Source: Isoetes taiwanensis (lineage: Eukaryota; Streptophyta; Lycopodiopsida; Isoetales; Isoetaceae). Taken from it: a stretch of DNA of 64,000 nt. The first letter of the stretch is position 1; each line of letters begins with the position of its first letter. The notes under the pieces were generated by a model that worked only from the letters and a program-made list of their open reading frames with translations, had not been told where the DNA came from and did not search any database. The stretch spans positions 7,912,009 to 7,976,008 of the forward strand of contig JAJEKV010000023.1 of assembly GCA_021234155.1 (NCBI GenBank), given 5' to 3'. Made by a program: the position numbers and the translations under genes. This document shows, one piece after another, positions 1-64,000 of the stretch.

Positions 1-708
1 GGGCAGGAAGCTGAGGCTGAGGAGCATTTTTGGAAGTAGAGGCCTTCTTCTTTCCCTCTTTTATCTTCTGTAGTGCCCGAGCTCTTGATTTTTTCTCGTC
101 TAACATGACATCGAGTTGCTCGAATATCTGTACAAGCTTAATTTCCAACTTCTCGCCTGCCTCAAAGACAATGTTTTATAGCCCTCGCTTCGCCGCCGCC
201 GGCTAAAAGCACCACCGGAAAAGAAGTCGAGAACAGTGCAACCTTCCAGCATCAACTTCTGTACTAGATAGGTGCACGTCCTACTTTCCAACTGATTTTG
301 CACCAGTACTCCTCCCCCACCTGCTGCACCCTTGTCGCACCAAGGTCGATACAGCCAATAAGCTGCACGGAAAACAAATGTTAGAAACATTGATAGTCAA
401 CACGCCGTTGGGCGGGCCCAATTTAAAATGCATACCGGCCGCACACCTCGCGGATCGTGCAAATTCTTTTCGATGTCCTGTTTTTCTCGTAAATGCTTGG
501 GAAACTTAGCATATTGCTTTGGATGGTCGGAATTGGCGAAGCAAATATTTATTTCCTGTACTGATGGCGTAGCCGCTGCGTCTCTGGCAACATACATTAG
601 CAGGACAAGACATTGCAACTCTCGAACTCTAGAGGTAGTCGCAGTTCTGGCCGGGGGGTCCTGGTAGGAACCAACCCAAACACGGCTGCCACCGTCTATT
701 GTCTTCAT
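1..708 (-). pseudogene. DNA-methyltransferase-like domain, C-terminal part of a degenerate gene
   Basis: The minus-strand reading from about 708 to 100 stays in one frame apart from a single TGA near 393. It has a DPP tripeptide in the context GSYQDPPAR near 655. Further on, near 225, comes VLDFFSGGAFSR, which resembles the D-x-F-x-G-x-G SAM-binding motif I. After a one-base shift near 200 the reading continues as AAAKRG, then NIVFEAGEKLE, then a lysine-rich tail running off the window edge. Motif IV (DPPY-like) before motif I is the order known for beta-type, CcrM-like N6-adenine/N4-cytosine methyltransferases. The acidic residue after motif I also fits. DPPA instead of DPPY, the stop and the shift suggest decay. 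The function is inferred from motifs only. Coding blocks upstream (705-3440) appear to belong to the same gene. Confidence 0.5.
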
Positions 709-1502
709 GGCGGATAGGCACTCATTGAGGCGGTCTGGGGGTAATAAATATAGCTACCCAAAGAAAGCCGCTGGTCCGCCATCGTGCTTAGCTGGTCAAG
801 GAATTTTTCATAATCTTCCTTTGGCCATTTCTTCGTATATCCGTCGCATCCAATGAAGCGGGCGGCGTGTTTACCACGCCCACGCACAAAACCTCGCGGA
901 CTAACGTGGAAACACTTGAAAGGTTTGCCACCCTCCTCAACCGGCCCTAGAAGATATTCGTCTACTTTGTCAGAGGGACTCCTAAAAGCTTTCCTTCTCC
1001 ATCTCTTTATGTCCCTTCGCCCCATCCACTGATGCTACTTGCGAACATAAGCATCAGATTCTCCGTGAATATGGGGTGAGCTTGCCTCAAGGCAGCCATG
1101 TCTTGAAAAGGAAGTTTCTTCACTTCCTTCATGTATCTGACAAGGGCCCGCTCCATTGTTCCAATCTTCTTCAGCTCTCCGGCTCTGACTTTCATAGTGC
1201 GTCTCCCAGTATAATCCTTGCTTCCCTTCAGGAATGTGGTGCCATCCTTGATCTCCTTCAAAGAAATTTTGCAGATCTAGAGGATGCATGGACTTTAATG
1301 GGCGACAGGAATTATTGGTGAAAAGTCTAAGCCTATCCTTCACCTCAATTTTTTCTCCCTTCTCGTCCTTCAACCGGTCTTCGTAGAATAACTGGGCAAC
1401 TTCGGTGCACATATTCCACGACTCGTCGTCAAGATATACAAAGTAGTCGTAGTCACGCATAGTTGACTTCTTAATCGTTTGCAGCGCTACAGCTTTCCAA
1501 TC
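705..1502 (-). pseudogene. Middle coding block of the methyltransferase-like gene
   Basis: The block begins right after a good acceptor (ATGCAG, 1503-1505) with DWKAVALQTIKKSTMRDYDY and continues with an acidic/basic stretch (EDRLKDEKGEKIEVKDR). A frame change near 1260 leads to a second segment (GELKKIGTMERALVRYMKE) ending near 1007. A third segment (KAFRSPSDKVDEYLLGPVEEGGKPFKCFHVSPRGFVRGRGKHAARFIGCDGY, split here as read) runs to 705. The composition is protein-like and there are few stops. I recognise no domain in this part. Frameshifts between the segments point to a decayed gene or to short introns I could not place. It lies directly upstream of the methyltransferase-like domain on the same strand. 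Confidence 0.45.
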
Positions 1503-1797
1503 CTGCATGACAAAGAAGGCACCAGATAAGGCGCATACACATCATCTTAATTTGCTTGCACTAGCTGACGCAAATTGGGCGCCCGCCCAATTTCAGATCA
1601 TCCGACACTCAGGTGAAACTGGGCGGGCGCCCAATTTCCCTGAACGTTTCCGAAATTGGGCGAGCGCCCTATTTGCAGCCGTTCCGGGAAATTGGGCGCC
1701 CCCAATTTGAAAAGAGTGCCAACAGGCTGAAATTGGGCGGGCGCCCAATTTCGAACTTGTGGATAGCAGGAACTAGTAATGGTGGTAGTGCACTTAC
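1503..1797 (-). other. Spliceosomal intron packed with GC-cored palindromes
   Basis: On the minus strand the coding block ending DWAFYGKPKKNKAGTPSVERI is followed by a consensus donor, GTAAGT, at 1797-1792. The next block starts after a pyrimidine-rich stretch and ATGCAG at 1508-1503. The 295-base interval between them contains five palindromes. Introns of this size are normal in plants. That the interval is spliced out is inferred from both splice signals and the loss of coding character inside. Confidence 0.55.
1572..1751. repeat. Palindrome cluster 1 (five copies)
   Basis: Five copies of a palindrome with arms AAATTGGGCG and CGCCCAATTT lie at 1572-1593, 1616-1637, 1653-1674, 1689-1708 and 1730-1751. 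The A/T arms are nearly constant and the G/C centre varies in length and sequence. Each can fold into a hairpin in DNA or RNA. All five fall inside the 1503-1797 intron. Confidence 0.9.
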
Positions 1798-3440
1798 AGA
1801 ATACGCTCCACCGACGGAGTGCCCGCTTTGTTCTTCTTAGGCTTCCCGTAGAATGCCCAATCGGGTTGGAGCTATGAATTTCTTCAAAAATACTTCCTCG
1901 TGTATAGTCTTCTTTGTTATGTCATTATTCTCCGGCTTACACCTAACGCATTCTTGATTCTTTTGTGAGATTTCCGCCAGGACTCCTGCATTTCCTTTTG
2001 GCATAGAAAAGAATATCGGGTTACGCCAAGTGCTTCCTTCGGAGGCCATGCCAAAGCTTGTGTGACAAGCGCTTGAGCAACCGTGGTCGTTATGGTTGCC
2101 ATTAACAATTCAAGATTCTCGCATTTTGCGCATCCTCCTCGACTTCTTCCACTTGATTGCTCGCCTGCTCATGGATCGAATGGCACGACATCAGCCGCGG
2201 GAGGGTGCATCGATGGCTGATAAACGATTCGTAGAGAGTGTCCAAGTGCTCTGGACTTATGACCCTACAAGTCATATTTGCTTGGCTTTATGCATCTTGA
2301 ACACATCGACTTCAATCTCGGCCCACCCCCGCAGGGTAGATTCTCTCCCTCGGCTTGATGCTTGCTATGGCGCTTTGTGACAACTCATGTCGCTCTCCCG
2401 AGTGGCGCCGCCACCGTGATGGAGTGAACTTCACGACCGGGCCGGCTACTCTCCTGGTTCTTCGATGATGAAGAAGAAGACAAGGACTCCCTCTCCGTTT
2501 TTTTGGGCTCTGTGGATAACATCGCCCGCTTATGCCTCTTCGACGGACCACCTAAATCTTTTCCCATGCGCTTTAGGGGTTCCTCTTCGACGGCTGGTCC
2601 TCTTCTCGCACTCGCGCATCGGGCGACCTTTGATGTTCTCTTCATTCCACCGAATATAAGTTTAGTGGCAGCTTTTACGGTGAATAGCCTTAGCGGTGTC
2701 CTCGCCTTCTTGATTCTTTAGACGGGCTCCATTTTATGCGCCGCCCCCTGCGCTTGTCTTTATCTCTCACCTTTCTTGTATCTAGACTTAAGCCACTTAG
2801 TATCGTTACACTTTAGGTTGGTTTTGCCCCGATACTCGTGAACAATGCTTTTCGACCTGCTCGTTTGTGCTCTAATATCCACCGGTCGGCAAAGATAGTA
2901 GCCATCCAAAATATCGGTTCTTGATTTGATGCCCGAGCGCTCTAAACTTTCATATGAGTCCAAATACCATCCTTTCGAAGCAAGAATGTGGGCTTTCCTT
3001 TATACTTTTATTCATCATACATGGCTCGTGACTTAGATAGTGGAACTTTATAACGGACAAAAGTCCCATCTACGGTGTCTTCAACGTCGATGAGGAAGTC
3101 ATCCTTGTTCTCGCCGAGACCTCCATGTCGATGACGATACCCGGCCAATTCATTTTTTCTGCCCCTATCTTGCCAAAGAAAAGTAGAAGATCCTTGAGGT
3201 GGTTTGTCCGGGACCCGTGATGAATATTCCCTATCTCTATGCACTGCACTCCATTCCTCAAAGAATCAAAAATTTCATTGGGCACAACCCGATGCCAAAG
3301 AAACGCTTCTTTCTCTTCTTCTCGTTTTGCATTCTCTATTGCAATAGCCTCGCAAATTTGGGTCCCAGATCAGAACCCGGGGAACCCAAAGGTCCGCTTT
3401 GTTCAAGCCATATTAATTCCTGCGAATCCGGAAAGTAGTG
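1798..3440 (-). pseudogene. Upstream coding blocks of the methyltransferase-like gene
   Basis: Minus-strand blocks with coding character include 3440-3008 (IENAKREEEKEAFLWHRVVP, then PNEIFDSLRNGVQCIEIG and NHLKDLLLFFGKIGAEKMNWPG, then a frame change to DDFLIDVEDTVDGTFVRYKV). Others are 2963-2760 (DGYYLCRPVDIRAQ), 2645-2385 (a Ser-rich, basic stretch with KRHKR, possibly nuclear targeting) and 2108-1798 (NPIFFSMPKGNAGVLAEISQ; ECVRCKPENNDITKK). TGA stops in the first block fall where CGA (Arg) would fit, as expected after deamination of methylated CpG. I recognise no family. Order and strand match the methyltransferase-like domain downstream, so I treat it as one broken, intron-containing gene. 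Confidence 0.4.
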
Positions 3441-3490
3441 TTAGTACTTGGGAGACTTGGGGCTGAAGAGGTCTGTTGTCCGATGGAGGC

Positions 3491-3787
3491 AAATTGGGCG
3501 CCCAATTTGCCCCGGGATCCCCGCAAGACACCAAATTGGGCCGCCCATTTGCTTTGGGCCAACTCATGGTGAGCCTTGAGTCCGAGGAGACGATTGTATC
3601 ATTGGGGGCCAAATTGGGCCCCGCCCAATTTTGCCGATCCCCTACGCGATAAATTGGGCCCGCCCAATTTTATATTCATTAAAGTGGGCGACGCCATAGT
3701 TTATATCGAGAGACTTCCTTGGATGGTAGACTTGGGTAGAGTAAATTGGGCGGCTTCAATTTAGTCTCCCAAGTCTACCATCCAAGG
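3491..3787. repeat. Palindrome cluster 2 with a long nested hairpin
   Basis: Copies or variants of the same palindrome lie at 3491-3508 (perfect, 18 bp), 3533-3550, 3611-3631, 3651-3670 and 3743-3762. The last sits inside a larger inverted repeat: arm 3717-3736 is the exact reverse complement of arm 3768-3787 (20 bp each), so 3717-3787 can fold into one nested hairpin. More degenerate GC-rich variants continue to about 3925. The cluster lies just 5' of the first coding block of the minus-strand gene. Confidence 0.85.
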
Positions 3788-3925
3788 TAGTCGTGTTCTC
3801 CGGGATAGGCAACCGGGCGCCCGCCCCACTTTGGTGTCGGGATAGGCAAACCGGGCGGCCCGCCCACATTGGTGTGAGGGATAAGTAAATTAAGGCCCGC
3901 CCACGTTGGTGTTAGGGAAAAAGTC

Positions 3926-5287
3926 CAATGTTTTGCAAAATGAAACACCCTAAGGGAAGCAATTGGGTGCCCTATTCGGGCTCGCATACGTGTATGCATC
4001 CGTGGGGACCAAAGTGAGGCATCTAGAAGATGTTCATATGTCCGAGATGTTATAGCGGGATACTTAATCGTGCAAGCCAAGTTTATATTAAGAAAGTAGT
4101 CCACCTTACCTTTGCCACCGGTGGTGGGGCGAGATGCCATCAACTCCGCTAGAATTCCTTGGTGTACGTGGGTACCCAGCGCGATAGGTCAATGCAGAGG
4201 GAAGGCGCCAATGTGATGATGGCACAAGCCGTCGAGAGACACAAGGCCAAGAGCTCGATCCGGCCGGCCACCCGGGTTCGGGAGTATAGTGCTTGGTGAG
4301 AACGACTTTCGTGGCTAAGAAATATGAAGGCGATGTTGTTTAGCGAGCACAAAGCCAAAGAAGCACGTAATTTTCTAAATCTGCAAATGAGGAGAATGAG
4401 GGGCTTTTAAAGGGTTATGGACCTCTTTGGGCTAAGACAAGTGTCGTGGCATGTAAGCGCTTTGGCCCTTTGAAATAAAAATGGACCGCTGATGGGTTCG
4501 AAGCGTGAGGAATTAATTGTGGACCTTAATAATGAGTGCGCCGGATTTTTGAATTTCAAATCTGCCATTTAAAGCCCCGCCCAAAATTAATTGAGTCATG
4601 CACGGTCGCGACGCGTGCTTTAGGCGGAACTTGTGTTTCAAAGTTCCGGGACGGACACATTATTTCGAAATTAGGTGGGACATTTAACTTTAAAAATTGG
4701 GGGGAAATTACATTCAAATTTTGGGGGGAATTCATGTTTAAATGTAAATGCGCTTCAAACCTGTTGTTTTTTTCCGGCAAAGGCCTTGTTTTGGCTACTA
4801 TCTTTTCTACAAGACGCAAACATGTTCAAATGATTCATATTCATGGCCACGAGATCTCCAAAGGTTTGTGCTGCTCCACAGTTAAATTCGCCATACCTCG
4901 ATGTGTAATTGCTGCAAATGTGATGTGACCCGATTTTATCAATCACGCCTTTCCATTCACGGCTGTTCATTCGCACCTCTTCAAGCACGCCTGTTCATTC
5001 ACACCTTTCCATTCACGCCTTTTCGATGGCTTGACCCTTGATTTACTCCTCCTCATTCACCGGTTACCGCTTTGTCACATTTACATAAACTCTAAATTTC
5101 GGCGTACCGCCCTTTTCCTGAAATTGTCATGCGTGATTTGTGTGCCTCGCTATTTTTCCATTAACCCTTGTTTGTAGTCGCCCTTCCAATGCTCGATTAT
5201 ATTTGTTTTGGGAGCTCAATGATAAATTCCAGTTAGTGTCCCGCCTCCTTAGTTCTCTTAGTGTGTATGTGTAGGTGACCGTAGGTG
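3926..5287. other. Intergenic stretch between the divergent genes
   Basis: No convincing gene is seen here. Short open frames occur on both strands without recognisable motifs. The part at 4600-4750 is A/T-rich with two copies of an AATTGGGGGGAA-type string. At 4935-5035 there are repeats of CATTCACGCCT / CATTCACACCT type, a short degenerate tandem repeat. Confidence 0.5.
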
Positions 5288-5862
5288 AAACCGCCTGATG
5301 GGCAAACCGTATCTCAAGGTGTTTTATCTTGGTGACAACTAAATTGGGCGGCCGAAGTCTCGCCTACTTCATTGTGTCTTTAACCACCACGAACAAATTG
5401 GGCGGCGCCCAATTTGTGCGCGATATGTCCCCGCCGAGCGACAACCTTCTTTTTGTACCCATTGTGAGACCGATCGCATCAATAATACCCTTATATAAGC
5501 GCCGATTCGTTCAAATTGGGCGGCCCAATTTGTAAATAATGGGACAAATTGGGCGGTCGCCCATATTGTCCCTTTCTGTAGATGACCAGATAAATGAAAC
5601 TGTCCGGGTGGGCCAGCTGTATCTCGAATGTGTTTTCTCTTGGTGACAGCTAAATTGGGCGGACGCCGAGTGTGTGCCTACTTTACAGCTCCTCTACCAC
5701 CACGAACAAATTGGGCGGGCGCCCAATTTGTGCGCGGATATGGCCTCTTCAGAGTGAGAACCTTCTTTTCTACCCATTGTGAGACTTACTGCATCCAATA
5801 CTAACCTTATACAAGGGGAATCTAAACACCTCATACGTAAAAAAGGGCACCCGCCCAATTTT
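5288..5862. repeat. Palindrome cluster 3 on a ~210-bp direct repeat
   Basis: Segments 5288-5494 and about 5600-5814 are diverged direct copies. Both contain TGTATCTC or CGTATCTC, TCTTGGTGACA, ACCACCACGAACAAATTGG and CCCATTGTGAGAC in the same order. Palindromes of the AAATTGGGCG family lie at 5395-5415, 5513-5531, 5546-5567, 5708-5729 (perfect) and 5841-5862, with half-copies at 5341 and 5652. The repeat ends just before the first coding block of the plus-strand gene. Confidence 0.85.
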
Positions 5863-5878
5863 ATTGTCCTTGTAACCA

Positions 5879-8800
5879 TTGAATGGGAGTCCCCCTGTGT
5901 CATTTGCATTGCTTTCGCTGCCTTCCTTACTCGATTTTAACACTAACAAATCCTTGTGCAAAGTTGTGTATCTCTTCCTTAATGAACATCTAGTAGCAAA
6001 GGGAGTTGTGGGGCAAATGACACAATGCCACTTCAAGGAGATATCGAAAGGACTACCGAGCGAGGGTGTGGAGGAAGTGTTCAAGGCCACCATACCCTTC
6101 CCCGGCAACCACAATAGCGTAAGCCGGGGGCTCATTCGCTCGTGGAGAAGTGAAGATGCTCGTGAGTCGCCTCTGCTAATGACGCCCCCAAAGAAAAGAC
6201 AAATGGACAAATGGTGGGGGAAGGAGACACAACCGACAAGATATACCCTTCTTGAAAAGGATTGTGAGATATGGCACTCATGCGACTCCATTATTGCCTA
6301 AAGGGATTCATATCTTTCAATCGCCCCGATGATGCAGCTTTGACCAGCCGGGTTTCAAGTTTGTGGGAGTATCTCAGAATCAAGGTTTCCCTCCCCTTTC
6401 TGAAGTGAACATCCGCTGCCGGGGTTGCTTGCAGGTGCCGGGCCGGGATGCTCGTGGAGATGGAGCAATGACCTCGCCCTGCGGTTGACGGAGTAAAGGT
6501 CTCGAGATATTGACCGCAAAGACCGCAACAGAAGCGATATTGTGTCCAGCCGTGGGAGCTCGAGCATCGAAGCACCCAAATTATGAGAAACGACATTACA
6601 CTTTTCATTCCCGACAACCCGAAGGTTGTTAGGCCACCAAAGCTTGCTCGCCTCACCACTCGTAATGCTATCCTCACTTACAGGAGGACCTTGTGTTGCA
6701 AGAATAGGTGTTGTGTCGTTCTCTAGGAATCAAGTTGTTAACATGCGAAAGGAATTCCTTGCCATGAAATCAAGTGATAGGGTTACTTTTGTTTATGACA
6801 TGTTCGCCAACAACATGAAAGGTCAAAGAGTGGGACGACCGGTGCTGCAGGGAATCTCGCTTATGAAAGGGCGCGGGTACCTTGGTCTCGTGGATCTCAA
6901 AGTCGGCGATCCGAAAAATGGAAGGCCCAATTTCTTGAGGGTGCACGCAAGGCCCTAACATGGTAACCGTGGCACCTTGAAGCCTCGCCCTCCTCGAGGT
7001 TGGCATGTGAGGCCGTGTTTTCCATGTTCGTGAGGGAGAACGGTGAATCCTTGCCCCACCGTGAAAGGTGAGAAACGAGGAGGGGATAAGAGAGAATGTC
7101 GAAGTTGCCCGCAATGTTTACGAAGTCCAAAGATTCTAGAAGAGGTTAATGCGAGGTTGTGGCATTGATCGGCAAGAAGGTATCACCGGCGGTTTTCATA
7201 GAACGTGGAGGCGAGTTTCGACGCCGATCGCTCAAAGAAAAAATTGCATTCTCCAAATGCGATACATGTGAGGTGATCCGCACGGGTTACCAAGACCAAA
7301 GATGAAGGAGAGAGGAGGATGTTGCATGATGAAAGAAGAGCGATAGATCGGAGCAGCCCTCGTGGTCGCACACAAGATCGGGTCGGGAGATTATACTCCC
7401 ACGTATCCCACCAATATCTTTGTATTATTCACGACAAAATGGATCAAGCCAAAACAATGATTCCAAAATTGCAACAATCAGAAAGTCTCTCGAGACTTGA
7501 CAAGCTGAAAAACGACATTGACCGGTGCATTGACTCATGGTCATGGGAATGGATCTTATGGAAACTTTGCCCTGGACTTATGGCCGATGACTCTAACTTC
7601 CATGTAGGTTCTTTGAATAGCATCTTGAAGAGATTAGAGATGGGGCACGAGTATGCAGGGAGGCCACCGCCGCTGCCCTGAATCATCTGCCCAAAATGGG
7701 TCTCCTCATTATGAGACACAATGGCCTTGGAGTCAAAGTTGTCACTATCCAATACCAAAGATACCGCTAATTTGCCACGTGCAATGGGACCATCATTGAA
7801 GCCTCTCCCAAGATACTTTATTTGGTACCGGACAACGATCCGACGTAACAAGAATAGGTATGTCTTCCCTATCTTTCTTACCTAGTATATCTTGGTGTGT
7901 TTGAAGAGATTGAGCTAGGGTTCATGATGCCCGGTCACACACATGATGATATCGATGCCTTGTTTGGTAACTTCTCTACATCTTTAAAGAAGGCGAGGGT
8001 GCTCACAATGCCGAACCACCGTATGAATTCCACAAATGCAACTTGAATACACCCGTCCCTATGTTGTTGACAAAGTTCGGATTGGAAGGGTTTTATAGAA
8101 GGCTACATACCGGATGGGGATGATAGATTGACAGTCATAGCACCCCTCTAACTTTCGAGATTCGCTATGAATGGTGATTGGCCACCATGTATTACAAAAC
8201 TAGACCCACTTACCCGGATTGGTTGCCTCACCGGTGGAATAAAGATGTGGAAAGAAAAAGAGGACGGAAGCCCATGATGCCGCTTGATATCCTAAGTCGC
8301 TTCCTCCCAAGAAATCGGTGAAGGACCTTGGCCTCTATGAAAACAATATCCACAAGCATATATTGCATTGGGTTGCTTGTTCAACGCCTAAGAAAGGTGC
8401 TCCGAAACCGCCAACTACTCGCACACTTCACGGCCACGATTGAATATTGGATGAAACTCTTGCAAGAACTCGAACATCAGCAAAGGACGAAGGCACTTAT
8501 AATGACTTCGCCATGTACTAGGCAAGCACAAGCTCCACCTCATGTAGTCAGAGTGGTAGAGCCAATTGCTACTATCACTCCTCCTTATGTCGGCCCCTGG
8601 AAGGACAAACCTGTGCCGGAATTCAACCCATACAAAGATTTGAAGAAAGGTATGTTTATTATGGCACGCCCTGATGATGTGTTGTGCCCAACTTGGGTGG
8701 GCCTAGCTACTGAGGACCCACAAATGGATGATAAGAAGGAGAACTTTGAGACTATTCTGGTGACTTGGTGGGAGCCAATCCCAGTGAGGAACCAAGTCTA

Positions 8801-8984
8801 CCCAGCTAATTATGCCAATTGTTGGAAGAAGAGATGGAGGCCAACGACTGCAAGTGACCGCATAGAAGTGGAGACTATCGACTACGCTTGGGAGCCATCA
8901 AACAAGAAGAAGATACCTAATACTATTAAGATACCCGTGTATTCTGCTGAGGCATATGCAGCACTCGCAGGGGATGTCAACTAG
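5879..8984 (+). pseudogene. DUF7869-like (GHTHxDID family) gene, degenerate
   Basis: Plus-strand blocks recall the DUF7869 family, proteins often found in multicopy loci and suspected of transposase descent. In order: VVNMRKEFLAMKSSDRVTFV (near 6740); CIIHDKMDQAKTMIPKLQ (near 7425); DND followed by NKNRYVFP (near 7835-7870); then, after a one-base shift, LGVFEEIELGFMMPGHTHDD and IDALFGNFSTSLKKARVLTM (7886-8010). The last open block, 8328-8984, ends with GMFIMARPDDVLCPTWVGLA and ILVTWWEPIPVRNQV and a normal stop. The conserved D and H residues would fit an RNase-H-like core, but that is family-level inference. In-frame stops and shifts (for example near 7870 and 8050) indicate a dead copy. It is divergent from the methyltransferase-like gene. 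Confidence 0.6.
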
Positions 8985-9071
8985 TGTATGAAAATGAGTC
9001 ATTCATCCAAGTGTACTAAAAAATGGTCCATAAATTCAGGTATTGTCCATAATTAATGAAATTGTGCTTAC

Positions 9072-9407
9072 CAGAAAAACAATCTTAAGTAGCAAGTTTG
9101 CTAGGCCTTCAAATAAGTTACTTTGTCCAATATCATAGTCAAAGATTGCATATATTTCAGGCGAAAAGGCTAGATTGATGACAAAAGTCACTAGAGATTT
9201 GGTTGCTACCTCCTGGTGCTGATATAATATCCGAGATTTACCTCTGGCCAAAGGCATCAAAACATATGAAAAGAATGCCTCTAGTTGCAGTTTGATGTTC
9301 TTATGAAGATGACCATACAAGATCAAAATAGTGTTGCTGCAGACCACATATAGGACAATTGGGTTAGAAGAGAACCCCATCTGCATTAGGTTCGAGAAAA
9401 GACTATC
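9072..9407 (-). CDS. Exon of a GNOM/GBF-type ARF guanine-nucleotide exchange factor
   Basis: A 112-codon open segment on the minus strand, bounded by an acceptor (TTGCACAG before 9407) and a consensus donor (CTG then GTAAGC at 9071). It contains DSLFSNLMQMGFSSNPIVL, LKLQLEAFFS-like KLQLEAFFSYVLMPLARGKS, YQHQEVATKSLV, and DYDIGQSNLFEGLANLL. This order matches the region before the Sec7 domain in plant GNOM/GNOM-like large ARF-GEFs, which act in endomembrane traffic. It has no internal stop, but substitutions such as an Ile/Leu-rich stretch after VVCS suggest relaxed constraint. Sec7 and the other exons are not visible here; the DNA just downstream (below 9000) is the DUF7869-like gene. It could be one exon of a long gene or an isolated gene fragment. 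Confidence 0.7.
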
Positions 9408-10020
9408 CTGTGCAATTAATTGATATGGAACTCAAAAGAATGGCCACCATACTCAATAGCATAATTAATTAGAACAAGAGCAAATTCTGAAACATCCTCA
9501 ATGACTGAAACATGAAATATGATTCATTGTAGGTTAGATATTTTCAAATTTACAATCACTTCAGTTTGTTGATATCTCGATATTGCATTGCATATTAGCA
9601 TCATAAACAGAGAAAGATATCATATTATTAGAATTTTATATGGCATGTAAGAGCCACTCACCATAAAGATGCCTAAAGATGCCATCTCTTTGAGCCGATT
9701 GTTGTTGCCTCCGCTTTGCATTGCACAATAAAAACAACTGAAAATGCATAAGAGCAGTCCTGGGAATATGGAAAAAGACTGTTGGAAACTACCCATACTT
9801 ATTACTGCTGGTAGGACTTTGGAGGGCTGAATTATCCCCCCAAAAAAAAAAAAAAAAAAACAAAAACTGCACAATAAGTTGAAGAATGGAAGGGCACAAC
9901 TAAATGGTGTTTTACTAGGCAACTGTATGCAATAGAACATAAGCATGGTTCGAAAAGGGTGTCTTTTGGATCTGTTTTTTGGTATTCATAAGAATTGGAA
10001 GACCAGTTGTATGTATGAGG
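9408..10020. other. Presumed intron or flank of the GNOM-like exon
   Basis: No firm gene is seen. A minus-strand stretch near 9680-9735 ends in a strong donor (ATG then GTGAGT) and could be a small exon, but I do not recognise its product. A run of about 18 A lies at 9842-9860. Confidence 0.4.
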
Positions 10021-10857
10021 CTACATATTCTAAACGAGGTGCACCCTGGACTACCACAGTCGTCGGATCTGTCAATCCTACGGCCCAGACTGTATGTTGA
10101 AGTCTCTGGACACCTTTCGTTTCGATTATGCTCATTTATGATTGGGGACGTCTATGATTTTAAGATGTCAAATACGAGTTTTGATGGTATATCGAGCCTC
10201 TATACGGTTTTGCTTAAGGTTTTAGAATATGAAATACGGGGATTCGAACCTCTACCAAAATAACTCAATGTCCTAATAAGACTACTTTAACCAATCTAAC
10301 TAGTGAGTTAATGTGATTATTTTTTATCTTAAATCCATGTTTTTTTTTATAATAACCCATTGAATTGTTTTAGGGATATGGTCTATGGTTTCAAGAATTA
10401 TATCTATATCAAATCCCCCTGGAACCCCCTGTTATTTTGCTACATATTCTAAACGAGGTGCACCCTGGACTACCACAGTCGTCGGATCTGTCAATCCTAC
10501 GGCCCAGACTGTATGTAGAAGTTCTGGACACCTTTCGTTTCGATTATGCTCATTTATGATTGGGGACGTCTATGATTTTAAGATGTCAAATACGAGTTTT
10601 GATGGTATATCGAGCCTCTATACGGTTTTGCTTAAGGTTTTAGAATATGAAATACGGGGATTCGAACCTCTACCAAAATAACTCAATGTCCTAATAAGAC
10701 TACTTTAACCAATCTAACTAGTGAGTTAATGTGATTATTTTTTATCTTAAATCCATGTTTTTTTTTATAATAACCCATTGAATTGTTTTAGGGATATGGT
10801 CTATGGTTTCAAGAATTATATCTATATCAAATCCCCCTGGAACCCCCTGTTATTTTG
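10021..10857. repeat. Tandem duplication, 419-bp and 418-bp units
   Basis: The unit starting CTACATATTCTAAACGAGGT at 10021 recurs at 10440, and a third partial start (CTACATATT) follows at 10858. The two copies differ by only a few bases: TGAAGTCTCTGG versus AGAAGTTCTGG near 10100/10520 is the main difference. Each encodes the same short open frame ending in the same peptide, which is a by-product of the duplication and not evidence of a gene. The near identity implies a recent event. Confidence 0.9.
10240..10302 (-). repeat. tRNA-like (SINE-like) core, first copy
   Basis: Read on the minus strand, 10302-10291 gives TAGTTAGATTGG, similar to a pol III A box. Then 10250-10240 gives GGTTCGAATCC, a perfect B box, 41 bases further on. 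Between them is a possible anticodon-like arm (GTCTTATTAGGAC). The same arrangement recurs in the second tandem unit (A box 10720-10709, B box 10668-10658). It is too degenerate for a functional tRNA. A tRNA-derived SINE is the likely source. Confidence 0.5.
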
Positions 10858-11137
10858 CTACATATTACAAGCATATTAGGCCAAACACATATTCCACAAA
10901 AGACTGCATCTGTCATGCCACGACGCGGATGGCATCTGAAAAATCAGAGAAGAAATAATTTGTAATATGAGATTATCGGACATGCATGGGATATCATCTG
11001 AGGAGAGGGTTTTATCACAAACTAGCCTTTTTTTGCTTATAAATAGGACTACGACCTCAATATTGAAACATTTCACAAATAAACCTACCATAAGCTATCT
11101 TTTATAGATTGCTCCAAAACTACAATATGCTGACAGT

Positions 11138-11151
11138 GATACTGTGATCCT
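11138..11151 (+). repeat. 5' target-site duplication of the LINE
   Basis: GATACTGTGATCCT here is repeated exactly at 16048-16061, directly after the poly(A) tail of the LINE. A 14-bp perfect duplication with the tail next to the 3' copy is typical of target-primed reverse transcription. Confidence 0.9.
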
Positions 11152-11407
11152 TCCCGAATCCTTCCCGAATCTCCCTCCAACCTTCTGGACTAAGTCTCAT
11201 TTGAACACTATTTCCAGAAATCTCGGGGAGGTTCTTGAAATCAATTAACCTCAAACAAATTTCCCATCCGTCTGTATTTCTAAAACCATAAATTCCAAAT
11301 GGAATAATACCCTCAAGATCAGGATCAGTGCTAACAAATTTATTGATCTCAGGATCCTGTATTCCAAAACCCCGGTTATAATCAGGGATCCCAAGGGTAA
11401 AAGCCCT

Positions 11408-11863
11408 ATGTTTCGGGAGGAAATCAAGCAAACCTGGGTCCCCAAAAAGAGTAATAAAGAGGTGGACACGGATAAAGGCTCTACATCGACGAATTGGAAG
11501 GCCAAAGCAGGCAATAAAGATACGCCTGACATCAACTTTTTAAAGTATCAACCCCAGCAAATGAGGTTGAAAATTGATGAGAATATGGTGGTCACAATTG
11601 AAAATGTTAACCTTTCAGTTAAAATCGACACAGGAGATATCTTTTTGACTATTCCAAAATTTCCTGACACCCCAAAAGTGTGGGAGGACACTAAGTTTGA
11701 CCAGAAAATCGAGAATCTGATTGAGACTGAGGAGCAAGGCTGGAGGATTGTGGATAAGAGGAAAAGAAGGGCAAAAAAGAAATTCTATCAAGGCCCCAGC
11801 AGAGCCAGTCCCAGAAAATCCACTATCCAAGCTGGACAAGTGGTAGGAAAGTATAAATATTAA
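11408..11863 (+). CDS. LINE ORF1, N-terminally truncated
   Basis: An open frame of 151 codons upstream of ORF2. It begins FREEIKQTWVPKKSNK, a linker usually found after the RNA-binding/zinc-knuckle part of plant LINE ORF1 proteins. It continues into a hydrophilic C-terminus with a basic patch (DKRKRRAKKKF). No DUF4283 or zinc knuckle is present, so the N-terminal half is missing. The frame is open back to about 11249 but without similarity there. The stop TAA overlaps the ATG of ORF2 (TAATG). Confidence 0.6.
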   Translation: MFREEIKQTWVPKKSNKEVDTDKGSTSTNWKAKAGNKDTPDINFLKYQPQQMRLKIDENMVVTIENVNLSVKIDTGDIFLTIPKFPDTPKVWEDTKFDQKIENLIETEEQGWRIVDKRKRRAKKKFYQGPSRASPRKSTIQAGQVVGKYKY

Positions 11864-14800
11864 TGGATAGAAGAATTAACTGTGTTACCTGGAATCTCCA
11901 GGGGATCAATAATTGTGTCAAGAGGGACAGGTTAAAGGTTTGCTTATCTACCCTTCTCCCTGATATTATTTTCTTTCAAGAGCATAAAATTCATGACTCC
12001 AATCACCAGGTAATGATTGGAAAGACCCTCCCTCCTGGTTATGAATTATGGTCCATTCCTGCTAATGACTCCTCTGCAGGGATAGCTATAGCCTGGAAGG
12101 ATAACCTAAATTTTTCTGATAAGTATATGGTTAATGGCAGGGAAGGAAGATGGCAGATTTTATTATGTACCCTGCTGGGTATTAGGATTGCCTTAGTTAA
12201 TATTTATGCCTTTAATAATCCAGGTGATAGGATAGGTATTTGGAATAGGGTTAAGAACAGTCTAGATAACATTGAATTTGATGAGTGTATTCTTGGGGGA
12301 GACCTCAACATGGTTACTAATGATTTCATGAAAAATAAGAATTACAGGCCTTTGGGAGCTAAAGAAAAGAAAGCATGGGGTGATCTTATCAACAGTCATA
12401 ACCTCACATTGGCCAGGACCAAACCCAATTCCTATAGCTGGACGGACAAGAGAAGTGACCCTACCCTTTGTCTTCATGACAGGTTTTATTTATCTGAGAA
12501 TCTTTGGAATTTTAGTAATAGAGTTGTTAATCTGGAGGGTTATACTCTCTCTGATCATTACCCCCAGCAATTAGTTATCTCGGATAGGACTATAATTAGG
12601 AAAAAGAAAACTTACTTCAAATTGAACACTAACTTGCTGGATCAAGAAGATTTTTTAGACAGGTTGGGGCAGGTTTTGTCCAGATTTCCCAAACCTGAGG
12701 GTCCCTCGGGTTGGATGTTCTGGTGGATAGTGGTCTCCAAGGCCATAAAAAATTGGCTAAAAGAATGGGGGAAAAGCATTCATCAGCAGAAAATGGCCAC
12801 GCTTAATAACCTGAGAAACTCTCTCTCTACTGCTCCAGAGGCTCTGAAGGACAACATCAAAGCAGACATTGAGAAGGAGGAAATTAAAATCGCACAAGGT
12901 TGGAGGCTTAAGGCCAAAATAAGAGAAATCAAGGAGGATGAGAGGTGTAGTTCAAAGTTCTTCTTTGCCAAGGCCAAAGGGAGAATTAAAAGAAATCACA
13001 TCTTCGATATAAAGGTTGGAGATGAGGTGATTGTGGAGGAAGATCAAATTAAGCGGGCAGCCACTGAGCACTTCACCAACATTATGGGGACCAATGCTGA
13101 CTGTGTGCATAATAGGATGGATGGTTTTATTAATATCCAGCCTAAAGTGACAGTGGAAGATAATCTTATTATCCACAGGGCATTCACAAACGATGAGATC
13201 TTCCAAACTGCCAAAGAAATGGATAAGGGGAAAACTCCCGGACCAGATGGTCTCCCGGTGGAATTCTTCCTCAAGGCTTGGCCTTTACTCGGGGATTGTA
13301 TAACAAGTATTGCTAACGAGTTCAGGGAAAGGAAATGTCTGGATGCCAGGATAAACACTAGTCTGATAGCATTGATTCCTAAGGTGGAAATGTCGGCATC
13401 CTTCTCAGACTATAGGCCAATTTCCCTATCAAACGTGGTTTACAAGCTGATTTCAGGGACGATTGCAAGGAGACTCAAGCCTATCCTTGATAAAATAATA
13501 AGCTCCTCTCAGGCTGCATATCTCAAGGACAGATTCATTTTGGATAATGTTGTGACAACTATCCTTGGCCTCAACTGGGCTAAGGATTCCAAGCAGGACA
13601 TAGCCCTTTTAAAGCTGGATATCACCAAGGCATTTGACACAGTCAGCTGGAGCTTCCTCTGTAAATGCTGCAGAGCTATAGGTTTTTCTGAGGATGTGAC
13701 TCAAATCTTTAAGGCTATTCTCCACAACTCAAGATCCTCTGTTCTGATCAATGGTGACTGTAGCCCATTCTTTCCTTTGAAGAGGGGGGTAAAACGAGGG
13801 TGCCCCCTTGCTCCCTTCCTTTTCCTGATTATTATGGAGGCCCTTCATTGCAAATTGGAGGATGCTAAGAATTCCAATCTAATTCAAGGGTTAAGTCTTC
13901 CAGAAAACCATGAAGGAGTTGACCAATGCCTAAACGGTCACTTTGCAGATGACACTTTTATTATGCTATCAATGGATCATCAGTCTATTACCAATACCCA
14001 GATAATTCTGGAGGCCTTTGGAGATGTTTCAGGTTGCAGGATCAATCCTATCAAATCAAAAGTCTTGGCTAAGGATCAGGTAAAAGGAGAGCACACGGCC
14101 GACCTTTTGGGCTGTAAGTATATCTCCCCTACGTCTGCTTCCAAAATTCTGGGTATCCCCTTTGCGCTAAAAAGTAGCCCCTCTGATATTTGGGCTGACA
14201 TTATAGAGAAATTTCAAAAAAAGGTGGATAGCCTTAATTCGAAGTATATCTCAAAGCAGGGAAGGGCAATTATAGCTAACTCTGTTATTTCCTCATCCCA
14301 TGTTTATCAGTCCTCAGTTATCCTTGCCCCAAAAAAGGTTTCTAACAAACTGCAAAGTATAATTGGCAGGTACATCTCTTGTGGCCAAAACAGAAGGTGC
14401 TGGACTCCGGTGGCTATGGCAGAATGTTGCAAAAAGAAAAAGGATGGAGGACTGGGGGTCATAAATATTGAGAAGCAGGGGCTGGCCCTAGCAGCCAAAT
14501 ATTTTTTCAAGGCAGCTCACAATTTGATCAGGCACCCTGTATCCATCATCATCAGGCACTATTTAAGCAAGTGTTGGTCCCTTGGTTGGAGGCAGGTCAA
14601 AATTGTTCTTCCTCATGCCATCTACTTTCCATTTACTATACCCAAGTCCGTCCCAGCTCTGATCAAGAAATGGATTAAAGCTTGGAATATGACGAAGGGA
14701 TTATTCAATTGGGATGAGGGCCTATCCTTGGATCAATCTATTTTCTGGAACCCGGCCATTTTAACTAACGATCCTTTGTTATGTCTAGCATGTCATTTTC

Positions 14801-15517
14801 CAGATCAGGCAAAGCTTTGGAGAAACAAGGGAGTAAATCTAATCAGGGATCTGTACAATGAAGATGGGATCATACCCTTTGAAAACTCAGCTCTGGCAGA
14901 AGAGGGGGAAACTTGTGAAACTCTCTACAACAACATATGCAATACCTTGTTACAGGGCCATTGGAGGGAGGAGGATAATAATTGGAATTGTCATGGCAGA
15001 ACTACCCTAACAGTTAAAATGGCCTACAGGTTCCTCATGAGGGATAATTCAATGACCATCCAGGAGAAATGGGGAACAGACAGGGATAGATGCAGGAGGA
15101 ATTTGAAGTTTATGTGGTCTAGCCCGATATATCCTAAAATTAAATCATTTATGTGGCAATTATGGCACAAAGCTTTGGCCACAAATCATAAGAGATATAG
15201 AATGCAGATGGCAGATTCTAATGTATGTCCAAGATGCCTGGGACAAAGAGAAGATGAGGACCACCTTTTCAGAGATTGTATTTGGTCTGAGTGGGTCTTG
15301 GAGCTAGCTTCAAATATCTTGGGCTATAATCTATCCTCTATGAGCTCTCTAGACTTCTTCATGCCTCATAATCCGAATGACTGGAGAATTTATATCCTCC
15401 TGTTGGAGGATGTGGAAAGGGAGAAATGCTCTTATCTTTAACAATGAAATCATTCACCCTGAGGCAGTTATCAGGCAGATTTCATATGATATTAAATGGA
15501 TTAACGATGCCATCTAA
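11863..15517 (+). CDS. LINE ORF2: AP-type endonuclease and reverse transcriptase
   Basis: The frame is open for 1192 codons to 15441. Residues 1-235 form an exonuclease-endonuclease-phosphatase domain (VTWNLQGINN near 9, FFQEH near 38, GGDLNMV near 145, SDHYP near 232). It nicks target DNA. The reverse transcriptase spans about 460-760, with SLSNVVYKLISG, LKLDITKAFDTVSW, GVKRGCPLAPFLF and FADD (13942-13953, residue 694) in place of the common YADD. A zf-RVT domain lies near residues 1085-1150 (CPRCLGQREDEDHLFRDC). At about 15400-15410 a one-base shift breaks the frame. The other frame goes on with WKGRNALIFNNEIIHPE to a TAA at 15515-15517, the usual C-terminus of plant LINEs. The protein is thus slightly truncated as it stands. 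Confidence 0.9.
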
Positions 15518-16047
15518 TCTTACACTCTTATCATTTACTTTTGCAGGGATCATTTTCATATTGGTGCGGAAAATCAAATGGAAGAAGACAGATCCCACCA
15601 CCAACATGGAATGGATCAAGGTTTTTGGGCCGCCAAATCTGAACGGGCACGAGGAACCGTGTTTATGCAACTGCTGTTGTGACCAGCCCCCGAATGTTCG
15701 AAGAGACCTATTATGCGAAGCCAAGGACAGCAGGGGGAGATTCAACATGACCAAAGCAGCATCCTGCTTATGCACCTTTTGCATCCTATCTATTATGGTC
15801 AGGGGGAGAGGAAGGAAAATCACAAACTATAATCTCAGGGCTCCCTTCTGATTTTATGGAAATCTAGGATCTGACCACATGATACTTCAGAACAAAAAGC
15901 AACTCATGATCTGACCGCTCTATCTTTAAACTCTTTATAAAAATAACTCTTAAGTTATTAAAGTTTTTGGGTTATACTTCCCTGTAAAAAGTAAATTTTG
16001 TACCTTTATCTATACATCAATATACAGGCCTTCAATTAAAAAAAAAA

Positions 16048-16061
16048 GATACTGTGATCCT
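16048..16061 (+). repeat. 3' target-site duplication of the LINE
   Basis: Exact copy of 11138-11151, immediately after ten A residues. Confidence 0.9.
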
Positions 16062-17766
16062 ATACCATAACTCTTAGCTAAAACAATTCATCGCTACATG
16101 AAAAACCTTCAATTGGAAAAAACAAAACAACATTCTATGTATAGATTAGAACTCAGGGATAGGTTTTGTACGTACAGAATTATTTTTCTGGACGTATGAA
16201 AATCCAAAAATACGTATTTTTAGGTTAAATATATATTTCTCGTATTTTTCAGTTGCCGGCTGGGAGAAAAAAATTCGCGTAAGCGAAACAACTGCTTCGC
16301 TTACGCAAATTTTTTTTCATCGCGTAAGCGAAACAGTATATATGTGCGGTGCCGTTTCGAGTTTTTTGCGCAGAAAGAGGTAAATCTTCTGCGCCCTGCT
16401 CCACAAACTATGCCCTTTTTTGTTTTTTCTTACCTTTTTTCTTAGTTTTTAGGCCAAAATTAGTTAGATTTTGTTTGTTGTTTATTTTTCTAGGTCTAGG
16501 TGGAGTCCATGGTTAGGCCCTTGCCTGTTGTCCCCCTCTATCGAGGGGCGTGATGATGGCGAGCATCTTGCTCTATGGACGAAGCCAGACTTATTTTATA
16601 GGTAAAGTTATAAAAATAACAAAAAGAAAATAAAGAAGACAAAAAAAAAAGAAAAAGAAAAAAGGAAAGAAAATAGAACTTTTGTTGCCTACCTTTTTTA
16701 TCGGCAACATTAGTAGTGTTAGGAAGTTGAAAGAGATATTTAGTGTTAGTGTTTCGGCGAGTCCTTGGCCGGCCTGATGCAGACAAAATTCACGCCCAGA
16801 TTGACTTGATGCTAGTTATTCCCTAAAGCCAAAAATCTGCAGATGGAAATCACGCCCAGGTGCTGCCGCTGTGGATTTGATGCTGACCCCGAAGGGGTTT
16901 ACTAGTGCTTGGTGCCCAGGATGGGCGGTGTGTGCCTCCGCATAAGGAAATTCATCAAAGGAATAGGGGAGAAATTCATTAAATATCCTCAAGGTTAATA
17001 TGATGTAATAGGGGAGAAATTTCACATCTTCAACATTATAGCATATGTTTGAGAAGCATGGAGCTATATGCTACAATGAGAGATCACATCTATTTCACAA
17101 TGCCAAACCAATAATCTATTCTCAAAATGCCACATTGCCCCCATTATGGTTCAAATCATCATTAATTGTGGATCCCGATATATATTTGGCAATGTCTGCG
17201 AAGATCGTGTAGTGAACCTCGCCTGGTGTGCCACAATTGAATTGTGCCATGCCGAGGGTGGGTGTCATTGCCGATGTCGAGGATAGCTAGGGTCGACCTT
17301 TCATTGAGGTGTATAGCCTCTCCTGGTGCCGTTGTTGGCTTCCGTCACACGGTTTCGAAAGGTGGGTGTTGTACTCTCATGGAAGGTTAGGAGGATATTT
17401 TAATAAGATATACCCTAGTTTTTTATGGTGTTGTCAACCAAAGTCCAACACTAATATAGGGACTGACGTATATTTTATTAAATACCCATTTGATCTTGTC
17501 TTTTAAACAAAATTGACTGGTCAAGTGCAATATGTTCAATTGAGTTTGCCAACCTCTATGCGGGAGTTTCCTTGTGGAGTCAGTAGCTGGGTCAGATCAT
17601 AACTTAAACTTGTCGAAGAGAATGAGAAACATGCATTTCTAGGGTGCCTATAACTGTCGAACTTGAAACTTAGTAGTTTACTTGAATTTTAATGAATTAT
17701 TTTACGTCTTACGATTTCGACACTCACTAAAGTGGAGGCTTTTTTTTTGTGCCAGACTTTTAGGTA
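16062..17766. other. Non-coding stretch
   Basis: No gene is recognised. It holds the hairpin at 16267-16320, an A/G-rich run at 16610-16675 and A/T-rich DNA. Short open frames lack motifs. Confidence 0.5.
16267..16320. repeat. Hairpin with CGCGTAAGCGAA-type arms
   Basis: GCGTAAGCGAA (16277-16287) is the exact reverse complement of TTCGCTTACGC (16296-16306), with an 8-base loop. After one mismatch the stem extends through an A-run (from about 16267) pairing with a T-run (to about 16317). A third copy of the arm, CGCGTAAGCGAAACA, follows at 16321-16335. Confidence 0.85.
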
Positions 17767-17823
17767 TTGTTGCTGCTTTGCTACTGTTGGCATAATGTTA
17801 GCTATATAGTTTCCTCTAAAACT

Positions 17824-19411
17824 GCCATGAATCCACAAGAGTTAGACAGACTTAGGCTAGAAGAGGAGCCTCACATGAACCCAGAAGAAGGACTTAGGCT
17901 AGAAGTAGAGCCTCATATGAACCCAAAAGCCGAGTCCTCTACTCTGATGTAGAAAAGATCAAGACCACAACAGCCATGGTCTTCCTTAAGACCCTCCTTG
18001 ATGAATTGCCTTTGTGAGCGAATTTGTGCTGCCACACCTTCTGAGTTAGAGTTGATTACTATCACAGAAGAAGGATGGCTAGACTTCCTCTCAGCTCTCA
18101 TGAAAGACGCTAAGAGAGCTTTTGGGCCTCGAATGATAGAGCTAGAACCTGGAAAAGGTGATTCTGAAAGGTATGCCTGAATAGATGGTAATGTATCTCA
18201 CACAATTGGAAGTATGATTCATGCGTTAGCAAATTTAACTAGTCCTCGCTTGAGAGAGCATCTAAAAGATAAGGCTGTTGCATAGAATACAGCTTGGACT
18301 AATCGAAAGCTTAGAAATGAAACCCATCAATCCCCCCACCTAGTTAAGAAAGTGTTGGCACAAACTATTAGAGCCAAACGTCCTGGTGAGACTGATAAAG
18401 AGTGGGAAAAAAGAAAAAGGGCAGATGCTAAGACTATCTGGTTTGCAATGGTAGATTCCTCTCAGATAGTTAACAGGACTAGAATTAGTTTAGGAACATA
18501 TGGAACAGTGTACAAATGCAATATCTTGGGTTCTAGTTTTTTAAAGACGAACCTTATTGTGTAAAATTTCTGAATGATGATGTGCGGTTAGGTACTACGA
18601 GGCCCGATGTGATAGTAAAGGCCATGATGAAAAATATGAGGGAGTCGCAAATGCAGGTTAGACATGGCTCTATTATACGCTGCATTGGTCGTACAACTTG
18701 ATTGGAAAGGACAGGGTTGATATTTTTTTTATTAAAATGGGGGTTCTTGTGCGTCTCTTTTTGTATATCATGAAGATAATGAGTTTGCGAGGCATGCATT
18801 TAATAGATTAGGATATAAACCTAATGTGGAGGTCGATGTCTTTAAGCTTGAGCAACGGAGAAAGCAAGAGTTATATATTGCTCGAAGAGTGGGTGATCTA
18901 ATTATGTCGTTTTTAAGCAGCTTGCTTAAGCTTCATAAAGAGCACCATTTACACATGAACTTGCACCCGGGCAATGTCCTGCTTCATTTTGACTTTGGAA
19001 AAGAGAAAGGATGCACAGACCTCCATGCTATTTATATTGGTATTTGTGATGGGGAGAAGAAAGGCTAATAGATGAGCCAGTAGAAGTGAAGCAGTGGGCA
19101 TACAAAGGATGGATGGTGCTGGCAAAAAGGCCATTGAGAATGAAAGACTTGCCTATCCGTACATGCATGATGATTTGTATTGGGGTCCCAAAAGAGATGG
19201 AACTAAGATGGTGGCTGCAATGGTCGACTTCGATCTCTTAGGGGCAACCTACTTTATCGATTACTTGGCTGATTTTGCATGTAAGCGTTCTTTCGTGGAG
19301 GCTATGGGTACTACTGAACAAAGCCAGAGGTTTCGAAACATGTGCGATTATTTGAAGCACTGCGTCGAATCCCCAATAAGAGACAAGGCACGCAAGTTTG
19401 ATCTGAACTAG
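17824..19411 (+). pseudogene. Protein-kinase-like gene, degenerate
   Basis: One reading frame can be followed from MNPQELDRLRLEEEPHMNP (17827), which has an 11-13-residue direct repeat, through in-frame stops at 17950 (TAG), 18178 (TGA) and 18283 (TAG). It reaches a glycine-rich loop RISLGTYGTVYKC near 18485. After a shift in a T-run (18536-18542) it gives EPYCVKFLNDD, placing the ATP-binding Lys. After a second T-run shift (18722-18730) it gives RRVGDLIMSFLSSLLKLHKE, then HLHMNLHPGNVLL near 18948, a degenerate H-x-D-x-x-x-x-N catalytic loop with Asp changed to Asn. A DFG-like site near 19045 lies at a frame change. The rest (LLGATYFIDYL) resembles the alpha-F region. The loss of the catalytic Asp, the stops and the shifts mark a pseudogene or a pseudokinase relic. 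The family within the kinases is unclear. Confidence 0.65.
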
Positions 19412-19713
19412 CTACTGAACACCATGTGGAGCACTTGGAATTGCTCTCCAACATATTGCACAAGACCCCAAGGATTCCTCAAGGTGCAGACGATGCTGAC
19501 CAAGCTGGACCAAGTCATGCTTAGCGTGCATCTATGAGCTCTCTTGTATGCTATCTTAAAAGTCAAAAAAAAATTATTGATTGAACAATTGCTTTAGGCA
19601 CACATTTAATAAAACATCCTTGCCGTTTTATGTATTTGTTTTTGTTGTACTTGATTTCTTTTGTAATTTATAAGTCATATTGAGTTGTTTTCATTTTACG
19701 CAATTAACATAAA

Positions 19714-20430
19714 GTGTATACACAAAAAATTGAACAAACAACCTACTTACAAACTGTGCCAAAAAGTATGTCTCAACAACTGAGTACGTCTCATCAGCAA
19801 GAGACTATATCTCGTCAGCAAAGAGATGGGGCTGATAAAACTGTGCAGGGGGGCAACTTCTCCTTCCCGTCCTCTTTGAGAACTCCAGAGGGCTTTGTAT
19901 TCCCTTCTCTACCTACATTATCGGAGGTTTGGGCACAACAGTTACAGAGACCAGAGGAACATGCTAGAACAAATGAAGCGCATGCAGAGTTGGTGAGGCT
20001 AAGGGCAATGGCGGAAGTGGCTAGGAAAGAAGGTGTCACAATTACAGAGGTTCATGGAGTTGCATGTGACATGGGCCCAGGTTGTTGCCCGCAAGGGGCG
20101 GATTACGAGGATGTGGAGGCTAATTTAGACGTCAAACAGTTTGACGCCAACTAGCCAAGCAGGAGAGCAGGCAAGTATAAAGCATACGACTACAAGGTCT
20201 CTGAAGTCCGAGCTAAAGCTTTGGAGAGATGGGTTCGAGTAGGAACTATGATAAAAAATCATGAATTCAGCAAGACGTTTCCCAAGCAAGTGTATTATGA
20301 GATTGTAAAGGGTGAGCCTGTAAATTATGCTACCAGAAAATGGAAGCAAGTGGTAGTGGCAGCAGCAAGAGAGTTAAGCAGATGGACGATTCTGAAAGCG
20401 CCTTGGGTCATGAACCCTTGCGACGACTAA
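19714..20430 (+). pseudogene. Unrecognised gene with one in-frame TAG
   Basis: The frame runs from 19714 to a TAG at 20152-20154 and continues open in the same frame to TAA... TAG-type end at 20430, giving about 238 residues. The first half is Gln/Ser-rich (SMSQQLSTSHQQETISRQQR), then an alpha-helical stretch (EEHARTNEAHAELVRLRAMA). The second half is basic and compact (KVSEVRAKALERWVRVGTMI; NYATRKWKQVVVAAARELSR). No known domain was recognised. It follows the kinase-like relic on the same strand at about 300 bases and in the same frame as most of it, so it may be a further part of the same ancestral gene. Confidence 0.4.
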
Positions 20431-22412
20431 GCATTGCCTTCTAACATTATTCAACGACGAGCTTCAGGATGTCACCATCACTATAATAACTACAAAATTT
20501 ATTTTTGGGTAAATTTTATCGCCATTGGTTTTACACAATTGGTTATATAGATATATTTTATCGCCTTTTAAATTTTCTTTGGTCCTAAAGTAAATCGTCA
20601 AACTAGCTACATTCGCATTTCAATATTGTGCCCCTACAATCATCATTGCAATGGACGATAAAAATAAATTGAATTCAATTCAATCTCAATTATAATGAAT
20701 TATGTTAACTAGTAGTGTCTCTAACACTTTAGATTCAATAGTATAAGATCATAACCCCTTTTCCTTCCTAGTTAGAAGGCAATAGTTGTTGTTCAATAGG
20801 TAATATAGTTGTCTAGAGTAGGTGGAGCTACCAAGATTCCAACCTAGATTCTAGGAGGACCTGCCCATATATATTGATACCAAACGTCTTTCATATTGTA
20901 TCATATCCCAAGGTTCAATTTCCCCTGGAGCTATTCCACATGTTTGAAGTAAGCATCCAAAGAATGTTTGAAGTAAGCATCCAAAGATAGGACTGGCAAG
21001 AATGATATGACTTGAGGGATGCCTGCTGAATGTGGGATAAAATCTAGAGAAGTTCCTATTGGTGTGGGAGACAGGGGCATCACTCTAATGTGCTAAATTG
21101 ATGCTATTTTTTGAGAGATGATGCAATGCTGGAAGGCCACTCAAAGGAGAGACGTTAACTCTACCCAAAGTTTATAGCCTCCTTTGGAGAAATTTGTGTA
21201 GAGTTGATTATATTTCAATAGTGTTGAAATTCCCATGGTGAAGGAGGAGGAAATAGATACATGATATGGAAGAATTGATAGCAAAGTTAGAGATTAGCAT
21301 TATAGACTATGGCACAAATTGTGATAGAGTAAGGAGCGCACATGAAATCATGTTGATGGAAATGTTCTCTGGATCTTGAAGGCCTCAAAAGAAGGTTGGT
21401 ATATTAGTTTGAGAGTGTTGGTTGTTGCTTGAGAAATATTCATTTGTAGTGCATAAGATTTGGATATGAGGAAGCTAGTAAAGTTGCATTAGAGTATATT
21501 TCTTTGTAGTTCTTCCAACCATTACATTGGGGAGATGATGCATTAATCTTGAGGTTGTACATCTCCACACTTGAAGAAGAAAACTATTTTGCAACATCTA
21601 TGCATCCAATGAGATCCAAGAAGATTGTAAAATCAACAAAAATATGGTATGCAATGCTGGGCATGAAAATCAACAAGTAGAGGGATGGTCTAGAATCTGG
21701 CTCACTTTTTGTTGAAATTATACTACTACCGGGGTTACCATGCAAAGCTGCATAAGATGCTAAAAAGCGTATTTCAGAAGGAGAAACAACTAGTTACGGT
21801 AGTATGCAAAGAGGAAGGTTGATTTCGTGCCACTACTGTAATAATACCAACGGTGCCCAAATACACCATGTCACAAGTTGGTCACAGATCAGCTCCAGAA
21901 CTGAAAGGTGCAAGAAGAATACCCAGTGAGGGATTTATTTTGGATAGAGGATTCAACAAGGGACTTGCAACGGGAAAGTTAATTCTGAATGGTAGAGATC
22001 TGACAGGGAACCTACTGTGGTGATACGCAATGAGTTGAAGAGGGTCCAGCGAGGAACCATTGGGTGAAACGAAATCAGTTCATTCATGAAGCCATATGCT
22101 TCGATATCAGTGATGGTAGTGGAAGCAGTTTGGTGGCCTCTAATCCATGGACGAAAGGAACACGAGATGTGTAAACATCAGCTTTACTGTGGTGATACGC
22201 AATGAGATGAAGAGGGTCCAGCTTCGGGTTGTCTGCAAGAATGGCACCTGAGCTTCTATTCTGAGATGCAAGAATACCCAGCTTACTTGACGAAGGAGAT
22301 ATCGACACAAAGCAATAAATATTTGAAGGGGAAATACATGCCACACTTGTTGTGCGGTTGTTTTGTTTCATTGCATAATCTGAGAGTGAAAATCTTGATA
22401 TTCATTTACCCG
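20431..22412. other. Non-coding stretch with a small dispersed repeat
   Basis: No gene is recognised. A phrase of about 35 bases beginning GTGGTGATACGCAATGAG occurs at about 22018-22050 and again at about 22190-22222. A 22-base phrase (GTTTGAAGTAAGCATCCAAAG, split) is tandemly repeated at 20942-20985. Confidence 0.5.
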
Positions 22413-22563
22413 TATTCATTGCCTTGGAAATTCCCCGTATATATACACTACCTCAAAAACCACAGGTAGACATTAGACATTTCATTGCCTTGATATTCAT
22501 TGCCTTGGAAATTCCCCGTATATATACACTACCTCAAAAACCACAGGTAGACATTAGACATTT
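22413..22563. repeat. Tandem duplication, 81-bp unit
   Basis: TATTCATTGCCTTGGAAATT begins at 22413 and again at 22494. The copies, including ACTACCTCAAAAACCACAGG and TAGACATTAGACATTT, are essentially identical over about 70 bases. Confidence 0.85.
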
Positions 22564-22725
22564 ACAATTGAAGCAGCAAGCCGTGCTTTGATTTGGCTGT
22601 GCCTTCCACCTATGAGACAAAAATATGCACTTGGCATCTTACACTTCCAACAAAATGAACCACCTGGGACAAAACTATTTTGTGGAACGCACTACTTTAC
22701 AAAGTTTCCAAGTTACTCCAACTCT

Positions 22726-23218
22726 TCAAGATTTTACTTTTGTTATCTTCCAAGTAACCTTATTTGCATCCCAATGTGCCAAACTGTCTGCATGGAGCAA
22801 CTCTTTCAAGAAATAGAGCCTCTGAGCAAGCTCCTCCATCAAGATTAGGACGTCTACATTCATTGGTTGGAAAGTCCCAATTTTTTCTCTGTTTTCTTTT
22901 CCTTCACCATCCCTCACTTTCATGCAAATGTTATCAGAAAATTTCTCTTTTTCAGGAGGACGCATGCTCTCATCCTGCAATGGAGGCGTAGGGACACGAA
23001 AGGGAACCATTGAAGTTTCCTTATCCTGTTTCAAATAATGTCTAAGAGCAAAATACTTCTTTCCTCTCACACTGCTGGCTGCCTGAGTAACAATCTTTCT
23101 ACTAAGCTTTTGTTTGTAAATAGATGCCTTGGTTTTCCAACATTTTTCCCTTGTAGACAAGCATTTTCTTTCGTCTCTTGCCTTACTTTGATTATCTGCA
23201 TAAGCATCAGAACGTGTC
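22726..23218 (-). CDS. Terminal coding segment of an unrecognised gene
   Basis: A long minus-strand open frame ending at a TGA (22728-22726). An AG acceptor precedes 23218 (CTAATTAG). The protein is basic at first (SDAYADNQSKARDERKCLST; YKQKLSRKIVTQAASSVRGK), then has a Pro-rich linker. It ends in a helical segment (LILMEELAQRLYFLKELLHA, then DANKVTWKITKVKS). There is no stop for over 160 codons and the composition is gene-like. The neighbouring minus-strand exon at 25749-25904 could be its upstream partner, but the phases at the acceptor I favour do not match, so another exon or site would be needed. I recognise no domain. Confidence 0.5.
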
Positions 23219-23649
23219 CTAATTAGATCAATAAAACACCCTTTAAAAAGCATCAATAACTATGTTTAACCTGTTAAATGACCTACTGCTTCCTATCTTG
23301 CTGCTACACTAACTACGAGACAATTATTAGAATAGAAATACTGCATTGCCTGTTTTCTTAGAAGTCGGTTCTATCCTCTATTGGCCTATAGCCCCACTCT
23401 CTATGAAAATGATACTGATGAGGTTATTCGAAATTGGTTATAACAGTTATTTCGGGGCAACTAAATCGACGAGACTCCTTAATAAAAGGTCACCACAATA
23501 TTTGTGGTTAATACTTTTGTTTCATGGGTTGTATCCTATCTCCTACACTTGCGTAAACTTTTATCCATATGTTCATACTATCAGAGTCTTCTAGAGAGTT
23601 GAAGAGAGACTCTAGAGAGTTGAAGAGGTGGACATTCATCAGGATGGTA

Positions 23650-25600
23650 GCTTTCTCTAATCAGGTTGAGATTTGACTTACTACAAGAAAAACCTACTAT
23701 CGCTTCCAAGCCTACCTTTGAGCTCTTTTCCCTGGATATGTCCTCTCACAGTCCTTGTCCAGTCATTTTAAGAAAAGTTTGCTCCACAGCAGATTGCAAT
23801 TCAGCAATCTGGGCAGATTTCCTTTCAGACAATGATAAAAACATTCACTCTAACTTAATGCCTTAATAGCATATGAATGGGCCAGATGATGCTAAGTATC
23901 AAAACATTATTGGATCCATTGAGACTGCATGGAACTACAAATGGACACTAACGAAGTTGAAAAACGCAGAGACTCAGCTTGCTCAACTTAATTTGGCTGT
24001 GGCTCAGCAAAGCAAGGCAAGATGACAGACCAAAGGCGGACAGATCCCAAGTGACTTGTTTTTTGACAGAAAGGTCACTATAAGAATCAATGCCCAGATT
24101 GAAAAGCTTGTTGGAGAGTTCTAATTCTAATGCCTCTCAATCTTCCTCCTTAGCAACAAAATAGGCAATGCAGTTTGTGGCACGTGAGCTTTATCTTCCA
24201 TGTTTTTAGGTGCATCTCGCCTATGCTACTGCTACAGGTCAGAACGTTGTTATCTCCTCAATATATGATGAGTTCTGGTGCATCTTGTCATTTAACAGGG
24301 ACTTTTAAGTTGCTTCCCAACTCTAAGGAAGATCATTATGTTATCATTCTGTCTTGGTGGCTATGGGCAACAGTAATGTTTGTCAGTCACAAGCCAAGGG
24401 AGCTATACATTTCAAATCCCCGGCAGGGGCTTTATGTCCAAAACATGAGTCACTTTTCAATGCTAATCATTCTTGGATTTCTACATTTGATAAAGACAAG
24501 AAACATGTCATTTTTGGGAAGTAGGATGTTTCTAGCGAGGAGAGTCCATTTGATTTTCTTACATTAAAGCAGTTGAAGGTTCTTGGCAACTGGTCATATG
24601 AATCGTGCAGGCTTGTATACTGTTGATGCAATAGAGGATGTGATTCACGAGTAAATTTGTTGCAGCAGAGTTGCCTTAAGGAACATCCTTGACATGACAG
24701 AGATGGGCATATAGGTGGTCAAGCCCTAGGAGAACTATCTAGGCTGCAAATGGTACAAGGATTACCTGCTTTGAATGGAATGTGATGCCTATCACAAGAG
24801 CAAACAGCCTCAGGCGCCATAGCCACATGCATCTTATAGGGCTAAACATCCTCTGGAATTGCTTCATCCAAACCTATGTCATATGCTTCTCTGGAAGAGC
24901 AAGATAGTTTTTGGTCATTGTGATGATTGTACACGTTTTACTTGGGTGTTCTGCCTACAAACTAACGATCAGATATTTTCTGTTTTTAACAATAAATGAG
25001 GAGTTTAATGATTACTGCCATGCTCATGGAATTCTCAGAGATATTATAGATAATTCCTTATGCACTCTCAAAATGGGGTGCTGAAGGGAGGAATAGGTCT
25101 TTATAAAACTTGCTAAGATCTATGTTATTTCACAAGCATTTGAGTCCAGCCTTTTGGGGAGAAGCTTTCTAGACAGCCATCTTCTGTTGGGAACAGGGCA
25201 CCAACTGTGGCTTTAAGAAACATGACTCCCTTTGAAGCTTCATATGGCTATAAGCCAGATGTGCAGGATTTTAAGGTCATTGGCTCTTTGGCCTGTCCAG
25301 CTATTCCTAGGGAACAACTAAAGAAGAAAGGCAAACTGTCAGAAGGGTCTATCAGTTGTACTTTTGCATTCTATCTAACAAACCACGACAGCTGGAAAAA
25401 GTATGATCCAAAGATACGTCAAGTGTTTGTGTCAAGGAATGCCCAATTTCTTGAAACTGAAGAGCATAAGGATAAGCATGGCTCTGATCATGCACATATT
25501 GAGCCATGCATCCTCAAGTTCTTGTACCAGGGGAGAAATGGCATCCAGCCATAAACATCCGGTATCTTGCCCTACAGATACAGAGCTGCCTAGCGACTCA
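23650..25600 (+). mobile_element. Ty1-copia relic (gag to integrase)
   Basis: Plus-strand pieces occur in copia order. A gag-like segment at 23880-24150 includes LKNAETQLAQLNLAVAQQSK. A protease/gag-pre-integrase piece near 24265 has SGASCHLTG. Next comes GLYTVDAIEDVIHE near 24612, then an integrase-core fragment near 24900 with DDCTRFTWVF. The integrase C-terminus at 25207-25554 has TPFEASYGYKPDVQDFKVIG and YDPKIRQVFVSRNAQFLE. Frames change often, so it is dead. No LTRs were identified. Confidence 0.8.
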
Positions 25601-25748
25601 CTTGGAAATTCATGATGAAGTCCATACTGGAATTTGCATTCTAAAGAGAGTTATTTTATACTATGCTAAAGAGAGTTAGCTATGCTAAGTAGATTTTTGA
25701 CCACATCTAGTTTCTTAACATATTAATAAGCAGTAATATTAAAAATAC

Positions 25749-25904
25749 CTGGACCTTTTACTTCCAATGTTCTCTGTATAACATTGTCTGCTGTTTCTAG
25801 GTTAGTGACAGCTTGCTGCGCCAGAATGGCCTTCAAGGATTTTGGTTCATTTAGGCTGTTATCTGAAGGTCCCATAAGCTGTGACCCAGCCTTACTGGAA
25901 GCAT
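25749..25904 (-). CDS. Internal exon of an unrecognised gene
   Basis: A 156-base open segment on the minus strand between an acceptor (TTATCAG before 25904) and a donor (CCAG then GTATTT at 25748). It encodes ASSKAGSQLMGPSDNSLNEP followed by KSLKAILAQQAVTNLETADN and VIQRTLEVKGP. Entry and exit phases are both 1. The composition looks like a real hydrophilic, partly helical protein. It may join the terminal segment at 22726-23218 or the Agenet gene at 44248-44780, both on this strand, but neither link is shown. Confidence 0.5.
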
Positions 25905-27100
25905 CTGATAATCATTAAATCTGAGAAGTCAGCGTAACGACCTTTTAAATAACGTACAGACAATTAGAAGAGATTATATCAATAAATTGAAGACAAAAAG
26001 CATGATAATGAAGCTAAAATACCCTCTGACTAATCAGATGAGAAACAGAAAACAGACTGCATACAAAGACTTTGTTTCATGCAAATACATTGGGAGTGCC
26101 TTTGTCGGCCACAATAACATTTTGAATGGAAATTTAGCACCCTCCACCCTCTGATTCAAATGAATGTTGAGCTGACAAGCTAATATCATAGACTTTGTTA
26201 GAACTAAAATAACAAAACTTACTGGCTATAATATTGCCATGTCATCTGTAGTGGCTACTTAAAGTCACAGCTATTGTAACTATCTTTTACTTAGATCCTA
26301 ATACATTTGTGCTTCACTTCTCTCCCTTAATCACCTAGCAAAGAAATAAAGACAAGCTGGAATACCGAAAAGGAGTAGGAGGGTAACATGACATTATATT
26401 AACATGCCATGTCAGCACTACCGTTGGCATATGCTGAGTCATCATAACAGGGTTCTTAACATTTGACCCTGAGGGATGCACTTAGAAATGGGGGTATGAG
26501 TATCTACGTTCGAAGGGTAGCCAAAAACATCTTCAATATACTGACCTTGGAAATCTAATTTAACCCCTAAAGTGTATATTTGCCCCAGATAGTGGCATAA
26601 ATTCCCCCTAGTGGTAAGTATACAAATACAATGGTAGAAAAAAAATCCCCTTTCTTACACTCAGATATCCCATATTACAAACAATAATAAATCCCCCATG
26701 CATATGACAATCATAGCTGAATTGAAATCTACACCTTAACAAAAATATTTCTTAAACCTTGAGAGGTTTATATTCCGCCCTGGGAAAGAGCAACAGGCGC
26801 AATATGTAGAAATATTTGCATTTCAGATTGTTAAATTGTTGTCTGTCAATGCTTTTGTGAATCCATCAGCTTGTTGATCTTTAGTGGAGCAGCATGACAA
26901 TGTGAGTAGATGATTCTGTAACTGTTCTCAAACAAAGCACAATTTAATATTCATGTGCTTTATTTGCAAGTGTAAATGATAGTCTTTTCCATGTTTATAG
27001 CTCCTAGATTATCACAATATACTTATGCTGGTGTAATTAACATTCCAAGACCTTCAGTGGTGCTTTAAGTTCTACTTCAGGGGTACTAATATTGCTTTAT
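25905..27100. other. No feature seen
   Basis: A/T-rich DNA without recognisable coding or repeat structure. It may be intron if the minus-strand exons on either side belong to one gene. Confidence 0.4.
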
Positions 27101-27137
27101 TACTTGTTTTGGGAACTTCCAACTTACAGGATTCTCT

Positions 27138-28240
27138 TCAAGGAAAGATATATAACCTGTGAAACATGCAGTACCCCTGAGATATCAAAGCACACGTTAA
27201 GATGCCTTCATAAAGCGAGAGAACCCGCCCACTGCATAGGCAATGTAGACAATGTCTGGACGAGTAGCATAGGTACAATAGTGCTCCAACTAGTTGACTG
27301 TATAATGTAGCATCAATATCTTCTTCATCTTGTAGGGTTAATTTTTGGCCTAATTCATATGGTGTTGGAAAGTCATTGCAGTCTTCCATATGAAATTTGA
27401 ACCAAAAAAATAAAAAAAATAACATTAGTCGGAGTAAATAGATATGATTTATTTCTTTCCACCCATCAGCTCCTAGAGCTGGTGTGAGTCAAAATTTGAA
27501 CCAAAATTTCTGAAATTTCCTTTTGCTGAGTCAAGACTATACTTGCAATATGCTTTTGATGCCAAGACAGTAAAGCATAAGCCCTAGATGTGTGACCTCA
27601 AATTTATTAGTAAAAAGATTCTTGGTGGAAAGTATAAGATCTGATGCATCCTGTCATTATTGTGTCATCCACATATAGGAGAAGTATTAAAACCAAGCTT
27701 CCTTCAAATATAAGTTTGGGTCCGAGCATGGTGCTTGTTTCAAGCCATAGATACTTTTTTTGAGCCGGCATAGATGAGTAGGATGAATCTGATCTACAAA
27801 GCCAGGAGGTTAAAACCAGGTAAAGTTCTTCCGTCAAATCTCTTTTTAAGAAATGCAGATTTGAAATCCTTTTGATATATTGGCCATCCTTTTCGTGCTG
27901 CTAATGAAATAACAACTCTCATTGTGTCTAATTTGACTACTTGCAAGAGTACTCATGCAAATACTTCGTTGTAGTCAAACCCTTCCTTTTGGGGGTAGCC
28001 TTTAGCTACCAATCTAGCTTTGTGTTTCAATATTGTACCATCTGAATGACATTTTGTGCAAAAGGTCCCTTTGGCACCAATAATATTGTGATCGAGTGGC
28101 TTTGGAACAAGTTCCCAAGTTCCTTGCTTTCAAAGCATAGCTAATTCGTTTTTCATAACTTGATTACAATGGTCATGTTTCGCTTGCTTCAGAATGGGTC
28201 ACCGGGTCACTTTCTGTTAGAGGATCAGGAGGAGAGAAAA
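27138..28240 (-). mobile_element. Ty1-copia reverse-transcriptase relic
   Basis: On the minus strand, from high to low coordinates: [20 protein letters not shown] near 28000, WPIYQKDFKSAFLKRDLTEE near 27860, LLLYVDDTIMTG near 27655 (YVDD catalytic box), and LTLQDEEDIDATLYSQLVGA near 27335. This is the normal order of a copia RT. Frame breaks between the pieces and missing stretches show decay. Confidence 0.85.
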
Positions 28241-28479
28241 ATGGAAACGAGCTACATACCTTTGCATGTTAATGTTATGCATATATAATAGAGGCTGCCC
28301 ACCTAACTCTGATGTGATCACCTAGACCTTACACCTGGACATATGTGACCTTATAATGTCCACATAGTGTTAAAAATGTTGTTACATGTCGCTCTTAAGG
28401 TATCTCCCTTAAGCTGCAATTTCACCATCCCTAGCTGTTCCTTGAACTTGCTTAGCTTGGCGCTAGCCAAAGGTTTCGT

Positions 28480-29012
28480 AATCATATCTACTAGCTGATG
28501 CTTTGTTGAACAATAAGACAAAGCCAAATCACGAACGAGAAAGGTCCTCTCGAGAAGAGAAAATGTGCATCAAGATGCTTCGTTCTTGCATGGAAAACCA
28601 GATTGAATACTAAGTAAATAGTACTCTGATTGTCATTGTCGTACAATTGTGGTTTCTGAATGGAAACTCTAAGGTCCTTTCACAACTTTTGTAACCAAAG
28701 TGCTTCCTTCACTTCCATTGAGAGAGCTTTGGATTCAGCCTCGGTAGTGTTGATGGAGACAATGGATTGTCGTTTAGACATCCAATTGAACACATTAGGC
28801 ACAAGCGAAGACAGGATCCCTGTTGTGTACTTTTGAGGGTCTTCACAACCAGAATAATCAGCATCAACAAAGATGTTGCACCTATAAATTTCTGATTTTT
28901 TGTAAAATAATCCTTCTTGTAATGTGCCCTGAAGGTTTGGTTGCCTTCCAATGTAATTGTATAGGCCTTTGCATGTACCTGGAAAGAAGATTGACTGCAA
29001 AACATAAATCAT
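28480..29012 (-). mobile_element. Ty1-copia RNase H relic (separate element)
   Basis: The minus-strand reading has GLFYKKSEIYRCNIFVDADY followed by SGCEDPQKYTTG, then FNWMSKRQSIVSINTTEAES and KEALWLQKL. This is the copia RNase H with its DADY and SKRQ motifs. A weaker continuation to about 28480 includes DAHFLFSRE. It lies upstream of the RT at 27138-28240 in element order, the reverse of a normal copia polyprotein, so it comes from another insertion. Confidence 0.8.
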
Positions 29013-29429
29013 GTCGTCTTGTAGTCAAGTAGAGCAAATTTCCAATAAGACTTTGGTATAAAGTGTTGTCACAAGAGTTGCCACAAAGCTTGATACCCTA
29101 ATTCTATAGGTACCCTAAGTCTATAGGTACTGAGACTCTGGTTTGGCATTACTCATATTCCACTTTTGGAGTAGATCTCGAATAGACTTTTATTGAGATA
29201 AATAGATGCCATCCGGCATTTGCCAAACTTCGAGCCCTAAATAGAAGTGGAGCAGTCCTAGATCGGTCATATCAAATTTCTATTGGAGAGTAACCTTTGT
29301 TTGATAGTTTAGAGTGTTCTGATACCAATGAAAGATACCAATGAAAGAATACCAAAATGAAATTTGGAAGTCAATGAAAGACACCAATAGTCATTTTGAA
29401 ATTTGAACTCTGCAAATTTGAATTGCTCT

Positions 29430-29442
29430 GATACCAACAAAA
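29430..29442 (-). promoter_or_regulatory. Copia-type primer-binding site
   Basis: TTGGTATCAGAGC on the minus strand matches the initiator-Met-tRNA primer-binding site common in copia elements. A decayed copy (CTGATACCAATG on plus) lies near 29318. No paired LTR was identified. Confidence 0.45.
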
Positions 29443-29559
29443 GAATTATCATTATAACGAAAGGAGAATTATCATTATAATGAAAGGAGAGGAGTTCTGC
29501 CTCTGTGTTAGGCCAGTAAGAGCTCTGATCCATCTTTAAAAAAGAGACAACCACGGGCC

Positions 29560-29995
29560 GAGGAAGACGAGGAAGACGTGGTTAAAAGATTCCCTTTCTC
29601 CGCATCTCATAGGGCATCTATCAAACACATGTCCATTCAATTGGGCAACATATCCATTGGTTTTTAGACTCTGGTTCAAGAGAAGCCATCTAAAAAATAT
29701 CAGTTAAAATAGCTTTTTAGCACAGTAACACATCCATTCTTTTCTGATGTTGAAAATTGCCTGTTCTAGGAGACAGTTCTTAACGGTGGCCATTTTGAAA
29801 GGCCTATCTGGTAATAGCATGGAATAGATAGTGGATACCTTGTATCCCCTTCCTTGACTGCTCCAATCCAATTCTCTTTGACATCCATTGATAGATGGAT
29901 CGCTAGCAATTGCTTTGTAGATTTTCCTATTGGTGTCAGTATCAGAAACTAATTGGGAGATGTCTGACCAAGGTCTCCATCCCAAAGGTGTTCTG
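29560..29995 (-). mobile_element. LINE fragment, C-terminal zf-RVT region
   Basis: The minus-strand frame reads LGWRPWSDISQLVSD, then GRGYKVSTIYSMLL, followed after a break by a tryptophan-containing FFRWLLLNQSLKT. This resembles the region around the zf-RVT domain of plant L1-type LINEs. It is short, broken and has no visible ends. It lies beside the copia RT relic that begins at about 30000. Confidence 0.55.
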
Positions 29996-29999
29996 ATAC

Positions 30000-31063
30000 T
30001 AGCAATTGTACAAGGGTGTTCTGATACTAGCAATTGTACAGAGGCCAGCTTGCTCCCCTGTAATCAAAAGATCATCCACATAAAGAACTATGATGCAAAG
30101 TTCTTGATCAGAACCACATATAACATAGACGTTAGAGTCTGTTCAACGAACTTTCGCGAAATCCTACATGCAAAAAATGTTCAACTTTCGCGAAATCCTA
30201 CATGCAAAAAAGGAAGGCATGAATTTTTTGATTCCAGCTCTAAGGGCTTGTTTCAAGCCATATAAGCTCTTCTTCAATCTGCATACGAGATGTTCTTGCC
30301 CCTTTTTAACAAACCCTTAAGATTGTTGCATGAGAACTTCTTCTTCTAGATTCCCATGAAGGAATGCGCCTTTGAAATCCATCTCGCATATTGGCCAACT
30401 TTTAGATGCAACGAATGCGATGATTGCCCAAATAGAGGACAAACGAGCTACAGGAGCAAATACCTCATCATAATCAATCCCATACTTTTTGTGAGTACCC
30501 TTTAGCTACAAGACGCGCTTTATGCTTAGCTATAGATCCATCAGCAGCAAACTTAGCTTTGTAAACACATTTGCAATCTATAGCATGCTTAGGTAGCAGA
30601 ATCTTTACCATGCTTAGGTAGCAAGATCAATTCCAATGTTCCTTGCTTGTCAAGCATAGTGAACTCCTCTTGCATTGCTGTTCTCCAATTGTTCGCCTTG
30701 CATGCATCTTCAAAATGCATTGGATCATTAGTGTTATACATGATCTTGGCCATTAGAGCCACGTTACATTGTGGATCTGTTTGCATGTTCCGTACCCTGG
30801 CTGACCTTCGTAAAGTCGGTTTAGGTGCAGGTGCTGAACTTTGAGAGGAGTTTCCACTATCTTGAAAACTTTTCTCAACACTTGAAAGGTGTATCAAGCT
30901 TGAAAAGATCAGATTATGGAGGCAATCCTCCACAGTTGAGCTATTTCTGCATACACTACTATCTATACACATTACCAATAACATTCTCTCTAGATAACAA
31001 TAAAGATATAGAGATATCAAGATAGATATCAAGATCCTCTAATATCGATCTTGTCGTACGTGA
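30000..31063 (-). mobile_element. Copia hinge and RT, downstream half of a LINE-interrupted element
   Basis: The minus-strand pieces are: hinge 31032-30589 (PTLRRSARVRNMQTDPQ, then DPMHFEDACKANNWRTAMQE and EFTMLDKQGTLEL), RT N-terminus near 30480 ([26 protein letters not shown]), VCRLKKSLYGLKQ near 30270, and a YVDD box near 30080. It is interrupted on its 5' side by the L1-like LINE at 31076-35808. The matching gag-integrase half lies beyond the LINE at 35821-38300. Confidence 0.8.
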
Positions 31064-31075
31064 TATATTCTATAG
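31064..31075. repeat. Candidate target-site duplication, tail side of the L1-like LINE
   Basis: TATATTCTATAG here matches 35809-35820 exactly. It directly abuts the (GAAA)n tail. The region at the other end is itself repetitive and A/T-rich, so chance is possible. Confidence 0.5.
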
Positions 31076-31507
31076 AAAGAAAGAAAGAAAGAAAGATAGA
31101 TTATATTAACGTCTACGAAAGACCGCTTGGGTCTATGAGACCAAATATACATCAATCATGTCCAGCTAGGGGCGCATTTGCAGCCACCTAGAGATATTGC
31201 ATAAAAAAGGAAAAAGAAAACTAAAACAATGAGATTAAGAAACTTTTGTCTTCTTGGCCACGGGCTCAAAGTATAAAGTAATGTCAGACTTGTTTTCTCT
31301 TTTGAAGGACTGCTTATGTTTATCCTTTACCGTCCGCTTTCTTCTTCTCGACACTTTCATGGTTACTCCTTTTGAGATTGGATGAGATGGTCCGGGGAGA
31401 GAACCTGCCTTCCGTTTATTATCATTATCACCTCCAATGAGAAAGAAAGTGATCAGTCTTTGCGTAGGATCGTTTTCATGTCCTGCTCTTCCCCCAGCTT
31501 GCTCCTT

Positions 31508-34500
31508 TCATAGATTTCTTCTATGCACAGTCATTTGGTGAAGAAAAAGAGCTATACATTTCTGATCCTCATAGGCGATCAGTTTGGAGAGGGAGGTAGG
31601 TTCCCGAAATAGGCAATGGAATCTGCCCCGTATTTCATAATAGACTGGACATGTGAAGATGAAATGTTCCTCCGACTCAATTACATTCAAGTGACATAGT
31701 CTGCAGATTCTTTTCGAGCGCTCCACCTTCGGTCTACTAGCACGACCAGCTTCGATCTCGAGCTGATGAGATGAGACCCTGAGCTGACCGATAGCATGTC
31801 TCACCTTATGTGCGAGGTGAATATTCAAATATCCTGGTCGCTCGATGAAACCATCTTCATTGATCTCAAGGAAGTGATCTTTGTAAAATTGCATCTTGGT
31901 AGGAAGATCACTTGGGGTTAACCATGTCCTTGATATGTATAAAATTTCCAGATCGTGCCGTATGAGCTGGTTCTTCTCCTTTTCAAGTCTCTTTTTTGCT
32001 CCAGGTTTTACCGCCGTATTAGCTGCAGCTACATTACATTATGTTGAAAGGGGGGCAGGTTTCCCAAGCCAAATCCTAAGGAAGCAGCCCATTGCGATGC
32101 TTTTGCGTACCAACATTCCTGCACTCCCTTTTCAGCCAGATCTTTGGAGCTCTTGAGAGCAATCCATGGAAGCCTGCATTGGCCTTGCTGCGAGGACCCG
32201 AGTTGGTGCACTTTATGCAAAAAGGAGACTAACTGGAATGCTGCGTCCAGTTGAAGCGGAGTGGCTGAAAATTCTGCCAATATGATTGAATGTGGCACAG
32301 ATGCTTTGCTCATAATCATTTTGGACAGAAAATAAATTTGCAGTCTTTCTATATGACCCCATTCTTTGGCTGTCATATCCATTCCCCACATCAAAGCTCC
32401 ATATAGAGCAGCTGGTCTAACTAAGGTATTGAAAAGATGAATCTTTGCTGGGACATCCTGAAAATTTGCTTTGAAACATTTCTTCTCTAGCATTGCAAGC
32501 GAGGCATATCCCTTTGTGAGCCTGTCATATGCTGCGTCTTTCATGCTAAAGACGGGACCCTTAAATTGCACCCCTAAGTAAGTATAATGAGAGACCACTT
32601 CCACTTGTTGATTCATGAAAAAGAAGCTGCTGCGATGCATGCAAGCACGTGATGTTGAAAACCATCACTTTTGTTTTGTCCAAGTTCACCTTAAGCTCTC
32701 TTTGAGCGCAAAATTTCTCAAGTGCCATTAAATGATGCTGAAGGCCCTCAGGAGAAGAAGATATAAGTACCACATCATCCGCATATAGAAGGATGGATAT
32801 GCATTCATCAGCTAAAGCTGATCCGGCACCTCCAAGTGCTGCTACGAAGCTTTCCAGCTCGTCAATGTACACACCGAAGAGTGTAGGGGATAAGGGACAC
32901 CCCTGTTTAACCCCAATTGTGCTGCTTATGTCATCCGACCAGCCCCCAGGCACTTTAATTCTTCCCAAAACATTTTCATAGAGCATCAAAACGGCCCATA
33001 TGACTTGATGCAACAATCCAAGTTCAGTAAGTCTATGAAATAGGCGATTCCGAGGGACCGTATCAAAAGCTTTGCGGAAATCCACAAAGCAACAATAAAC
33101 TTTTGTTTTCTTTGCTTTAGCTTCCTCAATGATTGACCGTAAGGTAAAGATATGATCTATTGTTGAGAAATTCCTCCTAAACCAGCCTGGCCCTTTGCTC
33201 TAAGGAGATTTATCTCCGCATATTCACTGATAATCAAGTCCAATGCACATCCATATAATCTTGCCATGACATGTCCAATCATTATAAGGCGGTAGTTGTT
33301 TGGATTCATAGGGTCTCCGGCCTTAAAAATTGGCTTGATGATATTAATGGTCCATGCTTTTGGAAAGCTTGAGCATATTATCTCATTGAATAAATCTGCC
33401 ACAATAGGCGCAAGGGTATCCATTCCATGGATCAAAAATTCAGCCTGCAAATCCTCACAATCTTTTGCTTTTCCAGTGTTCAATTTGCTTATAGCTTCTC
33501 GGATAAGGGAAGTGGAGAAAAGGGAGGAGGATTGGGGCTGGGGCTGCAATCCAATGTCAAGCAAATCTGCTTTTCCCACATCTAGGAGCGTTCGAGCATA
33601 ACTGGTCCACACTTTTGGGTCTTTAAGAGGCAAATCAGATTTCCGAGCATGAAGCTTCTGCCAAAATTTAGCAGATTTATTACTGTAAAGCATGTTAAGC
33701 ATGTCTTCCCTCACCTGCTTTATATATGCTCTTTTTTTCATGCGGATCAGCTTTTTGTATGCTTTCCTAGTCGCAATAGCTGTAGAAGAGTAGGCTGCCA
33801 ACTCTTCCTTGAGCTGCTTGTGAAGATTTTTGCATTCTTCATCATACCAAGTGTTTTGAGGCATCTGTGCACGTCGTTTACGGAAGGAACAAAGCTTGTG
33901 TGGGAAAGTGTTTATGCAGGCTTGGTGTATAGCAGATGTGAGCAACGTGGCCTTTTCTTCCACATTATGAAAGATATGGATGTCCCTCAATCGTGTGTCA
34001 AGCTCAAGGTTATAGATGAGATCAAGCGAGTGGTCAAACTCAAAACGGAAGTAGGGTGGTTCCTGAGACAAGCTTTTGTCCAACTCAAAACACATTTTGA
34101 GGCAAAAGAGGAGAGGAGAATGGTCCCCAGTGGGTGGTTGAGGTGGAACTGAAAACTTCTCGATCTCTTTTGCCAAGGCTGGAGACCCCATCAGATAATC
34201 CACTACACTATGCCCGCCGCTTTGAGGATTACAGGTATAGTTGGATGAACCCGGCCAGTGTTGCATCCCATTGTAAATGACAAGATTATGCATCTGTCCA
34301 AATTCCAAAAGGAAGTGCCCATATCTAGTAATCTCCGCATTACCATCAGCTGACTTTCGCATGGTATGGGTTTCAACAGGAGATAAGGATGGCAGTAAGA
34401 CGGATCACTTTCAAAATCCATCAATTGAACTTGGGCATCCGCTGTTCTCGCATTAAAGTCACCCACGAGCAGAATTTTGCCTCGCTTAGAGAATTCAATG

Positions 34501-34907
34501 ATATCATCAAATAAAGCCATGTAAGGAGAGGCGCCTTCTTGGGTATCCACATCAGCATAATCAGAATTTTGAGGGGGGAAGTAGCATGCAGCAGTGTATA
34601 TGTAATCTCCTGGAGAAGTTCTTATCTTGACCCACAAAAACCTTGCTGCTTCATCCTTTTTTACTATGGAAATGATTCCTGATAATTCTGATTTGTAAAG
34701 GACTGCTACCCCTCCTGATCCTCGTTTACCTTTCTTCTTGCTTCTGTAGACGGAGTCCCAAGTGTAACCCGACACATCTGGGAGACCTGTTTCTGTTGTT
34801 TCATGTGTTTCTGACAAAAAGATAATATCTCTATCTTTGACAAGGTCCATAAGACCACCTGGATCTGATCTTAAGGTCCCATTACAGTTCCATGCTGCCA
34901 TAGCCAA
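31508..34907 (-). pseudogene. ORF2 of the L1-like LINE (endonuclease and RT), frameshifted
   Basis: The segments overlap or abut in different frames. 34907-34203 is the endonuclease N-terminus (AAWNCNGTLRSDPGG; IIFLSETHETTETG; LLVGDFNAR). 34362-33157 is the endonuclease C-terminus and RT start (GHSVVDYLMGS; SKLNTGKAKDCEDLQAEFLI; IIKPIFKAGDPMNPNNYR). 33085-32561 is the RT core (MDFRKAFDTVPRNRLF; GVKQGCPLSPTLFGVYIDE; YADD at 32772-32785). 32640-32029 is the thumb. 31894-31508 is the C-terminal zinc-binding domain (CRLCHLNVIESEEHFIFTCP). The encoded enzyme would nick DNA and reverse transcribe its own RNA. Only single-base shifts separate the segments, so the copy is not very old. Confidence 0.85.
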
Positions 34908-34937
34908 GGATTTGATGGTCTCATAGACCCTTAGTTC

Positions 34938-35769
34938 CTATTTGTGGATCTTGTCGCGGATGATGACTCGGCCATCTCTATAGACAGCCCATTTGGTTGG
35001 ATCTTTTCGAGCTTCTTCGCAACCTCTTGCGGACATCGCTTTTGTGCTCAACCTGCATTGGAGTGAGATCTTCATCCATGAAGACTTTAGGAACTGTTGC
35101 AAGTTTTCTCCTATTCTTGAGGGCATTCAGTCTATCTTCCAAGGTCTTAAACTTAATAATTAAAGGCTGCCCTCTTGGGTTGCCCTTGTTTACACTCCAT
35201 GCAGCTTCAATGTTATGATCAGAAATGCCTAAAGTATTGGTCACAAACTTAATTGCAACATCGAGGGGATCAGCGGTCATGTCAAGCCCAAGGACTCTGA
35301 TATTGCGTGCTTTCAAAGATCTTTTCCTTTCCTCCTCTAATGTGGCATTGATTGTCTCCTTTGCTGGCTTTTTGACAATATCCACCCATTTAGAAGTTTC
35401 TTCTCGATGGGAGTGGAGCTCCAACTCAATCTGTTTTAATCCTTCAATTGATGGCAACTTCCTTATTACTGCAATTTCAGATTTAATGTTTTCCAATTCA
35501 TCCAGGTTGGCCTGGTTAAATTCTTGTTTCCATGACTTCTCCAAGGCCTCAATCCGTGGAATCATGCTTGCTACTGTCTGCTGGAGCATATCAAAATTAC
35601 GCGCCTTCTTGGAGAGTTCAATAATATGCATCTCAAAAAATTCCATCCGTTTCTGCAAAGTGTTCCAATCCCCTGCCGAGAGTGTCAATTCTGGACCAGT
35701 AAAAGGGCTATAATTGGTCTGTTCCAAATCTGGAGCACCCAAAAAGGGTTTCGAAGGAGTATCCATCAA
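34938..35769 (-). pseudogene. ORF1 of the L1-like LINE: coiled coil plus RRM-like domain
   Basis: The start is ATG at 35769 (MMDTPSKPF). Residues 40-115 are heptad-like (LQKRMEFFEMHIIELSKKAR). An RRM-like fold follows with RNIRVLGLDMTADPLDVAIK and GQPLIIKFKTLEDRLNALKN near 165-230. A basic C-terminus has MQVEHKSDVRKRLR. The initial frame stops at 34978. One base earlier (about 35040) another frame gives EARKDPTKWAVYRDGRVIIR and ends at 34938, which is the usual C-terminus of L1-type ORF1 proteins, so one frameshift is present. The protein would bind RNA as a trimer in L1-like elements (family knowledge). Confidence 0.75.
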
Positions 35770-35788
35770 TCCGGATAGTCATCAATCC

Positions 35789-35888
35789 TATAGAATATCA
35801 TTATAGTCTATATTCTATAGAATATCATTATCACGTATATATTCTATATAGTCTATATTCTATAGAATATCATTATAGTCTAGTCTAG
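35789..35888. repeat. A/T-rich short tandem repeat at the LINE 5' flank
   Basis: CTATAGAATATCATTATAG or close variants occur three times between 35789 and 35880, mixed with TAGTCTATATTCTATAG. The unit is nearly self-complementary (TATTCTATAGAATA). Confidence 0.75.
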
Positions 35889-38300
35889 TCTAGTCGATAC
35901 AACTAGAGTCCTTTCATCCAAGGAATAGGACATCTTTTCTTGTCGAAATCCCGTAAGGGACAAACACACCTCAGATTCTTGTGAAACAATTGCTAGTTGT
36001 TGGCTCAATTCCTCCAGTTGAATCAAACCAAATGCCAAGATGTCTTGTTTTCCCTGCTTTTCTTGTGACTAACTGAATACCATCCAATATGGAAAATACT
36101 TGCAAAGTTGATGAATTTATCTCTTCTTGTAATGCATCGGTGATTGGCCAATCCTAGTCAAACAAGAAAGCATCATTCATATGTCAAGGTACATTGTCCC
36201 ATGCATGTTCAACAAAGCGAACAGGTGTCACATCACATCAGGCAGGTCTGGAGCATGTGATTTCATCCAAATCATAGTGGCCTTTTGAGTTAGGATGCAC
36301 AGCTACCACTCCAGAGGTAGTGCGTTCAAGTCCCGTTCAAACCCTTAAATTCAGACCCTTAAATGTGACAGTATAATTGGGATGAAACTAAATCACACGC
36401 TCTTGACCTCCAGACCTGATGGTTAATCGTCACAACATCCTCCTGCTGCTGAGGAACATCTTCCTTTTTACAAGATCATATATCTTCTAGACATTATGCT
36501 GAGGTGGATAGCCTACAAAAATTGCCTTGATTGATCTATCATGCGTTTTACCCAATTTCTTGACCTCCTCGAAGGATAAAGTGGCATAGGCCAAACATCC
36601 AAATGTCTTCAAGTGTGATATATCAGGTATTCTCCGTAGAGAGCTTCATAAGGTGTCATATATGCAACAGCCTTATAGTGGGTTCTGTGTTCACATGCAC
36701 ATGCATAGATTGCCGCAGGACGGCTGAGTCCTTGCTGAACTTGGGCTAAGCCAAAAGAAATTCAGCCCCGTTATGAGAGTTCAATTGTCGCGGGATGCTA
36801 CCGCGTGGCTGATTCAGTTGGACATATTTGGAGCGGTGCACGAAATCATCACCTTACATCTGCTGACCCAAAAGATTATCAATGTGAACGTCCCTTTAGT
36901 GGGAGCCCTGCAACAAGCAACAACCTTAGTGGGAGCCATGTTCATGATATAGCCTGCAGTACTAACAGCCCCTGTGGAATGCTTTTGTGAAATGCCCTTG
37001 GGAGATGCCATGTAAAAAAAACTCTGCATCAGATTCTAAAATCTCAGTGTAAGCTGCCAAATTGGATTTTTACGATATAGATTTGCTCTTAGATGTGTCT
37101 TGCCTTCTTTTGCCTGGCATCCTTCCTTTGCTTGGCATGGCAATCCTTTGCAACATGCCCCAACTTGTGACAATAAAAGCATTCGATTGCTTTTCTTTTT
37201 GGTTTCTCACCTAGTATTCCAGCCCCATTACTCTTGAGGGTTTTGATATAAGACTTCTCTTCGTAGCATTCCTTTAAATCCAAGGAAATCATTGTTCTTA
37301 GCATGCCTGATTTCTGAAGACAACATTTCATACTCGAGAGGTAGATTAGCCAAAATCTATTGAATAAGCTTTCTTATGAATCCAATTAAAAAATCAGGCT
37401 AAGTCCACATACTCCCGCCGACAACAAGGAAAGCCAACCATTGTAGAATCAGAGCTCTTCTTCACCCGTCGAGCAGAGAGCTAGCATGAGAGAAGGTTAT
37501 ATAGCTCTTCGCTTGAGAGATCCACAAATCCAGATAATCCCCTTGAACATCCTTCTCTTCTATTTATAAAGCTAGCTCCCTTTTACCCTTTCCTCCCAAG
37601 GCCTTCCTCGAAAGGTGCCTTGGCATATAAGGCATGCACCTTACATGGTTTCTTTCTCCCTTTTAGGCCTTTATGTCCCAAAGCGACTGTTACATCTTCC
37701 CCTAATTCTAGCTCAGATCGTAACAATCTTACCTCCCGCAGCAACAAGCTCCATTCTTAGAGTTTCCATTTCCTCCATAATTCAGTCATATTTGAAGTCG
37801 TCATCAATCTTTTTCTTCTTAATGCCTTAATGACAAGTTGAGTTGAGAGACCTGTATATAAGAGTTCTCCAACTCTTTCCATGCTTCTTCGAAACTAGAT
37901 AATGGTTTAAGCCTGCTCCTTATAGAAGGGGATACGAGGAATCGAGGAATTTAAGATAGGCTAGAGCTCTCCTATCTCACTCAGTGGACTTGGCATCTTT
38001 TGCCTTATCCCAAGCAAGATTAAAACAGCTCCAAGATTGTTAGTGATCATAAAATTGTCAAAGAAGTTTGCCCAAACATACCAATTGCTTGGTGTGAGCA
38101 TGGGACTTTGGAAAACTTGAAAGGATCCATGAGATTCAAATTGTTATAGCTAAATCTAGAATCAAGTGCCAAAGTCATCTTCTCCTTCCAAATGAAGTAG
38201 TTCTTGCCTTTAAGCAGGAACTCATGACCATCTTTTCCAGGCTGTCAATGAACTTCTCGCTCATGAATACCTTTTTCAGGCTATCCATTGTGAAAACACA
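35821..38300 (-). mobile_element. Copia gag to integrase, upstream half of the LINE-interrupted element
   Basis: Minus-strand order: gag start near 38290 (MDSLKKVFMSEKFIDSLEKM), central gag with frame breaks (SWSCFNLAWDKAKDAKSTE near 38000), and a zinc knuckle CFYCHKLGHVAKDC in 37331-37089. A degenerate stretch follows, then the integrase C-terminus 36700-36470 (AYMTPYEALYGEY; GKTHDRSIKAI-like) and hinge DNA to 35821. The RT half is found at 30000-31063, beyond the LINE. Many shifts and stops show that the copia is dead and older than the LINE. Confidence 0.75.
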
Positions 38301-38639
38301 AACCTCTTCTAATCAAAACCCCAAGTCTGCAACTCCTGCTCTATCTTCAACATGCAAGGCAATATGCAAGCTATTGCAACAAACCTTTCAAATTTTTACA
38401 CTTAGAGGTTGCTTTTAGCTTGATTGACACTGCATGCAACTTTCCATAACAGAGAGATGCTTCTCTCTAGGCTCAAACACAAGTTAAAATGTGCTATGTT
38501 TTCACAAGGCAGAAAAAACTTCTCAAGTTCTCATGGAGTAACTCGAGGAAGGTGCCGATATAAGGTTTTTGCCAAAGTTTTCAAATTCTACTATATCCCC
38601 AGAGCTCATTGCTGCCAACAAATTCAAACTTTTTACCGT

Positions 38640-38793
38640 GTGGAACAAAAGAATATGTTGTCAACAAATTCAAACTTTTTACCACCTGAAACAAAAGAAT
38701 ATGACCGCCCAAGCATACACAGATAAGTTCATGCGCTTACGGCTGTATGTTCCGGGAATTAATGAGCGCCGAGCAATGGAAGAATTTGGGTGA
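38640..38793 (+). mobile_element. Ty3-gypsy gag fragment
   Basis: The plus-strand reading MTAQAYTDKFMRLRLYVPGI and NERRAMEEF resembles the retrotransposon gag region of Ty3-gypsy elements. It covers only about 40 residues. A phrase of about 30 bases (CAACAAATTCAAACTTTTTACC, split) occurs twice just upstream (38608 and 38659). Confidence 0.55.
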
Positions 38794-39237
38794 AAGTTTG
38801 ATAATTGGGGAACACTCTACTCTCGTGAAGTCATCGACAAGAATGACAAAGTACTTGTTGCTTGACTCTGATTCAATGAGTAACATATATTTGAATGTAT
38901 GAGCATGGGCTAGATACGGTGCTTGAATTTGCTTTCCAAGGCTGCAGAAGGAAGAGTTTAAATCATAATCCATGATCTTTGAGAACTACTAAGCCTTTGA
39001 CCATTTGCCTTTGACCATTTGATGTTTCGATGCAGTTGCTAAGGCTGAAACACTAATATGCCCATATCTCCATATCTTGCATGCCATAATGAATCCAGAG
39101 TGCTTGAAACTATGAATGGACAGAATCTTTGTTGTGCAATTCTTTTGCAAGACATATAGGCCATCATTGTTTAGAATACTTTGTGCAACAGGTCCAAGCT
39201 TTTGTATATCAACGTAATCTAGTTCACCATTTACCAC
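38737..39237 (-). mobile_element. Copia gag-pre-integrase and integrase fragment
   Basis: Minus-strand 39237-38989 has NNDGLYVLQKNCTTKIL and IWRYGHISVSALATAS (gag-pre-integrase). 38973-38737 has ESSNKYFVILVDDFTRV, the integrase core start. The order fits one element. It overlaps the gypsy fragment on the opposite strand at the edge. Confidence 0.75.
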
Positions 39238-39929
39238 TTTCTTTCAGTTTGCAGCATAGAAAATTTAGTTCTTCCAAGTATAACCATGATACCTGGGTAT
39301 TTTCAGGATAATATCTATCGACAAAGCAGTACAATCTAGGGACTTGCCTGAAAATGATTTGTTTTGCCTCTCATGGTGTGTTGATAGAGATCTTTCCTCT
39401 GTATTCTCCTTCCTTTCTTTTGGATGAACCACCTGGACACACTGTGCAGATCTGACCCCCTGGCAGCCAAATTTCAGAAGAACCAGTATATCAGAAAACA
39501 GATTTCTAAAAGAACCAAAAACTTCACAAAATCTAGCAAAAGAATCTGATAACAGAAATAAATTATGACATATATTCTTAGATTTGATATTTGAGGCGAC
39601 AAATGCAGTAAGGCAGATAAAAAAGGCAACAAGAAATATAATCTACTCCAAACCAAAATAGAGTTTAAAGCTGCAGATTCACTGCTTTTAGATGCTTTAA
39701 ACAAGGGAAATTGAAGTTAAAGTGCATGCTTGTTCATAGCATTCCAATACTCTTTCTTGTTCGAGCATAAAATAAGTTGTAGTCTTTTCTTCTAATATGA
39801 ATTTATGCCTTGTTTGAATCTTGCTTAGATGGGAGTGGAAATAGGCTGATCTGGACGCACAGATTTATGGTGAAACAGTTGCTTGGTGAAGCAACTTCTC
39901 CTTGAAATTATATCAGTCAGACTGATCAA
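39238..39929. other. No feature seen
   Basis: A/T-rich DNA with short open frames on both strands and no motif. It is probably eroded retroelement sequence between two copia fragments. Confidence 0.4.
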
Positions 39930-41110
39930 ACATTGTATATTCTGAATCTTCCACAAATTGCACGTTAGGAGAGACAAACATTTATTTAGAAATAGGATCA
40001 CACACTCTCCAGCATTTACTGTTCCATGGGATATCCAACGAACATTATTTTCAAAGCCCTATTACATAATTTTCCTGCTAACTTTAATTTCTCCATAAGA
40101 AAGGCAGCATATGCTAAACAACCAAATACTCTAAGATTGTCAACTCTAGGTTTGGTCCCAAAGAAAATGCTTGATAAGAAGTCGTGTTATTAAGTGCTAC
40201 CATAGGAGCTCGATTTGCTACATATACTGTAGTTTATAATGCCTTGCAGCAAAACTTGAGATTAACATGTTAATGAGATTCTGCAGGGATTGATGCCTTC
40301 GTTCAGCCACTCCATTCTGATCATGAGCATATGGGATAGTTAATTCCCTATGCAAACTCCCCATTGACATATTCAGTACCATTGTCAGTAAAGCATCTTG
40401 GTTTTAATTCCCATTTAAGTTTCTCTGTAAGCCACATGTCTCTTGAAATGTGGAAATACCTCATCTTTACTCTTGATACAAAAAAACACTAGTATATCTA
40501 GAGAAATCGTAAAAAATGACAAAAATACTTGAAACCTCCTAGAGAAATTAATGGCACGTGACAGAGATCTGAACGTAAAAGTTCTAATGGATGCTTATCT
40601 CTGCCATCAGCATGAACAGAATATGGAGCCTGGGTTGTTTCCCAAGTGACAGGCTTCACACTAGTACTTTCTATATGAGGCATACCTTCTACCAAAAACA
40701 GTTTGTAAAGTTCTCCTAGGGCCTCAACGAGCATGCCATAAGTACTCTTTAGATTCAAATGTCTTGTCAAAGGAATCTCCAGCTTATGGGGATCAAGAAT
40801 TTCAAATGGGTTTGTCTTGGTTAGATATATCTTTTTGTCCCCAAAGAGAACATGTCTGCCTTGTAAATTAAATGTAGAAACTGAGAGCAGATTAATTTTT
40901 TGAAGACCTGGGAAATAAGATACATCCTGAACTTCACCTCATTATACGGAATTTGAGAACTAAACCACCTTTGCTTTGAGATTGACAACTGTTCCCATTG
41001 CCCATAGTTATCACAACACTATGATCTTCCAAATCGACCAGGATACTAGATACTCCAGTAACATGAGTAACATATTTAGTTGCACCTGAATCTATCATAA
41101 CCTTGGGAGA
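39930..41110 (-). mobile_element. Copia gag-pre-integrase/integrase relic
   Basis: The minus-strand reading 40770-40498 has HIESTSVKPVTWETTQAPYS and HADGRDKHPLELLRSDLCHV followed by PLISLGGFKYF, the start of a copia integrase. The stretch to about 39950 continues with integrase-like, stop-interrupted frames, and 40800-41110 looks like protease/gag-pre-integrase sequence. Heavily decayed. Confidence 0.7.
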
Positions 41111-41427
41111 AACAATTTGCTAAGCTGAAACATAGGTGTGAGATGATGAAGGTCTTTTGGACGGAAGAAGTGGCGGAATATAGTGGGTACGGCTCGGAAC
41201 AACATGCATTCATCTATCGCCTCAAAGTTATTTTCATGCAACTTGCAAGACAATTAGTGGCAGAGGGTGCAAGACATAAGGGGTTTTGTTGAAGGGGATT
41301 TGGACTGCAGGGACCTTATTGGACACATGCAGAATGGACAATCTGTACCTCAAAGGAAGACAGTTTCTCATCTGTTCTTGCAGCAGAAGAGAGCTTAAAA
41401 TATTTGGTGCTGCAGCTTGGAGTGTCA

Positions 41428-42234
41428 TGAAGAAAGAAAGAAAGAAAGAAAGAGAAAGAAAGAAGAGAGATTACATTAACGTCTACGAAAGACCGCTTGG
41501 GTCTATGAGACCATTTATACAGCAATCATGTGCAGCTAGGGGCGCATTTGCAGCCTCCTAGAGATGCTACAAAAAATGAAAGAAGAAAAACTAAACGATG
41601 AAACCATGAAACTTTTGTCTTCTTGGCCACTGGCTCAAAGTACGAAGTGATGGCAGACTTGTTTTCTCTTTGAAAGGACTGCTTATTTTTGTCCCTGCCC
41701 GCTTTCTTCTTCCTGAAACTTTCATGATTACCCCTCTTGGGATCGGATTAGAAGGTCCAGGAAGGGGACCTGGCTTCCATTTATTATCATTATCGCCTCC
41801 AATGAGAAAGAGAGTGATCTGCCTTTGTGTAAGGTCACTTTCTTGTCTAGCTCTCCCACCAGCCTGCTTCTTCAACAAATTTCTTCTATGAACAGTGATT
41901 TGGTGGAGGAAAAGAGCTATACATTTCTGGTCTTCATATCTGATGAGTTTTGAGAGGCGTGAAACAAGCAAAGGAACCGGCCTCGTATCCCATAATAGAC
42001 TGGACATATAAAGATGAAGTGTTCCTCAGACTCAATTATTCAAATGGCACAATCTGCAAACCCTCTTTGTCCGCTCGACTTTAGGTCTAATCGCCCGACC
42101 AGCCTCAATCTCAAGCTGATGAGATGAGACCCTGACCAATAGCATGTCTCACTTTAAGTGTGCGAGGTGAATATTCAAGTATCCTGGTGCTCGATGAAAC
42201 CACCTTCACTGATCTCCAGGAAGTGATCTTTGTA
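41428..42234 (-). mobile_element. 5'-truncated copy of the L1-like LINE (3' end only)
   Basis: Sequence from 41428 to 42234 matches 31076-31890 closely: the (GAAA)n tail, GTCTACGAAAGACCGCTTGG, TCTATGAGACCA, AGCTAGGGGCGCATTTGCAG, and the zinc-binding C-terminus of ORF2 (YEDQKCIALFLHQITVHRRN). Similarity stops abruptly at GATCTTTGTA (42234). This is a typical 5' truncation. A stretch near 42135 is shorter than in the full copy. Confidence 0.9.
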
Positions 42235-42960
42235 GGTAAGGTTGATGAGGAAGTGTTGGGTCATCTCAAAGCTTTCTTGGAACCAGATCTTAGGAGACAA
42301 GCGAGATTTTGAAGAAGCCTATGATTATCTGAAAACTACCTGTACTATTACTGAAATTGCAAGGCAATCCTTGGTGAAAGAGCAGATGGAGCAGCCAAGG
42401 CTAAAATCGTGTGAGGGGATTCAAGCTTATCTTTCTCAATAAGAAACATTGAAGGAATATCTGGTGAGTGCTGGGGGAGATATTAGTGAACCTGATATGA
42501 TCTTTCTGATTCTCAGGGGGATTGGAGATAAATTTCAGCATATTACTTGATCTATTAAGACTTTTTCACAAAAAAGAGTTAGCTGGATTTTCAATGAAGT
42601 TCAAAATCTGCTGGTACAGGAAGAATTGGAGTATGGTAGAAATCTCAGCAAGCTTAGATCCATCTTGCAGTTTCAGAAAACAGTACAAAATGAAAGCGCA
42701 AAAAGGATAAATCCTTGATCACCTGCTATCATTGTTGCCACAAGGGACATTTCCAGAAATCAGTGTCCAGATTTTAAGAAGTTATTATAGTCAACAAGCA
42801 CCCAAGGCTCTTCATCTTCTACATCTGAAGTTACTCATGCTATTTTAGGAGGAGCCACTTTTTCTCCTCTGTTCTCTCATGCATATCTCAATATGGCTAT
42901 CACTACTGATATTTACCAGCAAATCCATCTACAATACCATCAAACCTGAGCCTACTATTT
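42235..42960 (+). mobile_element. Copia gag relic
   Basis: Plus-strand frames give VDEEVLGHLKAFLEPD, LVKEQMEQPRLKSCEG, IQAYLSQ, ISEPDMIFLILRGIGDKFQH and NEVQNLLVQEELEYG. Near 42720 comes a broken zinc knuckle (CYHCCHKGHFQK). Stops and shifts occur throughout. The truncated LINE abuts its 5' side. Confidence 0.7.
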
Positions 42961-43049
42961 CCTTGTCCAAGACCTGCAACGCGAAAACATTTTCTTGCAG
43001 ATTTAACCAAGCCCAAAGTTAATAAAAAAACAACTGCATTTTTTGCAAT

Positions 43050-43283
43050 GTCTCGCATATGGCTAAAAGCATATGGCATAGCTATATTTTGTGGAATAGA
43101 TGTGTAGCTGAAATATTATTCACTCTCTTAATGACGTGGCCTGCCACGTCATCACATGTGACTATATAGTCAGCATTTTCTTATTTCATTCTTACTGCTT
43201 TTCACGTCAATACAAAATTGCTACGGCGTCTTGCATTGCATTCTCATGAATTGCAACTTCTTTTCTTTTATGGTATCAGAGTC
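43050..43283 (+). promoter_or_regulatory. Copia LTR promoter region and primer-binding site
   Basis: TGGTATCAGAGTC at 43271-43283 is an initiator-Met-tRNA primer-binding site. About 100 bases upstream is a TATA-like ACTATATAGT (43161-43170). A 22-bp palindrome at 43131-43152 has the arms ATGACGTGGC and GCCACGTCAT, each with an ACGT core. This arrangement fits an LTR U3-R region. LTR ends were not defined. Confidence 0.55.
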
Positions 43284-43820
43284 ATTTCATAGAGAATAGA
43301 TATCAGGTTTGCATCCTATTGATCCAATTCTTGGCGAGTTGGGCCAAGCATTTGGGAAGATTTTCATCAATTTGTGCAGACAGGTATCAACCATAAGTTT
43401 CAGGAGCGAAATAATTCTACATGATGGCATTTGAGTTGTACGATGATTCTCTGGCATCCATTTTGACGTTCCAAATCATTTCCCAACTGGAAGTTTTCCA
43501 CAAAATTGGATTTGGACAGTTTTGTCAGCATTGATACTTTCATTAACAATCTTGGACCTCCACATCACATTGAAACCAAATCTGTCTCCAAGATTTACAA
43601 TGCACCGAGGCACCTGGCAAGATGCATTCAATTTGGTATCCTTGTGCCTTAAATCGGTCCATCTTCACCAGAAAAGGAAATACATCAATAGTTATCTTGT
43701 TGTGGCAATCAAGAATGATCTTCTAAATGACAACTGCATTTGACCTCAGGCTTTACTGCTAAAACTCTATGCATTCTATTTGGTTCTTCCCAGCCTAGCC
43801 AAATGTTCGGGTGCAGGTGG

Positions 43821-44020
43821 CCTCTGATACCATGTTGGAACTAGGAAATCTGGGCTGCCTTCTCATACAGTTTCAGAGGTGGCAAACTTCCAGATGTCTT
43901 GTAGACTGCTATGCTATAGCAGTAGGATACGGTGCTAATATTTAAGACTCAGTAGGATACGGTGCCAACTTAATGTACCTGTAAAGCAGGCTCAGACCAA
44001 CCAGTTTTTGGGCACCAACA
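43821..44020 (-). mobile_element. 188-bp LTR with adjoining primer-binding site
   Basis: On plus, 43833 starts TGTTGG and 44020 ends CCAACA, perfect 6-bp inverted termini. Directly next to it, 43832-43821 on the minus strand reads TGGTATCAGAGG, the tRNA primer-binding site, as expected for the 5' LTR of a minus-strand element. A direct repeat CAGTAGGATACGGTGC lies inside (43919, 43949). No internal domains or second LTR were identified below 43820. Confidence 0.65.
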
Positions 44021-44247
44021 GAGCGTTGGGCGCAGTGTTGACTTTAATACATTTTTAGACCTCCCCCCTTCACCATCTGGAACCTTTGGCCATTTCACCT
44101 GTAACAGAAGCATAAATTAGGAATAAATAAATTTCTGATACCTTCCATCAACTTGCTCTTATGAACTAAAATGCCAGTACCATCTGCCACATATCACCTT
44201 CCATGTAGGGAACATCTAATTAAAGCAATTTAAGATAACAGTTATAC

Positions 44248-44780
44248 CGTCACTGTATCGCCCTCAATGCTCTCAATCATGCCCTGCCAGTAGCACTCGT
44301 CAATCCACGCATCAACGTGGTCTCCAGCCTGCCACTGATCATTGACAACTGCAGTCAAATCCTTGCACGTCTCTGCATTGAACTCCGAGCGCCGCACCAC
44401 CAATGGAAAGCTTGGCCTCAGCATAAGCTCCAGATTGCGACTGCGAGGTGCCTTCTGGTAGGGCTTCATGGTATGTCTCTCTACACCATTAATTTAAAGA
44501 TTAGAAATGCAGAAAAATAAATACATAACACTTCCAATCGGTTCAGGATCTCATACTCTCATCTGGAAAGTCAATATAGGATAAGGAAATCCTATCACCC
44601 TTGATTTCTTCAACCTGAGAAAGTGGAAGGAGAAAAAAAGATATAATGTCCATAACTACAATGTTGAAGCTTTTAATTCCTTACCTTTGACCTGAACCAT
44701 GCACCTCGAAAGCCATTAACATGTGACTTGGACTCCACACATTGGCCAACATGAAAAGATAATCCATTCTGCCCCTCCAT
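44248..44780 (-). CDS. Agenet/Tudor-domain protein, first three exons
   Basis: Three minus-strand exons join in phase: 44780-44685 (ATG start, MEGQNGLSFHVGQCVESKSH, ending AWFRSK before GTAAGG), 44614-44557 (VEEIKGDRISLSYIDFPDE, between TCTCAG and GTATGA), and 44480-44248 (KRHTMKPYQKAPRSR; LELMLRPSFP; DHVDAWIDECYWQGMIESIE, ending at GTATAA). The pattern V-G-x-x-V-E...GFRGAWF...YIDFPDE and a second G-D-x-V-D-A-W...W-x-G is that of tandem plant Agenet domains, royal-family chromatin readers. All splice sites are canonical and no stop occurs, so the gene is probably real. The downstream exons are not found nearby. Candidates on this strand are 25749-25904 and 22726-23218, across about 18 kb of transposons. 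Confidence 0.8.
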
Positions 44781-44898
44781 CAAAGACTACAATATACTGC
44801 TTCCATTCTGAGTATAAAAAAGCACAAGCAATAAGCGCTACAAACAAACAAGTATGCACACTTTGGGTATGCTTCGTATATATAATTTTGTAGCTTCT

Positions 44899-44960
44899 AG
44901 AAAGAAAGAAAGAAAGAAAGGGAGAGAGGGAGGGAGGGAGGGAGGGAGGGAGGGAGGGAG
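44899..44960. repeat. Microsatellite (GAAA)n(GGAG)n
   Basis: About five GAAA units pass into GGGAGAGA and then about eight GGAG units. No LINE body follows, unlike the tetranucleotide tails at 31076, 41428 and 63541. It lies about 120 bp upstream of the Agenet gene start. Confidence 0.9.
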
Positions 44961-47900
44961 CCACAAAAATTTTGGCATCTGCCACTTTAAGGCACACAAA
45001 TTTTCACTCCAAGCTCTAGGAAACATAACTGATCAGAGAATAGTAAAGCCACATCTCCAAGGAAAACAATCAAGCTATTAGGCAATCTGCAACTTTTCAT
45101 TCGTTCCACAAAGAATAGTAGTCTGACCCACTGGCATTCAAACTGCTAAGGTCAGGATTGCTAAGGCTATGCCTCCCTTGCTCATTTAGAAACACAACAC
45201 TACCTAATGCACTTCCATGACGTCCATGTTAAGCTGTTTTATTAAACATGCTGGTGAAACCTGCAGCTCTATACGGATCACAGATTTGGGGATTGATTTG
45301 CAGGTTGATAAACGGATTCAACTAGAAAGGCTCTCTTGTTTAGAATACCATAAATGCCGCACCACATTTTACTTGCTGAATTTAATGCTAAACTCTTACT
45401 GCTTGAAGTGGCCTTATGCTCAAGGTATGCCATTTTGGCAACATGCAAGAGGGCCAAATGATAGCATATATTTCTTCAAAACCTTGGCTGATCAAGGTTG
45501 GGCATTTTGGTTCTCTAAAACAGCTAAATAGTTCAGCTCCATGGGGTCCTGAATGGATAGTATTCCACCATTTCAATAAAACTTAGGAGCGCCTAGTTAA
45601 CCGAGTTTTGAGCAGCTTTATATATACCCTGCCGTGCTGTCCACTAGAAAGATTCTATCTAAATAACTATCTGAATATTTCAGCTCATTGTTTTAACATA
45701 AGACCTGGCTACTTAGATATCAATCTCTTGGTACAATTTAGGGTGTCCTATCACCAGCTGAAGATCTGAGACCAAATAATCGTGAGCAGGAAACGTCTAT
45801 TGCGTGATTTGGACTTAGGAGCATTTAATATTGTCTGCCCTGCTTATCACATAATAATAGGAAGATATCGCCACCTGTTTAGAGACCCACGAACTTTTGC
45901 AGCAGCTTCAAAGGAAAAGAGAGTGTGTCCAAGGCAGGCACTTCATTTTTCATTCTTAAGGAAAGAAAAGAAGTGCCTGATCCATGTTGCCTTCTTTGAT
46001 ACTGATTGCCATGCATCTAATAAGCCCTGATTTTCTTTAAATATGATGGATTGGAAAGACGTGATAGAAACGGGCAAGAATGGTAGACGCATAAGCTATA
46101 ATATGTTAGGCCTATCAGCAAGTAAAATGCATGAAAGAACAAGATGGAAAAACTTCATTACGAACGTCAAAATACCTTAGTCGTAACAAAACACAAGCAA
46201 GAAGACTCTATTCCCAAAAATAGCTTGCTGTTAGATGTAAAATGGGCAGCTCGAAAATGGAAGCCACCGGAATGTCTTGAAATGCATCTCACTTGCAAGG
46301 CAGAATTGCACACCAAACGCAGTTGTTTCTCTCCTCTTTCTTTCTATTGTCTAAACGCGCCAAAAAAGGAAAAACTATTCACGTAATAATTTTCGACGTG
46401 ACCACGGCAAAAAGAAAGGATAAATAAATATGGAAAATCCAGAAGATAAATAAAGAGATAAAATTTTAGCATGTAGGCCATAAAGGCTATAAAAAAAAAT
46501 AACTAGCAGAAATGCAGGGTTGAGGTGAAGGTTAGAGTGGGGATGGGGTAGCTAAACTGATGAGCACACTAGAGGGACCATAGTTGGATCACGAGACTTT
46601 TCTTGCTTTTTTAACTAGAGCGTGGTCATACCAGTAGATTGTAATAAGATTGTGCTTTGTCTGGACGTAGCCAGATATGGCTAACTCTTACAATGCTAGC
46701 CACTTCAATCGATCCTCTAATGGCAAATATTTGTAAGAAATTGGTATTCAAATTCTTGTAATCTTTGTAGTTGTGTGTGTGCGCGTGCATGCGTGCGTGT
46801 GTTGGGGGTGGGGGGGGGTGGTGGGGAGGGGTGTGTGCATGGATTGGGTAATTGTAGATCTTTGATGTTGTTGTAGTCATATAGATGTTATTATCTCTCA
46901 TGGAGTCAAAATGTATATTTATATTCAAATGTGTATGTCATGGAAACTCATTCGCGTTGGTGATCGCATTAAAACTGCAAAGGGGGTGTTATAGGTGTTT
47001 TGTCTCAGTGGGGTTTATGGGTTGTATATTTTAATCTCTATCATATATTGCGACCAGATTGAGGGGTAATAGAAAGACAATTCATGAACTATCTCTATAA
47101 TTCTATTTGTTGAAGCAACATTATGTGATTTCAATCTCTATCAGGTGCAACCAGATTGAGGGGTAATAAAAAGACAAATCATGAACATTAATGGTCCTGG
47201 GAAGTTAAGGACCCGTATTGTACAAGTATTTGTACATAATCCACATAAGCAAACTATAAAAAGAAGAATTGTAGAAGAGGGCTTTTGATGGTACGTGAGG
47301 AATTTTTGCAAGAGATGAGCTCCAGAAGGAATTGAGTTGCAGAGGAGCCGGAGGAGGCTATCTGGAGTCAAGAGTTTTCATAGACGGACGGCATCAAATT
47401 GTTCTTCCTTTCCAGGTGGGGTTTGAATTCTAATTTTTAGGATTCAATTGAGGGTTGCATAGGCTGCCAGGAATTGGTTTGCATATTAAGAATTTGTGGA
47501 TTGAGAAGTTTTCTCACTGAGCAAGTAAGAGATGATGTTGTCGTTTAACATTTTGTTACTAGACCTAATTGAGACATAGTACAAGGCAGATCATTAAACA
47601 TGTGAACTGACAAAGGATTTCCACATGTGGGATAAATGTTATCGTGAGAAGAAAATTTTGGTGTAAAAGAACGAGCAGCATGAATGCTTATGAGGAGACC
47701 TTCATCTTTTCAGCTAACGAATATACAGGAAGCATGTACATGTGAAAATAAATATTTTTAACATAAAAGGTTGTTGCACCATGGAGTCTCACATTGGTTC
47801 AGCAAAAGGTCTTTATTCATAATGTAGTTGGTCTTGAGATAAATGCCAATGTTCTGGTTTTTTGGAGCTGCATACAAACTGAATAAGTTTTTAACCTAAT

Positions 47901-48012
47901 AGTCTGGTGCAAGGAAATGACTGTCTACAAATTTTATAAATGAGCATTGAGAAAGAGCCAAATTCTGGGTAGATGCCATATCAAGGTACCCCACCATCAC
48001 ATGGTAGTTTTA
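44961..48012. other. Intergenic DNA, no gene seen
   Basis: Open frames on both strands are short and without motifs. It holds the G-rich/GT tract at 46771-46831. A phrase of about 25 bases (ATTGAGGGGTAATAGAAAGACAA type) recurs at 47059 and 47155. Confidence 0.5.
46771..46831 (+). repeat. GT/GC alternating tract followed by G-runs
   Basis: Alternating purine-pyrimidine DNA (TGTGTGTGTGCGCGTGCATG, then CGTGCGTGTG) spans 46771-46801. It is followed by G-runs of 5, 9, 4 and 4 separated by short spacers (46803-46831). The first part favours Z-DNA and the second a G-quadruplex. Confidence 0.85.
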
Positions 48013-48927
48013 TCAACATCATGATGTTTGCCAATTATGGCCACCATACGAGGCCATAAGAAAGTATACAGGCCAAATCTGGACTGTGCATCTCTTAACT
48101 AATGTTGCTAGACAAATCTGGACTGGGGATCTCCATAGATGGCTTTGTTACCTTGCTGCATCTTCAACTCCAAGTTTGGTTACAACATGCTGCTTAACTC
48201 AAAAGGATGTCTGACATTAACGCATAAGAATCGGCATGCTCTAGACTTACCTCTATGAGCTTTTGAAAGCATCTAAGTCCCAAGCTGGTTTCCCCATAAA
48301 TTTTTCAAGTACCCAGCAAAATTGTCCATGCTGCTTTTGATAGAGACCATGTTGCATTATCAAGCAACTTCTATGGTTCATGCAAATATCCTGATCTAGC
48401 CAGAAGCTCTACCATGCAATTCTAGTAATTCCTTGTTAAGACCAATATTCATGTTGAAGGACATTAACCAATGTTACGTGCCATAGACTCCAGTTTGTGA
48501 GGATCATGGCTGAAGAGAGAATTCATATGGCAAATTAAGGCAAGTAATTTTCAAGCATAACATTAAAATTCAAGTACTTATAAGAAGGTATAATTGTTGA
48601 TCTCTACATAATCTGCATTAGTCTGTATTCAACTAGATACCTCTCAAGCTCTTGCTTCTTAAACACTTTCACATGTTGAAAAATCTCTCATCATCATTTA
48701 CTTCAATCGTATGCTGAAGCATCATGATGCTTGCCAATTATAGCCACCAAAATGGGACCATAAGTACTATACAATGCAAATCTGGGTTGTGCATCTCCCT
48801 TAACTAACAGACTGTGGATCTTAAATATATGGCTTTGCATTCTTATCTTGTTGCATCTTGAACTCTAAGTTTCGTTGCAATATCCAACTTAACTGAAAAG
48901 GATGTCTGACATTAATTCATGCATCCG
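48013..48927. repeat. Diverged direct repeat of a PPR-gene tail, two ~210-bp copies
   Basis: 48013-48232 and 48719-48927 share ATCATGATG, TTGCCAATTAT, GCCACCA, AAATCTGG, TGTGCATCTC, CTTAACTAA and AAAAGGATGTCTGACATTAA in the same order, with many differences. On the minus strand both read as a broken ALMSDIL segment typical after PPR arrays. This suggests an old duplication of a PPR gene end. Confidence 0.65.
48250..48420 (-). pseudogene. PPR-protein fragment
   Basis: The minus-strand reading from 48420 is CMVELLARSGYLHEP, stop, KLLDNATWSLSKAAWTILLG, T, stop, KIYGETSLGLRCFQKLIE. It then meets a GTAAGT at 48250. This matches the last PPR units and E region of plant PLS-type PPR proteins, which recognise organelle RNA. 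Two in-frame stops in under 60 codons show a pseudogene. The repeat copy at 48013-48232 would be its continuation. Confidence 0.7.
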
Positions 48928-50695
48928 TAGAGAACTCAAACCTGAGATGTATGCCTGGGATTGTCGATTGCCTCAATTCTAGATGGGCCTACATGGCAAG
49001 TTGCATTTGTTAAGATGAGTGAAGAAGCTCTTTCCCTTTTCCTTTGTTGAACTTTCGGCCATAACCAGGGCTTCGAGAGAAGAAGCTAGCTGATCGCCAA
49101 AAATTCACCTGTTAGGGCCTGTCTGCAATCAAAATCTAAGAATACAAGAGGCAGAATAAAATAAAATAATAAAGTAGTAGAATTCCCAGGCTGCTTATAG
49201 CCTTCTCATACATATACTTGATGTGTCTATATGTTTAGCAATGTGATAAATAAATGCTGATGATGCAGGAGTGTTTCAAAGCAATTCAGGTAATATCTAG
49301 ACCAATGATTTGCCACTGCACCAAGAAAGGCATCTTCGTCACAACAAATATGTATAGAAATTTTACCAAGACTGGTATCAAAGCTGGGTAATCGTAAACA
49401 CGGATTTCTGATCAAAGCCTTGTTTCAAGGGACCATCATAAGTTTGCTCTTGAGTATGTCGCCAATATAAACTGCTCTTGAGTATCTCGTAGTAAATGCA
49501 TCGATTTTGGAAAAAACAAAAGATTATCAGAGAATGTCCACAGGAGCAGCTAAATGTAAGATTCTAAGAAGTAAAAGCACACGCTTTGTAGTTAATTGAC
49601 CAAAGCAACAGAGAAACCTTCGGCAAGAACATTCAAAAGATTCCTGCTTGGATTCTGTTGACAAATCACATTTTGCACTGCGATCGACTGACAATTTATG
49701 TCAAGAAAAAGAGGGATGTTAAGCTCCGGCAAGGGAGTATACCATCGACATAACTAAGAATAGAAGAAAAAGCTAATGATTAGGTAGCCAGAATGCTGTT
49801 CGGAGAAGCCAGCGCAGAAGCAGAGGAGGGAATCGGGATGGTTGGAGAAGAGGAAAAGTGATTTTCAAGGACTTTCTAATTTTCATGGCCGTCCGATGAG
49901 AAATTAAGAGATCTAATGGTTGAGATGAAAATAAGCTGAGGTGGTAGGACATGTGGCATAGCTAGGAACGCAGGAAAGTGGGCAGCTCGGGTTAGGCAAC
50001 CCTGCTAATAATTACAAAAGGAAACTAGATACACTGCTCAAGTATTGTTGGCAATAAGCCGAGAAGTTATAAATGAATATTTAGCATAATAATAGGGTTT
50101 TTGGGTTGCCCGCGAGCAACCCTCTTGTTGGAGGGTGGAGTGACGGTTTGAAGGCTTGGATTTGTTTTGAGGATAATATGCCCCAGAATATTCCATGTAA
50201 GTGGATGCGATCGGCTGGGCTTTTTTAGGGTTTTTGTGACGACCAGTGACAGTTAGACGGCAACGATTCGCCTGGGAAGAGCCTGGCGGTAGGGATTGTT
50301 CGGGCCTATGGCAGTGGCATGAACGCTTCCTTTTCTTTTGTTCCGGCCGATCCATGGCAGCGGAAGCAGAATTGCAGGTACATTTGCAACTATTTGGCAG
50401 AGGTCCGGGTTGGTAGAGGCCCGGCGCCAAAGGCGAGGAAGCCTTGGATCTGTTTCATCGCTTTCTGTTTCATCGCTTGCTTAACGCCTTGGACATCCTT
50501 GATGCAGTTTGCCTTGATCGGAGTTTTTTGCATTCTACGCTTGCTCGTAAGCGTTGAAAGCTCCAGAAGCAAGAAAGAGTGAGATTTTGGATCTTCTTAA
50601 ACCGCCAAATGGACATGCCCTTTTTGAAATTCGTACAGAGTTCCGGTTACTTTATTTCCAGTTCTGCAGCTTTAACCTCCGATTTACCAGCTTTT
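48928..50695. other. No firm feature
   Basis: Short open frames occur on both strands (for example minus 49415-49227 and plus 50319-50582), without motifs I can place. The GC content rises at 50100-50600. Confidence 0.4.
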
Positions 50696-51504
50696 TCAAC
50701 AGAGGCGCGAAGATTTGCTTCCAAGTTCCAACACGGATAGCTCGCCCTTAGTCTTTTCTAATTTGGTACGTAAATTTGCTTCTTTACTCTGGGTTGTATC
50801 ATATTTTGTTTTTAACTCTACAATTTGAGCTTCCAAGTAAGAAACGTTGCTTTTAGCTTGGGCCAACTCTGCCTCCGTTGTATCAGATTTATCGGAGGCT
50901 CCTTTTAGGAACTGTTCAAGCTGAGAGATCTTTTCTGTGTGCTCCTTTAACTCTTTTTTAAGCTCGCACAATTTACTTTCTACTGTCTCAGCTTTTAGAG
51001 AAGATACTTTCAGCAGTTCTTCAAGCTTAGAGATCTTTTGTTCAGCTGCTGCAAGGGAACCGAGTTGCATTTTCGACTGGCCTGTTGCTTTTGAGAGTTG
51101 GGTTTCTAAGTCTGTCACTTTGCTCTCTGTTGTATTAGCTTTTCCAACAATGGCTTGAAGTGAGTTTTCTAGCTCCACAACCTTTTTTTTTCAAAGTGGA
51201 CACACATTCTTTCTCTTGCGCTAGTTTCGCCTCAAACTCTGTTACCATAGCGGCCCTAAGCTTTGTGGCTGACGCATGAAGTTCTGTTTCTAACTGCTTT
51301 CGGCTTTAGATAATTTATCCCCTACCTCATTTACTAAGCCCTCTGCTATTTCAATTTTAGTGCCTGAAGCCGTAATCTTTGCTTGCAGCTCACATATGGT
51401 ATTAGTAGATTCCCTGAGTTTGGTTTCTAATTCACTCAGCACATGCTCTGCTGTACTTGTTTTTGCAATATGTTCTTCCAGCTTAGAAGCTTTGGTACTA
51501 AAGG
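50696..51504 (-). pseudogene. Coiled-coil protein gene relic
   Basis: The minus strand encodes continuous heptad-like sequence in three frames joined by single-base shifts. 51504-51290 has KASKLEEHIAKTSTAEHVLS and ELETKLRESTNTICELQAKI. 51290-51190 has LETELHASATKLRAAMVTEF. After a 9-A run (near 51187), 51178-50696 has VELENSLQAIVGKANTTESK, SKLEELLKVSSLKAETVESK and KISQLEQFLKGASDKSDTTE. The repeated E-L-x-x-x-L-x-x-A pattern predicts a long coiled coil of the filament/tethering type. No specific family was recognised. Its N-terminal side is cut off by the plus-strand LINE beginning near 51505. Confidence 0.65.
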
Positions 51505-53634
51505 ACACCATTGCTCTGGTTATCACAGAAGGGGATGTCATCATGGGCCTACAACATCTAGCTAATGGGAAGGCAGCATATTTAGATGGCATGCAGGCAA
51601 AACTTCTGAAATGGGCTGGGCCTCCACTGGTGCCTGTCCTCACGGCATTGTTCAATAAAGCATTGCGAGAAGGCTTCCCTCTGCAATGGACCACTAGTAG
51701 AGTTGTGCCCATATACAAAGCAGGGGACCCTCAATGCCCGGCCAACTACCATACTATTATGGTCAGCTCTCTCTTTGCCAAACTGTTGGCTGGCATCTTT
51801 GAGCAGCGACTGACAATATGGGCAGAGGAAATGGATGTGCGAGCTCTTACACAGGCAGGTTTCCGGCCCAGCCACTCCACCATTGATCATATCTTCACTC
51901 TGCGCACATTGATTGAGAATAGCAGGAATCGCCGGCAGAACCTGTACTGTTGTTTCGTGGATTTTGCAAAAGCTTTTGACACAGTACCCCGCGACAAGCT
52001 ATGGGACAGATTGCAGCAGCTAGGGACCCCCCTTGATCTACAGAATGCAATATATAGGCTATACGAGGCATGCTCAGGCCGTATCACATCGTCAGCACAG
52101 CCGGTAATCAGTAGCATTGGAGTGCGTCAGGGTTGCCCCCTCTCCCACACACTCTTTGGCCTATACATTGATCAACTAGAAGATTGGCTCTCTGAGCATG
52201 GAGGTGCGGGCGCACATCTCATGCATCACACAATCCGGCAACTCATATATGCTGACGATGTCAACCTCCTGGCCTATACTCCAGAGGACATGCAACGTCA
52301 CTTGGATGCTCTTGACACTTTTTGCCAATTCATTGGCATGCGAGTTAACTTGGCCAAAACTAGGGTGCTGCTAGTTGCATCATCCCGTCAGCCAAGGCTT
52401 CCCTCATTCACTTACCAGGAACAGGAGGTAGAGGTGGCTCCGACCTACAAGTACTTGGGGATCGAGTTCTCAACTACCACCCATTGGGATGCTGCCATCA
52501 GGTTGCGGGTCACGGCGGGTTGGAAAGCATTATATGCCATGCAGAACAAAAGCCACAAGGCAGAGTTGTATGCCTGGGGCCACCAGTCACACTTGTTTCG
52601 GGCCTTGCTCGAGCCGGTCCTTTTGTATGGGGCAGAAGTGTGGGGTCCGGTGATATCCCTCAGCACCTGGAATGATCTCGAGCAGGTGCAGAAGGCCTTC
52701 TTGGCACGGGCCCTGGGGGTGAAGTCCACAGTTCCGTACCAGATCCTACTCCAGGAGACAGGCTTTCCACCTCTTCAACGGGCTGCATTGGAACGCCATA
52801 TCGTTTACTTCCAAAAGGTGGTCGCTATGGCTAATACACGCTTGCCCCACCTTGCTTTGGCCACGGCGATGGGTCCCCAACGCCTGAAATCCTGCTGGAA
52901 AGACAAGCAAACTCAGTGGTTCTCACGCTAGGGTGTGCAGGCAAACAGATGTGTCCAGGTCAGGACAAAGAAAGATCGCAAGGCACTTAAGTTGTACCTA
53001 GATGCCACTTTCCTTCGCAAGCTCTGGGATGCAGAGGCTCTGACGCACGTAAAGCTGGCACACTATCAGCAGCAAGTCAATCCTAGGCTCACAAGAGGCC
53101 CACACTAGTACTTGTACACCCAGCTGCCCATGAAGAAGCGCAGACTTATAGCTTCCATTCGCACGGGTGCACATCGCCTCCACATTGAAACAGGGCGTTG
53201 GGCTCGGGAAGCACGAGAGCAAAGGCTTTGCCAGTGTTGCCACCAGGGCACCATTGAGGATGAATGTCATGCCCTCCAGATCTGCCCAGCATTTGCCCAT
53301 ATCCAAGAGCGATATGTTCGATTGCTAGTGCCTGGCCAGCCGTTGCATCAGTTATTGACTACGGCGTCAGTGGGTTTGTTGGGGTCATACCTCCAGGAGG
53401 TTATGGATGCACGGACTCATTTGTGTCCTACGGGATGGTATTGAACTGTCCTATACAATTGTACAGTGTGCCAGCATACTTATTACTGCTAAGGTTTTTC
53501 CCTCGAAAACCCTTCGGGGCGGGGGTTTTTTAATCCTGTCAGTAATACGCATGCTGCTCTCTTTTTGTTTGGGTTCCATAGGCCAATTGGTCTCCGTGGA
53601 TGCTAAAAATCTATTCATTCATTCATTCTTACCT
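51505..53634 (+). mobile_element. 5'-truncated LINE (RT to 3' tail)
   Basis: The reverse-transcriptase frame is open from 51505 to a TAG at 52929-52931 and continues in the same frame, past a TAG near 53107, to 53444. Motifs: MGLQHLANGKAAYLDGMQAK, RVVPIYKAGDPQCPANYH, VDFAKAFDTVPRDKLWDRL, IGVRQGCPLSHTLFGLYID, YADD (52248-52259), a thumb, and a zinc-binding C-terminus (CQCCHQGTIEDECHALQICP). The 3' UTR has a C/G-rich hairpin near 53500-53535, a second hairpin GGCCAATTGGTC (53582-53593) and a tail (ATTC)n at 53616-53634. The endonuclease and 5' end are missing. The open frame at 51360-51504 is antisense coiled-coil sequence read through by chance. Confidence 0.85.
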
Positions 53635-54016
53635 ATTCCGCTACAGCACGATTCTTGTATACAATACCTGAACAATCTGGTAGCTTTTGAGGCACCTGAG
53701 ATTCTAGTAGCTTCTGAAGTACCTAGGATATCTTTTTGGGGCTTTGAAAGTGGAGGTAAGAAAAGAGGATAGAGAAGATATCCTGCAAAAAGCTTCCTAA
53801 GAGCCTTACTATCATGAATATGTCTTTCATTTTTATCACACTTGCTCCAACCATCTTTGGACTGGACCAAACTGATGTTACAAAGGATCGTAATCTTTTT
53901 TTTTAGGCAAACACACTATATGTGGAGGGATATCTCAGGAATAACGTTAGTGGAGCACCCATGAAATATGTGGCCAGATAAGAATGACATTATACATCAG
54001 ATCAATCGCACCCAGA
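53635..54016. other. Flank between LINE and LTR repeat
   Basis: No gene is seen. A degenerate triplicate of TTTGAGGCACCTGAGATT, GTAGCTTCTGAAGTACCTAG type lies at 53685-53735. Whether it continues the coiled-coil gene beyond the LINE is unclear. Confidence 0.35.
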
Positions 54017-55287
54017 ATGTTCGTATTGATGATGGATGGGCCACCCTTCGCGGTGGCATGTTATTTTATGTGTATTGTTGCTAGTGTTAACATATATGCA
54101 CGCTTCCGCCATATAGAATATTCCATAGAAGGCGTGGGACGAATGACACCTCCATGCCCTTCACTCAGACACTTGGCCATCACAAGTGGTTCCAGTCAGA
54201 TGGAGGGCCTTCTCTTCGTGATAGAGTTGCCATGTGAGGGGAATTTCCCGTATTTGTATGATGGGAGCGTTGTATAGGTTCGAGGAACATCATAATGGTA
54301 TCAGAGCCATGATCTCGACAGATTGATCATAGCACTGGCCATGTCCTGATTAGTTGGATCGATTAGTTCGTAGTGTAAGGAATCCCCCTAAATTCCTAGA
54401 TAATATGCCCAAGTAGCATAGCTGTGCGAGAAGTGAAATAATTAAGAAGAGAAGTGTAGGAGAAAAAGGAGAGGTCGTGTTGAGGTTTTGCCAGAAAGAG
54501 GTCACTTGCTCCCAGAGGCCACGACTTTTTGTAGAAAGCTCGGATGGACGTGAATTTTATGCCATTGCGTAGAGGACACTTGAATAGCTAAAAACCCATA
54601 AAAGCCCCATCGAGGGATGTAAAAAGTGCAATATTTTTAGGGTTTTCCTAAAAGTTGCACTCATATACATTTTTTGATTTAGTTTTCAATTTTAAAATCT
54701 AAAAACATCTTGAGCGCAACTTATATGGCAGTAGCATATTTTGCCACCGTATAATAATTTTTATACTTAAAAAAAGGGGGATTTGAACGCCCGTTTCTTT
54801 TCGCTCTCCTCTTGTGTTTCTTCGGAGCTACCCATGCCACCACAGTCGCGAGGTTTTGGAGCTAACTCCTCGCCCGCCATAGTCAACCTCGACAGAGCTC
54901 ACTGCCTCCGCACTCCTGCCGTAGACGAGTGCCGCCCCTAACTCCTTCTCTGCTATCCACCTTCACCTATGCCATGCCTCGTACCAAGCAAACCAAGAGC
55001 TATGCCACTTGTACTGTACCACAACTTTTTGCAGAGCTAGGGTTCAACCTAACAGGGGATAGTAACAGGATTGACCTCATCCTTGACCAATCAGCCCTCC
55101 GCTTTACCATGGGATTCCATATACATTATCCCATATTCCATCTCACGGACCGATTTCTGCATAAGCTCAACGCCATGGACGAAACTATATGCTTGTGCAG
55201 CAGCCAAGCCAAGTCTTGACCCTCACTCGATATTACCCTTCACAAATTGAGGCCCATCCATAGATGCTTACCACCATGCCAAGCTTT
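54017..55287 (+). mobile_element. LTR-leader-gag unit, copy A (non-autonomous LTR element)
   Basis: Shared sequence begins ATGTTCGTATTGATGATGG. About 275 bases later a TGGTATCAGAGCC primer-binding site (54296-54308) follows the presumed LTR end. Next comes a non-coding leader and a short ORF (54974-55219). Copy B repeats it 1468 bp downstream. No protease, integrase or RT is present, so an active element of this type would depend on enzymes supplied elsewhere. Confidence 0.6.
54974..55219 (+). CDS. Short ORF in LTR element, copy A
   Basis: Starts MPRTKQTKSYATCTVPQLF, continues AELGFNLTGDSNRIDLILDQ, and stops at 55219 after about 81 codons. Its counterpart in copy B begins at 56383. The position after the leader suggests a gag-like start. 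A one-base difference changes the frame after LRFTM in one copy relative to the other, so at least one copy is broken. No domain recognised. Confidence 0.4.
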   Translation: MPRTKQTKSYATCTVPQLFAELGFNLTGDSNRIDLILDQSALRFTMGFHIHYPIFHLTDRFLHKLNAMDETICLCSSQAKS

Positions 55288-55484
55288 CAGCCTATTTTGC
55301 AAAGTGTGCACAGGAGGGGCGGATGGAGTGGGCTACCCTAGCCATTGGTATATGCCAGCCAATGCCCTTGTCATGATTCTGTCTGTTGTTATCTGGAGAT
55401 CCTGACCATCAGTCGACCCCCTTGAGTCAGAGCCGGGGGTAGAACCCTTATTTATGAATTTTATGTAATATGTTAGTATTATGT

Positions 55485-56690
55485 ATGTTCGTATTGATGA
55501 TGGATGGGCCACCCTTCGCGGTGGCATATTATTTTATGTGTATTGTTGCTAGTGTTAACATATATGCACGCTTCCGCCATATAGAATATCCCATAGAAGG
55601 CATGGGACGAATGATACATCCATGCCCTTCACTCGGACACTTGGCCATCACAAGTGGTTCCAGTCAGATGGAGGGCCTTCTCTTCGTGATAGAGTTGCCA
55701 TGAGAGGGGAATTTCCCGTATTTATATGATGGGAGCGTCGTATAGGTTCGAGGAACGTCGTAATGGTATCAGAGCCATGATCTCGACAGATTGATCATAG
55801 CACTGGCCATGTTCTGATTAGTTGGATCGATTAGTTCGTAGTGTAAGGAATCCCCCTAAATTCCTAGATAATATGCCCAAGTAGCTTAGTTGTGCGAGAA
55901 GTGAAATAATTAAGAAGAGAAATGTAGGAGAAAAAGGAGAGGCCATGTTGAGGTTTTGCCAGAAAGAGGTCACTTGCTCCCAGAGGCCATGAATTTTTGT
56001 AGAAAGCTCGGATGGACGCGAATTTTATGCCATTGCGTAGAGGACACTTGAATAGCTAAAAACCCATAAAAGCCCCATTGAGGGATGTAAAAAGTGCAAT
56101 ATTTTTAGGGTTTTCCTAAAAGTTGCGCTCACGTACATTTTTTGATTTACTTTTCAATTTTAAAATCTAAAAACATCTTGAGCGCAACTTATATGGCAAT
56201 AGCATATTTTGCCACCGTATAATAATTTTTATACTTAAAAAAGGGGGATTTGAACGCCCGTTTCTTTTCACTCACCACCGTCGCGAGATTTTGGAGCTAA
56301 CTCCTCCCCTGTTGCCTCCGCACTCCTGTCGTAGCCGAGTGCCGCCCTAACTCCTTCTCTACTATCCACCTTCACCTATGCCATGCCTCGTACCAAGCAA
56401 ACCAAGAGCGATGCTACTTGTACTGTACCACAACTTTTTGCAGAGCTAGGGTTCAACCTAGCAGGGGATACTAACAGGATTGACCTCATCCTTGACCAAT
56501 CAGCCCTCCGCTTTACCATGGATTCCATATACATTATCCCATGTTCTATCTTACGGACCGATTTCTGCATAAGCTCAACGCCATGGACGAAACTATACGC
56601 TTGTGCAGCAGCCAAGCCAAGTCTTGACCCTCACTCGATATTACCCTTCACAAATTGAGGCCCATCCATAGATGCTTACCACCATGCCAA
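55485..56690 (+). mobile_element. LTR-leader-gag unit, copy B
   Basis: It is the direct counterpart of 54017-55287, with primer-binding site at 55764-55776 and the short ORF start at 56383. It lacks about 60 bases present in A (near 54805-54870). Between the copies, 55288-55484 holds a purine-rich AGAGCCGGGGGTAGAA near 55427-55443 that could be a polypurine tract before the second LTR. The order LTR, leader, ORF, LTR, leader, ORF fits unequal recombination between LTRs. Confidence 0.6.
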
Positions 56691-56787
56691 GTTTTCTTGA
56701 GTTTGATGTATATGTTTTACATATTTCTTATACACATCTAGAACTCTGTTTTCCCTTGGGGTCAACCTCCGTTAAAATTCTATTGTG

Positions 56788-56840
56788 GGGACTTGAACCC
56801 TTGACCTCCTATCACCAAGCCAAACCCTTATCCAATACGG
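56788..56840 (-). repeat. SINE-like tRNA-derived fragment
   Basis: On the minus strand 56800-56788 reads GGGTTCAAGTCCC, a B-box match. It is preceded by GGCTTGGTGATAGGAGGTCA, the usual context in plant tRNA-derived SINEs. The ends are not defined. Confidence 0.4.
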
Positions 56841-57353
56841 TAAGCGTTCTTCCATTAAATATAGTTTTTCTCGTTTTACTCACCCATTATTAACTCTGTT
56901 TTCTATTTAAAATAGAAGACTCCCGCCTAGCAACTGTCTTTCACTAAACCAATGTTGTGGTCGCAACAAATCCGTCAGACTTGTGCAACCAGTGGTGGAA
57001 ACACCCAAAGGGTTCTTATTGTCATTGGGAAATGGTTCCGACGACCATATTATCGAGCTTTGTCGATGAAAGATGGAAGGAAATTCCCCTGAGCGAAATA
57101 AGCACTTCTAAGTTGGATTCTAATCCACTATCACCTCTGATATTCTTTAGGTGAATGCAATAATGTTAAGTTATCGACATTTCAAACCCAGAGCTTTAAC
57201 TATTTTCCCTAGTAGATGTTTGGGTAGCCATGACTTAATCTATACTAAATTCATGTACTTCGTATTGTACATTATTCGACTCCATATATTGGACATAAGT
57301 GGATGATTAAAGCACAACCATAGCTAACACTATTCTCTATATTGTTTATGCCA
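56841..57353. other. No feature seen
   Basis: A/T-rich DNA without motifs, ending at the T-run that marks the LINE poly(A) tail. Confidence 0.4.
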
Positions 57354-59322
57354 TTTTTTTTTTATGAATGTCGACCTTTATTACTCAAAAGAATACAAAG
57401 AGTACATGGGGGAATCAAAACCCAGTGGCGAAGATGTCCACTAGAGCAACACTACTCATCACATACATAACATAGAAAAGCAGAGAATAAATATCACCAT
57501 GAGAACAACTGTTTGCTATGAGTAGGTCTGAATCTGAAGATATTGCTCCCAAATGACACTCTTGACGTCATCCTTTAAGGAAGAACACTTGTACGCCTTC
57601 ACAATGTGACTACGAGCATTGTTAAGCACTTGCGCATTTGAAAAGACCTGTCCCTTGAAAATGAGGAGATTTCGTCTCTTCCAGATGGACCAGATGATCC
57701 AAACAGATGCTAAGTGGAAAGCCCTCTTTGCCAACTTGTCCCCATAGACTGACAATAGGACCTGCTGACTATTCAAGTCACAATGGAAAATACTCAAAAG
57801 CCACTGCCAAGCAAGTCGAACATGGTGACATAAGAAAAAGCAGTGCTCAATTGTCTCATCCCTCTGCATGCAAAGAGGGCAGATTACAGAGACTTATGAA
57901 CGAAATCGATGAACAACAGTGTTTACCCGCACGCATCTATGAGTGATCTGCCACCATAAAATAGATAGATGGAGCAATTTATCCCATACCCATCGCCAGA
58001 CTGCTTTACGATGAGGCTCACAGATAACTAAAGGCCACTTTGGCGATGGAGGCAACACTGCAGGATGAAGCAGGACCACATACATCGAGTGCACTAGGTG
58101 CTCCTCCTTAACACTGCCATGAACCACCCAGAGCTGGGGAGCCACGTCTTGTGGGTGTGGAGGAAGTGTAGCAGCTACTTTTTCCCAAATGCCACAGTCC
58201 CAACGAAGGAGGAGGAACTTCAATTTGAACTCATTCCATGTCAACAATCTTGCCTCATTATACCATGCAGATACCGTGAGCACACCTGCTGTTCGCCACC
58301 GACGTTGCGTCAATGGATGGACAGAAGAGACCAGGGGACAATCTGCCTGGCCGTCATCCAAAGGGATCCACCAGCAACTGGCTATAGGATCTGTATGGGC
58401 CATTGGATGGAACTGAAACAAAGTGCGCACAGTCTCCCAAGCAGCTAGCAACCCCTTGAGGAAAGGAGATGCATTAGGATATGGAGAAAGTGGATAGAAT
58501 AATGCTCATAGGAGGAGTGGCTTAATGGATGGAGAGCCAAAGGAAATGCACATCTGTAAAGACTGGTGAATGAGACGCAGACCTGGAGAATTATCAGCAT
58601 TATTTAGAATCTGCCATATGACCTTAGAAATCAGCACCTTGCTCTGGAGAAGAAAGTAAATCATCCCCAGCCCCCCACAAAGTTTAGGCATAATGCACTT
58701 CACCCAACTAATTTTAACATCAGCTCCTTCTTCAGTGCCACTCCAGATGAAGTTCCTAACAGTACGAACAATGAGCTGCATCTTTGTCTGCGTAGCTAGC
58801 AAGATGGATGCCATATAGACATGTGTACCACTCAGAACTGACTTTGCCACAGTTACACGACCAGCCATGGATAACTTAGCCGTGGACCACCAGAACAAAT
58901 GCCTTTCCAACCCCATAATAATGACATCCCACGCGTCTCCAGAAGACATGTGTATACCAACTGGAATGCCTAGAAGCCTAGTTGCCTTCCCATGCCTTCC
59001 ATGGAAATGCAACCACAGAAGGCGGCACTGGAGAGTCTAGGGCCCACAAGGTAGTACACTTTTGTCATCCCACAAAGATACCAGAGGCCAAAGAGAAACT
59101 GTCCAACAAGGAGATGGCATTCTGCAAATTCTGCTCATCAGCCATTAAGAACAAGAAAGTGTCATCTGCGTACTGATTACAAATCTCTTGTGGTGCCTTG
59201 ACTCGTCTCTTCCCAGAGAAGGAATTTCTAATGGCACAACCAACTAGAGACTGCCATGCAGTACTTCCTCCCTTCCCCCCCCCCCAGGCCATGGTTTTGA
59301 ATTTTATTCCATCACCCTTCAA
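57354..59322 (-). mobile_element. 5'-truncated plant LINE (RT C-terminal half to poly(A))
   Basis: The minus strand from 59322: ICNQYADDTFLFLMADEQNL (catalytic YADD near 59157-59177), GIPVGIHMSSGDAWDVIIMG, MAGRVTVAKSVLSGTHVYMA (58506-59012), and a zf-RVT region (58451-57894, VWDKLLHLSILWWQITHR). Then come DETIEHCFFLCHHVRLAWQW and IIWSIWKRRNLLIF (57869-57516). The tail is the A-run seen as ten T at 57354-57363. Frames change between the blocks. The endonuclease and most fingers are missing. Its 5' part, 58199 onward, lies in the tandem duplication. Confidence 0.8.
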
Positions 59323-59895
59323 TACTTATTCAAAACGGGCGTGCTCACTTTATATAATCACTTCACCATACATATTCCACAAGACATAGTGACTGCTTGC
59401 ATCGAGATTACCTATAGCTTTTAAAACTTTACTTAAGATTACCTAGAGCATAAACTTTAGTAGTTTCCTTGTACCAAACTCCATCGCCTATATGGGCAGC
59501 GATTATATGGCTGCACCACACATCTGCCAAGGTGACTATGGCCAACTCTTTGTTGGATTTGTTCTACCGTAACAATCTGATGGTATGCAACCATCGTTTA
59601 GTCACCTCCTTGTAGGATACCTAAATTTGGTTGGGGCAAAGTATTTCCAACCATTATTTTAATGCCTTAGAGTTATTAGGTCCATGAATAAGCTTATATA
59701 CCCCAAGGGATTATATAACTATCCCAAAGCTTAGTACCATTCAAGGACATATCAAGAAAAACCCCGTCTATTAAAAAGGTTCTTTATGAATTTATTGTTC
59801 ACCATGTTGTCCATAAAATTTGAAATTTTTCTCCCCCTGAGCTTTATATTAGACCTTTGAAGGGCTTTCAAGCCCCTTGCTGTCTAGGGAGCCGA
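58199..59895. repeat. Tandem duplication, unit 1 (1697 bp)
   Basis: Contains the LINE RT part (to 59322) plus about 570 bp of flanking DNA ending TGTCTAGGGAGCCGAC. Unit 2 at 59896-61592 is nearly identical, with a few single-base differences (for example CTCCAGATGAAG versus CCCCAGATGAAG). Confidence 0.95.
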
Positions 59896-61592
59896 CCCAA
59901 CGAAGGAGGAGGAACTTCAATTTGAACTCATTCCATGTCAACAATCTTGTCTCATTATACCATGCAGATACCGTGAGCACACCTGCTGTTCGCCACCGAC
60001 GTTGCGTCAATGGATGGACAGAAGAGACCAGGGGACAATCTGCCTGGCCGTCACCCAAAGGGATCCACCAGCAACTGGCTATAGGATCTGTATGGGCCAT
60101 TGGATGGAACTGAAACAAAGTGCGCACAGTCTCCCAAGCAGCTAGCAACCCCTTGAGGAAAGGAGATGCATTAGGATATGGAGAAAGTGGATAGAATAAT
60201 GCTCATGGGAGGAGTGGCTTAATGGATGGAGAGCCAAAGGAAATGCACATCTGTAAAGACTGGTGAATGAGACGCAGACCTGGAGAATTATCAGCATTAT
60301 TTAGAATCTGCCATATGACCTTAGAAATCAGCACCTTGCTCTGGAGAAGAAAGTGAATCATCCCCAGCCCCCCACAAAGTTTAGGCATAATGCACTTCAC
60401 CCAACTAATTTTAACATCAGCTCCTTCTTCAGTGCCACCCCAGATGAAGTTCCTAACAGTACGAACAATGAGCTGCATCTTTGTCTGCGTAGCTAGCAAG
60501 ATGGATGCCATATAGACATGTGTACCACTCAGAACTGACTTTGCCACAGTTACACGACCAGCCATGTATAACTTAGCCGTGGACCACCAGAACAAATGCC
60601 TTTCCAACCCCATAATAATGACATCCCACGCGTCTCCAGAAGACATGTGTATACCAACTGGAATGCCTAGAAGCCTAGTTGCCTTCCCATGCCTTCCATG
60701 GAAATGCAACCACAGAAGGCAGCACTGGAGAGTCTAGGGCCCACAAGGTAGTACACTTTTGTCATCCCACAAAGATACCAGAGGCCAAAGAGAAACTGTC
60801 CAACAAGGAGATGGCATTCTGCAAATTCTGCTCATCAGCCATTAAGAACAAGAAAGTGTCATCTGCGTACTGATTACAAATCTCTTGTGGTGCCTTGACT
60901 CGTCTCTTCCCAGAGAAGGAATTTCTAATGGCACAACCAACTAGAGACTGCCATGCAGTACTTCCTCCCTTCCCCCCCCCCCAGGCCATGGTTTTGAATT
61001 TTATTCCATCACCCTTCAATACTTATTCAAAACGGGCGTGCTCACTTTATATAATCACTTCACCATACATATTCCACAAGACATAGTGACTGCTTGCATC
61101 GAGATTACCTATAGCTTTTAAAACTTTACTTAAGATTACCTAGAGCATAAACTTTAGTAGTTTCCTTGTACCAAACTCCATCGCCTATATGGGCAGCGAT
61201 TATATGGCTGCACCACACGTCTGCCAAGGTGACTATGGCCAACTCTTTGTTGGATTTGTTCTACCGTAACAGTTTGATGGTATGCAACCATCGTTTAGTC
61301 ACCTCCTTGTAGGATACCTAAATTTGGTTGGGGCAAAGTATTTCCAACCATTATTTTAATGCCTTAGAGTTATTAGGTCCATGAATAAGCTTATATACCC
61401 CAAGGGATTATATAACTATCCCAAAGCTTAGTACCATTCAAGGACATATCAAGAAAAACCCCGTCTATTAAAAAGGTTCTTTATGAATTTATTGTTCACC
61501 ATGTTGTCCATAAAATTTGAAATTTTTCTCCCCCTGAGCTTTATATTAGACCTTTGAAGGGCTTTCAAGCCCCTTGCTGTCTAGGGAGCCGA
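59896..61592. repeat. Tandem duplication, unit 2
   Basis: Starts CCAACGAAGGAGGAGGAACT like unit 1 and ends TGTCTAGGGAGCCGAC. It therefore carries a second, further truncated copy of the LINE RT (minus 61019-60762, 60709-60203, 60148-59900), which is not an independent insertion. Confidence 0.95.
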
Positions 61593-63537
61593 CACAACAA
61601 TAGTCCATGGGATTGCAAAGGTCGTAGATCCAGAATCTATCCTCGCCGACCAGTAAAGAGCACCCCTCAAGTTATGGAACAAAAGTTGTGAAGAGAATAA
61701 CCTTCCCATCGAAGTGGCCTAAATATAATGAATAATGGTCCTTCAGTATTTTCTTCTTCTTTAATATATTTCTTATGTCTGTGGCCGATTTTTTGTTACC
61801 CCGGCCCTTGAAGTGTGTTGCTATCAACTCCAACATTACTCATCAATTGTACACCTGATACAACATATACAATTAACCATTTGTTTGTGACCTATCACTC
61901 CATAGGGTCACCAAATAACTTAACCCTTAAGATATTCTATAACCCGCTTTGTGGTCTTCTAAGACACTATTATGTGCCATATGATATAACAGTCTATGTT
62001 CCAAGGTCAGAGCATAGTTATGTGTTCAAATTCCCTTAGGTCTTTTAACCTGCATATCATTCGGGTTTATGATTTAACGTCGTCATAGACTTCAGCCATA
62101 GTCATGTCCTATTTTAGAAAGTGAGCCTTCTTAAGAATTGTGAACTAGTTAGAGTCATCAGAGTGCTTGCCCTGTGTTTTGTTTTCTTCCTAAATACCCA
62201 CGTCTAGTATAACCCGACCAATTATTTTTCTAACTACCCCAACTTGTATTGACATTCTAGCCCTATGTGTTCTAAATTACAACTTTGTGTAACCCATTGG
62301 GTTCAACTCTATCTGATCCAAGCGAGGATCATGTTTGATATCTAGCCTTCAGTGTATATGCAAGACATATTTGAGCTTTTAGCAGGTAACCATTATTCTC
62401 CACCGAACCAGAGATTGCACTATAGTACCATTCAACCCCACCATCTTGAGCTTTATTTTGTTGTATGTGCCATTTATTTAATGCCAACTACAACATCCTA
62501 CCTTCTTATTCATGTTTGCACATTTTTGAGGGACTCCAAACCCTTCAGTGCTAAGCTTGAGGTTCACATGTCCTCTCCGCATATCAGTCCATAGATTACT
62601 CAATCAAATTAAATATCTTACGTATACATTGTATGTATTGCTTTAACTTAGTTAAAACGTAACCTTGGTAGTTTCCCTAGAACAAAACCCATTGCCTATG
62701 TGCAATTATGATATGGTTGAACCACTGACTTGCCAAAATAATAGCGTCCCAACTCTATGTTGGAATTGCATAGGGTGCCTAAATTGTAATAGGGTTCAAC
62801 GGTAATTCCATTATTCCTTTAGTGCCTTATGGTACTTTCGTTATGTAAATATCAACCTTGTCTTCTCACAATTAACTTACTTTCATAGGTTATCATACCA
62901 ACTCTAACTTTTGATCCGTTCAAATGTTGTTGTCTTCAGACCCCACCATAAGATTATACATTTTGGATGCCCCCTTAGGGTTCTCTAGGCCATACTCGCT
63001 AAGCAGTGTGTACATCAAGCCAAGGGACCCTCATGCTTCCACGTAGGGGTCCAGTATTCCACCCCGAGGAATAAGGTAATTCTAGGAATATATGGACTAT
63101 TGGTCTATATAATCTCATCCTTCCACTCTATATATCTCGTCTTAATTCTTGTTTGGGCTTGGATTAGAGTATGAAAGTAATTAGCAAAGTCATCGTCATT
63201 CTCTTCTTCCATTATTGGACGGGATGTTTCTTACGTCATGCTATTCTCACACCCACTTGATACTCTTGGCTTATAACGCTGAGGTGTTCTTCAATGTGAC
63301 ATCAACATCTATGCTGGAGTTTCTCTGGTTATTTTCTCTAATTTAATTTTTTTTTAGGAAGTTGTACCTACCAAAAATAGTTAACTTCAAACAATTGAAA
63401 GAACTTGAATCCTTCCATTTCTTTTTATGCTTCTGGATTACGTGGTCCTATTGGGACTATACCATCCAAAAGCTACTCCGCGAGATACGAGACCACATTA
63501 CTAAGCCCATACCAGATTACCCTTGGAAAGATGCTCA
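61593..63537. other. Non-coding DNA with a diverged relative of the duplicated flank
   Basis: No gene is recognised. The stretch 62660-62840 (GGTAGTTTCCCTAGAACAAA, CCCATTGCCTATGTG, CCAACTCTATGTTGGAATTG, TTAGTGCCTTATGG) is a diverged copy of 59458-59680. Both may derive from one LTR or satellite-like sequence. Confidence 0.5.
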
Positions 63538-64000
63538 TAAGGAAGGAAGGAAGGAAGGAAGATATTTTTATCGTCCACAGAGACCAATCGGTCTATGGGA
63601 CCCAATACAAAAGTGCAGCAAGCGGATTACTACCCGAATTAAAAAACCCCCGCCCCGAAGGGTTTTCGATGGAAAAACCGTGGCAGCAATCAGCCTGCTG
63701 ACAAACTGTTCCAATATACGAAATGCAAAAACACACAAATATATACACTCATGTACCGTACCCATAGTGCCTGATCAGCGAGCAGCCAGGCGGGGGCAGA
63801 GGTGGGCTCGCAGATCCAGTACCTCCTGAATGTACGACCCCAGAGTCCGTACTGACGGTGTGTTCATCAGCAAATGTAGGGGCAAGTCCGGCTGTACTAA
63901 GAGAATGTATCTGACCCGGATCTGACTGAATGCTGGGCAACTCTGGAAAGTGTGAGACTCATCCTCAATGGCACCCGTTTGACAAAGACCGACAGAGCAC
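63538..64000 (-). mobile_element. LINE 3' end, related to the 51.5-kb LINE, cut by the window edge
   Basis: A (GGAA)n run at 63541-63560 (TTCC tail on minus) is followed by GACCAATCGGTC, the C/G-rich hairpin (AAAAACCCCCGCCCCGAAGG near 63643) and, from about 63830, the zinc-binding C-terminus on the minus strand (GAIEDESHTFQSCPAFSQIR; LGSYIQEVLDLRAHLCP). These match the LINE at 51505-53634 in order and sequence. The rest of the element lies beyond 64000. Confidence 0.85.

Follow-up and report, generated by a model that had tools for sequence, protein, structure and literature searches.

A decayed large DNA transposon of Isoetes taiwanensis that pairs a DUF7869-type gene with a putative methyltransferase-derived gene encoding a histone H3-like tail

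In the MuDR-type VANDAL elements of Arabidopsis, VANC proteins bind tandem motifs in noncoding regions, according to the excerpted text of PMC10398659. Elements of the KDZ group (Kyakuja, Dileera and Zisupton) carry a TET/JBP gene beside the transposase, and for Zisupton a target-site duplication (TSD) of 8 bp is given in the excerpt of PMC12730594. An H3K9 methyltransferase of fission yeast is trapped by H3K9M, which as a peptide binds G9a (excerpt of PMC5030085). The locus described here, in a 64,000-nucleotide stretch of I. taiwanensis DNA (the window), shares traits with each of these systems.

The window begins within what is, near certainly, a decayed copy of a large many-copy DNA transposon of the cut-and-paste type. 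Judged by the ends common to its copies and by a scan for terminal inverted repeats (TIRs), the whole copy occupies 7908574-7921077 of contig C1027 in genome G000 (12,504 bp). The initial annotation had suspected an undescribed DNA transposon at 1-8984; the suspicion is borne out by the common ends, 25-bp TIRs, 4-bp TSDs and an empty site for one insertion, but the span has to be redrawn, as the feature starts some 3.4 kb before the window's left edge and has its right end at 9069. The features, in window coordinates unless stated, are as follows.

1-9069, no strand: in-window part of the transposon (ends common to copies; TIR scan); its left end lies 3,434 bp outside the window.
1-362, minus: gene 2 exon 3, with the motif I-like VLDFFSGGAFS, continuing at least 436 bases past the left edge of the window (tblastn).
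363-435, minus: gene 2 intron 2, containing one degenerate palindrome.
436-1502, minus: gene 2 exon 2 (decayed), by eye the place of DNA methyltransferase motif IV (copy comparison).
1503-1797, minus: gene 2 intron 1, containing a palindrome array at 1572-1751.
1798-3411, minus: gene 2 exon 1 (decayed), with H3-like N-terminus, conserved domain, basic linker and ParB-like region (tblastn with the c1066 protein; splice donor GTAAGT).
3385-3411, minus: H3-like tail codons, decayed here (ATG GCT TGA ACA AAG CGG ...), whereas most of the other copies read have MARTKQTAR.
3491-3752, no strand: palindromes upstream of gene 2 (motif scan).
5341-5861, no strand: palindromes upstream of gene 3 (motif scan).
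5966-8984, plus: gene 3, a putative transposase of DUF7869 type, decayed (tblastn, the query being an open relative of 1074 aa; PF25273 in the window and in relatives).
9045-9069, no strand: right TIR, GTCCATAATTAATGAAATTGTGCTT (copy comparison and TIR scan).
9070-9073, no strand: TSD ACCA, its other copy at C1027:7908570-7908573 (flanks of the element).
C1027:7908574, outside the window, no strand: left TIR, AAGCATAATTTCATTAATTGTGGAC (copy comparison and TIR scan).

Alignment of copies, a check proposed in the initial annotation, recovered common ends, TIRs and 4-bp target duplications. For family A, to which the window copy belongs, both ends were found in 8 of 10 copies, each end having 0-5 mismatches to whichever 25-bp end of the window copy is closer to it; the other two are c1055, whose right end was not recognised, and c1067, whose left end was not fetched. 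All eight copies with both ends readable are flanked by 4-bp TSDs (ACCA, ATAT, AATA, AATA, TGCT, AAAA, GACT and TAGG). A genome-wide search with the right-end sequence, allowing up to two mismatches and thereby also admitting left ends, returned 977 matches (470 forward and 507 reverse) as compared to 0 for the backwards control. The one insertion tested for an empty site was that of c1066, the query being its flanks joined without the element and with one TSD retained: the best match was 99% over 240/240, and the junction was crossed by 40/40 scored matches (2,081 rough candidates). The transposon encodes a DUF7869 protein and, besides a small ORF, the divergent and spliced three-exon gene 2. 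For gene 2 and for the DUF7869 gene alike the genome has more than 100 scored matches. The co-occurrence of the two genes elsewhere, which had been predicted from this single locus, was observed in this genome, where they lie divergently within 20 kb at 37 of 122 gene-2 matches, as compared to a mean of 0.055 in a position-shifted control of 200 draws; one neighbouring pair is arranged in another way. Relatives of neither gene were found in viral contigs, and no description of an element of this kind was found among the best-ranked matches in the openly licensed PMC literature.

The back-to-back layout noted at the outset, in which the gene bearing a methyltransferase-like motif is on the minus strand (1-3411) and the DUF7869 gene on the plus strand (5966-8984), was retained, as was the statement that both are decayed, gene 2 starting ATG GCT TGA and each gene being split over several frames. 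The adjoining exon agrees with a GNOM-like gene: the ORF at 9036-9431 (minus strand) matches the Mon2/Sec7/BIG1 HUS domain (PF12783, E 2.8e-11), the matching part being outside the element. In Pfam scans gene 3 matches PF25273 at 7858-8046 of the window (E 5.3e-16), and the DUF7869 domain was detected in the open frames of two relatives, c1063 and c1055 (E 1.1e-38 and 4.1e-39), as the sole family above cut-off. Open DUF7869 frames of 1074 and 1075 aa carry HDKMDQAK, LQLDNASGQNKN and GHTHxDID, in which acidic motifs are seen. We infer that the DUF7869 protein is the element's transposase. Pfam gives no function for this family, which is not mentioned in the openly licensed PMC literature searched; it would gain a likely transposase role with known ends and TSD length. 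Membership of MuDR/VANDAL was rejected, there being no MULE transposase domain and only DUF7869 above cut-off in the transposase. KDZ/Zisupton was rejected on the 4-bp TSD and on the KDZ model that Pfam includes, which gave no match at E <=10 (c1063) or 0.01 (c1055).

The gene-2 protein starts with MARTKQTAR, which we take to be the histone H3 tail sequence; the eight residues after Met match H3 residues 1-8, and without Met the tail peptide reads MARTKQTARVPG. A protein starting with so near-exact an H3 tail suggests that the element defends itself by imitating host chromatin. To the reading that gene 2 binds the element's own palindromes and blocks silencing by means of a decoy H3 tail we would assign about an even chance from sequence evidence. 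Gene 2 would descend from an ancestor with ParB-like and beta-class DNA methyltransferase parts, and would have lost methylation while retaining sequence-specific DNA binding. Its protein would occupy the element's palindromes, where the displayed tail would compete with real H3 for the readers and enzymes that silence transposons. At position 9, where H3 has its silencing lysine, 38 of the 40 N-termini fetched have V, L or M and none has K; with this replacement the tail would no longer serve as a substrate for silencing, M-copy tails might be inhibitors, and the outcome would be a local anti-silencing specific to the element. Several observations speak against this decoy reading: position 9 is most often V, while the precedent for inhibition is M; the c1063 copy retains K there; and at the position that follows, 28 of 40 N-termini have P where H3 has S. 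With a fixed 8-residue tail and the protein's own candidate target palindromes, transposon histone mimicry against silencing becomes testable.

Palindromes had been reported in the introns and between the genes, and these proved to be arrays of a 20-bp palindrome in noncoding parts: the 10 copies contain 217 sites, whereas flanks amounting to 48.5 kb contain 0. The family A unit is AATTGGGCG-NN-CGCCCAATT; in the window AAATTGGGCG (<=1 mismatch) has 34 matches as compared to 4.26 expected, 0 of 100 shuffles reaching 34; of these matches, 32 are found no further right than position 6933. These palindromes could equally be transposase-binding sites, a further point against the decoy. The alternative that survives best, though we consider it rather unlikely, is that they are transposase or transcription-regulator sites needed for excision, with gene 2 assisting transposition and the tail tethering the complex to H3K4 readers or writers and so choosing target chromatin. 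It would suit the palindromes that flank both promoters and occur in introns, the few that lie inside the element near its ends (148 bp from the left one in c1063, about 430 bp from the right one in B976) and the K4 kept in 40 of 40 N-termini. It accords poorly with arrays that are mostly interior and with a motif in family A wholly unlike that in family B, a difference that VANC also shows, and the evidence on targets consists of 10 TSDs.

A partner that modifies DNA had also been proposed in the initial annotation. In family A this is unlikely, because the catalytic motif has been lost and an H3-like tail is carried instead: at the motif IV place 8/8 readable copies have NTSA, VTSA or NTFA, and 0/8 have D/N/S-x-P-Y. 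Gene 2 of family A seems to be methyltransferase-derived, on matches whose weakness counts against the descent assumed for the decoy. Its motif X/I region has a weak hhalign match to beta-class DNA methyltransferases (E 5.6e-4, probability 30%), PHROG DNA methyltransferases weakly match the c1033 relative at the motif I place (E 0.0015), and TIGR00095 weakly matches family A gene 2 (NCBIfam, E 0.0087), the NCBIfam and PHROGs searches with this gene giving nothing beyond weak methyltransferase matches; alignment with the methyltransferase part of family B gave E 0.019 and probability 2.4%. The hhalign, PHROG and TIGR00095 matches fall where motif I, the SAM site, would be expected in a beta-class enzyme, following motif IV. 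A PDB sequence search with gene-2 profiles returned 11 weak matches, among which RsrI (E 0.26) is outranked by unrelated ClpB homologues (E 0.05-0.21) in a different region, and gave no match for the ParB-like region. Between families A and B the ParB-like regions align at E 0.11, and because this is no better than mismatched controls (0.22 and 0.49) the ParB-like assignment in family A was left undecided, again to the detriment of the decoy reading. Pfam, PDB and PHROG searches gave no ParB match for family A, only phrog_21182 (unknown function, E 0.0088). In family B, the candidate ParB-type matches were to phrog_723 (E 0.018, L073 only) and to DUF6551 (L075, E 0.0023, short of the family's cut-off).

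For family B, DNA modification is possible. This sister family has the divergent gene layout of family A and a methyltransferase that aligns with beta-class enzymes over 225 columns (E 2.6e-17); its TSDs, read by eye in the 2 copies examined, are ATAT and TTAA. Its palindrome, AGTGTATTCCGGAATACACT, differs from that of family A and occurs in the corresponding intron (3/4 loci) and between the genes. The first exon of its methyltransferase gene was not found, and six-frame inspection of L073-L076 revealed no ARTK-type tail at a gene start; family B could therefore act as a natural control for the family A tail. At L076 the DUF7869 gene has another orientation to the methyltransferase gene, and this locus looks like a third family. 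A gene-2 product that still works as a DNA methyltransferase and acts on the element's palindromes, in line with the DNA-modifying partner of the initial annotation, is improbable: motif I resemblance speaks for it, as do the PF01555 domain and intact-looking catalytic motif of family B (DLPY or DIPY in 4/4 loci read) and the 150/150 scored PF01555 matches in the genome that pass the cut-off, 4 of them read, but family A never has D-x-P-Y at the motif IV place. DNA methylation other than 5mC is a matter of debate for large eukaryotic genomes, and high-copy bacterial-type N6/N4 methyltransferase genes inside such elements would bear on this debate. More tentatively than the decoy itself, we propose a superfamily in which a captured bacterial-type ParB-methyltransferase may have become, in one lineage, a dead, palindrome-guided histone decoy that presents an H3 tail with the silencing lysine replaced and jams the H3K9/DNA-methylation loop at the element only; its place in the sister lineage would be taken by a live methyltransferase for adenine or N4-cytosine, marking palindromes of its own that differ from those of family A.

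The H3-like tail codons are under strong purifying selection. Among the 40 N-termini the H3 residue is present at A1 in 40, R2 in 38, T3 in 37, K4 in all, Q5 in 36, T6 in 38, A7 in 35 and R8 in 36, and pN/pS is 0.09 in codons 2-9 as compared to 0.46 in codons 13-22 in 20 chosen representatives, and 0.11 as compared to 0.52 in all 47 sequences, with similar pS. A stop six codons 5' of Met in c1033, c908b and c1078 indicates the start codon and would place the tail at the exposed N-terminus of the protein. It is very improbable that the tail is a mere nuclear import signal or due to chance: the stretch is indeed basic, but the eight residues matching H3 come straight after the start Met, and synonymous changes, including CGN <-> AGR switches, have left the residues unchanged. 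No title on a transposon-encoded H3 tail was found among the best-ranked matches in the openly licensed PMC literature. That the two genes are merely neighbouring host genes, for which introns are the sole argument, has practically no probability and was ruled out by the 977 end matches, the more than 100 scored matches per gene, the common ends, the TSDs and the empty site.

Among described systems, the beta-class N6/N4 methyltransferases (PF01555; RsrI, YhdJ) weakly resemble the motif X/I region of family A and align with family B over 225 columns; family A differs in being without motif IV and in its added H3-like tail and introns. KDZ elements with TET/JBP share a DNA-modification gene beside the transposase (excerpt of PMC12730594), but here it is a methyltransferase relative, and the TSD is of 4 bp rather than the length given for Zisupton. 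The H3K9M histone and EZHIP, a K27M-like inhibitor, share an H3-like peptide in which the target lysine is replaced (excerpts of PMC5030085 and PMC6513997), whereas the present tail is transposon-encoded, its position 9 is mostly V and inhibition is a candidate activity. VANDAL/VANC is alike in having an accessory protein and short noncoding motif arrays that differ between related families (excerpts of PMC10398659 and PMC5735166), a trait present here in the arrays of families A and B; the present element differs in having no MULE transposase match, a 4-bp TSD, a palindromic motif, an H3-like tail and a seemingly methyltransferase-derived body. By analogy, gene 2 may be an anti-silencing factor like that of VANDAL/VANC that works by another route.

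The initial annotation proposed that a minus-strand methyltransferase-like gene (gene 2) and a plus-strand DUF7869-type gene (gene 3, the putative transposase) belong to an undescribed DNA transposon beside a GNOM-like exon. The window spans C1027:7912009-7976008. The main features of the window copy and its surroundings, in window positions unless a contig is named, are as follows.

C1027:7908574: left end of the element, 3,434 bp before the window, located in the upstream DNA
C1027:7908847-7909243: small ORF left of the window, MV.TRR start
8322-8984, plus strand: ORF with 152 scored matches, itself included, in the 1.66-Gb genome
9114-9416: GNOM-like exon of the annotation, encoding a Mon2/Sec7/BIG1 HUS domain, directly outside the element
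10020-10866: tandem duplication, unit about 419 bp, 99.5% identity
11857-15441: LINE-type element with an open 1194-aa frame (endonuclease/exonuclease, reverse transcriptase and zf-RVT domains)

Similarity of the window to three relatives, on C1067, C1034 and C908, stops at 9069/9070, and the DUF7869 gene is therefore part of a repeat with a defined end. The ends of the window copy form an inverted repeat (left, AAGCATAATTTCATTAATTGTGGAC; complement of the right end, AAGCACAATTTCATTAATTATGGAC), and the right-end sequence, at no more than two mismatches, a setting that takes in left ends too, recurs in the genome at 470 places on the forward and 507 on the reverse strand, against 0 for a backwards control. 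Ten copies of this family (family A) were examined, and a 4-bp direct duplication was present in all eight with both ends readable (ACCA in the window copy, then ATAT, AATA, AATA, TGCT, AAAA, GACT and TAGG), the scoring having left out c1055, whose right end was unrecognised, and c1067, whose left end lies outside the DNA fetched. Copy c1066 sits within another repeat, whose ORF looks by eye like a reverse transcriptase; with the element and one of its duplications removed, the rejoined flanks matched all 40 places scored in the genome, each match spanning the junction and the best reaching 99% over 240/240 bases, for this single insertion. Shared ends, inverted repeats, duplications and an empty site establish the element as a DNA transposon, as had been proposed. 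In the C1067 copy (L002 and L006), the equivalent of window 2618-6244 occurs twice and that of 4152-6244 a third time.

The gene pair recurs elsewhere in the genome, in keeping with the annotation: gene 2 has 122 matches, drawn from 2,894 rough candidates and including a few fragments of a single locus, and at least 37 of them lie less than 20 kb from a divergently oriented DUF7869 match, with one pair in another arrangement among the matches listed, as compared to a mean of 0.055 and a maximum of 1 in 200 draws of a position-shifted control. Gene 3 is open from stop to stop over 1074 codons in c1055 and 1075 in c1063 (DUF7869, E 4.1e-39 and 1.1e-38), and its motifs HDKMDQAK, LQLDNASGQNKN and GHTHxDID may constitute a DDE-like set. 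Gene 2 is split into three exons, and its GT-AG introns hold the same positions in c1033, c1063, c1066, c1078 and the decayed window copy; none of the copies read was free of breaks in this gene. Close to the left end, tblastn located a small, partly broken ORF (about 165 aa) in eight of the ten copies (the window copy, c1034, c908, c1055, c1066, c1033, c908b and c1078), as two diverged tandem copies in c1066; tblastn did not find it in c1063, the fetched part of c1067 or four loci of a sister family, and it has no Pfam match.

This sister family carries a recognisable methyltransferase. All 150 scored matches to PF01555 (N6_N4_Mtase) in the genome, from 1,443 candidates, were over the cut-off, and the four such loci that were read are named family B.

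L073-L078 (G000:C976, C1039, C1051, C1066): family B, multicopy, bacterial-type N6/N4 DNA methyltransferase with a D-L/I-P-Y motif

DLPY or DIPY plus DAFSGSGTT is present at 4/4 loci, and the family B profile matches beta-class enzymes across 225 alignment columns (E 2.6e-17). The two loci extended, on C1051 and C976, are bounded by 33-34-bp TIRs and by 4-bp duplications read as ATAT and TTAA, respectively, and in each the methyltransferase gene is paired with a divergent DUF7869 gene (DUF7869, E 4.5e-42 and 6.6e-42). Their target sites look palindromic round the duplication (TTCTC-ATAT-GAGAA; TGGC-TTAA-GGCA), a look that family A duplications lack, ATAT excepted. The DUF7869-like gene at L076:6329-9172, about 30% identical to that of family A (tblastn E 4e-86) and differently oriented to the methyltransferase gene, probably represents a third family.

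In family A gene 2, exon 3, which contains ..LVRKFMLEGCSVLDFFSGGSFSRAAMCEGYKSTAFEIDE.., gave weak matches to DNA methyltransferase families at the right place, but catalytic motif IV is missing from the gene, the corresponding place being taken by NTSA, VTSA or NTFA in 8/8 readable copies. Matches were to TIGR00095 (E 0.0087), PHROG methyltransferases (E 0.0015 and 0.0017) and RsrI (E 0.26, with ClpB homologues, hitting another region, ranking above); hhalign against eight beta-class enzymes gave E 5.6e-4 (probability 30%), as compared to 0.22 and 0.49 for mismatched controls. Families A and B align co-linearly, if weakly, over 163 columns (E 0.019, probability 2.4%), and a by-eye extension places VVNTSAR of A opposite VVADLPY of B. 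From these comparisons we infer that gene 2 of family A descends from a family-B-like methyltransferase and has lost that activity. Ahead of the methyltransferase part, a ParB-like region is hinted at in B, by phrog_723 at one locus (E 0.018), and is unproven in A.

The gene-2 frame opens with MARTKQTAR in c1067, c908, c1033, c908b and c1078, with MARTKSTARKPG in c1063 and MARIKKTARIPG in c1066, and is damaged in c1055; this resembles the N-terminus of histone H3. A stop codon six codons upstream in three copies supports this Met as the start, and with Ala in second place the initiator Met should be cleaved off, as it is from H3. Among 40 N-termini picked from 150 rows and spread over 47-95% identity (L057 being c1067 again), the residues kept were A1 in 40, R2 38, T3 37, K4 40, Q5 36, T6 38, A7 35 and R8 36, while position 9 was V in 28, L in 5, M in 5, A in 1, C in 1 and K in 0/40; copies without the tail are under-counted, as only rows matching from query residue 1 were chosen. 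The tail is under selection.

pN/pS and pS along the gene-2 N-terminus
Codons 2-9: pN/pS 0.09, pS 0.70 (20 chosen representatives); pN/pS 0.11 (all 47 sequences)
Codons 10-12: 0.38, 0.68; 0.42
Codons 13-22: 0.46, 0.63; 0.52

The palindromes that the annotation placed in introns and between the genes form arrays. The ten family A copies, the bounds of c1067 and c1055 being partly assumed, contain 217 matches to the motif AATTGGGCG-NN-CGCCCAATT (allowing 3 substitutions and a spacer of 0-4), against 0 in 48.5 kb of flanking DNA. In c1033, none of the 29 sites overlaps a modelled exon of gene 2 or gene 3; they recur, with regular spacings of roughly 70 and 52 bp, within intron 1, in the stretch separating the genes, ahead of gene 3 and, once, just past gene 2. 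This motif is absent from the four family B loci, which carry 2-11 copies each of another, AGTGTATTCCGGAATACACT. These sit in the intron that separates the ParB-like exon from the methyltransferase exon (L074, L075, L076), between the two genes (L073, L075) and once near the right end of the C976 copy; family A has 0 of these. Array location is thus largely conserved between the families, but the motif is not.

In the most likely reading, gene 2 would bind the palindrome arrays and present its H3-like tail as a decoy, either to readers or enzymes of unmethylated H3K4, which would fit the near-perfect retention of residues 1-4, or to H3K9 methyltransferases, which would fit the loss of K9; both targets are plausible. 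The tail may also steer integration. Such a decoy mechanism, if true, would be new. No mention of DUF7869 was found in the openly licensed literature searched, the matches listed there, in the portions available, included no ParB/methyltransferase transposon, histone mimic or new plant superfamily of this kind, and within the same bounds we found no name for this kind of DNA transposon. Of the H3K9 methyltransferases, Clr4 is trapped by an H3K9M tail, and G9a is bound by an H3K9M peptide (PMC5030085); that histone has M at position 9, whereas the gene-2 tail mostly has V, often with P next. The arrays of families A and B, with position kept and motif changed, resemble the targets reported for the VANDAL anti-silencing protein VANC (PMC10398659).
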